Below are positions 1-37,831 of a DNA stretch of 37,831 bases, piece after piece. Every line of letters starts with the position of its first letter. The stretch's first letter is position 1. Below the pieces are notes generated by a model, which saw only the letters and a program-made list of their open reading frames with translations, did no database searches and was not told the DNA's origin. Source of the stretch: an uncultured Saprospiraceae bacterium (lineage in GTDB: Bacteria > Bacteroidota > Bacteroidia > Chitinophagales > Saprospiraceae); NCBI GenBank assembly GCA_937944245.1, contig CALDYY010000100.1:1-37831 (forward strand). The letters run 5' to 3'. Made by a program: the position numbers and the translations under genes.

Positions 1-1
1 C

Positions 2-139
2 CGAAACTACTGTATTGAAAGCGGTTTTAAAGCCTGTTCGTTGCGAACCCTTGCAGATAGGTTAAGAAATTCAGGCTACCAAACGGAGCGTAAAAATTAT
101 GGAACAATAGTTAATGCAGAAAAAAAAGTTTTTTTTTAA
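2..139 (+). CDS. C-terminal end of an unidentified protein, cut by window edge
   Basis: An open frame runs in from the left edge and stops at a TAA at 137-139, giving the last 45 residues of a protein. The tail contains the segment LRTLADRLRNSGYQTERK, basic and probably helical, and ends VNAEKKVFF. I do not recognise the family. Its position just ahead of a DUF6371-type gene suggests it belongs to the same accessory element, where replication or regulatory proteins are common, but that is inference. The last codons run through the first A/T tract of the repeat described separately, so the gene end and the repeat overlap. The start is outside the window. Confidence 0.45.
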   Translation, partial: RNYCIESGFKACSLRTLADRLRNSGYQTERKNYGTIVNAEKKVFF

Positions 140-270
140 ACTACACTTGCTACACTTGCTACACGATTGAATGTAGATAATGTAGTCAATGCAGAAAAAA
201 AAAGTTTTTTTAGAACTACACTTGCTACACTATCTACACTAAACCGTGAAGCAAGTGAAGCAAGTGAAGC
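113..270 (+). repeat. Duplicated A/T tract plus CTACACTTG iterations upstream of the DUF6371 gene
   Basis: Two 43-bp near copies lie at 113-155 and 188-230. Each consists of AATGCAG, a run of A, GT followed by a run of T, then a CTACACTTGCTACAC block. In the first copy the CTACACTTG unit is immediately iterated (141-164). Between the copies GTAGATAATGTAG (172-184) is an inverted relative of the CTACACTATCTACAC at 226-240. From 247 the strand carries TGAAGCAAG iterations, which are the reverse complement of CTACACTTG with one mismatch per unit, so 141-159 and 251-269 could pair over a distance. The pattern resembles iterons or a regulatory array, but no function is shown. Confidence 0.6.
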
Positions 271-296
271 ACGAAAAAAAAAATATTTTTAGCGAA

Positions 297-1736
297 ATGA
301 GTACAGAACACCGATACACTTTAGAAAAAGGCAGTAAAAAGCACCATTGCCCCGACTGTAATAAAAAGACCTTTGTACGGTACATTGATACAGAAACAGG
401 CGACTATTTGCCCGAACAGTACGGACGTTGCGACCGTGAAAATAAATGTTCGTACCACCTCAACCCGTATTTGGACGGTTACGCAAAAGCAGTTTGGGAA
501 CAGGAACAGGGCAACCGTTCGGAATTACCGAACAACTGGAAGCCAAAGCGAAAAAAGGCAATACCACAGCCCCAACCTGAACCCGTATTTTTTGACTTTG
601 ATACATTCAAACAAACATTACAGCCCGAACGCTACGAAAAGAACACGTTTATACAGAACCTATTTTACAGGGTGCAATTTCCCTTTGAAGTTTCAGACTT
701 TACAAAGGTTATTCAGTTGTACCGATTGGGGACGGTTGCAAATGGTTACAGAGCAGGGGCAAATACTTTTCCTTTTATTGATATAAAGGGTAATGTAAGA
801 GCCATTCAGGTAAAACAGTTTGACGAACAGAACCACACCACAGGCACGGACTTTTTACACTCAATAATTGAAAAGCACTACACCCGAAACAATAAGCCGT
901 TGCCTGAATGGTTGGAAGCATACACGAAGCAGGATAAACGAATTACTTGTTTATTTGGCGAACACCTATTAAGCAAGTACCACAGCAACCCCGTTGCATT
1001 AGTTGAAGCCCCAAAAACAGCCGTTTACGGGACGTTGTATTTTGGTTTGCCCGAAACAAATGAAAGCCTTATTTGGTTGGCAGTTTACAACAAAAGCAGC
1101 TTTTCATTTGACAAGCTGAAAGTATTGCAGGGGCGTTTTGTGTATGTATTTCCCGACCTTTCAAAAGACGGTAACACCTTCAAAGAATGGGAAACCAAAG
1201 CCAAAGAATACGAAAGCCGTTTACACGGAACACGTTTTATATTTTCGGACTTACTGGAGCAGTTAGCACCCGAACGGGACAAAAGCGAAGGCAACGACCT
1301 TGCAGACTATTTAATAAAACAGGATTGGCGACTATTCAGGAAACGGAACATTCAGGAACAACCACCACAGCCCGAACCTGAAAAAGTTACTAAAGTTACT
1401 AAAGTTACCCCCCAACAAAACATTTTATTTTCACACGTTGCACCATTACCAAAAGTTGAGGTATTCGAAACTGAACGAATTGAACGCCTTATAAAGGAAC
1501 AGCCCCAAAACTGGAGCAATGATATTGCAGAACTTGAAAACTACTTTGCAAGTATTGAACTACCAACCCAACCCGTAAAGCTGAACAGGTGCAGCACAAT
1601 TACGGATTGTTCTAAATTCATTAAAAGCCATATTGAAGTAGTGAAAGCGAACAACGGTAAAAGAACTTTTTTACCTTACCTTGATAGGTTACACGAACTA
1701 AGAAAATATTTAAAATTATCAAGTATTTCAGTTTAG
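297..1736 (+). CDS. DUF6371-type primase-like protein of Bacteroidota accessory elements
   Basis: The 479-residue product has an N-terminal zinc-ribbon-like cluster (C18, C21, C45, C51 from the chosen start; motif HHCPDCNKKTF). A toprim-like middle follows: an acidic VALVEAPKTAV segment and, about 50 residues later, VYVFPDLSKDG. This order resembles primase/toprim proteins, and I assign it to the DUF6371 family seen in Bacteroidota mobile elements. A role in element replication is inference. I chose ATG 297 because the zinc ribbon begins just after it; an in-frame GTG at 246 would add 17 residues made from the DNA repeat (KQVKQVK). A second low-complexity stretch, KVTKVTKVT, lies near residue 380. 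Proline codons are often CCC, unlike the CCT/CCA preference of its neighbours, which suggests transfer. Confidence 0.7.
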   Translation: MSTEHRYTLEKGSKKHHCPDCNKKTFVRYIDTETGDYLPEQYGRCDRENKCSYHLNPYLDGYAKAVWEQEQGNRSELPNNWKPKRKKAIPQPQPEPVFFDFDTFKQTLQPERYEKNTFIQNLFYRVQFPFEVSDFTKVIQLYRLGTVANGYRAGANTFPFIDIKGNVRAIQVKQFDEQNHTTGTDFLHSIIEKHYTRNNKPLPEWLEAYTKQDKRITCLFGEHLLSKYHSNPVALVEAPKTAVYGTLYFGLPETNESLIWLAVYNKSSFSFDKLKVLQGRFVYVFPDLSKDGNTFKEWETKAKEYESRLHGTRFIFSDLLEQLAPERDKSEGNDLADYLIKQDWRLFRKRNIQEQPPQPEPEKVTKVTKVTPQQNILFSHVAPLPKVEVFETERIERLIKEQPQNWSNDIAELENYFASIELPTQPVKLNRCSTITDCSKFIKSHIEVVKANNGKRTFLPYLDRLHELRKYLKLSSISV

Positions 1737-1829
1737 TCAAACATTAAAATTACCTTTACGGAGTAATAAAGACTATTTTGCACCTTATTTGTACCTTTTA
1801 TTTATAACTAACTGATTTACAAAGATAAT

Positions 1830-1837
1830 TATATTTG
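1830..1837 (+). promoter_or_regulatory. Candidate Bacteroidota -7 promoter element (TATATTTG)
   Basis: TATATTTG fits the TAnnTTTG consensus of Bacteroidota housekeeping promoters and lies 41 bases ahead of the ATG at 1879. No clear TTG/TTTG -33 element sits at the expected 17-23 base spacing, so this is only a candidate. Confidence 0.4.
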
Positions 1838-1878
1838 TCTGTTAAATATTGAATAAGTTTACGAACCACAACAATCAT

Positions 1879-2811
1879 ATGAGTCAGCAAATTACTAATA
1901 CTGTACTGATGGTGCGCCCTGCCAATTTTGGATTTAATCCGCAAACTGCTGAAAGCAATGCTTTTCAAAACAATAGCACCGATTTAAGTCCTGAACAAAT
2001 TCAGATTTTAGCTACGCAAGAATTTGACCAGTTTGTGCAAAGACTTCGGCAAGAAGATATTCGCGTCATTGTTGTGCAAGATTCTACAACGCCTAAAAAA
2101 TATGATGCCATTTTCCCTAACAACTGGATAACAACTCACGAGGATGGCACAATTATCACCTATCCAATGGCTGCCCCTATGCGACGCTTAGAGCGTAGAG
2201 AAGAAATCATCACCGCGTTGGGTAGTGAATTTCAAACCACAAAACGCATTAGGCTAGAACATTACGAAAACGAAGGAAAAATACTCGAAGGTACAGGCAG
2301 CATGATCCTCGACCGACCAAATAAAATTGTGTATGCTTGCCAAAGCGACCGAACTAACGAGCAGGTACTAGAGGAATTTTGTACAACATTAGACTACAAG
2401 AAAGTATTTTTTCATGCAGTGGATGCCAACGAACATCCTATTTATCACACTAACGTGATGATGGCACTCGGCGAAACCTTTGCCATCATTTGTTTAGAGG
2501 CGGTAAAAGACGGAGAAGAATGGGCAAATTTACACAAAACGCTTACGGAAACAGGCAAAGAAATTATAGAAATTAGCTTTGAACAAATGGCAAGTTTTGC
2601 CGGCAACATGTTGCAAGTGAAAAACAAGTGGGGAGATAGCTACCTAGTTATGTCAGAACAGGCTTACCGCGCATTAAAAGATAAGCAAATTGAGCGCATT
2701 AAGGCACATACGCTTCCTCTTTACAGTCCACTTTACATTATTGAGCAGTTTGGTGGCGGGAGTGCACGATGTATGATGGCTGAAATATTTTTACCTAAAG
2801 CAAAAAATTAG
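1879..2811 (+). CDS. ctlX: CtlX-like citrulline/amidinotransferase-family hydrolase
   Basis: The 310-residue protein belongs to the guanidino-group-modifying superfamily (arginine deiminase, DDAH, amidinotransferases) and most resembles the citrulline utilisation hydrolase CtlX. Visible landmarks are the N-terminal MVRPANFGFNPQTAESN, the substrate-side FPNNWITTHEDG (79-90), acidic LEGTGSMILDR (136-146), the catalytic-type histidine H190 in IYHTNVMM, and the nucleophile-type C298 in GGGSARCMMAE. All elements of the fold are present and the length is normal. ATG 1879 is preferred over a TTG at 1849, which would add an unusual ten residues. The gene stands alone, with a convergent gene downstream. 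Other superfamily members (DDAH-like) cannot be excluded from sequence alone. Confidence 0.82.
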   Translation: MSQQITNTVLMVRPANFGFNPQTAESNAFQNNSTDLSPEQIQILATQEFDQFVQRLRQEDIRVIVVQDSTTPKKYDAIFPNNWITTHEDGTIITYPMAAPMRRLERREEIITALGSEFQTTKRIRLEHYENEGKILEGTGSMILDRPNKIVYACQSDRTNEQVLEEFCTTLDYKKVFFHAVDANEHPIYHTNVMMALGETFAIICLEAVKDGEEWANLHKTLTETGKEIIEISFEQMASFAGNMLQVKNKWGDSYLVMSEQAYRALKDKQIERIKAHTLPLYSPLYIIEQFGGGSARCMMAEIFLPKAKN

Positions 2812-2865
2812 TGCCTAATAGTTTCTCAAGAAACGATTGAGTACCAATGCGCAAAAAGTTCTTTT

Positions 2866-3288
2866 TCACAACTTATTGGCATGGCGAGCAATAAGTTGCC
2901 ATTGTTTTTTGTGCTTAGTCCATACTTCGGTAACCAATAAATTGGATTCCTGTGTTGCGCTATTATTTAGGGATTTATAGTGCAATTTACCTACCAAAAT
3001 AGCCATGTTTTTTTGTGAACGCACCTCAATATCAGTAAAATCATAGAGTTGTAGCAATATGCTAGGGTTGCTAACTGTATTGACTAGGTCTTGCTTTTGA
3101 TCTATCTTGCCGTTACTGTGAATGAAGCGCAAATCAGCATGTAGCACTTTTTTCAGGCTACTGGTATCTTTTGCCAGCATAAATTGATTTTTCTGTAAGC
3201 TAGCTGTTGTTGCAGGATGTATGTTGCTTTGAGAAAAGGTACTAGAAACAGTAGCCGTAAATAACAGTATTATTAAAATGTATTTCAT
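2866..3288 (-). CDS. Secreted NTF2-like / DUF4440 family protein
   Basis: The 140-residue product starts MKYILIILLFTATVSSTFSQ, a standard signal peptide with cleavage probably after the Ser-Gln region, so it should be exported. The rest has the small alpha+beta pattern of SnoaL-like/DUF4440 proteins: an N-terminal helix (KDTSSLKKVLHADLRFIHSNG), the asparagine/glycine-rich turn, then strands ending TEVWTKHKKQWQLIARHANKL, where V-W-x4-W-x-[LI]-x-x is typical of the family's last strands. The family includes enzymes and binding proteins, so the substrate cannot be given. ATG 3288 is chosen because the signal peptide begins there; an upstream ATG would add 13 residues before it. It converges on the CtlX-like gene. 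Confidence 0.65.
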   Translation of the reverse strand: MKYILIILLFTATVSSTFSQSNIHPATTASLQKNQFMLAKDTSSLKKVLHADLRFIHSNGKIDQKQDLVNTVSNPSILLQLYDFTDIEVRSQKNMAILVGKLHYKSLNNSATQESNLLVTEVWTKHKKQWQLIARHANKL

Positions 3289-3455
3289 TAGTGTTTGTTT
3301 TTCGTTTTCAAAAAGCATAATCCACAAAGCTAATCATTTCAAGTATTTTATAGCTCGTTTTTAGCTAATTCACCTTAGGTTTATTTTCCTTTCTCTTGAC
3401 TTATTTCCCTAAGAATTGCCTATTCTTCAAGAAAAGCCTAACTTACCGACGTTAA

Positions 3456-3470
3456 TTAACCAATGGTTAA
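3456..3470. promoter_or_regulatory. 15-bp palindrome upstream of the beta-CASP MBL gene
   Basis: TTAACCAATGGTTAA is a perfect inverted repeat (7-bp arms around one base) centred 41 bases ahead of the ATG at 3504 and in the gap between divergent genes. Its position and symmetry suit a dimeric regulator, but no regulator is identified. Confidence 0.3.
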
Positions 3471-3503
3471 AACTCAAACAATAAGTAAAATTATCCTACT
3501 GTT

Positions 3504-4913
3504 ATGAAAATAAAATTTTGTGGAGCAGCAAGAGAAGTTACTGGAAGTTCGCATTTAATCACTTTAGAAGATGGCTTCCAAATCTTGCTAGATTGTGGGC
3601 TTTACCAAGGGCGAAACAAAGAAATGGAGGATTTCAATAGCAGTTGGTTGTTCGACCCCAAATCGCTGGACGTGGTTATTCTTTCGCATGGGCACATTGA
3701 CCATACAGGGCGTTTACCTAAACTTTACAAGGATGGATTTAAAGGTCCGATATACACCACTCACGCCACGCGAAGCCTTTGCTCCATTATGCTTTTAGAT
3801 AGTGCAATGATTCAAAATAAAGATGTAGAGTACATCAATAAAAGAAGAATTAAAAAACATAGCGAAGAAGAGCTTATCCTCAAAGAACCGCTATATAGTT
3901 TGGAAGATGCGGAAGAAGTGATGAATCAGTTTATAAGTGTCAGCTATGAAAAATGGATACAAATACACCCTAAAGTTAGGATTTTCTTTAGAGATGCTGG
4001 ACATATACTGGGCAGTGCTAGTATAGCATTAGAAATTCAAGAAGGCAGTAGGCTTATCCGCTTTGGATTCACAGGCGATATTGGTCGTCCTAATCGCCCC
4101 ATTTTAAGAGACCCTACTCCTATGGAAGCAATGGATTTCCTCATTTGTGAATCCACTTATGGACATAAAGAACACGAAATGCGCAGCACCGAAATCGAGC
4201 ATTTCTTGGACATCATCAAAACCACTTGTGTTGAGCAGAAGGGCAAACTACTCATCCCTGCATTTAGTATTGGAAGGACGCAAGAAATTGTACATCTACT
4301 CGACCAGTTAGAAAATGAAAAGCTGTTGCCTAAAATTCCAGTTTACGTAGATAGCCCATTGGCGGTCAACGCAACAGCTATTTACAATGCTCATCCCGAA
4401 TGCTACGACAAAGCCATGAGGGATTACTTAGCAACGGATAATAACCCTTTCGGATTCAATACATTGCATTACAACAAAGACCTAGAAGTATCAAAGTCAT
4501 TGAACACTACTAATGAATCTTGCATCATCATCAGTGCTTCAGGCATGATGAATGCAGGAAGAGTAAAACACCATTTGTACCATAGCATTGGCGACCCAAA
4601 AAACACTTTATTAATTGTGGGTTATTGTTCGCCAGAAACACCGGGAGGAAAATTGCGCGAGGGTGCAACACAAATTAAACTTTTCGGAGAGGAAAAAACC
4701 GTTAAAATGAGGGTGGAAATAATGGATTCTTTTTCTGCTCATGCGGACAGAACAGAGATGCTTGACTTTCTTCGTCCACATCGAGCGTCTTTGCAAAAAA
4801 TGTTTTTGGTGCATGGCACTCACGACCGACAAGTATTATTCAAAGATTATTTAGCGCAATTTGGGTTCGGTAACGTAGAAATTCCTATTTTAGGTGAAGA
4901 ATTTACAATCTAG
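3504..4913 (+). CDS. MBL-fold, beta-CASP RNA-metabolising hydrolase
   Basis: The 469-residue protein carries the full set of metallo-beta-lactamase motifs of the CPSF/Ysh1-like branch: SHGHIDHTG (H62, H64, D66, H67) for zinc binding, HILGSAS, and FTGDIGR. The inserted beta-CASP domain includes IPAFSIGRTQEIVHLLDQL, DSPLAV and ISASGMMNAGR. The C-terminal Zn-dependent metallohydrolase RNA-specificity domain has DSFSAHADR and VHGTHDR. Such proteins are usually exo- or endonucleases acting on RNA in the cytoplasm; bacterial stand-alone members like this are mostly uncharacterised. There is no signal peptide. The ATG at 3504 gives the exact MKIKFCGAAREVTGS start seen in the family. The amidase gene follows after 64 bases and may share its transcript. 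Confidence 0.88.
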   Translation: MKIKFCGAAREVTGSSHLITLEDGFQILLDCGLYQGRNKEMEDFNSSWLFDPKSLDVVILSHGHIDHTGRLPKLYKDGFKGPIYTTHATRSLCSIMLLDSAMIQNKDVEYINKRRIKKHSEEELILKEPLYSLEDAEEVMNQFISVSYEKWIQIHPKVRIFFRDAGHILGSASIALEIQEGSRLIRFGFTGDIGRPNRPILRDPTPMEAMDFLICESTYGHKEHEMRSTEIEHFLDIIKTTCVEQKGKLLIPAFSIGRTQEIVHLLDQLENEKLLPKIPVYVDSPLAVNATAIYNAHPECYDKAMRDYLATDNNPFGFNTLHYNKDLEVSKSLNTTNESCIIISASGMMNAGRVKHHLYHSIGDPKNTLLIVGYCSPETPGGKLREGATQIKLFGEEKTVKMRVEIMDSFSAHADRTEMLDFLRPHRASLQKMFLVHGTHDRQVLFKDYLAQFGFGNVEIPILGEEFTI

Positions 4914-4977
4914 GTTTGATTATAAATGTTATTACAAATCAAACTCATTTTTAACGGATTATCAAAAAATACACACT

Positions 4978-6339
4978 ATGAAAAGTGGCATAACAATTTT
5001 GTTTTTTCTTGTTATTGCGTTCATGCTTCATGCGCAGCACACGCAAGGCGTTAAAATACCCATCATAGAACCAGACCAAATTGCAAAGATTGATGTAGAA
5101 AAAGCAGAAGATAACTTTATATTGTATTCCCAAGCCTTAGATATTCCGTTAGAAAATCCTAGTCCATTCATTTCTTACTCCGTAGCAATGTTTGCAGAGA
5201 AGGATATTGATGCACTAGAAAAAAATACCACTTTATGGATTCGTTTCTCTGAAAATGGTGAGACTTGGGGCGATTGGAACATCGTGGAACGAGAAAGTCA
5301 TGCCGAAACTGAAGATACTTTTTGGTACAGCACCGTAATGTTCACGGATAAATCCATGCGATTTTTTCAGTTCATGTACCAAAGGAAAGTAGAAGAAAAG
5401 GTAAGCCAAATCAAAGCAAATATTCATTTTTATAGCCCTGGCGACACACCGAAGCAAGGATTAGAAAGTGGCATAGAAAGTCGCTCTTGCAACTGCCAAT
5501 CGCCAGCACTCGTTAAACGCAGTGCTTGGTGTCCTAATGGTACATGCCCGGCGCAAAGTTTTCCAACCACAGATGTGATGTCGCATATCATCATCCACCA
5601 TTCTGCTGGCACGAATCAGTCAAATGACTGGGCAGCCATTATACGCGCCATTTGGAGCGGTCATGTCAACACTAACGGCTGGAGCGATATTGGCTACAAC
5701 TGGCTCATCACCCCCGACGGCACTTTTTTTGAAGGTAGGGGTCCAAGCGTTAGAGGTGCTCATTTTTGCGGCAGGAACGCAAGAGCAGAAGGCATTTGCA
5801 TGGTTGGTACTTATATGACGCAAACACCCACAGAAGTTTCGCTAAATACGTTGACCCAATTCTTAGCTTGGCGCAGTTGCGAGTTGGACATCAACCCTAT
5901 GGATAAAGCGTTTCACGCCTCATCAGGATTAAACTTATTGAGGGTTTCAGGGCATAGAGATGGCTGCGCAACCAGTTGTCCGGGCGATGCGTTTTACCCA
6001 ACTTTTGACCAAGTACGCAAAAATGCAGTGCGCTACTCCGATGAAAATTGTAGTATCGCTACAAGCACAAAAGACATCGAAAACAATACCTTTAGCTTAA
6101 CAACTTCCCCAAATCCTTTTCAACAAAGTATTGATGTGGTATTCAACAGTGCCTCAATAGGGAAAGTCGAAATAGCAATGTGGGATATTACTGGAAAAAA
6201 AGTGTATCAAACGCAAATGCTAAAGGATACCATTACGCTACAACACAACATACAGTCAAGTAACTTAACAAGTGGTATTTACGTTTTAAGCATTATCAGC
6301 GAAGTAGGTATTGTGCATCAAAAACTGGTCAAGGAGTGA
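4978..6339 (+). CDS. Secreted PGRP-type N-acetylmuramoyl-L-alanine amidase with T9SS sorting domain
   Basis: The 453-residue protein begins with a signal peptide (MKSGITILFFLVIAFMLHAQ). Residues ~30-160 form an uncharacterised beta-rich region (TTLWIRFSENGETWGDW). The Amidase_2/PGRP domain (about 200-350) has the zinc ligands H207 (IIIHHSAG), H326 (SGHRDG) and C334 (TSCPG), plus Y240 and the peptidoglycan-binding GYNWLITPDGTFFEGRG, so it should cleave the bond between muramic acid and the stem peptide. Residues ~372-453 are a type A T9SS C-terminal domain (SPNPFQQ, GKVEIAMWDITGKKVY, LTSGIYVL), implying export across the outer membrane or attachment to it. Upstream in-frame ATGs would put the start inside the preceding gene, so ATG 4978 is chosen. 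Whether it acts on self or on competing cells is not shown. Confidence 0.9.
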   Translation: MKSGITILFFLVIAFMLHAQHTQGVKIPIIEPDQIAKIDVEKAEDNFILYSQALDIPLENPSPFISYSVAMFAEKDIDALEKNTTLWIRFSENGETWGDWNIVERESHAETEDTFWYSTVMFTDKSMRFFQFMYQRKVEEKVSQIKANIHFYSPGDTPKQGLESGIESRSCNCQSPALVKRSAWCPNGTCPAQSFPTTDVMSHIIIHHSAGTNQSNDWAAIIRAIWSGHVNTNGWSDIGYNWLITPDGTFFEGRGPSVRGAHFCGRNARAEGICMVGTYMTQTPTEVSLNTLTQFLAWRSCELDINPMDKAFHASSGLNLLRVSGHRDGCATSCPGDAFYPTFDQVRKNAVRYSDENCSIATSTKDIENNTFSLTTSPNPFQQSIDVVFNSASIGKVEIAMWDITGKKVYQTQMLKDTITLQHNIQSSNLTSGIYVLSIISEVGIVHQKLVKE

Positions 6340-6370
6340 TGTTTTTCTATCAAATCTTGTTTGTAGCCTT

Positions 6371-7222
6371 ATGAAAGTCATCAGCATAATGAATATGAAA
6401 GGCGGTGTAGGTAAGACCACCCTTGCAGTAAATATTAGCCACGTTTTGAATCAGGAATTTGGTCATCGCGTACTCACTATTGATATTGACCCTCAATTCA
6501 ATGCAACCCAAATAGTCTATAAACAAACCGATTGGGTGTATATTCTGCGAGAAGAAGTACATACTGCTCTAAGAATATTTTTAGACGAGGAGTTTGAATC
6601 CATAAGAATTGATGGGCAATGGGTACAACCCATACGATTTGAAGATATAGAGCCTAAGGCAGTTGAAAAAAATTGGCATTTTTTACCAGGCACTATCAAT
6701 TTATATAAAATTGAACTTAATTACTTTAAAATACTGAAATTCAAGCTCAAGGAATACATAGATTATCTCCGGAAAACCAAACGATACGATTTTGTTATCA
6801 TAGATACGCCGCCAACTCCATCTTCTTGGATGCGCAGTGCAATTATCGCCTCTGATTATTACTTGATGCCAGTAAAACCAGATGCGGTTTCTACGATGGG
6901 AATTTCGCTATTAATGAGAATTATTAGAGAACTAAAAGAACAAGAAAATGAATCCAATATTGAATTGTTAGGGATAGTGTTTAATATGTGTGAGAATTTA
7001 AAAGACCATCAGCAACAAATAGAATACCTAGCAAATCACAACCTTTTTAGTCAATACATTTTTGAGCATCAATTGAAAAAAAGAGCAGATATTTCTGCTA
7101 TCTCTCATAAGGAAACTTTGCTCACTGACCGCTTGATTTATACCAAAAGTAGCAAAGCAGCAAAAGAAGAAATCGTTGCTATTACAAAAGAACTAAAACA
7201 AAAATTACGTCATGTTAGATAA
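6371..7222 (+). CDS. ParA/Soj-family ATPase (orphan)
   Basis: The 283-residue protein has the deviant Walker A motif KGGVGKTT (10-17) with the signature lysine of the ParA/MinD family, the A' motif LTIDIDPQFNATQ, and the Walker B-like FVIIDTPP. It should form ATP-dependent dimers that bind the nucleoid or a membrane surface and position a cargo. An unusual insert of about 60 residues (from VHTALRIFLDEEF to WHFLPGTINLYKI) separates A' from Walker B. No ParB or centromere-like repeats are visible nearby, so the cargo is unlikely to be the chromosome. It overlaps the next gene by 11 bases, which strongly suggests a functional pair. ATG 6371 gives the family's standard start; the longer frame has a random-looking N-terminus. 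Confidence 0.85.
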   Translation: MKVISIMNMKGGVGKTTLAVNISHVLNQEFGHRVLTIDIDPQFNATQIVYKQTDWVYILREEVHTALRIFLDEEFESIRIDGQWVQPIRFEDIEPKAVEKNWHFLPGTINLYKIELNYFKILKFKLKEYIDYLRKTKRYDFVIIDTPPTPSSWMRSAIIASDYYLMPVKPDAVSTMGISLLMRIIRELKEQENESNIELLGIVFNMCENLKDHQQQIEYLANHNLFSQYIFEHQLKKRADISAISHKETLLTDRLIYTKSSKAAKEEIVAITKELKQKLRHVR

Positions 7223-7712
7223 AGAAAAAATAAGTGTACTAAGAGATGCAGCTTCCGTTATTGAACAGCTTGGATGGCTAGTTGCTGAACATCCTAAAGT
7301 TAACCTAAATGACTTGGGACGCGAATTGCGAAAGGCTGCAACGAATTTTGAGCCTATAACTTTGCCAGAAGATTTGGAAAGAAGTCAGCTCATTCAGATT
7401 TTGTATGGACAATTACACGCTTGGAAAAAAACGATGAGCAGAGGGTTCAAAGCCCCCATCGCTGAATTTGCAGAAAAGCAAGGCATTAACACTTTAAAAT
7501 CTGCTACGCTAAAGAAAAAGGAAGACCCCATCAGCATGATTATCGCTAATGCTTTTGATGAAAAAATATCGGTAGCCAAATTGAAAAATGCAGTGAATAA
7601 ACTCCAAGAAATGGGATTTGTGGTGCATATCGAAAAAGCAGCCCTCCCTGAAAAAATAAAGAAAAATAAAAATATCAGTGATGATCCTTTGGATATTTTG
7701 TTGAATGGATAA
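7212..7712 (+). CDS. Unknown small protein coupled to the ParA ATPase
   Basis: I do not recognise this 166-residue protein. It is predicted largely helical, with an acidic-to-mixed N-terminal half (EKISVLRDAASVIEQLGWLV), a middle containing LHAWKKTMSRGFKAPIAEFAEKQG, and a lysine-rich linker near the C-terminus (PEKIKKNKNISDDPLDILLNG). No signal peptide or membrane segment is present, so it should be cytoplasmic. Its start codon lies inside the end of the ParA gene (11-base overlap, different frame), the arrangement of co-translated partners. By analogy with ParA-type systems it could be the adaptor that stimulates the ATPase or links it to cargo; that is inference from position only. Confidence 0.65.
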   Translation: MLDKEKISVLRDAASVIEQLGWLVAEHPKVNLNDLGRELRKAATNFEPITLPEDLERSQLIQILYGQLHAWKKTMSRGFKAPIAEFAEKQGINTLKSATLKKKEDPISMIIANAFDEKISVAKLKNAVNKLQEMGFVVHIEKAALPEKIKKNKNISDDPLDILLNG

Positions 7713-7769
7713 TAGATATAGTAAAGGCTTAATGTTATATTTTTCCGATTGATGAATGACATAAACAAC

Positions 7770-7947
7770 ATGAAACAAACCATTTTAGGCGCAGGTGGGT
7801 CAATAGGTATTGAACTTTCCAAATAGTTGGCAGCATATACATCAGATATAAGATTGGTAAATAGAAATCCAAAAAAAGTAAATCCAATGGACATTTTATT
7901 TTCTGCCGACCTTACTAAAAAAGCAGATGTGTTTAGCGCAGTGGAAG
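7770..7947 (+). pseudogene. Truncated, nonsense-interrupted start of an NAD(P)-binding SDR/epimerase
   Basis: The frame from ATG 7770 (or 7752) reads MKQTILGAGGSIGIELSK, the dinucleotide-binding GxGGxIG motif of short-chain dehydrogenase/epimerase proteins. It then meets TAG at 7824-7826 where the family usually has a glutamine or similar (SK-stop-LAAY). The same frame continues family-like beyond the stop: IRLVNRNPKK, then LFSADLTKKADVFSAVEG, the usual second strand and helix. Homology ends near 7947, where a different frame carries the end of a SusC protein. Only about 60 of ~300 codons remain, so this is a dead remnant. A C-to-T change from CAG would explain the stop. Confidence 0.75.
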
Positions 7948-8862
7948 GCAGGTACAGTAGATTATTTCAATAAAGTTTCTACCAACATTCTATTAGAGGT
8001 TGTGCCTGCTGACCCTGTTCAGCCAGCAACTACTTTCTGGACGAATGTAGAAAATATGGAAATCAAAAATACAGGTGTTGAATTAGAGTTAAACTACCGC
8101 CATGTGGCAGACAATAGCTTTGGTTTTCAATTAGGCGGTAATGTTACTTTCATCAATAACGAAGTATCTGGTTCGCCTTACTCTGTTATTTTTACAGGTT
8201 CGGTGAGCGGTCCTGGCTTGACTTCAGCGCGTGTGAATGGCTACTTAAATGGTCAACCAATTGGTACATTCTACTTGCAAGAATTCATCGGATTTGATGA
8301 CAAAGGGTTGAATGTATTCACTGACGTGGACGGTGATGGTATAATCGGTAATAAAGACCGCATTGCAGCAGGTTCTGCCTTACCAAAGCAAATTTATAGC
8401 TTGACTGGTGGGCTTTCTTTCAAAGGGTTGAGCCTACTAGGTAACTTCAATGGCGTGGCAGGCAACAAAATTTTTGACAACACTGCACTTGCCAATTTCT
8501 ATAAATTGCGTCTGACTAAAGGTAATAACGGTACACCTTCTTCTGTGGAATTTCCAGAAGAATCGCCAAACAACGCAGCACCTATTTCCACTCGTTTCCT
8601 GAAAAATGGTGACTTCTTCCGTTTGAACAACCTGACGTTGAACTATCAATTAAACACACAAAAATTAGGCTTCAGCAAATATGTTAGCAATTTGAATTTC
8701 TTTATCACTGGACAAAATCTATTCTTGATTACAAATTATGATGGCTGGGATCCAGAAGTGGACACCGACCGTCAAGTAGATGGTATCTTATCCTATGGTA
8801 TTGACAACTTGAGCTACCCAAGAGCAAGAACCTTTGTATTTGGTGTAAATCTTGGGTTTTAA
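7948..8862 (+). pseudogene. C-terminal fragment of a SusC/RagA-type TonB-linked outer membrane protein
   Basis: About 304 codons encode the end of a SusC-type barrel: GTVDYFNKVSTNILLE, ENMEIKNTGVELELNY, DVDGDGIIGNKDRIAAGS, FFRLNNLTLNYQL, and the usual finish SYPRARTFVFGVNLGF with a terminal aromatic for outer-membrane insertion. A complete SusC is roughly 1000 residues with a signal peptide, carboxypeptidase-like domain, plug and 22-strand barrel; here the plug and most of the barrel are missing. An in-frame ATG at 7927 lies in DNA of the neighbouring SDR remnant and is not a real start. The reading frame itself is intact, which suggests a recent deletion or a sequence misjoin. The matching SusD follows after 53 bases. 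Confidence 0.85.
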
Positions 8863-8915
8863 CTATTTATTTTTTAATAAAACTTAACATCTGAATAAAG
8901 ATAAAAAATTATAAA

Positions 8916-10598
8916 ATGAAAAATTATAAATTATTTCTAATCATCGTTTTGGGGCTAATGTTAGCTATCCAAAGTTGTACAGACTTAAAAGAAGTCATTT
9001 TGGATGAAACGGCTGGACCAAGCCTAAGCCCAAGAGAATCCGCAGATGCGGTACTAGCACCTGCCTACGCTAGATTAAACAGAATTTATTTGCACACCAA
9101 TTACTTTGCGTTACAACAAATCACAAGTGATGAATCCATCCTACCTTATCGGGGAGGTACCGACTGGGGAGATAATGGTATTTATGTAGCTTTACATAGC
9201 CATACTTTTGATGCAAACACTGCAAATGTGAGAAATACATGGAATGAAATTTTCCAAGCACTTTCGCGAGCAGTAACTGCTGTAAATGAGTTACCAAACA
9301 TTAACGACCCAATAGCAGCTACCTATTTGGCGGAAGCACGCGCCTTGAGAGCGTTCTATTCTTGGATGACTTTGGATTTGTACAATGTAGTTTTCGTGAA
9401 AGAAAACATTAACGACAACTCTGTGGTACTGCGTGGTGCAGAGGCTTTCGAGTACATAAAAAGTGAACTAGAAGCCGCTGAGCCTTTGTTGGCAGATAAC
9501 GTTGGACCTGGTCGTATCACTAAAGCAGCAGCACAAGCTTTATTAGCAAGATTGTATCTAAATGCAGCCGTTTACAAAGACCGCTATGCTGATGCTTTCA
9601 AATTTGATGCAGCAGACTTAACTAAAGTGATTGAAAATTGCGATAAAATCATCAATTCTGGAAAATATCGTTTATCTGCGGAGTATTTCGATATATTTTC
9701 CAACAACAACCATACCAATCCAGAGTTGATTTTTGCAATTGACCAACGTCCTGACTTGAACGGTCATAACCGTATGGCTTATTTTTCCCTTTCAGGTGAG
9801 CAACATCCAGTGCCAGCAGCTTATGGCGCAAACGGTACAGATGGACCTGCAATTACTGCTGATTTCTACCAAACTTGGGCAAAGGCTTATGCACCACTTG
9901 ACCCAGCCGATGCAGATGCACGTTTCTTCCAACGCAATTTGCCACAAGGAGTAACCTGTGTGGACGGTGCAACTTACCGAATTGATAGAGGTATTTTGCG
10001 TGGACAGCAGTATGGTTTAGCTATCACACAACAAGGCTATGAGCGTTGCGAAGATGGCAAATTCAAAATCATTCCATTGGATAGCCGCCGAAGGGGTCGC
10101 TTTGATTTACCTGTAATTCATACTGAAGCAGTGGATTTTACAACGGCTGGCAGCAATTACCCAACGGGCTATCGCGTACACAAATACGAGTTTAGCCAAA
10201 CGACGACCGATGGACGAAATAGAGGAGAGCATGATATTATAGTGATGCGACTAGCAGATGTTTACTTGATGCGTGCCGAAGCAAAATTGCGTAGAGATAA
10301 CGATGCAGCGAGTGCTTTGGCAGATGTGAACACAGTAAGAAAATCCAGAACAGCACGTCAACCAATTCCACCAGCATTAACAGAAATGAACTTGGATTTG
10401 TTATTCCGCGAGCGAGGTTTTGAATTATACTGGGAGCATCTTCGCCGCACTGATATGATTCGCTTCGGTAAATTTGAAGGTACTTGGGTAGAAAAAACCA
10501 GCACCAACAAATTCCGTCGAGTATTCCCTATCCCACAATCTGCGATTGATGGTGCTTCTAATGTACCAGGCTATTTGACACAAAATGAAGGATACTAA
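8916..10598 (+). CDS. RagB/SusD family outer-membrane nutrient-binding lipoprotein
   Basis: The 560-residue protein has a lipoprotein signal (MKNYKLFLIIVLGLMLAIQSC, Cys21 as lipidation site). The SusD helical fold follows: RNTWNEIFQALSRAVTAVNELP, YLAEARALRAFYSWMTLDLYN, the TPR-like AAQALLARLYLNAAVY, and the C-terminal MRLADVYLMRAEAKLR, LLFRERGFELYWEHLRRTDMIRFG and RVFPIPQSAID. SusD proteins form the surface lid on a SusC transporter and capture glycans or peptides. Length and motifs are complete. Its expected partner immediately upstream is only a C-terminal fragment, so it may be orphaned or dependent on a SusC elsewhere. There are no glycoside hydrolases nearby to hint at the substrate. A strong terminator follows. 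Confidence 0.92.
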   Translation: MKNYKLFLIIVLGLMLAIQSCTDLKEVILDETAGPSLSPRESADAVLAPAYARLNRIYLHTNYFALQQITSDESILPYRGGTDWGDNGIYVALHSHTFDANTANVRNTWNEIFQALSRAVTAVNELPNINDPIAATYLAEARALRAFYSWMTLDLYNVVFVKENINDNSVVLRGAEAFEYIKSELEAAEPLLADNVGPGRITKAAAQALLARLYLNAAVYKDRYADAFKFDAADLTKVIENCDKIINSGKYRLSAEYFDIFSNNNHTNPELIFAIDQRPDLNGHNRMAYFSLSGEQHPVPAAYGANGTDGPAITADFYQTWAKAYAPLDPADADARFFQRNLPQGVTCVDGATYRIDRGILRGQQYGLAITQQGYERCEDGKFKIIPLDSRRRGRFDLPVIHTEAVDFTTAGSNYPTGYRVHKYEFSQTTTDGRNRGEHDIIVMRLADVYLMRAEAKLRRDNDAASALADVNTVRKSRTARQPIPPALTEMNLDLLFRERGFELYWEHLRRTDMIRFGKFEGTWVEKTSTNKFRRVFPIPQSAIDGASNVPGYLTQNEGY

Positions 10599-10615
10599 CA
10601 GACATTATCTGTTAT

Positions 10616-10662
10616 AACAAAAAAGCAGGCTATCTTTTTATGAGATAGCCTGCTTTTTTGTT
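10616..10662 (+). terminator. Intrinsic terminator after susD-like gene
   Basis: A perfect 20-bp stem (10616-10635 with 10643-10662) encloses a 7-base loop, with an A-run on the 5' side and a T-run (10654-10659) on the 3' side. It ends the SusD transcript; the symmetric A and T runs would let it work in both directions. Confidence 0.92.
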
Positions 10663-10765
10663 AGCCTATTTTTTCTACGGTAAGCGTCATTTTTTTAGTA
10701 TTTCTTACAAAACCACAAAAAGTTTTTCCACTTTAGCTAATTATTTGACGGCTTAACTGTACCTT

Positions 10766-12289
10766 ATGTTAAAATTACGGCGCTGGGTTTTTTTCCCTCC
10801 TTTTTTTGTGCTATTGGGGGCTACTATTTACAGTCTTGTCAATGTAGAAAGCTTTTTACAACAGGTTACCCTTTTGAATAACTGGATTTTAGATAAATTT
10901 GGTTGGCTTTACGCGCTAGGGACGTTGTTTTTTTTACTCATTTGCGTGTGGGTTTACTTCTCCCCTATTGCTAAAATTAGAATTGGCGGCACAGAAGCCA
11001 ATCCTATACTCACTCGTTGGCGTTGGTTTGCCATTACGTTAACCACAACAGTAGCCATTGGAATCTTATTTTGGGGAACTGCCGAGCCACTCTACCACCT
11101 TCATCAACCGCCTGCTAACATGGATATTGAAGAAAACTCCTTAGAAGCCGCACAATTTTCTATGTCCACTATGTTTATGCATTGGACGTTTACGCCTTAC
11201 GCTATCTACACTTTGGCAGGATTAATGTTTGCTTTGACCTATTACAATCTTAAACAGCCTTTTAGTTTAGGTTCTTTACTTTATCCCTTACTGGGCAAAC
11301 GCGCACATGGTCGCATAGGCAAAGCAACTGATGCCATTTGTTTATACAGCTTAGTGGCAGGCATGGCAGCTTCTCTAGGTGCTGGTATTCTGACTATCAG
11401 CAGTGGGATGGAAACAATGATGGGTATAAAAGGCTCTGCCCTTTCATTAGGGCTTATCACTCTGGCAATAGTAGCCTCATTTATTGTTTCAGCAGCAAGT
11501 GGCTTACTCAAGGGCATTCGCATACTTTCTAACATCAATGTTATTGTCTTTATTGGTATTGCCATTTTCGTTGCCATTTTCGGCCCTACGCTATTTATGT
11601 TAAAACTTGGCTTACAAGGTTTTTGGGAATACTGCTCAAATTTTATTCCCAGAAGTGCTTACACGCTGGGCATTAATGATAGTAGCTGGTTAAATAGCTG
11701 GACTATATTTTATTGGGCAAATTGGCTAGCATGGACACCTGTAACAGCACTTTTTCTAGGGCGCTTGGCATATGGTTATACTGTTAGGGATTACATCCAT
11801 TTCAATTTACTTTTGCCTGCGCTCTTTGGTATGCTTTGGATGACTATTTTTAGTGGTGCTTCCATGCAAATGGATATTAACAACAATGCTTCACCTATGT
11901 ACGATGTATTGCAAAAGCAAGGAGCAGAGTATGTCATTTACGCCGTTTTCCAGCAACTCCCTATTCCTAAAATAATGAGTGTTATTTTCTTAATAACTTC
12001 ATTCCTGTCCTATGTAACTGCCGCCGACTCCAATACCTCTGCTATGAGTGGTATTAGCGCAACAGGCATATCCCCTGAAAGCCCCGAACCTTCGTTTTGG
12101 ATTAAACTCGTTTGGGGGACAATAGTTGGTACTATTGCTTGGGTTATGGTAGCTTTCGCAGGAATTGACGGCATAAAAATGACTTCAAACCTTGGTGGAC
12201 TTCCGGCACTATTTTTAATTATTGCCGTAGGTATTGGCATGATTAGAATGATACACAAAAAGATGCTATCAACAGAGAAAAGTGTGTGA
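10766..12289 (+). CDS. BCCT-family betaine/carnitine/choline transporter
   Basis: The 507-residue integral membrane protein shows about 12 hydrophobic segments and the BCCT signature region FYWANWLAWTPVTALFLGRLAYGYTVRDY (the W-x2-W-x2-W-[ST]-P pattern of TM8). Other family marks are WGTAEPLYHLHQPP after TM2-3, STMFMHWTFTPYAIYTL, GMAASLGAGILTISSG and the late FLSYVTAADSNTSAMSGIS. These transporters import quaternary amines such as glycine betaine with Na+ or H+, mostly for osmoprotection. The N- and C-terminal tails are short, so no large osmosensing extension is present. It stands alone between the terminator at 10616-10662 and a long gene-free stretch. Substrate and coupling ion cannot be read from sequence. 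Confidence 0.9.
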   Translation: MLKLRRWVFFPPFFVLLGATIYSLVNVESFLQQVTLLNNWILDKFGWLYALGTLFFLLICVWVYFSPIAKIRIGGTEANPILTRWRWFAITLTTTVAIGILFWGTAEPLYHLHQPPANMDIEENSLEAAQFSMSTMFMHWTFTPYAIYTLAGLMFALTYYNLKQPFSLGSLLYPLLGKRAHGRIGKATDAICLYSLVAGMAASLGAGILTISSGMETMMGIKGSALSLGLITLAIVASFIVSAASGLLKGIRILSNINVIVFIGIAIFVAIFGPTLFMLKLGLQGFWEYCSNFIPRSAYTLGINDSSWLNSWTIFYWANWLAWTPVTALFLGRLAYGYTVRDYIHFNLLLPALFGMLWMTIFSGASMQMDINNNASPMYDVLQKQGAEYVIYAVFQQLPIPKIMSVIFLITSFLSYVTAADSNTSAMSGISATGISPESPEPSFWIKLVWGTIVGTIAWVMVAFAGIDGIKMTSNLGGLPALFLIIAVGIGMIRMIHKKMLSTEKSV

Positions 12290-12500
12290 AAAACTGCGTG
12301 AGCAATGCCCACGCAGAAACTTTTGGTAGCACCAACAAGTCAATCATAATGATTACTATATTGGAGGATTTCAATGTAAGCTGCTTTGCTGTACTAGCAG
12401 CCAGGTCCCGTTACATGTTCGATTGTAATAATACCGTCGTTCATGTCAGACCTAGTCTGAAAAGTGTTGTAGATAAGCGTAGTCATGCTAAATAAATATG
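12290..12500 (+). other. Hairpin-rich stretch downstream of the BCCT gene
   Basis: No convincing gene: a 69-codon frame here has no recognisable features. Several short perfect stems follow each other: 12294-12300/12310-12316 (7 bp), 12323-12327/12331-12335, 12342-12346/12350-12354, 12380-12384/12397-12401, 12411-12415/12424-12428, and 12446-12451/12455-12460 (6 bp, 3-base loop). The first could act as a weak terminator for the transporter gene, although no long T-run follows. The string of hairpins could be a structured 3' UTR or small RNA, or chance. Confidence 0.3.
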
Positions 12501-13122
12501 TTAATAAAAATGAAGAAATACATTTACACCTCAGCAGTTTTATACATGCCTATTGGATATAATAACATTTTCATGGTGTGTTACTGAGTCTTAGACAAGC
12601 CTCTCAGTGCCTAAATTTGCATAGCTAACTCATTCAAATATGTATTTTTTTTCTTGAGCTAATGTGGTTACGATTATGACAACTATTTTAATCGTAAAAA
12701 ATAAAAAGACATATTGTAAACGAGCATTAGTATTTACGTGTGCAATTTAATCATGGCAAAGATGTATTATTTTTTTATATGTTTTACTATGTCACATTTT
12801 TTTTCTTAACTTTTTTTTTGTGAGATAGAAAAGACAAGATATTTTTCTTCAAAATTCACACATAATGATAAAAATATTATAACTTTGTAATATTTAAAAT
12901 ATTTATATAAAAAAATAACACTTAGTTTGCAATTTAGGGTGTCCCAGCGCATTTTAAGTTTCTATAAAAAAGTCAAATGCTCTATAATGTGACATTTACT
13001 TACAAATAAGACTCAATTACCAGTTACTTCTCATAACTACAATATACGCTATAATTGAACAAACACGCTATACATTTTTATGTAATTTTGTATTAATCAT
13101 AAAGACACAATAAATAAAGACT
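12501..13122. other. AT-rich gene-free stretch upstream of the helical-repeat protein
   Basis: No open frame worth annotating is seen in about 620 bases, which are very A/T rich with long T and A runs (12796-12829). The 10-mer ATGTCACATT occurs twice in opposite orientation (12789-12798 and 12986-12995), each holding a near-palindrome ATGTSACAT. Two matches to the Bacteroidota -7 element occur: TAACTTTG at 12880-12887 and TAATTTTG at 13083-13090. Confidence 0.4.
13083..13090 (+). promoter_or_regulatory. Candidate -7 element TAATTTTG
   Basis: It matches TAnnTTTG and lies 32 bases ahead of the ATG at 13123. A TTG at 13055-13057 is 25 bases upstream, slightly beyond the 17-23 base spacing reported for Bacteroidota promoters. 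Confidence 0.45.
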
Positions 13123-14712
13123 ATGCAAATTCTAAAAGAGCTCGTACACATTGTAAATAAGAATAAAGTTCGATCCATAGAAATCATCGGTGGCGGTAAT
13201 GGCAAATCAGGTAATGCCGAGAACAAATCAATGGTCAACGAATTTTATGAGGCGATTATAGAAGATAAGTTTGCTGATGATGATGATGCTGCTCAATACT
13301 TTTACGAATCCGATGCAGAAAATCCTAATTACAAAAAACTAAAGAACCGACTAAAAAATAGGCTAATCAACACTGTTTTCTTTATTGATGTCAAACAACC
13401 TTCCTACAATCAACGCCAAAGAGCTTACTACGAATGCTACAAGGATTGGGCAGCAGCAAAAATATTGACAGGAAAACAAGCTAGATTGTCCTCTGTAAGT
13501 CTTTCCCACAAAATTTTAAAACAAGCAAGACGCTATGAATTTTCAGAATTGGTATTGGATATAGCACGTTCATTGAGGTTGCACTATGGCACTATTGATG
13601 GCGACAGAAAACGCTATGAGCAGTTTGATCAACTTTTTGATGAATATGAAGAAGCATGGATTCAAGAAAATTTGGCAGAAAAACTTTACGTAGAACTAGT
13701 TACTAAATATGTCAATGTAAAAGCAACCCAAAAGGAACTACATAATAAAGCAAAAGAAGCCTACAAGCGACTTGAACCTGCGCTAAAAAAGCACAGTAGC
13801 TACCGCTTACACTTCATGTCAAGCTTAATAAAAGTATTGATTTATATTAGCGTAAACGATTACAAGCGCACCATTGAAGTATGTGATGAAGCGATTAAGT
13901 TCTTTAAGCAAAAGGAGTATGTTGCTCGATTACCTATTCAAATATTTTTGCATCAGCAACTTATTTGCCATACCCAATTGCGCCAGTTTACTGAAGGAAA
14001 AGAAGTAGCCGAAGAATGTTTGGCATTTATTGAAGAAGGCACTTTTAACTGGTTCAAACACAAAGAGTTATACTTACTTCTTTCTATGCACTCTCGAGAA
14101 TATCAAAAAGCCTACACCATATTTTTGGAAACGACAGAACACCGAAGATTTCAGTTTCTACCTTCCAACATAAAAGAAGTATGGCGCATTTATGAAGCCT
14201 ACCTTCAATTCCTAGTAATGATGAAACGAGTGAATATTAATGAATCTGATGAGAATTTTTCTAAATTTAAGCCCGGAAAGTTCTTTAACGAAACCCCTAT
14301 CTTCTCCAAAGACAAACGAGGCATGAATATCCCTATCCTAGTGATACAGATTTTGTTTATGATTTCTCAACGCAAATATAATGATGCAGTGGACAGAATT
14401 GAAGCGATAGAAAAATACTGCTCGCGTTATTTGCGTAAAGACGATACTTTTAGAAGTAATTGCTTTATAAAGATGCTGCTGCAAATTCCAATTTCTGGAT
14501 TTCACAAAACAGCCGTAATTAGGAAATCTGAAAAACATAGAAAACAACTGGAAACCGTTTCCATTGATGTGGCAAATCAAGCCTCTGAAATTGAGATACT
14601 TCCGTATGAAGATTTATGGAACTTTGCTTTAGAGTGTCTAGATAATGAGTTCCATAAGGTAAGGGCACCAAAGCAGCAAAGTAAGGCTAATAGGGATTCG
14701 CTTGGGTTGTAG
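13123..14712 (+). CDS. Unknown protein with helical (TPR-like) repeats
   Basis: The 529-residue protein has no signal peptide and no clear membrane segment. Residues ~1-100 carry a glycine-rich SIEIIGGGNGKSGNAENKS followed by an acidic stretch (DKFADDDDAAQYF). The rest is a regular run of amphipathic helices with TPR-like spacing, e.g. DYKRTIEVCDEAIKFFKQKEY, QFTEGKEVAEECLAFIEEG and REYQKAYTIFLETTEHRRF, ending in a basic, probably disordered tail (RAPKQQSKANRDSLG). I read it as a cytoplasmic scaffold or helical-repeat adaptor and cannot name a family; similar proteins are common in Saprospiria-like genomes as I recall, but I cannot verify that. It is monocistronic, 11 bases from a convergent gene. 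Confidence 0.6.
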   Translation: MQILKELVHIVNKNKVRSIEIIGGGNGKSGNAENKSMVNEFYEAIIEDKFADDDDAAQYFYESDAENPNYKKLKNRLKNRLINTVFFIDVKQPSYNQRQRAYYECYKDWAAAKILTGKQARLSSVSLSHKILKQARRYEFSELVLDIARSLRLHYGTIDGDRKRYEQFDQLFDEYEEAWIQENLAEKLYVELVTKYVNVKATQKELHNKAKEAYKRLEPALKKHSSYRLHFMSSLIKVLIYISVNDYKRTIEVCDEAIKFFKQKEYVARLPIQIFLHQQLICHTQLRQFTEGKEVAEECLAFIEEGTFNWFKHKELYLLLSMHSREYQKAYTIFLETTEHRRFQFLPSNIKEVWRIYEAYLQFLVMMKRVNINESDENFSKFKPGKFFNETPIFSKDKRGMNIPILVIQILFMISQRKYNDAVDRIEAIEKYCSRYLRKDDTFRSNCFIKMLLQIPISGFHKTAVIRKSEKHRKQLETVSIDVANQASEIEILPYEDLWNFALECLDNEFHKVRAPKQQSKANRDSLGL

Positions 14713-14723
14713 TTGTAGCTAAA

Positions 14724-15698
14724 CTATTTTGTATAAAACTGAGCTTGATAAGTAGCTATCCATGCTAACTCTTTTAGGATGACATCCGCTTCGAAGGGCT
14801 CAAAATAAAAAAATTCAGTAAACTGGGCTATGGCATATCTTTTGTGTAGGTATTTCTGTTTGAAGAAATTTTCTAAAAAAGCAATACCTGCACAAATAAA
14901 AACTACTTCAATCTCTACCTGCTGAAAAATAGAGTTAAGGTCTGCTTGAATTTCCTTCAGCCTTACCTCCATCTGTCGAGAGGTTAAGCCAATTTTATAA
15001 AATGTAGCGTATTGCCCTGATTTTATTTTCAAGAAATAAAGTTGAAACTGCTTAAACCGTTGCCAATCATCTTGATATTGTCTTATTTTTTCTTCTGTTT
15101 CTCTCAGTTCGTACAATGTATGATGGTAATTTTTAAGCGCAATCACTTGTGAATGAAAGTATTGAGGATATAAATTATGATGCTGAGAGGCTTGATAAGC
15201 ATCAAAACTAAGTGTTGTTATCCCATCTGTGTAAAGCGAAAACCGTTTGGAATGTAATTTTTCCCACGTGGGAAAGGGTGCTTGTTCCGAACGGCAATAA
15301 TGAATAATGGATTTTCGCACCTGTTCAAAAGGTCTTTCTTTGTAGATTAATAATTGGTCTGAAAAATGACGAATAGCTTTTTTATGGTATTTATCTTTCT
15401 CCTGAAGAGACTGATAACGCTGCAACAGCTTTTGAATAGTGTTACTCGTTTCAGATAATTTCTCAATAGCATAGTCTGATAAACTTATTTTTAGATTGAG
15501 TACACTATTTAAACCAAAAAAGTAAGCAGAATGATGCTGGCAACTTATCCCTATATGTGCAAAATGATGCGCCAGTTTCTTACCTTTTTTTGCTACCAGT
15601 AAACCTTTACAGTAAGAACATACCAAATTCGTTTTCCCACGTTTTACCTCAGAAATATGAATTAAATTTCCGTCTTTCCAACCATACGGCAACAACAT
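14724..15698 (-). CDS. CoiA-like N-terminus fused to a GIY-YIG (MUG113/T5orf172-like) C-terminus
   Basis: The 324-residue protein begins with features of competence protein CoiA: C27-x2-C30 (LVCSYCKGLL), then KKGKKLAHHFAHIG with H44, H45 and H48. In CoiA this segment precedes a nuclease domain. A helical, charged middle (70-210) follows. The C-terminal ~105 residues resemble GIY-YIG nucleases of the MUG113/T5orf172 type: LYFLKIKSGQYATFYKIGLT (Y221 and Y234-K235-I236-G237), R246 in VRLKEI, and E276 in FLENFFKQKY, matching the usual Tyr, Arg and Glu positions. DNA processing, perhaps with a zinc- or DNA-binding N-terminus, is likely; the biological role (competence, defence, repair) is open. 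No membrane segment is present. Confidence 0.6.
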   Translation of the reverse strand: MLLPYGWKDGNLIHISEVKRGKTNLVCSYCKGLLVAKKGKKLAHHFAHIGISCQHHSAYFFGLNSVLNLKISLSDYAIEKLSETSNTIQKLLQRYQSLQEKDKYHKKAIRHFSDQLLIYKERPFEQVRKSIIHYCRSEQAPFPTWEKLHSKRFSLYTDGITTLSFDAYQASQHHNLYPQYFHSQVIALKNYHHTLYELRETEEKIRQYQDDWQRFKQFQLYFLKIKSGQYATFYKIGLTSRQMEVRLKEIQADLNSIFQQVEIEVVFICAGIAFLENFFKQKYLHKRYAIAQFTEFFYFEPFEADVILKELAWIATYQAQFYTK

Positions 15699-15963
15699 AA
15701 TAAAATAAAATTGATAAACTAACCAATAATATATTAGACTTCTTGCGAAAGTAGTTTTTTCTCCTCAACTCAACCTAATTCCTTTTTAATTTTACCCTAA
15801 ATGAAAAAAGAAGAAAGGCTAAGGGACTCTCGAAGGAAGTCTATTACACAAACAGTACAAAAAAGTTATCTACCTAGATATTTCTTGAATAAGTGTAAAA
15901 AAAACTTTAAATACTATCAGAGTTTCTTTAGAAAATAATTAATGAAGATTCTAACAAACTACC

Positions 15964-15971
15964 TAACTTTG
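15964..15971 (+). promoter_or_regulatory. -7 element TAACTTTG directly ahead of lpxD (leaderless start?)
   Basis: TAACTTTG matches TAnnTTTG exactly and ends only four bases before the lpxD ATG at 15976. Transcription should start near the A of the ATG, implying a leaderless or nearly leaderless mRNA. No TTG stands at the usual -33 distance. The 277-base gap back to 15698 otherwise shows no gene. Confidence 0.5.
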
Positions 15972-15975
15972 TCTC

Positions 15976-17001
15976 ATGCAATTAATAGCAAAAGCCATTT
16001 GTGAATTACTAGGGGGTACATTGGAAGGCAATCCAGATGTAATTGTTACTAAGCCTAGTAAAATAGAAGAGGGAGGCGAAGGAACAATTACTTTTCTTGC
16101 CAATCCTAAATATGAATCTTATTTATACAATACCACTGCATCGGTGGTATTGGTCAATCAAGATTTTCAGCCTAGTCAGCCAGTATCATTTACCATTATT
16201 AGGGTAGAAAATGTTTATACAGCTATTGCCACATTACTAAAACATTTAGAAACGTTACCCACAACGTTAGAAGGTATCTCGCCATTAGCAAGCATTCACG
16301 ATAGTGCCACTTTGAATAGCGAAACTTATGTCGGGGAGTTCAGCTTGATTAGTGCGGGTGTAAAAATAGGTTTCGGTAGTAAGATTTATCCACAAGTATT
16401 TATTGGTCAAGATGTTACAATCGGCGACAAAGTTATCATTCATAGTGGTGTTAGAATTTATGCTAACTGCCAAATCGGTAATGACTGCATTATTCATGCA
16501 AACGCTGTTATCGGTAGCGATGGTTTTGGCTTTGCCCCCCAAAGCGACGGTAGCTACAAAAAGATTACTCATCTTGGCAACGTTATCATCAAGGATAATG
16601 TAGAAATTGGAGCAAATACAACGATTGACCGTGCAACGTTTTCCTCCACTATCATACATGAAGGCGTTAAAATTGACAATCTTGTACAAATTGCACACAA
16701 TGTAGAAATTGGGGCAAATACCGTAATTGCTGCTCAAACAGGTATCGCTGGCAGCACTAAAATTGGAAAAAACTGTCGTATTGGTGGGCAGGTAGGTTTT
16801 GCTGGACACATTAGTATCGCTGACGGCACTCAGATACAGGCACAAAGCGGTATTTCGGGTAACATCACAGAAAAAAACTCTAAGTGGTTTGGCAGTCCTG
16901 CTATACCTTACAACAATTATGTTCGCTCCTACACTGTTTTTAAACAATTACCAGAACTGTACCGAACTTTAAGTCGAATAGAAAAAAAATTGAAAGAATA
17001 A
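15976..17001 (+). CDS. lpxD: UDP-3-O-(3-hydroxyacyl)glucosamine N-acyltransferase LpxD
   Basis: This 341-residue enzyme adds the second hydroxyacyl chain, at the 2-amino group of UDP-3-O-acyl-glucosamine, in lipid A synthesis. An N-terminal uridine-binding domain (1-100, with the family's TITFLANPKY) is followed by a left-handed beta helix of hexapeptide repeats (~105-320). It includes SDGFGFAP, NTTIDRATF and the catalytic H241 in LVQIAHNVEIG, matching E. coli H239. The C-terminal helix (PELYRTLSRIEKKLKE) fits trimer packing. It is the first gene of a lipid A group in the order lpxD, lpxC-fabZ, lpxA, typical of Bacteroidota. Length is normal for the family. Confidence 0.96.
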   Translation: MQLIAKAICELLGGTLEGNPDVIVTKPSKIEEGGEGTITFLANPKYESYLYNTTASVVLVNQDFQPSQPVSFTIIRVENVYTAIATLLKHLETLPTTLEGISPLASIHDSATLNSETYVGEFSLISAGVKIGFGSKIYPQVFIGQDVTIGDKVIIHSGVRIYANCQIGNDCIIHANAVIGSDGFGFAPQSDGSYKKITHLGNVIIKDNVEIGANTTIDRATFSSTIIHEGVKIDNLVQIAHNVEIGANTVIAAQTGIAGSTKIGKNCRIGGQVGFAGHISIADGTQIQAQSGISGNITEKNSKWFGSPAIPYNNYVRSYTVFKQLPELYRTLSRIEKKLKE

Positions 17002-17060
17002 CAAGCTAGCAAATTTAAAATAATACTTGCTGGAGCGTGTTTAGTTTAAAAAAGAAGCCC

Positions 17061-17068
17061 TATCTTTG
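17061..17068 (+). promoter_or_regulatory. Candidate -7 element TATCTTTG ahead of lpxC-fabZ
   Basis: TATCTTTG fits TAnnTTTG and lies 23 bases before the lpxC ATG. It suggests that lpxC-fabZ can be transcribed from its own promoter besides reading through from lpxD. No good -33 element is seen. Confidence 0.45.
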
Positions 17069-17091
17069 TTGATAATTTCTATACTTCACTT

Positions 17092-18486
17092 ATGAAGCAA
17101 CATACAATAAAAAAGTCAGTAACACTTTCTGGAATTGGCTTACATACAGGAATTAAGGTAACTGCTACGCTCTTCCCAGCCCCTGAAAATCACGGTATTA
17201 AATTTAAAAGAATTGATCTAGAAGAACACCCTACCGTAGTAGCTGACGTGGATAGAGTAAGCTCTACCAACCGTTCTACCACCCTTGAAAAGGGCGACGC
17301 TAAAATAGCTACTGTTGAGCATTTGCTGTCCGCACTCATGGGATTAAATGTTGATAATATAATGGTAGAGTTGGATGGTCCCGAAATTCCAATTATGGAC
17401 GGTAGTGCTTTGCCCTTTGTCAACGCTATATTGGAAGTAGGATTAGAAGAACAGCAGGAGGAGCGAGAATACTTCCAAATTGAAGAACCTATTACTTATA
17501 AAGATGAGGAAACAGGAGTAGAGCTATTAGCTATTCCATCAGAAACCTTCCAAATAACGACCATGATTGACTTCGATTCGGAGCTACTTGGTCAGCAATA
17601 TGCCTATTTGGAGGATATTGACCAATATGCCAGAGAAATTGCACCTTGTAGAACTTTTGTCTTTCTGCATGAATTACAACATTTACTAGCGCAGAATCTT
17701 ATCAAGGGTGGTGATTTAGACAACGCCATTGTTATTGCTGACCGTCCAGTAAATCAAGCCAACCTAGATGTTTTAGCAAAGCAACTAGGTAAGTCAAATA
17801 TAACTATTGATAAAGAAGGTATTGTCAATACTACGAGTTTGAAGTTTCAGAATGAACCCGCTCGACATAAATTGCTAGATGTCATTGGTGATATTGCTTT
17901 GGTAGGCAAGCCCATCAAAGGAAGAATAGTGGCTATTAAACCTGGACATACAGCAAATGTTGCCTTTGCTAAACTACTGAAACAACACTATTTGGAACAG
18001 CGAAAACTAAAAGGAAAACCTAAATACGACCCAAATAAGCCTGCAATTTATGATACTGTTCACATTATGAAACTGCTCCCACATAGGCATCCATTTCTTT
18101 TAGTAGATAAAATTATTGAAATAACTGAAAATATGGTCGTAGGAATCAAAAATGTAACTTACGATGAATACTTCTTTAGCGGACACTTTCCAGATAATCC
18201 TGTCTTTCCAGGCGTATTGCAGATGGAAGCACTCGCTCAAGTAGGCGGTGTCTTAGCACTCGCTCAACAGGAAGATGCGGGGAACTGGGATACTTACTTC
18301 GTTAAAATTGACAAAACAAAGTTCAAGCAAAAGGTTTTGCCAGGCGACACTTTAATCCTAAAAATGGAACTAATGGCCCCTATTAGGCGAGGCATTGTGC
18401 AGATGTATGGAACAGCATATGTAGGAAACAAAATCGTCTCAGAAGGTGAACTAACGGCACAAATTGTAAGACGAAAATCAGAATAG
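17092..18486 (+). CDS. lpxC: Bifunctional LpxC deacetylase / FabZ dehydratase fusion
   Basis: The 464-residue protein joins two enzymes. The LpxC half (1-~305) is the zinc deacetylase that commits UDP-3-O-acyl-GlcNAc to lipid A; ligands H77 (TVEHLLSAL), H259 and D263 (ARHKLLDVIGD) and the late H286 (KPGHTANVAF) are present, as is IAPCRTFVF. The FabZ half (~318-464) is the 3-hydroxyacyl-ACP dehydratase, with IMKLLPHRHPFLLVDKI, catalytic H365 (FSGHFPDNPVFPG) and E379 (LQMEALAQ). Fusion of these two is a hallmark of Bacteroidota. It ties lipid A commitment to use of the same hydroxyacyl-ACP pool for membrane lipids. It lies between lpxD and lpxA on the same strand. Confidence 0.97.
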   Translation: MKQHTIKKSVTLSGIGLHTGIKVTATLFPAPENHGIKFKRIDLEEHPTVVADVDRVSSTNRSTTLEKGDAKIATVEHLLSALMGLNVDNIMVELDGPEIPIMDGSALPFVNAILEVGLEEQQEEREYFQIEEPITYKDEETGVELLAIPSETFQITTMIDFDSELLGQQYAYLEDIDQYAREIAPCRTFVFLHELQHLLAQNLIKGGDLDNAIVIADRPVNQANLDVLAKQLGKSNITIDKEGIVNTTSLKFQNEPARHKLLDVIGDIALVGKPIKGRIVAIKPGHTANVAFAKLLKQHYLEQRKLKGKPKYDPNKPAIYDTVHIMKLLPHRHPFLLVDKIIEITENMVVGIKNVTYDEYFFSGHFPDNPVFPGVLQMEALAQVGGVLALAQQEDAGNWDTYFVKIDKTKFKQKVLPGDTLILKMELMAPIRRGIVQMYGTAYVGNKIVSEGELTAQIVRRKSE

Positions 18487-18596
18487 ATAAACAACTATCT
18501 TTTACCATATTTGCACATTAATAGTAATTCACTAGCAGGTTTGAAACAACAACAGTATGAAACAGCACTTCAAACCGTACAAAAATAGCACCATTT

Positions 18597-19409
18597 ATGA
18601 GTAGTGTACATCATCAACTTGCATCTATACACCCTAACGCTAAAATAGGCAGCAATGTAAAAATTGATCCCTTCGTCGTCATTGAAGAAGATGTAGTGAT
18701 TGGTGATAACACCTGGATAGGTCCTCATGCAGTTATAATGAACGGCACACGAATGGGCGAAAACTGCAAAATTTTTCCCGGTGCAGTGCTTGGTGCTATT
18801 CCTCAAGATTTAAAATTCAGTAATGAACCTACTACACTCGAAATTGGCAATAATGTAGTCATTCGAGAATATTGTACCCTAAATATTGGCACAGCAGCCA
18901 ACAAAACAACGATTATCAAGGACAACTGTATGCTCATGGCATATGTGCATGTAGCACATGATTGTGTTATCGAGGAAAATTGTGTATTGGCAAATAACGT
19001 TACCTTAGCAGGACATATTCATATTGGCAAATATGTTATCATAGGCGGCTTAGTAGCAGTACACCAATTCGTTAACATAGGCGACCATGTTTATCTTGGT
19101 GGTGGCTCTTTAGTGAGAAAAGACATTCCACCCTATATCAAAGCAGCACGCGAACCACTTTCCTACGTTGGTATCAACTCAGTAGGATTGAGGCGCAGAG
19201 GTTTCTCTTCAGAACAAGTGAATCAAATACAGGATATTTACAGAATTTTATTTGTAAAAAAAGGATTTAACACTAAAACAGCCATAGAATACATTGAATC
19301 AGAAATATCCCCAAGTCAAGAAAGAGATCGTATTTTGCAATTTGTAAAAAATGCAGATAGAGGCATCATAAGAGGATTTCGCCAACTCAATGGTACTTAT
19401 TTAAGTTAG
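18597..19409 (+). CDS. lpxA: Acyl-ACP--UDP-N-acetylglucosamine O-acyltransferase LpxA
   Basis: This 270-residue left-handed beta-helix acyltransferase performs the first step of lipid A synthesis, moving a hydroxyacyl chain to the 3-OH of UDP-GlcNAc. Hexapeptide repeats fill residues ~10-185; H121 in YVHVAHDCVIEENC corresponds to the catalytic H125 of E. coli. Other family marks are GAVLGAIPQDLKF and VGINSVGLRRRGFS, followed by the C-terminal helical domain (INQIQDIYRILF-like). ATG 18597 follows a 110-base gap after lpxC-fabZ containing CATATTTG (one mismatch to the -7 consensus), so it may have its own promoter. The ABC ATPase gene begins three bases after its stop. Confidence 0.96.
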   Translation: MSSVHHQLASIHPNAKIGSNVKIDPFVVIEEDVVIGDNTWIGPHAVIMNGTRMGENCKIFPGAVLGAIPQDLKFSNEPTTLEIGNNVVIREYCTLNIGTAANKTTIIKDNCMLMAYVHVAHDCVIEENCVLANNVTLAGHIHIGKYVIIGGLVAVHQFVNIGDHVYLGGGSLVRKDIPPYIKAAREPLSYVGINSVGLRRRGFSSEQVNQIQDIYRILFVKKGFNTKTAIEYIESEISPSQERDRILQFVKNADRGIIRGFRQLNGTYLS

Positions 19410-19412
19410 CTA

Positions 19413-20033
19413 ATGATGCAAATTCAACTTTCTGCTATTGGCAAGCGCTATCAGTTTGAATGGATATTCAAAAATATTAATTACAATTTTCAATCTGGAG
19501 AAGCATACGCCATTACTGGACCAAATGGCTCGGGTAAGTCCACACTAATGCGCCTACTTTCTGGCTATCTTTCACCAACGAAAGGCGAAATTAGTTTTAG
19601 ATTAGCAGATAAATCCATTTCAAAAGATACAGTTTACCAACACATTAGTTATGCTGCTCCCTATATTGACCTCATCGAAGAACTTTCCTTAAAAGAACAT
19701 CTAGCATTACACGCTCAATTTAAACCTTATTATGATAACATCACTGCTGAGAAAATCATAGACCTTTTAGCATTTACAAAATCAGCAGAAAAACCTATAC
19801 AATTTTTTTCTTCTGGCATGAAACAACGACTTAAGTTAGCCTTAGCCATTTGTAGTCAAAGCAACCTACTTTTACTAGACGAACCTACTACTAATTTAGA
19901 CCGACAAGGTATGGACTGGTATCATCAACTTCTCCAAAAATATATCAACAATAGAACTATTATTGTTGCTTCTAACATAGAAGAAGATTTTTCCTTCTGT
20001 ACACAAAAAATTGATATTATTGACTACAAATAA
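19413..20033 (+). CDS. ABC transporter ATP-binding protein, permease not nearby
   Basis: The 206-residue ATPase has Walker A GPNGSGKST (~35-43), a Q-loop-like region, signature FSSGMKQRLKLALAI, and Walker B LLLLDEPTTNLD. It is at the short end for ABC ATPases and lacks an obvious H-loop histidine after the D-loop: IIVASNIEEDFSF has N/E where a histidine is usual. It begins three bases after lpxA, so it is almost certainly co-transcribed with it. No membrane subunit lies within the window. Position suggests a link to envelope biogenesis, but the substrate is unknown. It converges on the next gene with only 19 bases between. Confidence 0.85.
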   Translation: MMQIQLSAIGKRYQFEWIFKNINYNFQSGEAYAITGPNGSGKSTLMRLLSGYLSPTKGEISFRLADKSISKDTVYQHISYAAPYIDLIEELSLKEHLALHAQFKPYYDNITAEKIIDLLAFTKSAEKPIQFFSSGMKQRLKLALAICSQSNLLLLDEPTTNLDRQGMDWYHQLLQKYINNRTIIVASNIEEDFSFCTQKIDIIDYK

Positions 20034-20052
20034 AAAATCCTCTTCTACTGTT

Positions 20053-21549
20053 TTATAGCCCAACTTTAGCCCCAATTAGGATTTGAAGCGTACTAATTTT
20101 ATCTTGGTTCGGTCCTAAGCCTTTAAAGATGTTAATATTTTGCTGATAGCTAGGCTCTATAAATAAGCTCCAACGCTCATCCAGGTAACGCTCTGCCCCC
20201 ATACCAAAATTAAGCGTATAGAAACTATTTTCCTTGAATGAACCACCACTCATCCATCCATCTTCAAATTGTTTTCTGTTAAGTTTATCTGATTGAGGTT
20301 CAGAGGGTTTTGAAAACTTTGAAAACCTATCGAATTGATGTTTTGTCAGCGTAATTTCTCCTTTTGAAGTTGCCACATTTGTATTGATATAGAGTTGATT
20401 CGCTCCGATTCTTGTAACATCGTAGTTCGCCTGCGTCGCCACATGAATGGCTGCTCCACCCAATGTGTAAACATGCCACTTTTCAGATTGCTTAAACTCA
20501 TACCGCACCTGAACAGGTACTTTAAATGTATTCAATTCAATGTTCCTAAGCCCTTCCACATAATAACCATCTATTGAATTACCAAAGAAAATAGGCACTT
20601 GCTCTGGACTATATTCCTTATGGTTGTAAATTAAACCCGTTTCTATTGCCCATCTTTTCCATTCTACGGCGACACTGAAACCACCCCCATAATCACTAGC
20701 CACCCTAGCATAAGCCGGTAAATTCAACACAGCATCATCTGGAGTATAGATATAATCGCCATTAAGTGCAGCGAACATACCTACCCTAATTTGCTTCTTA
20801 CTTTTATTAGCAGTTATGAGAGGAGAAATTCCCCATAATTTATCGTTAGGAATAGCCGTCCAGTGTTGATGAGCTAAAGCCTCAGGCGTGAACGCAGGCA
20901 TTGATGCAGGCATAACATCAATGTTAGTTACTTTTATTTCGTTAGGTACAATAGCTGCTGGAGCAAGAGGAATCGCTTTTATAGGCAACGCAGACAAATG
21001 AAATAATGTCGTTTCAGTTTTGTCAGTAGTCGATGTGCTATTTATTGAAAGAGTGAAAGTGGTAGTATTAATATTAGCAATAGTGCGTTTTGATGCACTG
21101 TTCGATAATGTCGCATCGTCTGATATCAAAGTATTATCTTTGGATAGAGTAGCGCCTAATTTAGCTTCCAAATCTAAATAGGAAGTGGCTGTTTTTTCTC
21201 CTTTGGATTGAGTTAATTTTTCATACGCAGTTGGTAAACAATGAATACAAGTAAAAATTAAAAGTAGTGCCAACAGTAATTCAATAGATTTGTATTGAAT
21301 CAATTGCTTTCTCAAGGCTGCTTCTTCATCCAGTTTCGTAGCTAGTAATGACCAGTACCAAGATTGATAACTAGGTTCTAAACGCTGCAATTTATACTTT
21401 ACTGCATCATCAAATGCCTTATCTGTTTGAACTTGCTCCTGCTCCATCTTTGATTGCAAAGCCAACCAAGTATTAGATTCATACGGTCGTTCTATATCTT
21501 TTATCTTTCCACCAATTAGGTCATCTAGTTGCTTGTCTTCCATCTTCAT
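20053..21549 (-). CDS. Anti-sigma-like membrane protein with C-terminal outer-membrane-barrel-like region
   Basis: The 498-residue protein overlaps the upstream ECF sigma gene by four bases (ATGA), so the two are translationally coupled. Residues 5-38 and 43-76 are a tandem duplication: DKQLDDLIGGKIKDIE and DKAFDDAVKYKLQRLE start the units, and PYESNTWLALQSKM aligns with SYQSWYWSLLATKL. One hydrophobic helix follows (~89-106, IELLLALLLIFTCIHCL). A Thr/Ser/Asn-rich linker (~120-250) leads to a beta-rich C-terminus (~255-498: MFAALNGDYIYTP, GGGFSVAVEWKRWAIETGLIY, YEFKQSEKWHVYTLGGAA, GMGAERYLDERWSLFIEPSYQQN) like OMP beta-barrel families. The N-terminal unit with conserved Trp is common in Bacteroidota proteins paired with ECF sigmas. 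I infer it holds the sigma factor at the membrane. Confidence 0.72.
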   Translation of the reverse strand: MKMEDKQLDDLIGGKIKDIERPYESNTWLALQSKMEQEQVQTDKAFDDAVKYKLQRLEPSYQSWYWSLLATKLDEEAALRKQLIQYKSIELLLALLLIFTCIHCLPTAYEKLTQSKGEKTATSYLDLEAKLGATLSKDNTLISDDATLSNSASKRTIANINTTTFTLSINSTSTTDKTETTLFHLSALPIKAIPLAPAAIVPNEIKVTNIDVMPASMPAFTPEALAHQHWTAIPNDKLWGISPLITANKSKKQIRVGMFAALNGDYIYTPDDAVLNLPAYARVASDYGGGFSVAVEWKRWAIETGLIYNHKEYSPEQVPIFFGNSIDGYYVEGLRNIELNTFKVPVQVRYEFKQSEKWHVYTLGGAAIHVATQANYDVTRIGANQLYINTNVATSKGEITLTKHQFDRFSKFSKPSEPQSDKLNRKQFEDGWMSGGSFKENSFYTLNFGMGAERYLDERWSLFIEPSYQQNINIFKGLGPNQDKISTLQILIGAKVGL

Positions 21550-22097
21550 TGGTATTTTGATCCTAATAACTCCTTTAATTTCACTCTTGCCTTCACTAGA
21601 TTTGACCGTGAAGTGCTTTCGGTAATGTCCAACGTATCTGCTATTTCTTTGTGCGAATAGCCTTCTATTGCATACAAGTTAAAAACGGTTCTATATACTG
21701 GCGATAGCTGTTGTATTGCCTCTAGTATTTCTTTTTCTGAACATTGACTGATGGCATCAGCATCAAAAGTTTGCACTTCGTGTGCTTGGTCTATATCCTC
21801 TGTCCTTCTTCGCTTTTCTTTTCTATAAGCATCAATACAAGTGTTTACAATGATTCTTCTTAACCAAGCACTGAAAGACGTACCTGCTTGAAACTTACCA
21901 ATGTGCCTAAACACTTTGATAAAACCTTCGTGCAACATATCCAATGCCTCCTCCTCTGAACTAGCGTATCGCAAGCAGACCCCCATCATTTTGCCGTAGT
22001 GTATTTCATACAACTTCTGCTGCGCCCATCTTTCTTCCCGTTTACAAGCGGAAATAAGATGCTCTTCCGTATAGTCAAAAGGCAATGAAATATCCAT
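21546..22097 (-). CDS. ECF-type RNA polymerase sigma factor
   Basis: The 183-residue protein has sigma region 2 (about 15-85: AQQKLYEIHYGKMMGVCLRYA, ALDMLHEGFIKVFRHIGKF, FSAWLRRIIVNTCIDAYRKEKRR) and region 4 (about 120-178: LSPVYRTVFNLYAIEGYSHKEIADTLDITESTSRSNLVKARVKLKEL), with the usual helix-turn-helix for -35 recognition. No region 3 or C-terminal sensor domain is present. It is an alternative sigma factor directing a small envelope regulon. The coupled downstream membrane protein is the likely anti-sigma factor. ECF sigmas commonly control their own promoter; an inverted repeat lies upstream (22151-22180). Confidence 0.95.
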   Translation of the reverse strand: MDISLPFDYTEEHLISACKREERWAQQKLYEIHYGKMMGVCLRYASSEEEALDMLHEGFIKVFRHIGKFQAGTSFSAWLRRIIVNTCIDAYRKEKRRRTEDIDQAHEVQTFDADAISQCSEKEILEAIQQLSPVYRTVFNLYAIEGYSHKEIADTLDITESTSRSNLVKARVKLKELLGSKYQ

Positions 22098-22150
22098 GTT
22101 GTCTTATTTTGTGAAGCCCAATATTGTGCCATAATGTGCTACACATTTAC

Positions 22151-22180
22151 AGCAACGATTGAGCAATGACAAACGTTGCT
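22151..22180. promoter_or_regulatory. Inverted repeat upstream of the ECF sigma gene
   Basis: AGCAACG (22151-22157) and CGTTGCT (22174-22180) form a 7-bp inverted repeat with 16 bases between, 54 bases before the sigma gene start on the minus strand. It could be an operator or a hairpin in the leader; no regulator is known. The rest of the 260-base gap (22098-22357) shows no gene. Confidence 0.25.
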
Positions 22181-22357
22181 TGTAGCAGATTAGTTTTTTC
22201 TTATGACGGCTTTAAATTTTGGGCAAAAGTTATTTTCCAATACTAATATCCACACTTAATGTTAAACAGTTATACTTTTTTTTAGTTTTTGGATAACTTT
22301 AACACTAAGGGTCTCATCACCAAAGAGGTGTTTGGCTATTTTATTGCTCTTAGTTTG

Positions 22358-23386
22358 TCAAAATTGATTCACATCGAATACTAATTTTTTAACATCATCC
22401 AAATGATGGGCAGCATTCAGCACTACGCGCGTAATGCGCTCGCTACCTGGTGTAGGATAAGGAAAACTTGAAATAAGTATTTCTTTTTCTTGTAAATATT
22501 CAAATAAATGATGGTACGAAGTATTAAAAACAGGATAATTAGGCAGCGACTTAAAAGCGGTACAGTTGTGCTGAAACCAATGAATTAACGCTAACAAGTG
22601 CGTCCTTTGTACTTCATACAATTGTTGCGCTTGTAAAAAAGCATACAAATAGGCGGGGCTTGCAGGTGAAGCTCCACCAAAAAAAGAATTATACTTAATT
22701 TGATTGATTTGAGTAGCCTTACCCAGAATGACACCTCCCGATATCCCTAATGCTTTACCTAAAGAAGCGACGACCATAACTTCCACCTGCTCAGGTGCAT
22801 CAACGGTCGTGAATATACCTCCACCCAATTTACCAGTAATGCCAATACCGTGAGAATCATCAAGTAGTAAGGTAAAGGTTTTATCTTTAGGCAATTCATG
22901 TAGCCAAGAAAAATCATAGGTCTTCAACCAAAGTGGGTCAATTGCATTGCAACAAAAAACAAGTGGGTATTGAGAAGCATGAGCGCGTTCCAAGACACGT
23001 TCTACCCATGACTCGTAAGATAACGTTGACGATTCAGGTTGCGTTTGGAATAATGCTGGATGAGCATCTGGTGTATGTACCAATTTGCCTTTTTGCGATA
23101 ACATTCTAGTGGCTAATTGACCCGCTAATGTGCCAGAAGAAACAATTAAAGCAGATTCTGCACCTGTCCATTGCGCCATTGAGGCTTCGGCTTCATCAAA
23201 TATAGGGAATCTTAAATTGGATAACCGCGAGCCACCATAATTAGCGCCATATTTGCGAAATCCCTCTAATAAATAGGACTGAAATTGCTCATTAGTCGAG
23301 ATGCCTAAATAAGCAGTCCCTGCAAAATATAGATATTCCTTACCAGCTACAAAGATGGTTCTTCCTGTAATGGATTGCAGTTCCAT
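22358..23386 (-). CDS. PLP-dependent alpha-oxoamine synthase-like aminotransferase (class I/II)
   Basis: The 342-residue enzyme resembles 8-amino-7-oxononanoate synthase and relatives. It has the PLP-stacking region IVSSGTLAG, D176 and H179 in LLLDDSHGIGITG, and the Schiff-base lysine K211 in VVASLGKALGISGG. The entry segment NYGGSRLSNLRFPIFDEAEA is family-like. It is some 40-50 residues shorter than standard AONS, missing part of the N-terminal arm and compressing the C-terminal domain, so biotin synthesis should not be assumed. The dipeptide epimerase gene ends three bases upstream, so the two form an operon. The PLP enzyme may act on an amino acid or dipeptide released from peptidoglycan; that is inference from the pairing. 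Confidence 0.82.
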   Translation of the reverse strand: MELQSITGRTIFVAGKEYLYFAGTAYLGISTNEQFQSYLLEGFRKYGANYGGSRLSNLRFPIFDEAEASMAQWTGAESALIVSSGTLAGQLATRMLSQKGKLVHTPDAHPALFQTQPESSTLSYESWVERVLERAHASQYPLVFCCNAIDPLWLKTYDFSWLHELPKDKTFTLLLDDSHGIGITGKLGGGIFTTVDAPEQVEVMVVASLGKALGISGGVILGKATQINQIKYNSFFGGASPASPAYLYAFLQAQQLYEVQRTHLLALIHWFQHNCTAFKSLPNYPVFNTSYHHLFEYLQEKEILISSFPYPTPGSERITRVVLNAAHHLDDVKKLVFDVNQF

Positions 23387-23389
23387 AAG

Positions 23390-24403
23390 CTACTTTAATT
23401 CCACGCCTAAACCATGGCGATTAGGATAAATTGCTTTACCATTTTCGATGCTCACTCCATCCGCAGGGTCATTTGCCAGCAAAAGCGCACCATCCATATC
23501 CACATAATCAAGCATTGGCAACACATGCCCGATAGCAGAAATGCCTACGGAAGATTCCGTCATACACCCCATCATCACTTGCATTCCTAGTTGGCGAGCT
23601 TGAGCAATCATCCTTCTGGCAGGCGTTAATCCCCCACATTTCACCAATTTGATATTAATAATATGAAAACGACTAGCACAACGCACTACATCATCTTCTG
23701 TTCTACAACTTTCATCCGCTGCCAACGGCAATGCACTTTGTTCATACACTTCTGACATAGATTCAATCTGTTCGGCTGGAAGTGGTTGTTCAATAAATTC
23801 TACGCCTAGCGATTTCAATTCTTTTGCATACGCGATAGTTTGCTGCACTGACCAAGCGCAATTAGCATCTACCCTAAAAATAGCATTGGTACGCTGGCGC
23901 AAAGCACTTACAATTTGTATATCTCTTTCTGTGCCTAATTTAATTTTGTAGATAGGCCAAGGCACTTCCTCCATTTTGGCAATCATCTTGTCAATAGTGT
24001 CAATACCTATGGTGTAGTTGGTAAGTGGAAGGGGCTTGTCAATGGACAAACCAAACACCTCGTAAAGAGGTTTGCCCAGCTTTTTAGCATATAAATCATT
24101 TGCCGCAATGTCCAAAGCACAACGAATAAAGGGGTCGTTAGGGAATACCTGCTGTAACAATGCTTCAAATTGTTCTGGCGTTTGCCAAACATAATTTTCT
24201 AAAATCGCTCGTTGCGAATCAATTTTTTGCATCATGTTTTCAACCGTAACGCCATAATAGGTATTAGCAGTTGCTTCTCCGTAACCAGTTATTTCATCCT
24301 CTTCTAATCCTACAATGAGACTGGGTTGTATATCGTGCGATTCTCTGGAGATGGTAAAGGTATGTCTAAGTTGAAGTTGGAAAGGATAAAATTTGATATT
24401 CAT
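23390..24403 (-). CDS. Dipeptide (L-Ala-D/L-Glu) epimerase, enolase superfamily
   Basis: The 337-residue protein has the muconate-lactonizing-enzyme layout: an N-terminal capping domain (GYGEATANTYYGVTVENM) and a barrel with acid/base lysines K153/K155 (IYKIKLG) and K255 (IKLVKCGG). The metal ligands are D179 (FRVDANCAW), E205 (FIEQPLP) and D230 (AADESC). The D-x-D near the end (YVDMDGALLLANDP, D302/D304) is typical of L-Ala-D/L-Glu epimerases, which racemise dipeptides from murein tripeptide for recycling; other dipeptide specificities occur in the family. It is the first gene of the operon with the PLP enzyme. No clear -7 element is seen upstream. Confidence 0.88.
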   Translation of the reverse strand: MNIKFYPFQLQLRHTFTISRESHDIQPSLIVGLEEDEITGYGEATANTYYGVTVENMMQKIDSQRAILENYVWQTPEQFEALLQQVFPNDPFIRCALDIAANDLYAKKLGKPLYEVFGLSIDKPLPLTNYTIGIDTIDKMIAKMEEVPWPIYKIKLGTERDIQIVSALRQRTNAIFRVDANCAWSVQQTIAYAKELKSLGVEFIEQPLPAEQIESMSEVYEQSALPLAADESCRTEDDVVRCASRFHIINIKLVKCGGLTPARRMIAQARQLGMQVMMGCMTESSVGISAIGHVLPMLDYVDMDGALLLANDPADGVSIENGKAIYPNRHGLGVELK

Positions 24404-24812
24404 GACTGATGGACGTAAGTTGATTTAGGTAATAATTGGCTTTGAATAGTTTAACTGACAAAGAAAATATATTTACGTCAATTAAAGAAAGATGAATGCA
24501 AAAAATACAAAAGGTATCTATTGAGCACATTAGGTTTTCAATTAACGAGCAAATTCAATTACTTTTTAAAAAATATTTTATTTATTTATTTTAGTAAAAA
24601 ATTGAATTTTCCCACACTCAAAAAATCCAACATCAGCCACCTGTTCGTATCTGAATGCAAACGGCTTACATAGGGCATCTACAAATTTTAAATTTTATAA
24701 CACAGAAAATAAGTACCTCGTACTATCTGATATTCCTATGTTATGACCGAAGCACTTTTGCGTAATCTTGGATAGATTTTGGGGTAACTGTTTTCAAGAA
24801 AATTTATTTAAC
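24404..24812. other. Gene-free divergent intergenic region
   Basis: About 410 bases separate the divergent epimerase and DUF4394 genes. I see no gene. It is A/T rich (24560-24605 especially) and contains CACTTTTG at 24753-24760, one mismatch from the -7 element and 52 bases ahead of ATG 24813. It presumably holds promoters for both directions. Confidence 0.4.
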
Positions 24813-27800
24813 ATGAACCTAAGTTTTACCTGCTGTGGAATGAACAGCTACTGGAGACTCTTTGCGAGTATTTTTTGTTTCTCACTATTCACCCAATCCC
24901 TTTCAGCTCAGTTACTGTATGGCATTTCAGATAACAATTTGATTTCCTTTCAGGCAAGTGCGCCAAATACCATTTTAAATAGCGTACCTGTAACTGGAAT
25001 CGCTAATGGTCAAATGATTGCTGGACTAGACTTTAGACCAAACACGGGTGAACTTTACACATTAGGATATAACATAAACAGTGGAGAGGGACGTTTGTAC
25101 ACACTAAACTTGATGAATGGTACTGCCACACCTATTAGTATGAACAATGTAATGTTGGCAACGGGTATGGAATTTATTGCTTTTGATTTCAACCCAACTG
25201 TGGACAGAATTAGAGTTATGGGTAGCAATGGAGCTAATTTTAGAATGCACCCTACCACAGGTGCCGTAGTAGCTACGGATGGTAACCTTGCCTTTGCCAC
25301 TACTGATGTCAACGCAAATGCAACCCCTTTCATCACTTCATGTGCCTACATCAACAGTTTTGCGGGGGCAGCAAGCACTACACTTTACAATTACGATGGA
25401 AAATTAAATATTTTAACTACTCAAATACCACCAAACAATGGTACGCAAAATACCGTAGGTGCTTCTGGTGTTATGCTTAATAGCAATGATTTAGCCAGCG
25501 ACATGGATATTTTCTTTGACAAGTCAACACAAATGAACATGGCATTCTTTGTTGGCAAAAGAGGTATGCAAAATAACTCCGAACTATTTCGCCTTAATTT
25601 AATGACTGGTGAATTGATAGCAGTTGGTACGATTGGCTCAGGCATTAGCGTAAGCCGCGTTGCTGCTTTTATTGAAGGCTTATCCACCGCACCGTTGATG
25701 GGCAAACTTGTTTATGGTTTGACAACCAACAACAATTTAATCTCTTTTGATGCCAACAACCCAAGTGCTTTGCGCTCTATCACATCTATCTCTGGTGTAG
25801 CATCTGGTCAAGTATTAAATGGATTGGATTTTCGCCCAGCTACTGGACAACTATATAGCTTAGGCTACAATGCAACTACGGGAGAAGCAAGAATATATAC
25901 TATCAACTTAATGACAGGTATGGCAACACCAATAGGTGAAGCAGGTTTCAATATTGGAACGGGTATCAGCCGACTTGGTCTTGATTTTAACCCAACGGTA
26001 GATAGAATCAGATTAACAGGTAATAATGGTGCAAACTTCCGTTTACATCCGGATACAGGAGCATTAGTAGCGACAGATGGCAGTTTAAGATTTGCAAATG
26101 GCGACGTAAATGCAGGCGCAGTACCCAATATCGGACCTGCTGCTTATACCAATAGCTTTATTGGTGCAACCACCACTACTTTGTACAATTACGACCTTTC
26201 ACGCAACATTCTGACCACTCAAATACCACCTAATGACGGTGTATTGAACACGATTGGTATGTCTGGTATTATGGTGAACGAAGCAGATGCAAGCGTTGGT
26301 TTTGATATTGCATTTGATGCTACGTCTCGAATGGAAATGGCTTTTCTTTCTGCTAATACTGGCAATTCAACAGCAGACCAACTATTCACTATTAATTTAG
26401 CCACAGGTGCTACCACGTTAGTAGGCAACATTGGTGCAGCTGTACCTGTAAAAGATATTGCTGTATTGATTGACCGTACTGTGCCTATGCAAATAATGGG
26501 GCAACTGGTGTATGGATTGACTACCAATAATAACTTGGTTAGCTTTGATTCTGAAAATCCAAGATTTATCCGCACGCTTACACCTTTAACAGGAATAGCT
26601 GCTGGTCAAATGGTAATGGGACTTGATTTCCGACCAGCAACAGGTCAACTTTACACACTTGGTTATAACGCCTCTACTGGTGAAGCCCGACTTTATACGG
26701 TTAATCCTATGACAGGAATGGCGATGCCAATTGGCATGGAAAATATTAATTTAGGTGCTAATTTAGGTAGAATCGCATTGGACTTCAACCCAACAGTAGA
26801 TCGTATTCGTGTAACAAGTAGCTCAGGAGGTAACTTCCGATTGCATCCAGATACTGGCGTGTTGGTGGCTACGGACGGTAATTTAGCTTTTGCTACCACC
26901 GATGCAAATGCTGGTAGTATGCCAAGTGTGGTAGCAGGTGCATATACCAATAGCTTTGCAGGTACAACAACGACAACGCTTTATAATATTGAGCGAACAC
27001 TAAACATACTGACAACACAAATACCTCCCAATGATGGAGTATTGAATACTATTGGCTCATTAGGAATTATGTTGAACAGCGAAGACCCTAGTGTTGATTT
27101 TGATATTTTCTACCGTGCCTCAGATTCTTCTAATATTGCTTTGTTGGCAGCTAACATTATGGGCGGCACAACTGATGCGCTTTACAGCGTAGATTTGACA
27201 AGCGGTCGAGCTACGCTTATAGGCAATATTGGGTTTGGGCTTCCACTAAAAAATATTGCTATTGACTTGCGCGGACCAAAATTAGGATTATCCATAATGG
27301 CTGACCCTATTAACTACAAGCAATTTGAGAATGTAACTTACACCGTTACCATTACAAATAGTGGACAAACAGCAGCAACAGGAGTGGTTGTAGCAGCAGG
27401 CATTCCCGAAGGTATGGCACATACTTCAAATGCAGTAACTAAAGGAATGTACAATCTTTTCTTCCAAGAGTGGGAAGTAGGAACATTAGCGGCAGGTGAG
27501 TCCGCAACATTAACTTTAGTGTTGTTCCCATTAGTGAATGTTCCCACAATTACAAACTTTGTACAAGTAATTGCACTTGACCAAACAGACATGGCAAGTA
27601 CGCCAAATAATAACATGACCATGATGCCAAATGAAGATGATGAAGCAGCAGTCACTATTTTTGGAATGCGTGAAGCACCTAAAGGTGGTATTGCAAATCT
27701 TTCCCTTACGGCTATGGCAGGCAATGAAGGTAGATACCGCATTTTTGAACCAATTACTTACACGGTAACGTTGAGCAATGCAGGACCTAATACTGCCTAT

Positions 27801-28385
27801 GAAGTGCAAGTACAAGCGGGATTGCCTGAAGATTTTGCGTTCACCAGCAGCGAAGTTACAATGGGCGAGTATAATGGGTTTTTCCAACGTTGGGATGTTG
27901 ATTCTCTTGCATCAGGAGCTACTGCTACTTTGGAACTTACCGTGTTTCCACTAATCAATGACCGCACTGTAAATAATTTCTTCCAAGTTTTAGCAAGCAA
28001 TCAAACTGACCCTAACAGCACACCAGGCAATGGCGTTTGCTGCATGGCAAATGAAGACGATGAAGCTAATGTAACGATTATGCCAATAATGATGGGAAAT
28101 AATAGCAATACTGGACAAGATTTATTAATCAACAACATCAAATCAGCTACAATTTTCCCTGTTCCTGCTAATAGCGAAGTACAAATACAAATCTCTGCGG
28201 AAGCAGCTCAACAGGATGGTATGTTAATGATTTACAATTCATTGGGTATATTAGTAATGTCTTTGCCTGTTAGTATAAATGAGGGCTTTAACGAATGGTC
28301 AATAGACATTTCTAGACTAGAAAATGGAATTTATTTCATACAAATTCCAGGGAAAAGTGGAATGTTACCACTACTGAAATCGTAA
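24813..28385 (+). CDS. Secreted DUF4394 x3 - DUF11 x2 protein with T9SS sorting domain
   Basis: The protein (1190 residues from this start) begins with a signal peptide whose core is LFASIFCFSLFTQSLSA; ATG 24840 would give a more standard one and is equally possible, whereas a TTG at 24768 is unlikely. Three tandem DUF4394 units of about 265 residues follow, each with YG[IL][ST]xNNxLxSF, GLDFRP[AN]TG[EQ]LY[TS]LGYN, DFNPTVDRIR and a late TTQIPPN[DN]G. Two DUF11-like units come next (~27290-28080: NVTYTVTITNSGQTAATGV, PITYTVTLSNAGPNTAYEV), each ending in MxNEDDEAxVTI. The last ~85 residues are a type A T9SS domain (IFPVPANSEVQIQIS, LENGIYFIQI). It should be displayed or released outside the cell. 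No catalytic residues are evident; adhesion or a structural role is a guess. It is monocistronic with a terminator. Confidence 0.85.
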   Translation: MNLSFTCCGMNSYWRLFASIFCFSLFTQSLSAQLLYGISDNNLISFQASAPNTILNSVPVTGIANGQMIAGLDFRPNTGELYTLGYNINSGEGRLYTLNLMNGTATPISMNNVMLATGMEFIAFDFNPTVDRIRVMGSNGANFRMHPTTGAVVATDGNLAFATTDVNANATPFITSCAYINSFAGAASTTLYNYDGKLNILTTQIPPNNGTQNTVGASGVMLNSNDLASDMDIFFDKSTQMNMAFFVGKRGMQNNSELFRLNLMTGELIAVGTIGSGISVSRVAAFIEGLSTAPLMGKLVYGLTTNNNLISFDANNPSALRSITSISGVASGQVLNGLDFRPATGQLYSLGYNATTGEARIYTINLMTGMATPIGEAGFNIGTGISRLGLDFNPTVDRIRLTGNNGANFRLHPDTGALVATDGSLRFANGDVNAGAVPNIGPAAYTNSFIGATTTTLYNYDLSRNILTTQIPPNDGVLNTIGMSGIMVNEADASVGFDIAFDATSRMEMAFLSANTGNSTADQLFTINLATGATTLVGNIGAAVPVKDIAVLIDRTVPMQIMGQLVYGLTTNNNLVSFDSENPRFIRTLTPLTGIAAGQMVMGLDFRPATGQLYTLGYNASTGEARLYTVNPMTGMAMPIGMENINLGANLGRIALDFNPTVDRIRVTSSSGGNFRLHPDTGVLVATDGNLAFATTDANAGSMPSVVAGAYTNSFAGTTTTTLYNIERTLNILTTQIPPNDGVLNTIGSLGIMLNSEDPSVDFDIFYRASDSSNIALLAANIMGGTTDALYSVDLTSGRATLIGNIGFGLPLKNIAIDLRGPKLGLSIMADPINYKQFENVTYTVTITNSGQTAATGVVVAAGIPEGMAHTSNAVTKGMYNLFFQEWEVGTLAAGESATLTLVLFPLVNVPTITNFVQVIALDQTDMASTPNNNMTMMPNEDDEAAVTIFGMREAPKGGIANLSLTAMAGNEGRYRIFEPITYTVTLSNAGPNTAYEVQVQAGLPEDFAFTSSEVTMGEYNGFFQRWDVDSLASGATATLELTVFPLINDRTVNNFFQVLASNQTDPNSTPGNGVCCMANEDDEANVTIMPIMMGNNSNTGQDLLINNIKSATIFPVPANSEVQIQISAEAAQQDGMLMIYNSLGILVMSLPVSINEGFNEWSIDISRLENGIYFIQIPGKSGMLPLLKS
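24907..27285 (+). repeat. Three ~795-bp tandem DUF4394-coding repeats
   Basis: The tyrosine codon of the YG motif recurs at 24918, 25713 and 26511, giving periods of 795 and 798 bases. Units 2 and 3 are closer to each other (LVYGLTTNNNL in both) than to unit 1 (LLYGISDNNL), suggesting the second duplication is the younger. Confidence 0.8.
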
Positions 28386-28434
28386 TAGATAGTTGTTAAC
28401 TATTTAAGCCTGATAGGCTAGTTAATTAAGATTC

Positions 28435-28483
28435 AAAAAATATTCATCTTCCTGTTCTAGTAATGGGAAGGTGAATATTTTTT
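28435..28483. terminator. Bidirectional intrinsic terminator between convergent genes
   Basis: An 18-bp stem (28435-28452 with 28466-28483, one G-T pair) with a 13-base loop is flanked by A6 and T6 runs. It lies between the DUF4394 gene and the stop of the minus-strand gene at 28485, and can serve both. Confidence 0.85.
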
Positions 28484-28484
28484 A

Positions 28485-29057
28485 TCAGAACACAGAAAAT
28501 AAGACAAACCCTCCAACAATAATTAAAATAATAATGGCAATAATGATTACGGTATTATTGCTTGCCTTGTGCGATTCCTTGAATTGTTCCACATATTCTC
28601 GCCAAGTTAAACCAGCGATGGCACGTTCTAGCCCCATAACAAAATATTTTTTACCACCTCTTTTGTAATAATTACCATGTTTGGTCAAAATAAAAAAATA
28701 ATCATCCAAGAAAGCTAAATTGTAAAGCTCAGTGCCAGCCGAGCTATCCAGAATGAGTTGGTTGTTTTGATTGAGCTGTTTCCAACTGCCTCGTTTCACA
28801 TTTCCATTCGTGATGCGCATGTATTCACCACCAGGATTAAAAACATGAAGAATAGTATCCCCTACCCCATCTTTATCGTTCACCTCTAGCCAATTTTTAC
28901 TTAAGAAAAAATTCTCTTCTCTTAAATCCTCACTCCAAGGTCGTATTTCAGGCAGGAGTAAGTCTAGGTAGTCGTCTAGTGTTTCTCGGTAAGGTAGAGT
29001 GTCATCCTCTTTAAATCCTTTACTAAGCGAATCAAATATTTTAGGAATGAATTGCAT
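28485..29057 (-). CDS. Unknown tail-anchored membrane protein
   Basis: The 190-residue protein has no signal peptide but a single very hydrophobic C-terminal helix (VIIIAIIILIIVGGFVLFSVF) right at its end, the arrangement of a tail-anchored inner-membrane protein with its bulk in the cytoplasm. The soluble part contains an acidic region (YRETLDDYLDLLLPEIRPWSEDL) and a compact beta-rich segment (FFLSKNWLEVNDKDG, LHVFNPGGEYMRITNGNVKRGSW, ILDSSAGTELYNLAFLDDYFFIL) that resembles lipocalin-like small barrels in strand pattern. I cannot name the family or function. It is divergent from recN and ends at the shared terminator. Confidence 0.6.
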   Translation of the reverse strand: MQFIPKIFDSLSKGFKEDDTLPYRETLDDYLDLLLPEIRPWSEDLREENFFLSKNWLEVNDKDGVGDTILHVFNPGGEYMRITNGNVKRGSWKQLNQNNQLILDSSAGTELYNLAFLDDYFFILTKHGNYYKRGGKKYFVMGLERAIAGLTWREYVEQFKESHKASNNTVIIIAIIILIIVGGFVLFSVF

Positions 29058-29100
29058 ATTTCAATAAATTATACACAAAAGTACGAGCTAATCAAATTCC

Positions 29101-29134
29101 TTGACAAAAAATTATGCAACAACTATTAACTTTG
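29101..29134 (+). promoter_or_regulatory. Candidate recN promoter (TTG - 23 - TAACTTTG)
   Basis: TTG at 29101-29103 and TAACTTTG at 29127-29134 are separated by 23 bases, within the 17-23 range of Bacteroidota promoters. The recN ATG lies 80 bases further on. This is the best full promoter match in the window. Confidence 0.55.
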
Positions 29135-29214
29135 CTCTCAAATTAAGTCTATCAAACAGATAAGGGTATCAAAAAACAACAATTTACGTTTTTTCACTCA
29201 ACACATTCGTTTAC

Positions 29215-30873
29215 ATGATTAAATGGCTAAAGATTCAAAATTACGCCATCATTGAGGAATTAGAAGTTCAGTTTTCCAATGGATTAACCATTATCACAGG
29301 CGAAACAGGCGCAGGTAAATCCATATTGCTCGGCGCATTGGGTTTATTGATGGGAAACCGCATGGATACCAAATCATTGTATGACCTTACTCAAAAGTGT
29401 ATCATAGAAGGTTGCTTCAACATTTCTAAATACAAACTGGAAGCCTTTTTCAAAGAAAATGATATTGATTACGATGAGGAATTAGTAATTCGACGCGAAT
29501 TAACACCCTCTGGAAAGTCAAGAGCATTCGCCAATGATACCCCTGTCAATCTAAAAGTGCTTCAAGAGTTAAGCGGCTCTCTGCTTGATTTACACCAACA
29601 GTTTGATACGCTAGAAACGCATTCTACTGACTTCCAGTTACATATGTTAGATGCTTTGGCAGGCAACAAAGACTTATTAGTCAAATATCAAGGGCTTTAC
29701 AAAGACTATACGCGCAACAAGCGCCAACTGGAAACACTCATCGAACAGCACCAAAAAGCACGACAAGAAGAAGACTTTTTAAATTACCAACTTAAAGAAT
29801 TTGAGGAAGCTGCCTTAGTGAAAGGAGAACAAGAAAGCAGTGAAGAAGAACTTTCAAAACTTTCTAATGCCGAAGATATTAAACGAACATTAGGCAGTGC
29901 TTTTCAGCATCTTTCAGAAAGCGAAAATGCCGTAATTAGCCAATTAGAGGATATCTCTAGCGCATTGAGTTCAGTAAGTAGTTTTGATGCCAATTTGCGC
30001 AAATTAAAAGAACGTTTTGATGGCATTATTTACGAATTGCAAGATGTCGCACGCGAATTTGAAGCCGTAGCAGAAGAAACCGAATACAATGAAGAGCGCA
30101 TTAAAGAATTGCAAGAGCGACTTGACCTTATTTATCGCTTGCAGAAAAAACATGGCGTACTTACCCTAGACCAACTTCTAGAAGTGCAACAGCAAATAAC
30201 AGAAAAGCAAAATTCCTTCGCCGACCTTTCTCAAAACATAGAACAGTTGAAGCAAACTATTGAAAATCAGGAAAAAACACTTTTCCAATTAGCGCATCAA
30301 CTTTCGGAAAAAAGAAAGGCGATTGCTCCTAAGTTCCAAGATAATGTGGTAAATATGTTAAAACAGTTAGCTATGGAGCACGCTCAAATGCAAATTCATT
30401 TCACAGCATCTGATACGCTGCTATCTTCTGGTGTTGACCAAGTGAATTATTTATTTGCCGCCAACAAAGGTAGTCGCTTGCAGGCTATCCGAGAAGTAGC
30501 TTCAGGTGGGGAACAATCGCGTTTAGCGTTAGCAACAAAATCATTAGTAGCCAGTGCCATTCCTTTACCGACCTTAGTTTTCGATGAAATTGATACCGGT
30601 ATTTCTGGTCATGTGGCACTAAAGATGGGTGAAATTCTAAGAAACTTATCCAACGAACACCAAGTGGTTTCCATCACGCATTCCCCGCAAGTAGCTTCAC
30701 AGGCAGACACACATTATTATGTGTATAAGCGCGTGAAGGACGACCGTACTGTAACGGAAGTCAAGCAACTCAAAGTGGAAGAGCGTATTCATGTCATTGC
30801 AATGATGTTGAGTAGCGATCCGCCTTCGCTTTCTGCTTTGCAAAATGCACGAGAATTATTAGGAGTAAGTTAG
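29215..30873 (+). CDS. recN: DNA repair protein RecN
   Basis: RecN is an SMC-like ATPase that acts at double-strand breaks. The 552-residue protein starts MIKWLKIQNYAIIEELEVQF, with Walker A TGETGAGKS (28-36), the adjacent GLLMGNRMD, and DLHQQFDT (Q-loop region). A coiled-coil span follows (~165-370: QLETLIEQHQKARQEEDF, IEQLKQTIENQEKTLFQL). The C-terminal ATPase half has the signature ASGGEQSRLALATKSL, Walker B TLVFDEIDTGISG and the H-motif SITHSPQVASQAD. All motifs are intact and the length is normal. The short GTTGGCGAGTTGG repeats lie directly after the stop. Confidence 0.96.
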   Translation: MIKWLKIQNYAIIEELEVQFSNGLTIITGETGAGKSILLGALGLLMGNRMDTKSLYDLTQKCIIEGCFNISKYKLEAFFKENDIDYDEELVIRRELTPSGKSRAFANDTPVNLKVLQELSGSLLDLHQQFDTLETHSTDFQLHMLDALAGNKDLLVKYQGLYKDYTRNKRQLETLIEQHQKARQEEDFLNYQLKEFEEAALVKGEQESSEEELSKLSNAEDIKRTLGSAFQHLSESENAVISQLEDISSALSSVSSFDANLRKLKERFDGIIYELQDVAREFEAVAEETEYNEERIKELQERLDLIYRLQKKHGVLTLDQLLEVQQQITEKQNSFADLSQNIEQLKQTIENQEKTLFQLAHQLSEKRKAIAPKFQDNVVNMLKQLAMEHAQMQIHFTASDTLLSSGVDQVNYLFAANKGSRLQAIREVASGGEQSRLALATKSLVASAIPLPTLVFDEIDTGISGHVALKMGEILRNLSNEHQVVSITHSPQVASQADTHYYVYKRVKDDRTVTEVKQLKVEERIHVIAMMLSSDPPSLSALQNARELLGVS

Positions 30874-30876
30874 GCG

Positions 30877-30922
30877 GTTGGCGAGTTGGGAAGTTGGCGA
30901 GTTGGGAAGTTGGCCAACTCGC
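30877..30922. repeat. Short tandem and inverted GTTGGCGAGTTGGGAA repeats
   Basis: Two exact 16-bp copies of GTTGGCGAGTTGGGAA (30877-30892, 30893-30908) are followed by a partial third. GCGAGTTGG (30897-30905) pairs with CCAACTCGC (30914-30922) across an 8-base loop. Related diverged words (GCTAACTTGCTAACC, CAATTCGCTA) continue to ~30965. It sits between the recN stop and the fabI start. Confidence 0.75.
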
Positions 30923-30999
30923 TAATCACCTAAAAAGCTAACTTGCTAACCAGCCAATTCGCTAAAAAACATATAAACAAAATTAACAACCAAGTAAAT

Positions 31000-31803
31000 A
31001 TGGCAAATAACTTATTAGCAGGAAAAAGAGGAGTTATTTCAGGTGCACTAGACGAACAATCTATTGCATGGAAAATAGCGGAACGCTGTGTGGAAGAGGG
31101 CGCAGTCATCACTTTAACAAATGCCCCTGTGGCAATGCGCTTTGGCGAAATACAAAAATTAGCAGAAAAGTGCAAAGCAGAAATTATTCCAGCCGATGCC
31201 ACGAGCATGGAAGATTTAGAGCAATTATTCAGCAAATCGCAAGAAATACTAGGTGGAAAATTGGACTTTGTGCTGCATTCAATAGGAATGTCTATCAATG
31301 TGCGCAAGAAAAAAGAATACACTCAACTCAACCATGAGTGGATGTTGAAAACGTTTGATATTTCTGCCATTTCTTTCCACAAGATGATGCAAGTGCTTTA
31401 CAACACAGATGCTATGAACGAATATGGCTCTATTTTAGGATTGAGCTACATCGCTGCACAACGAACATTCCCCGATTACAGCGAAATGGCAGAATCAAAA
31501 GCACTGTTAGAATCTTTTGCCAGAAGTTTTGGCTATCATTTTGGTATCAAAAATAAAGTGCGCGTCAACACTATTTCCCAATCGCCAACCATGACCACAG
31601 CAGGCAAAGGCGTAAAAGGATTTACTGAGTTCTTTGACTACGCCGATAAAATGTCCCCAATGGGCAATGCTTCTGCGGAAACCTGCGCCGACTACTGCGT
31701 AGCTATGTTCTCCGACTTAACACGCATGGTAACGATGCAAAACCTCTACCACGATGGTGGTTTCTCTAGTATGGGCATGAGTCCTGCGATTATTGGCTTA
31801 TAA
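31000..31803 (+). CDS. fabI: Enoyl-[acyl-carrier-protein] reductase FabI
   Basis: The 267-residue SDR-family enzyme reduces the enoyl-ACP double bond with NAD(P)H in the last step of each fatty acid elongation cycle. It has the FabI nucleotide-binding start GVISGALDEQSIAWKIA, the active-site Y150 and Y160-x6-K167 (SYIAAQRTFPDYSEMAESKALLES, same spacing as E. coli Y146/Y156/K163), LHSIGMS, and the C-terminal MTTAGKGVKGF and LYHDGGFSSMG. ATG 31000 gives the family start; the longer frame from 30943 would translate the repeat DNA upstream. FabZ in the same window carries out the preceding step. A hairpin follows the gene. Confidence 0.94.
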   Translation: MANNLLAGKRGVISGALDEQSIAWKIAERCVEEGAVITLTNAPVAMRFGEIQKLAEKCKAEIIPADATSMEDLEQLFSKSQEILGGKLDFVLHSIGMSINVRKKKEYTQLNHEWMLKTFDISAISFHKMMQVLYNTDAMNEYGSILGLSYIAAQRTFPDYSEMAESKALLESFARSFGYHFGIKNKVRVNTISQSPTMTTAGKGVKGFTEFFDYADKMSPMGNASAETCADYCVAMFSDLTRMVTMQNLYHDGGFSSMGMSPAIIGL

Positions 31804-31822
31804 AAAAGTTAAAGAAAGGCTA

Positions 31823-31861
31823 AAGGAGAAAAAAGGAACGTAGCTTCCATTTTTTCTCCTT
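31823..31861 (+). terminator. Probable intrinsic terminator after fabI
   Basis: AAGGAGAAAAAAGGAA (31823-31838) pairs with 31845-31861 with one bulged base and a 6-base loop. The stem is A/T rich and the T-run lies inside its 3' arm. Confidence 0.6.
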
Positions 31862-31894
31862 ATTCTTGATGGGGAAACTGTTCGAGACAGCAAA

Positions 31895-33928
31895 ATGTTA
31901 TCATCAATGTTTTATCAAGCAATTAGTACGTCAAAGCATACTTATATCATAGCAAGATTTGGACTTGCCTTGATGATAATGGCTTTCGCTAATTTGCTTT
32001 ATGCACAATTCCCTTCCTCAAGGGATGATGACTTCAATCAAGGTGTGCGCCGTCCTGGTGAAATTAGGTTTGAACGCGATACCAGTCAGCAAGAAATCGA
32101 AGAAGTGCAAGACACTTTTGGAGTTTTTTATTTCTTTATTGATAACCCTGATCAAGTATTTCCTTGGCAAGATACTACCCTACTTGAACTACATCAATAC
32201 GACCCCACTAAAAAAGGTCAAATAATATACAGTACATTGGGAAATTTTGGTTCAGCACACCAATCTTTAACCTATCAACCCAACATTAGGCAAGGTTTTG
32301 ATGTAGGCTATCATCAATACGATGCTTATTACATTCAACCTGAGCAATTACAGTTTAATTTAATTGCGTTTCCTTTTAGTCAGGTTGCCTACTCTAGGGG
32401 GGCAACACAATCGGATGGTTTTTTCAAAGGAAAATTTAGTCGCAATTTCGTGGACGGGTTTCGATACACTATTCAGGCACAAACCATTCGCCAACTGGGC
32501 GTAGCAAGGCAGTATCCACATCAAAGGCTGGAGCAAGCAGCCGTAGGCACTGGGCTTTGGTGGGACGCACCTAGCGGAAATTACGATGGATTTCTTTATT
32601 TTACTTCCAATAGCACGCAAGCTGAGGAAAATGGTGGTGTCATCACACCGCCAGTGGTGAGCGATGGAGCGATTGGAGGTGTTAGCCCTCAAACTGCTAC
32701 GGTCTTTTTGCCCGATAGAGCCAGCACACGCCATGCACATAAGACCGTTGGCTATCTACAACAGTTAAAATTATTTCAAAACGATTCCATTCCGAAAGAG
32801 AGTGAAAGAAGTTTTACCGCTACACACAAGGTTGAGCTGCAATTTAATAGCTACAAATTTTCTGATAACTTCGATTTAACAGGAGAAAATGCTCGTCGTG
32901 CTTATTACGGCGACCTTTTTACTGATTCCAGGGGTCTGAGAGTCTTCATAAGGCATAATATGCTCCAAAACACCTTTCAACTCAGCACTTTCCGAAAAGC
33001 AACACAACAAAAAGATGAAATTGCTACTGAAAAAGATAGAATCCAAGTGGGACTAACGCATAAAATTCACTTTTTGGAGCAAGACGGCTTAGACACTGTA
33101 CTCAATAATTTACTGCTTACCGGTAGAATTGATTTTCGTTTGAAGAATAGAATACAACTCAACACTTATGGGCATTTGGATTTTCTGGACAATAGAGGTG
33201 ATTTTCGTTTGAGGGGTGATTTATTGCTAGATGTTAGAAAAATTGGCCAACTTTCTGCTACATTCATCAATCAGGCTTATCAACCATCATTGGTACAAGA
33301 CCAATTTTATGTTTCACAAAGAAGCGTTTGGAACAACAATTTTAAAAAGACATTTGAAACCAGCCTACAAGGTAATCTGTCATTACCAGTATTAAAATTG
33401 ACCTTTTCAGGAGCTAATCATTTAATTAGCAATTATATATACTTTGATGCTGATTCAAAACCTAAACAACTAGACGCTTTGCTGAATGTGATTCAACTCA
33501 CTATCCAGCACCAACTAAAGATTGGAATTATACATTTTCATAATATTTTAACTTCTCAGGCAACAAATCAAGCTATTTTCCGTACACCAAACTGGTTCAC
33601 AAAACACTCTTTATTCGTAGAGAGTGCATTGTTCAAAAAAGTGCTTGAATTTCAAATAGGGATGGATTTAAGAATGAATCAAAGTTACTTGGCTAATTAC
33701 TATCAGCCACTTATAGGTCAATTTCAGTTGCAGGAAAATCAAGCAATTGCATTTTATCCAATGCTTGATGCTTTTCTCAATTTGAAAGTGAATGACCTTC
33801 GTTTCTTCTTGAGAACAGAAAGTTTAGTTAATGTTATTCAACCAGAAAAATTATACTACGAAGTAGCTCAATATCCCTATCCCTTGTATTACTTTCGTTT
33901 TGGTTTGGACTGGCGTTTTGTTAATTAA
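31895..33928 (+). CDS. Putative porin (Bacteroidota Porin_10-like outer membrane protein)
   Basis: The 677-residue protein has an N-terminal hydrophobic signal after a short basic lead (HTYIIARFGLALMIMAFANLLYAQ). The mature part opens with PSSRDDDFNQG and a FYFFIDNPDQVFPWQDTTL segment, the usual start of Bacteroidota putative porins. The rest alternates amphipathic strands and turns (FRYTIQAQTIRQLG, YDGFLYFTSNSTQ, LTFSGANHLISNYIYF, LEFQIGMDLRMNQSYLANYYQP), ending in aromatic YPLYYFRFGLDWRFVN, compatible with barrel insertion. Solute specificity is unknown. ATG 31895 is the first in frame; ATG 31907 is a possible alternative. The 332-base region after it separates it from the next gene. Confidence 0.82.
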   Translation: MLSSMFYQAISTSKHTYIIARFGLALMIMAFANLLYAQFPSSRDDDFNQGVRRPGEIRFERDTSQQEIEEVQDTFGVFYFFIDNPDQVFPWQDTTLLELHQYDPTKKGQIIYSTLGNFGSAHQSLTYQPNIRQGFDVGYHQYDAYYIQPEQLQFNLIAFPFSQVAYSRGATQSDGFFKGKFSRNFVDGFRYTIQAQTIRQLGVARQYPHQRLEQAAVGTGLWWDAPSGNYDGFLYFTSNSTQAEENGGVITPPVVSDGAIGGVSPQTATVFLPDRASTRHAHKTVGYLQQLKLFQNDSIPKESERSFTATHKVELQFNSYKFSDNFDLTGENARRAYYGDLFTDSRGLRVFIRHNMLQNTFQLSTFRKATQQKDEIATEKDRIQVGLTHKIHFLEQDGLDTVLNNLLLTGRIDFRLKNRIQLNTYGHLDFLDNRGDFRLRGDLLLDVRKIGQLSATFINQAYQPSLVQDQFYVSQRSVWNNNFKKTFETSLQGNLSLPVLKLTFSGANHLISNYIYFDADSKPKQLDALLNVIQLTIQHQLKIGIIHFHNILTSQATNQAIFRTPNWFTKHSLFVESALFKKVLEFQIGMDLRMNQSYLANYYQPLIGQFQLQENQAIAFYPMLDAFLNLKVNDLRFFLRTESLVNVIQPEKLYYEVAQYPYPLYYFRFGLDWRFVN

Positions 33929-34260
33929 TTTTATTGTTTTCAAAATATTATATTATATCATATTATTTCACGATATTTGAGTTAAGTTAAGTCGAGTAAT
34001 AGCAATGAAGTACAACTAGCAATTATCTACCCACGAATTAACACACATCTAAAAGTACATTATCCACCCTTCAAATTTTAAATAAAACATTGCTTTTTAT
34101 CTTGAGTCAAAGATTAAAAGGCATTGCACCTCTACCCAACTAGTTTGCTCAATGTTCACGTCTTAACAATGGGTAATACTAACTTTTTTATTAAAGTGGT
34201 ATAGCCTATTTAGGGTTGGATTCTTTTATTCCTTATTGTTAAATAAATAGTTTTTTATCT
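33929..34260. other. Gene-free intergenic region
   Basis: No gene is seen in 332 bases. The first 40 bases are almost pure A/T (33943-33968). TAACTTTT at 34180-34187 is one base from the -7 consensus, 73 bases ahead of ATG 34261. No clear terminator for the porin gene is visible. Confidence 0.4.
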
Positions 34261-37200
34261 ATGAGAGTAGTACTACTATTGACCATGCTTTGCTTTCTAG
34301 GGTTTACAATACCCGAAGAGTCAAGCCATCGCTTATCCGTACCTCAACTGGAGGAACAAGTAAGCGACAACGATCCACCTAACTTAATTTGCAGAAGTAG
34401 GGGTAATCTATCCGTGAACGGAAACATCATTACCATTACCGATTTACAAGTTAGGAATGTAGGATTTTCAACCAGTAGCGTTAGCTATGTGGGATACTAT
34501 TTATCGCTCGACCAAAACTTCACGACGAGCGATATTTATTTAGGACAAGATTATGTGAAGGGTTTAGCACCAAGTGAAATCAGTGTAGAAGATTTTATGA
34601 TTGACATTAGCACTATGAATATTCCAACTGGCGAATATTTTGTAGGCATTATTGTAGATCATTTAGACAACGTTCGGGAAACTTCCGAACTAGACAACAC
34701 TTGCTTTTGGGAAACGCCAAAAGTGGTAGTGGGTGGAAAACCAGACTTAACCTGCGCTGAGGTAGGCGAAATTGAGTGCGAAGGCAATCGCATACACATT
34801 ACATGGGCAAATGTCAAAAATATTGGTAATGCACCTGCTGGAGCAAGCAAAAGTGGCTTCTATCTTTCTTCCAATAATATTCTTTCTACGGATGATATTT
34901 TTATTGGAGAACTCGCTGTTTCCCCGTTATTACCCGGTGAAAAAGAAATGATGCCCTCATTAGACGTTGATTTAGATACGGTAAATATTCCAAATGGCGA
35001 CTATTTCATTGGATTTATTGTGGACTACAAAAATGAAGTAGCAGAGTCTAATGAAAACAACAATAGAGAATGTCTTTTTGACAAGAAAATCAAAGTCAAT
35101 AAATTACCAGCAGGTAAACCCAACTTGGCTTGCAAAGACAGAGGGGAACTTAAATTTGATGCAGCTAGTCTAACAGTAGCTGTTACTGGTACCAGAATAC
35201 AGAACTTTGGCACTGCACCTGCTGATGCTAACAAAGTTGCTTATGTGCTTTCTAAAGATTTGACTTTCAATACAGAGGATGTAATTATTGCAGTTAGAGA
35301 CTTAGGAGCATTAGCATCTAATGAGGAACAAACGCTAAGTCCAGTAGAAGTGAATTTGACAAGTTTGAATTTACCTAGTGGTACTTATTATGTAGGAGTC
35401 TTGATTGACTATACCAATCTGGTAGAAGAATCCAACGAAAACGACAACAACACTTGCTTTTGGGAAAATCCTAAAATCATCATTCCGCAAGCGGGTAAGC
35501 CAAATTTGACATGCAAAGATAAAGGCGAAGTGATTGTACAAAACAGCACTTTAGATGTTTACCTTGGCTGGACAACCGTCATCAATAACGGTAACGCTAG
35601 AGCAGGCAGAAGCCAAATCGGTTTCTATCTTTCTACTGACCAAACCTTTACAACAAACGATATTTTATTCGCTACCGCTGATGTACCTGAATTAGCACCA
35701 GGCGAATCTTTTATGATTGCCGACAACGGCATCCGAAGAAACTTAACCAGTTTAGGTCTAGCACCTGGCACTTATTTCATTGGTGTTATCATTGATTACA
35801 GAAATCAAGTAGAGGAATCCAACGAAACGGATAACGCCACTTGTTCTTGGGACGAGCCACGTGTTTTCATTCCGCAAGCAGGCAAGCCAAACTTGACATG
35901 CAAGGATAAAGGTGAGGTAATTATCAACAACAACACTTTAGATATCACACTTGGCTGGACAACAGTCATCAACAATGGTAACGCTAGAGCAGGCAGAAGC
36001 CAAATCGGTTTCTATCTTTCTACTGACCAAACCTTTACAACAAACGATATTTTATTCGCTACCGCTGATGTACCTGAATTAGCACCAGGTGAATCTTTTA
36101 TGATTGCTGACAACGGCATCCGAAGAAACTTAACCAGTTTAGGTCTAGCACCTGGCACTTATTTCATTGGTGTTATCATTGATTACAGAAATCAAGTAGA
36201 GGAATCCAACGAAACGGACAACGCAACTTGCTCTTGGGATGAGCCACGTGTATTCATTCCACAAGCAGGCAAGCCAAACTTGACGTGCCTTGAACGTGGT
36301 AACTTAAATGTAAATGGTACAAGTTTCACTATCAGTAATTTACGAGTAACTAATAATGGTAATGCTACCGCAGGCGCAAGTAAAATAGGTATTTACCTAT
36401 CTAGCGACCAAACTTTCACTACGGGTGATTTCTTGGTGGGTACGTTAGACATTCCAGCTTTAAATGCAGGTCAAGTACTTACGGGTAATTTTAGTGGCAA
36501 CGCAAATGGAGTAACTCCAGGAGATTATTTTGTAGGTTTTATTGTGGATTACACGAATGTTGTGGCAGAATCCAACGAAAACGACAACAATACTTGCTTT
36601 TGGACAACACCAAAAGTTAATATTGAAGCACCGAAACCAGACTTAGCTTGTAGAGAAGTAGGTCATTTAACTGTGGATGGCACGAATATAACCATTAGCA
36701 ACTTTAGAGTATCAAACACAGGTGGTTCTATTGCAGTAGCTAACAAAGTTGGTTTATATCTTTCTGGCGACCAGAATTTTACCACTGGCGATTTCCTAAT
36801 TGGTATTATAAATGTTCCAGCATTGAATCCAGGTCAAGTATTTACAGGCTCTTTCAGCACAAATGTTGCTGGCTTAAACTTACCAGCAGGTGATTACTTT
36901 GTAGGTATCATTATTGATCCTTTCAATGAAGTACATGAAAGCAATGAGCATAACAATACTTGCTTCTTCAACCAGCCGAAAGTGCATATTCCTGCACCTA
37001 AGCCAAATTTGACTTGTAAAGAAGTAGGACATTTGACCGTCAACGGTACTAACGTTACCATCAGCAACTTTAGAGTAACCAATAATGGTGGCTCAACCTC
37101 CAATGCAACTACTGTCGGTATCTATCTTTCTGGCGACCAAAACTTTACCACTGGTGATTTCTTAGTCGGTACAGTGAATTTGCCCAAGTTAGATCCTAAT

Positions 37201-37831
37201 CAAATCTTTACAGGTAATTTTAGCATCAACGTAGCGAACTCGAATGTTTCGGCGGGTGATTACTTTGTAGGTATCATTATTGATCCGAGCAACAACATAC
37301 ATGAAATAAACGAGCACGATAACACTTGTTTCTTCAATCATCCTAAAGTGCATATTCCTGCACCTAAGCCAAATTTAACTTGTAGAGAAGTAGGACATTT
37401 GACCGTCAACGGTACTAACGTTACCATCAGCAACTTTAGAGTAACCAACAATGGTGGCTCAAATTCCAATGCAACTACTGTGGGTATCTATCTTTCTAGC
37501 GACCAGAATTTTACCACTGGCGATTTCTTAGTCGGTACTATCAATTTGCCTGCTTTAAATCCAGGTCAGGTCTTTACAGGCTCTTTCAGCGTAAATGTGG
37601 CAAACTCAAACGTACCAGCAGGTGATTATTTCATCGGGCTTATCATTGACCCTCAAGATAAAGTCCATGAAACCAATGAGCATGACAACTCTTGCTTCTT
37701 CAATCATCCTAAAGTGCACATTCCTGCACCTAAGCCGAATTTGACGTGCAAGGATAGAGGAGAAATTAGTGCTTCTGGTTCTACGATTAGAATTTCTTGG
37801 GTAAAAATAGCAAACATGGGTGGTTCAACCG
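34261..37831 (+). CDS. Large secreted protein of tandem CARDB-like repeats, cut at window end
   Basis: The frame is open from ATG 34261 to the last base (1190 codons), so the C-terminus is missing. The start MRVVLLLTMLCFLGFTIPEE is a signal peptide. After ~20 residues come Ig-like units of 121-129 residues, beginning near 34378, 34738, 35116, 35497, 35884, 36271, 36634, 37000, 37366 and 37732. Each reads [KP]P[ND]L[TA]C, then a strand set with VGxYLSxDQxFTTxD, then YF[VI]GxIxDxxxxVxExxExDNxC[FS][WF], the CARDB/adhesin pattern. Each complete unit has two cysteines (after NLT and in DNTCFW), which probably form a disulfide. A T9SS or anchoring tail is expected beyond the window. Units 4 and 5 are nearly identical in DNA. 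Adhesion or matrix binding is inference. Confidence 0.85.
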   Translation, partial: MRVVLLLTMLCFLGFTIPEESSHRLSVPQLEEQVSDNDPPNLICRSRGNLSVNGNIITITDLQVRNVGFSTSSVSYVGYYLSLDQNFTTSDIYLGQDYVKGLAPSEISVEDFMIDISTMNIPTGEYFVGIIVDHLDNVRETSELDNTCFWETPKVVVGGKPDLTCAEVGEIECEGNRIHITWANVKNIGNAPAGASKSGFYLSSNNILSTDDIFIGELAVSPLLPGEKEMMPSLDVDLDTVNIPNGDYFIGFIVDYKNEVAESNENNNRECLFDKKIKVNKLPAGKPNLACKDRGELKFDAASLTVAVTGTRIQNFGTAPADANKVAYVLSKDLTFNTEDVIIAVRDLGALASNEEQTLSPVEVNLTSLNLPSGTYYVGVLIDYTNLVEESNENDNNTCFWENPKIIIPQAGKPNLTCKDKGEVIVQNSTLDVYLGWTTVINNGNARAGRSQIGFYLSTDQTFTTNDILFATADVPELAPGESFMIADNGIRRNLTSLGLAPGTYFIGVIIDYRNQVEESNETDNATCSWDEPRVFIPQAGKPNLTCKDKGEVIINNNTLDITLGWTTVINNGNARAGRSQIGFYLSTDQTFTTNDILFATADVPELAPGESFMIADNGIRRNLTSLGLAPGTYFIGVIIDYRNQVEESNETDNATCSWDEPRVFIPQAGKPNLTCLERGNLNVNGTSFTISNLRVTNNGNATAGASKIGIYLSSDQTFTTGDFLVGTLDIPALNAGQVLTGNFSGNANGVTPGDYFVGFIVDYTNVVAESNENDNNTCFWTTPKVNIEAPKPDLACREVGHLTVDGTNITISNFRVSNTGGSIAVANKVGLYLSGDQNFTTGDFLIGIINVPALNPGQVFTGSFSTNVAGLNLPAGDYFVGIIIDPFNEVHESNEHNNTCFFNQPKVHIPAPKPNLTCKEVGHLTVNGTNVTISNFRVTNNGGSTSNATTVGIYLSGDQNFTTGDFLVGTVNLPKLDPNQIFTGNFSINVANSNVSAGDYFVGIIIDPSNNIHEINEHDNTCFFNHPKVHIPAPKPNLTCREVGHLTVNGTNVTISNFRVTNNGGSNSNATTVGIYLSSDQNFTTGDFLVGTINLPALNPGQVFTGSFSVNVANSNVPAGDYFIGLIIDPQDKVHETNEHDNSCFFNHPKVHIPAPKPNLTCKDRGEISASGSTIRISWVKIANMGGST
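35497..36270 (+). repeat. Two near-identical 387-bp tandem repeats inside the CARDB gene
   Basis: Copies at 35497-35883 and 35884-36270 share a perfect block of about 113 bases (35590-35702 = 35977-36089) and another of about 107 bases, separated by single, synonymous differences. The first ~90 bases of each copy are more diverged. This indicates recent duplication or gene conversion of the core of the unit. Confidence 0.85.

Follow-up and report, generated by a model that had tools for sequence, protein, structure and literature searches.

Organization of the gene pair

The window, by which we mean the whole 37,831-nucleotide stretch analysed here, belongs to a 3.8 Mb Saprospiraceae (Bacteroidota) genome and holds a pair of minus-strand genes, both real open reading frames, which overlap by 4 bp in an ATGA at 21546-21549 (Table 1). 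As proposed in the original prediction, the pair couples an extracytoplasmic function (ECF) sigma factor to a partner made as one chain. The first gene product matches TIGR02937 of NCBIfam at 107.5 bits (cut-off 42.9) and the Pfam models Sigma70_r2 and r4_2, and its sequence relatives in the PDB include AlgU, SigH, SigE, SigmaE and SigW. On these relationships it is classed as an ordinary ECF sigma factor; its group placement is a match to general ECF models. Those neighbours that were searched against families are an ABC ATPase, a BioF-like aminotransferase and an epimerase-like enzyme. Two open reading frames close by, of 464 and 270 aa and on the strand opposite to the pair (17092-19409), look by eye like an LpxC-FabZ fusion and an LpxA, respectively. 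In the 1205-aa protein encoded at 24768-28385, the domains recognised are repeated DUF4394, DUF11 and a sorting domain for type IX secretion.

Table 1. Positions of the genes, protein segments and predicted promoter in the window
Feature	Position	Strand	Remarks
ECF sigma factor, 183 aa	21546-22097	minus	region 2, residues 29-97; region 4, residues 123-174
Dma-type anti-sigma candidate, 498 aa	20053-21549	minus	overlaps the sigma gene by 4 bp
Distal Trp motif copy, residues 8-35	21445-21528	minus	scores as first-copy type; helices in the model
Membrane-proximal Trp motif copy, residues 46-73	21331-21414	minus	scores as last-copy type; W66 kept in 147 of 150 homologues
Single membrane helix, about residues 88-105	21235-21288	minus	hydrophobic stretch read from the sequence
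Disordered tether, residues 107-249 (about 143 residues)	20803-21231	minus	low pLDDT
Eight-strand OmpA-type barrel, residues 250-498	20056-20802	minus	model, fold comparison, PF13568
Predicted autoregulatory ECF promoter, AGCAAC-N17-CGTT	22154-22180	minus	boxes 22180-22175 and 22157-22154

A membrane helix, a disordered tether and a predicted barrel

The partner was modelled with AlphaFold2 from 66 sequences (mean pLDDT 73.9, pTM 0.53). Helices are modelled at residues 6-17, 27-56 and, as one long element, 64-104, so that the second Trp motif runs without a break into the membrane helix. The single hydrophobic stretch in the sequence and this modelled helix agree with the one membrane helix claimed at the outset, and among 150 homologues 132 have one hydrophobic segment above threshold, 17 have none and one has two. 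The long linker that was read from the low-complexity composition is borne out as a disordered tether: residues 111 to 250 have block mean pLDDT values of at most 55, and across the 150 homologues the tether measures 116-248 residues.

For the C-terminal part, which had been called barrel-like, the model predicts eight long strands and one short one in residues 253-497, mostly at pLDDT above 90 except for a loop at about 381-430. Fold comparison places it with outer-membrane barrels, namely the solved structures of NspA (Z 16.4, 155 residues, rmsd 3.0), OmpW (Z 15.8), OprF (Z 15.6) and OmpA (1bxw; Z 15.4), and an integrative model of OmpA (Z 17.8, 167 residues, rmsd 2.4). The Pfam model OMP_b-brl_2 (PF13568) matches the same region at 27.1, barely above its cut-off of 27. 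The C-terminal residue of the homologues is mixed (K in 43, L in 39, R in 20, F in 11 and N in 11 of 150), with no clean aromatic end.

A tandem Trp motif at the N-terminus of the partner

The N-terminus carries two copies of a 28-residue Trp-containing motif that are identical at nine of the 28 positions and align with a BLOSUM62 score of 45, as against a mean of -27 for shuffled sequences, none of 20,000 of which reached 45. When all 28-residue segments of the whole partner were compared with one another, the six best-scoring pairs fell on a diagonal of 38 residues; the tandem pair of the original prediction thus stands, with a period of 38 in place of the 34 residues first given. The duplication looks old, since TRF at a score of 30 detected no DNA-level tandem repeat of the motif within the window. 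The partner's N-terminus gave no match in Pfam or NCBIfam, known anti-sigma domains such as the zinc and RseA types included, and a PDB sequence search with residues 1-110 returned no credible relative; nor did the fold-list matches hold a fold relative for it, which we do not read as absence. A model of sigma factor and partner as one chain renders the motifs as helix-loop-helix units and is silent on contacts; fold comparison of that model recovered sigma regions 2 and 4, a result that likewise concerns folds and not contacts.

The motif had been described as one borne by ECF partners, and this holds in other proteins: by eye it is present in all 24 homologues that we read from outside the Saprospiraceae and in three other ECF partners of the same genome (L040, L041 and L045). 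One of these (L041, 1958-2557) is a 199-aa protein without a barrel match that appears by eye to have two N-terminal copies, and another (L040, 1952-3148) is a 398-aa partner with a single motif and an OMP_b-brl_2 match below cut-off.

Distribution of the pair and coupling of its genes

Within the family Saprospiraceae 150 genomes were searched; 135 match the partner at E 1e-3, and 13 of the other 15 match a profile, several of them weakly. The association with an ECF sigma gene is close to constant. In 105 of 110 homologue loci, counting that of the window, such a gene precedes the partner at a distance between -150 and +200 bp, and the five exceptions consist of four loci at a contig edge and one (L086) with a sigma gene 435 bp upstream. 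In a scan with the sigma factor only, whose set shares some contigs with the 110 loci, 79 of the best 80 of 585 relatives have the partner directly downstream, and in the remaining one just 706 bp of contig is left after the sigma gene. The named relatives found with the sigma factor come mostly from metagenome-assembled genomes of Saprospiraceae, Lewinella and Phaeodactylibacter, along with two strains of Membranihabitans marinus. The sigma alignment was used for named genomes because that of the partner is too diverse for such a scan, which with the partner alone found no relative.

Beyond the family, a sample of the phylum gave matches at E 1e-6 in 45 of 296 genomes, 39 of which belong to other families. 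The 24 loci that were read among these all adjoin an ECF sigma gene. Read by eye over the first 110 residues, 23 of these 24 proteins have one motif and one (L238, genome G219) has two; the repeat model at 3 bits finds one motif in 18 and none in the six others, where it is seen by eye. In the sampled genomes, one copy is the common state outside the family, and arrays are mainly a Saprospiraceae trait. Given the two copies of L238, the duplication may have arisen more than once.

A variable array with distinct first and last copies

Copy number was counted in 152 non-redundant homologues, that is, 182 complete sequences minus 30 near-identical ones. At a threshold of at least 5 bits, zero, one, two, three, four and five copies occur in 1, 16, 79, 47, 7 and 2 proteins; the counts depend on the cut-off and become 4, 28, 76, 37, 6 and 1 at 10 bits. 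The single zero at 5 bits is L086, whose open reading frame starts beyond the motifs, and no motif at this threshold lies beyond residue 260 in any of the 152. Successive motifs mostly start 32-49 residues apart, with a mode of 42. Homologues with one copy, which the original prediction proposed to look for, exist in the family as well as outside it, so one copy can suffice. Some of the one-copy counts hide worn further copies; clear cases of a single copy are L100, L117, L118, L122, L129, L204 and L207, in which the motif runs straight into the membrane helix.

For the analyses of conservation, copy type and phylogeny, L086 and the short L095 were left out. On the tree of the sigma factors, at least 38 changes of copy number are needed (146 rows), compared with a mean of 59 after shuffling, and at least 20 against 35 when the 98 rows with confident counts are used. 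Copy number is thus inherited, yet has often changed. A recent gain is seen in L030, where the motif forms a 111-bp tandem repeat at the DNA level with 81% matches.

The aspartate at position 2 and the tryptophan at position 21 of the motif are nearly fixed, at 93% or more in every class of copy, while other positions differ between the first and the last copy of an array. At position 6, 93% of first copies have K or R, where last copies often have an aromatic residue; histidine occupies position 20 in 70% of last and 20% of first copies. A profile built on such differences separates first from last copies with 93% accuracy in held-out halves (range 89-96%), and the two copies of the window, both of which were included in the profile, score on the expected sides. 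Among single copies, whose types are mixed, 4 of 11 resemble last copies, and of the middle copies 16 of 52 do so.

A predicted promoter of the sigma gene and predicted targets

In the window, the predicted promoter lies 56 bp before the sigma start. The heptamer AGGCAGC, with one mismatch allowed, occurs upstream of 108 of 138 sigma genes, where a 7-mer count in simulated sequence leads one to expect 25. The two-box pattern RGCARC-N17-CGTT is present in 90 of the 138 upstream regions, as opposed to 0 or 1 in 20 simulated sets (N17-19), and with a spacer of 16 or 17 it precedes the sigma gene in 101 of the 138 loci, that of the window included; these counts come from the very regions that served to derive the pattern. 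Its layout is that of an ECF promoter and suggests autoregulation. This genome has 24 loci with a sigma domain; the site (ending in CGTT or CGTC) stands before the present sigma gene and at one other of them, L031. The site in the window is also an inverted repeat (AGCAACG ... CGTTGCT, 22151-22180), so the pattern matches both strands there; this symmetry is not part of the consensus. Scans for generic sigma-70 promoters and terminators gave results at chance level.

When 60 genomes were searched with a strict form of the site, 138 matches were obtained, compared with 57 for the reversed pattern, an excess small enough that single sites can be chance; in the genome of the window by itself the corresponding numbers are 17 and 11, which is too noisy to name a regulon. 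Of 110 sites that were read individually, 33 fall outside open reading frames of at least 120 residues and have a start within 220 bp. The genes that follow them comprise seven sigma genes of the same kind, four NodB-type polysaccharide deacetylases (one with a PF01522 match) and two BamA-like proteins (one with a POTRA match), the rest being singletons or doubtful open reading frames. Two sites of this genome (L257 and L259), which may be chance, precede a protein that looks secreted by 14 bp and one that looks multi-helical by 27 bp, the latter without a Pfam match. One genome has two nearly identical copies of the site (G120:C24:28866-28893 and G120:C66:6977-7004).

The two envelope genes were then considered across genomes. 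Upstream of the deacetylase, a site ending in CGTT or CGTC is present in 28 of 59 genomes; that of the window is one of these and has AGCAGC-N17-CGTC. The reading of bamA covered 41 of the 59 genomes with a match, and the site is present in nine of the 41, far upstream in one example (L461) and close to the start in another (L468), and absent in the genome of the window. As controls, neither the reversed pattern nor the antisense strand yielded any site for either gene, and shuffling gave means of 0.36 regions for the deacetylase and 0.2 regions for bamA. When the genomes that were first found through the site are set aside (four for the deacetylase, two for bamA), 24 of 55 and 7 of 39 remain. 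We predict the deacetylase, in about half of the sampled genomes, and bamA, in a minority, as putative targets of the sigma factor. Among 39 genomes, the deacetylase site accompanies a sigma site in 15 of 24 cases and is found in 6 of 15 others, a difference that is not significant (Fisher P 0.20), and the target set hence seems, on these site patterns, to be rewired in places.

A proposed envelope-stress switch

We consider it likely that the pair works as an envelope-stress switch composed of an autoregulated ECF sigma factor and a Dma-type anti-sigma factor. The N-terminal Trp motifs would hold the sigma factor in the cytoplasm, the membrane helix would anchor the chain in the inner membrane, and the disordered tether would cross the periplasm to the C-terminal eight-strand barrel, the predicted fold of which would sit in the outer membrane. 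A disturbance of the outer membrane or of barrel assembly would cause the chain to release the sigma factor, probably by proteolysis. Once free, the sigma factor would transcribe its own operon, by which the anti-sigma factor would be restored, and also envelope genes, for which sites are observed before the NodB-type polysaccharide deacetylase and, in a minority, bamA. We favour envelope stress as the signal because of the toxin data from Phocaeicola vulgatus (see below) together with the deacetylase and bamA sites.

A somewhat unlikely alternative to a monitor of barrel assembly is that the barrel recognises a ligand from outside, for example a glycan or an iron carrier, and acts as its receptor. 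Sensing of glycans at the outer membrane has been proposed by the authors of the work on Dma2 (PMC13088901). Against such a role, the family-searched neighbours include no genes for glycan uptake or TonB-dependent uptake, and the predicted targets are envelope genes.

The repeated motif itself is best understood, we infer, as a variable sigma-binding array. That first and last copies differ in type argues against a simple pair of equal sites; where a protein has two copies, the most likely arrangement would be a clamp in two parts, one of each type, that grips a single sigma factor, and extra copies would most likely tune its strength. That the extra copies instead titrate additional sigma factors, making the array a storage capacity, we regard as unlikely: it would fit the range from one to five copies, the retention of D2 and W21 in all classes and the existence of recent copies like the repeat in L030, but equal sites would have no need of first and last copies that can be told apart so accurately.

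Concerning topology, the original prediction left two arrangements side by side, and the one in which the chain spans the periplasm, with the barrel probably in the outer membrane, is likelier, because the tether is long enough to cross and the modelled fold is that of outer-membrane barrels. It is distinctly improbable that the barrel-like part serves as a periplasmic sensor without ever being inserted into the outer membrane. Such a sensor would accord with an inner-membrane anchor, by sequence, in the place of a leading signal peptide and with a C-terminal residue that is not uniformly aromatic; it is at odds with an eight-strand fold resembling NspA, OmpW and OmpA at Z 15-18, with a tether of at least 116 residues in 150 homologues and with published members described as having an outer-membrane barrel (PMC13088901, PMC9308784). 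The notion that the partner is an activator or an unrelated co-transcribed barrel protein draws on the indirect case for sigma binding in this system and is very improbable in the face of the near-constant pairing with a sigma gene, the conserved Trp motif ahead of the membrane helix and the genetics published for pairs of this design from Bacteroides and Phocaeicola (PMC13088901, PMC9308784).

Within the envelope-stress switch, we tentatively propose a more specific and doubtful version, in which the anti-sigma factor is its own client of the BAM machinery: BamA would have to insert the barrel for the sigma factor to be held, the length of the array would set the threshold, and bamA itself would be a target in some lineages. 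If true, failed outer-membrane assembly would be read out directly by one chain in contact with the outer membrane and the sigma factor alike. With its readable promoter and short list of predicted targets, the pair offers a testable model of how Bacteroidota watch their outer membrane. The array of one to five copies is at the same time a natural series in which the number of binding sites of an anti-sigma factor could be related to the strength of the switch.

Comparison with known systems

In the sigmaE-RseA system of Escherichia coli, RseA reaches no further than the periplasm, and its sensing runs through DegS. The present pair resembles it in combining an ECF sigma factor with a membrane anti-sigma factor, in its predicted autoregulation and in having bamA among the predicted targets; RseA differs in having neither a barrel nor repeats of the Trp motif.

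In Phocaeicola vulgatus, the pair M0N98_03760-61 has an anti-sigma factor predicted to span the periplasm and to end in an outer-membrane barrel; it protects against envelope toxins, one of which raises expression of the sigma gene 33-fold, and Bacteroides fragilis has a similar pair (PMC9308784). The names EcfO and Reo are used in this connection (PMC12596196, PMC13114119). The likeness to the P. vulgatus and B. fragilis pairs thus extends from the large periplasm-spanning anti-sigma factor with its predicted outer-membrane barrel to the response to envelope toxins that we surmise here. The effects reported for the P. vulgatus pair include longer O-antigen and NigD genes, and the available text makes no mention of N-terminal repeats (PMC9308784). 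Many other toxin-response genes in P. vulgatus also respond to bacteroidetocin A, an inhibitor of BamA (PMC9308784); the main text of the bacteroidetocin paper, in the parts available, describes outer-membrane stress and does not name the pair (PMC8546649). A literature search combining Dma1 and BamA returned no results, and neither did one combining Saprospiraceae and anti-sigma.

The Dma (dual membrane-spanning anti-sigma) family of Bacteroides thetaiotaomicron consists of Dma1, Dma2 and Dma3, which act with ECF21-type Das sigma factors (e.g., Dma2 with Das2) and follow a plan of an N-terminal anti-sigma part, a membrane helix, a disordered tether and a C-terminal barrel beside the sigma gene (PMC13088901). 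A wholly new system can therefore be rejected for the window, since the same architecture has been published for these Bacteroides anti-sigma factors (PMC13088901). By architecture we assign the partner to the Dma kind, setting it beside Dma1 and Dma2 as described in print: an anti-sigma N-terminus, one helix, a long tether, a barrel, occurrence in Bacteroidota and adjacency to the sigma gene (Dma3 excepted) are shared. The founding Dma paper is that of Pardue in 2024, on B. thetaiotaomicron. A search by terms in the Dma2 paper (PMC13088901) found no mention of a tandem motif, and the listing and abstracts on tandem anti-sigma domains, a set apart from the founding paper of 2024, contained nothing on it. 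As for outputs, nigD1 mediates the action of Dma1, and glycan loci are altered by Dma2; the targets predicted here are a polysaccharide deacetylase and sometimes bamA. The two-part promoter and its occurrence before these two genes are additions of the present analysis. What appears new in the Saprospiraceae proteins, and sets them apart from the Dma proteins as described in PMC13088901, is the repeated array of one to five Trp motif copies, the first and last of which are of distinct types.
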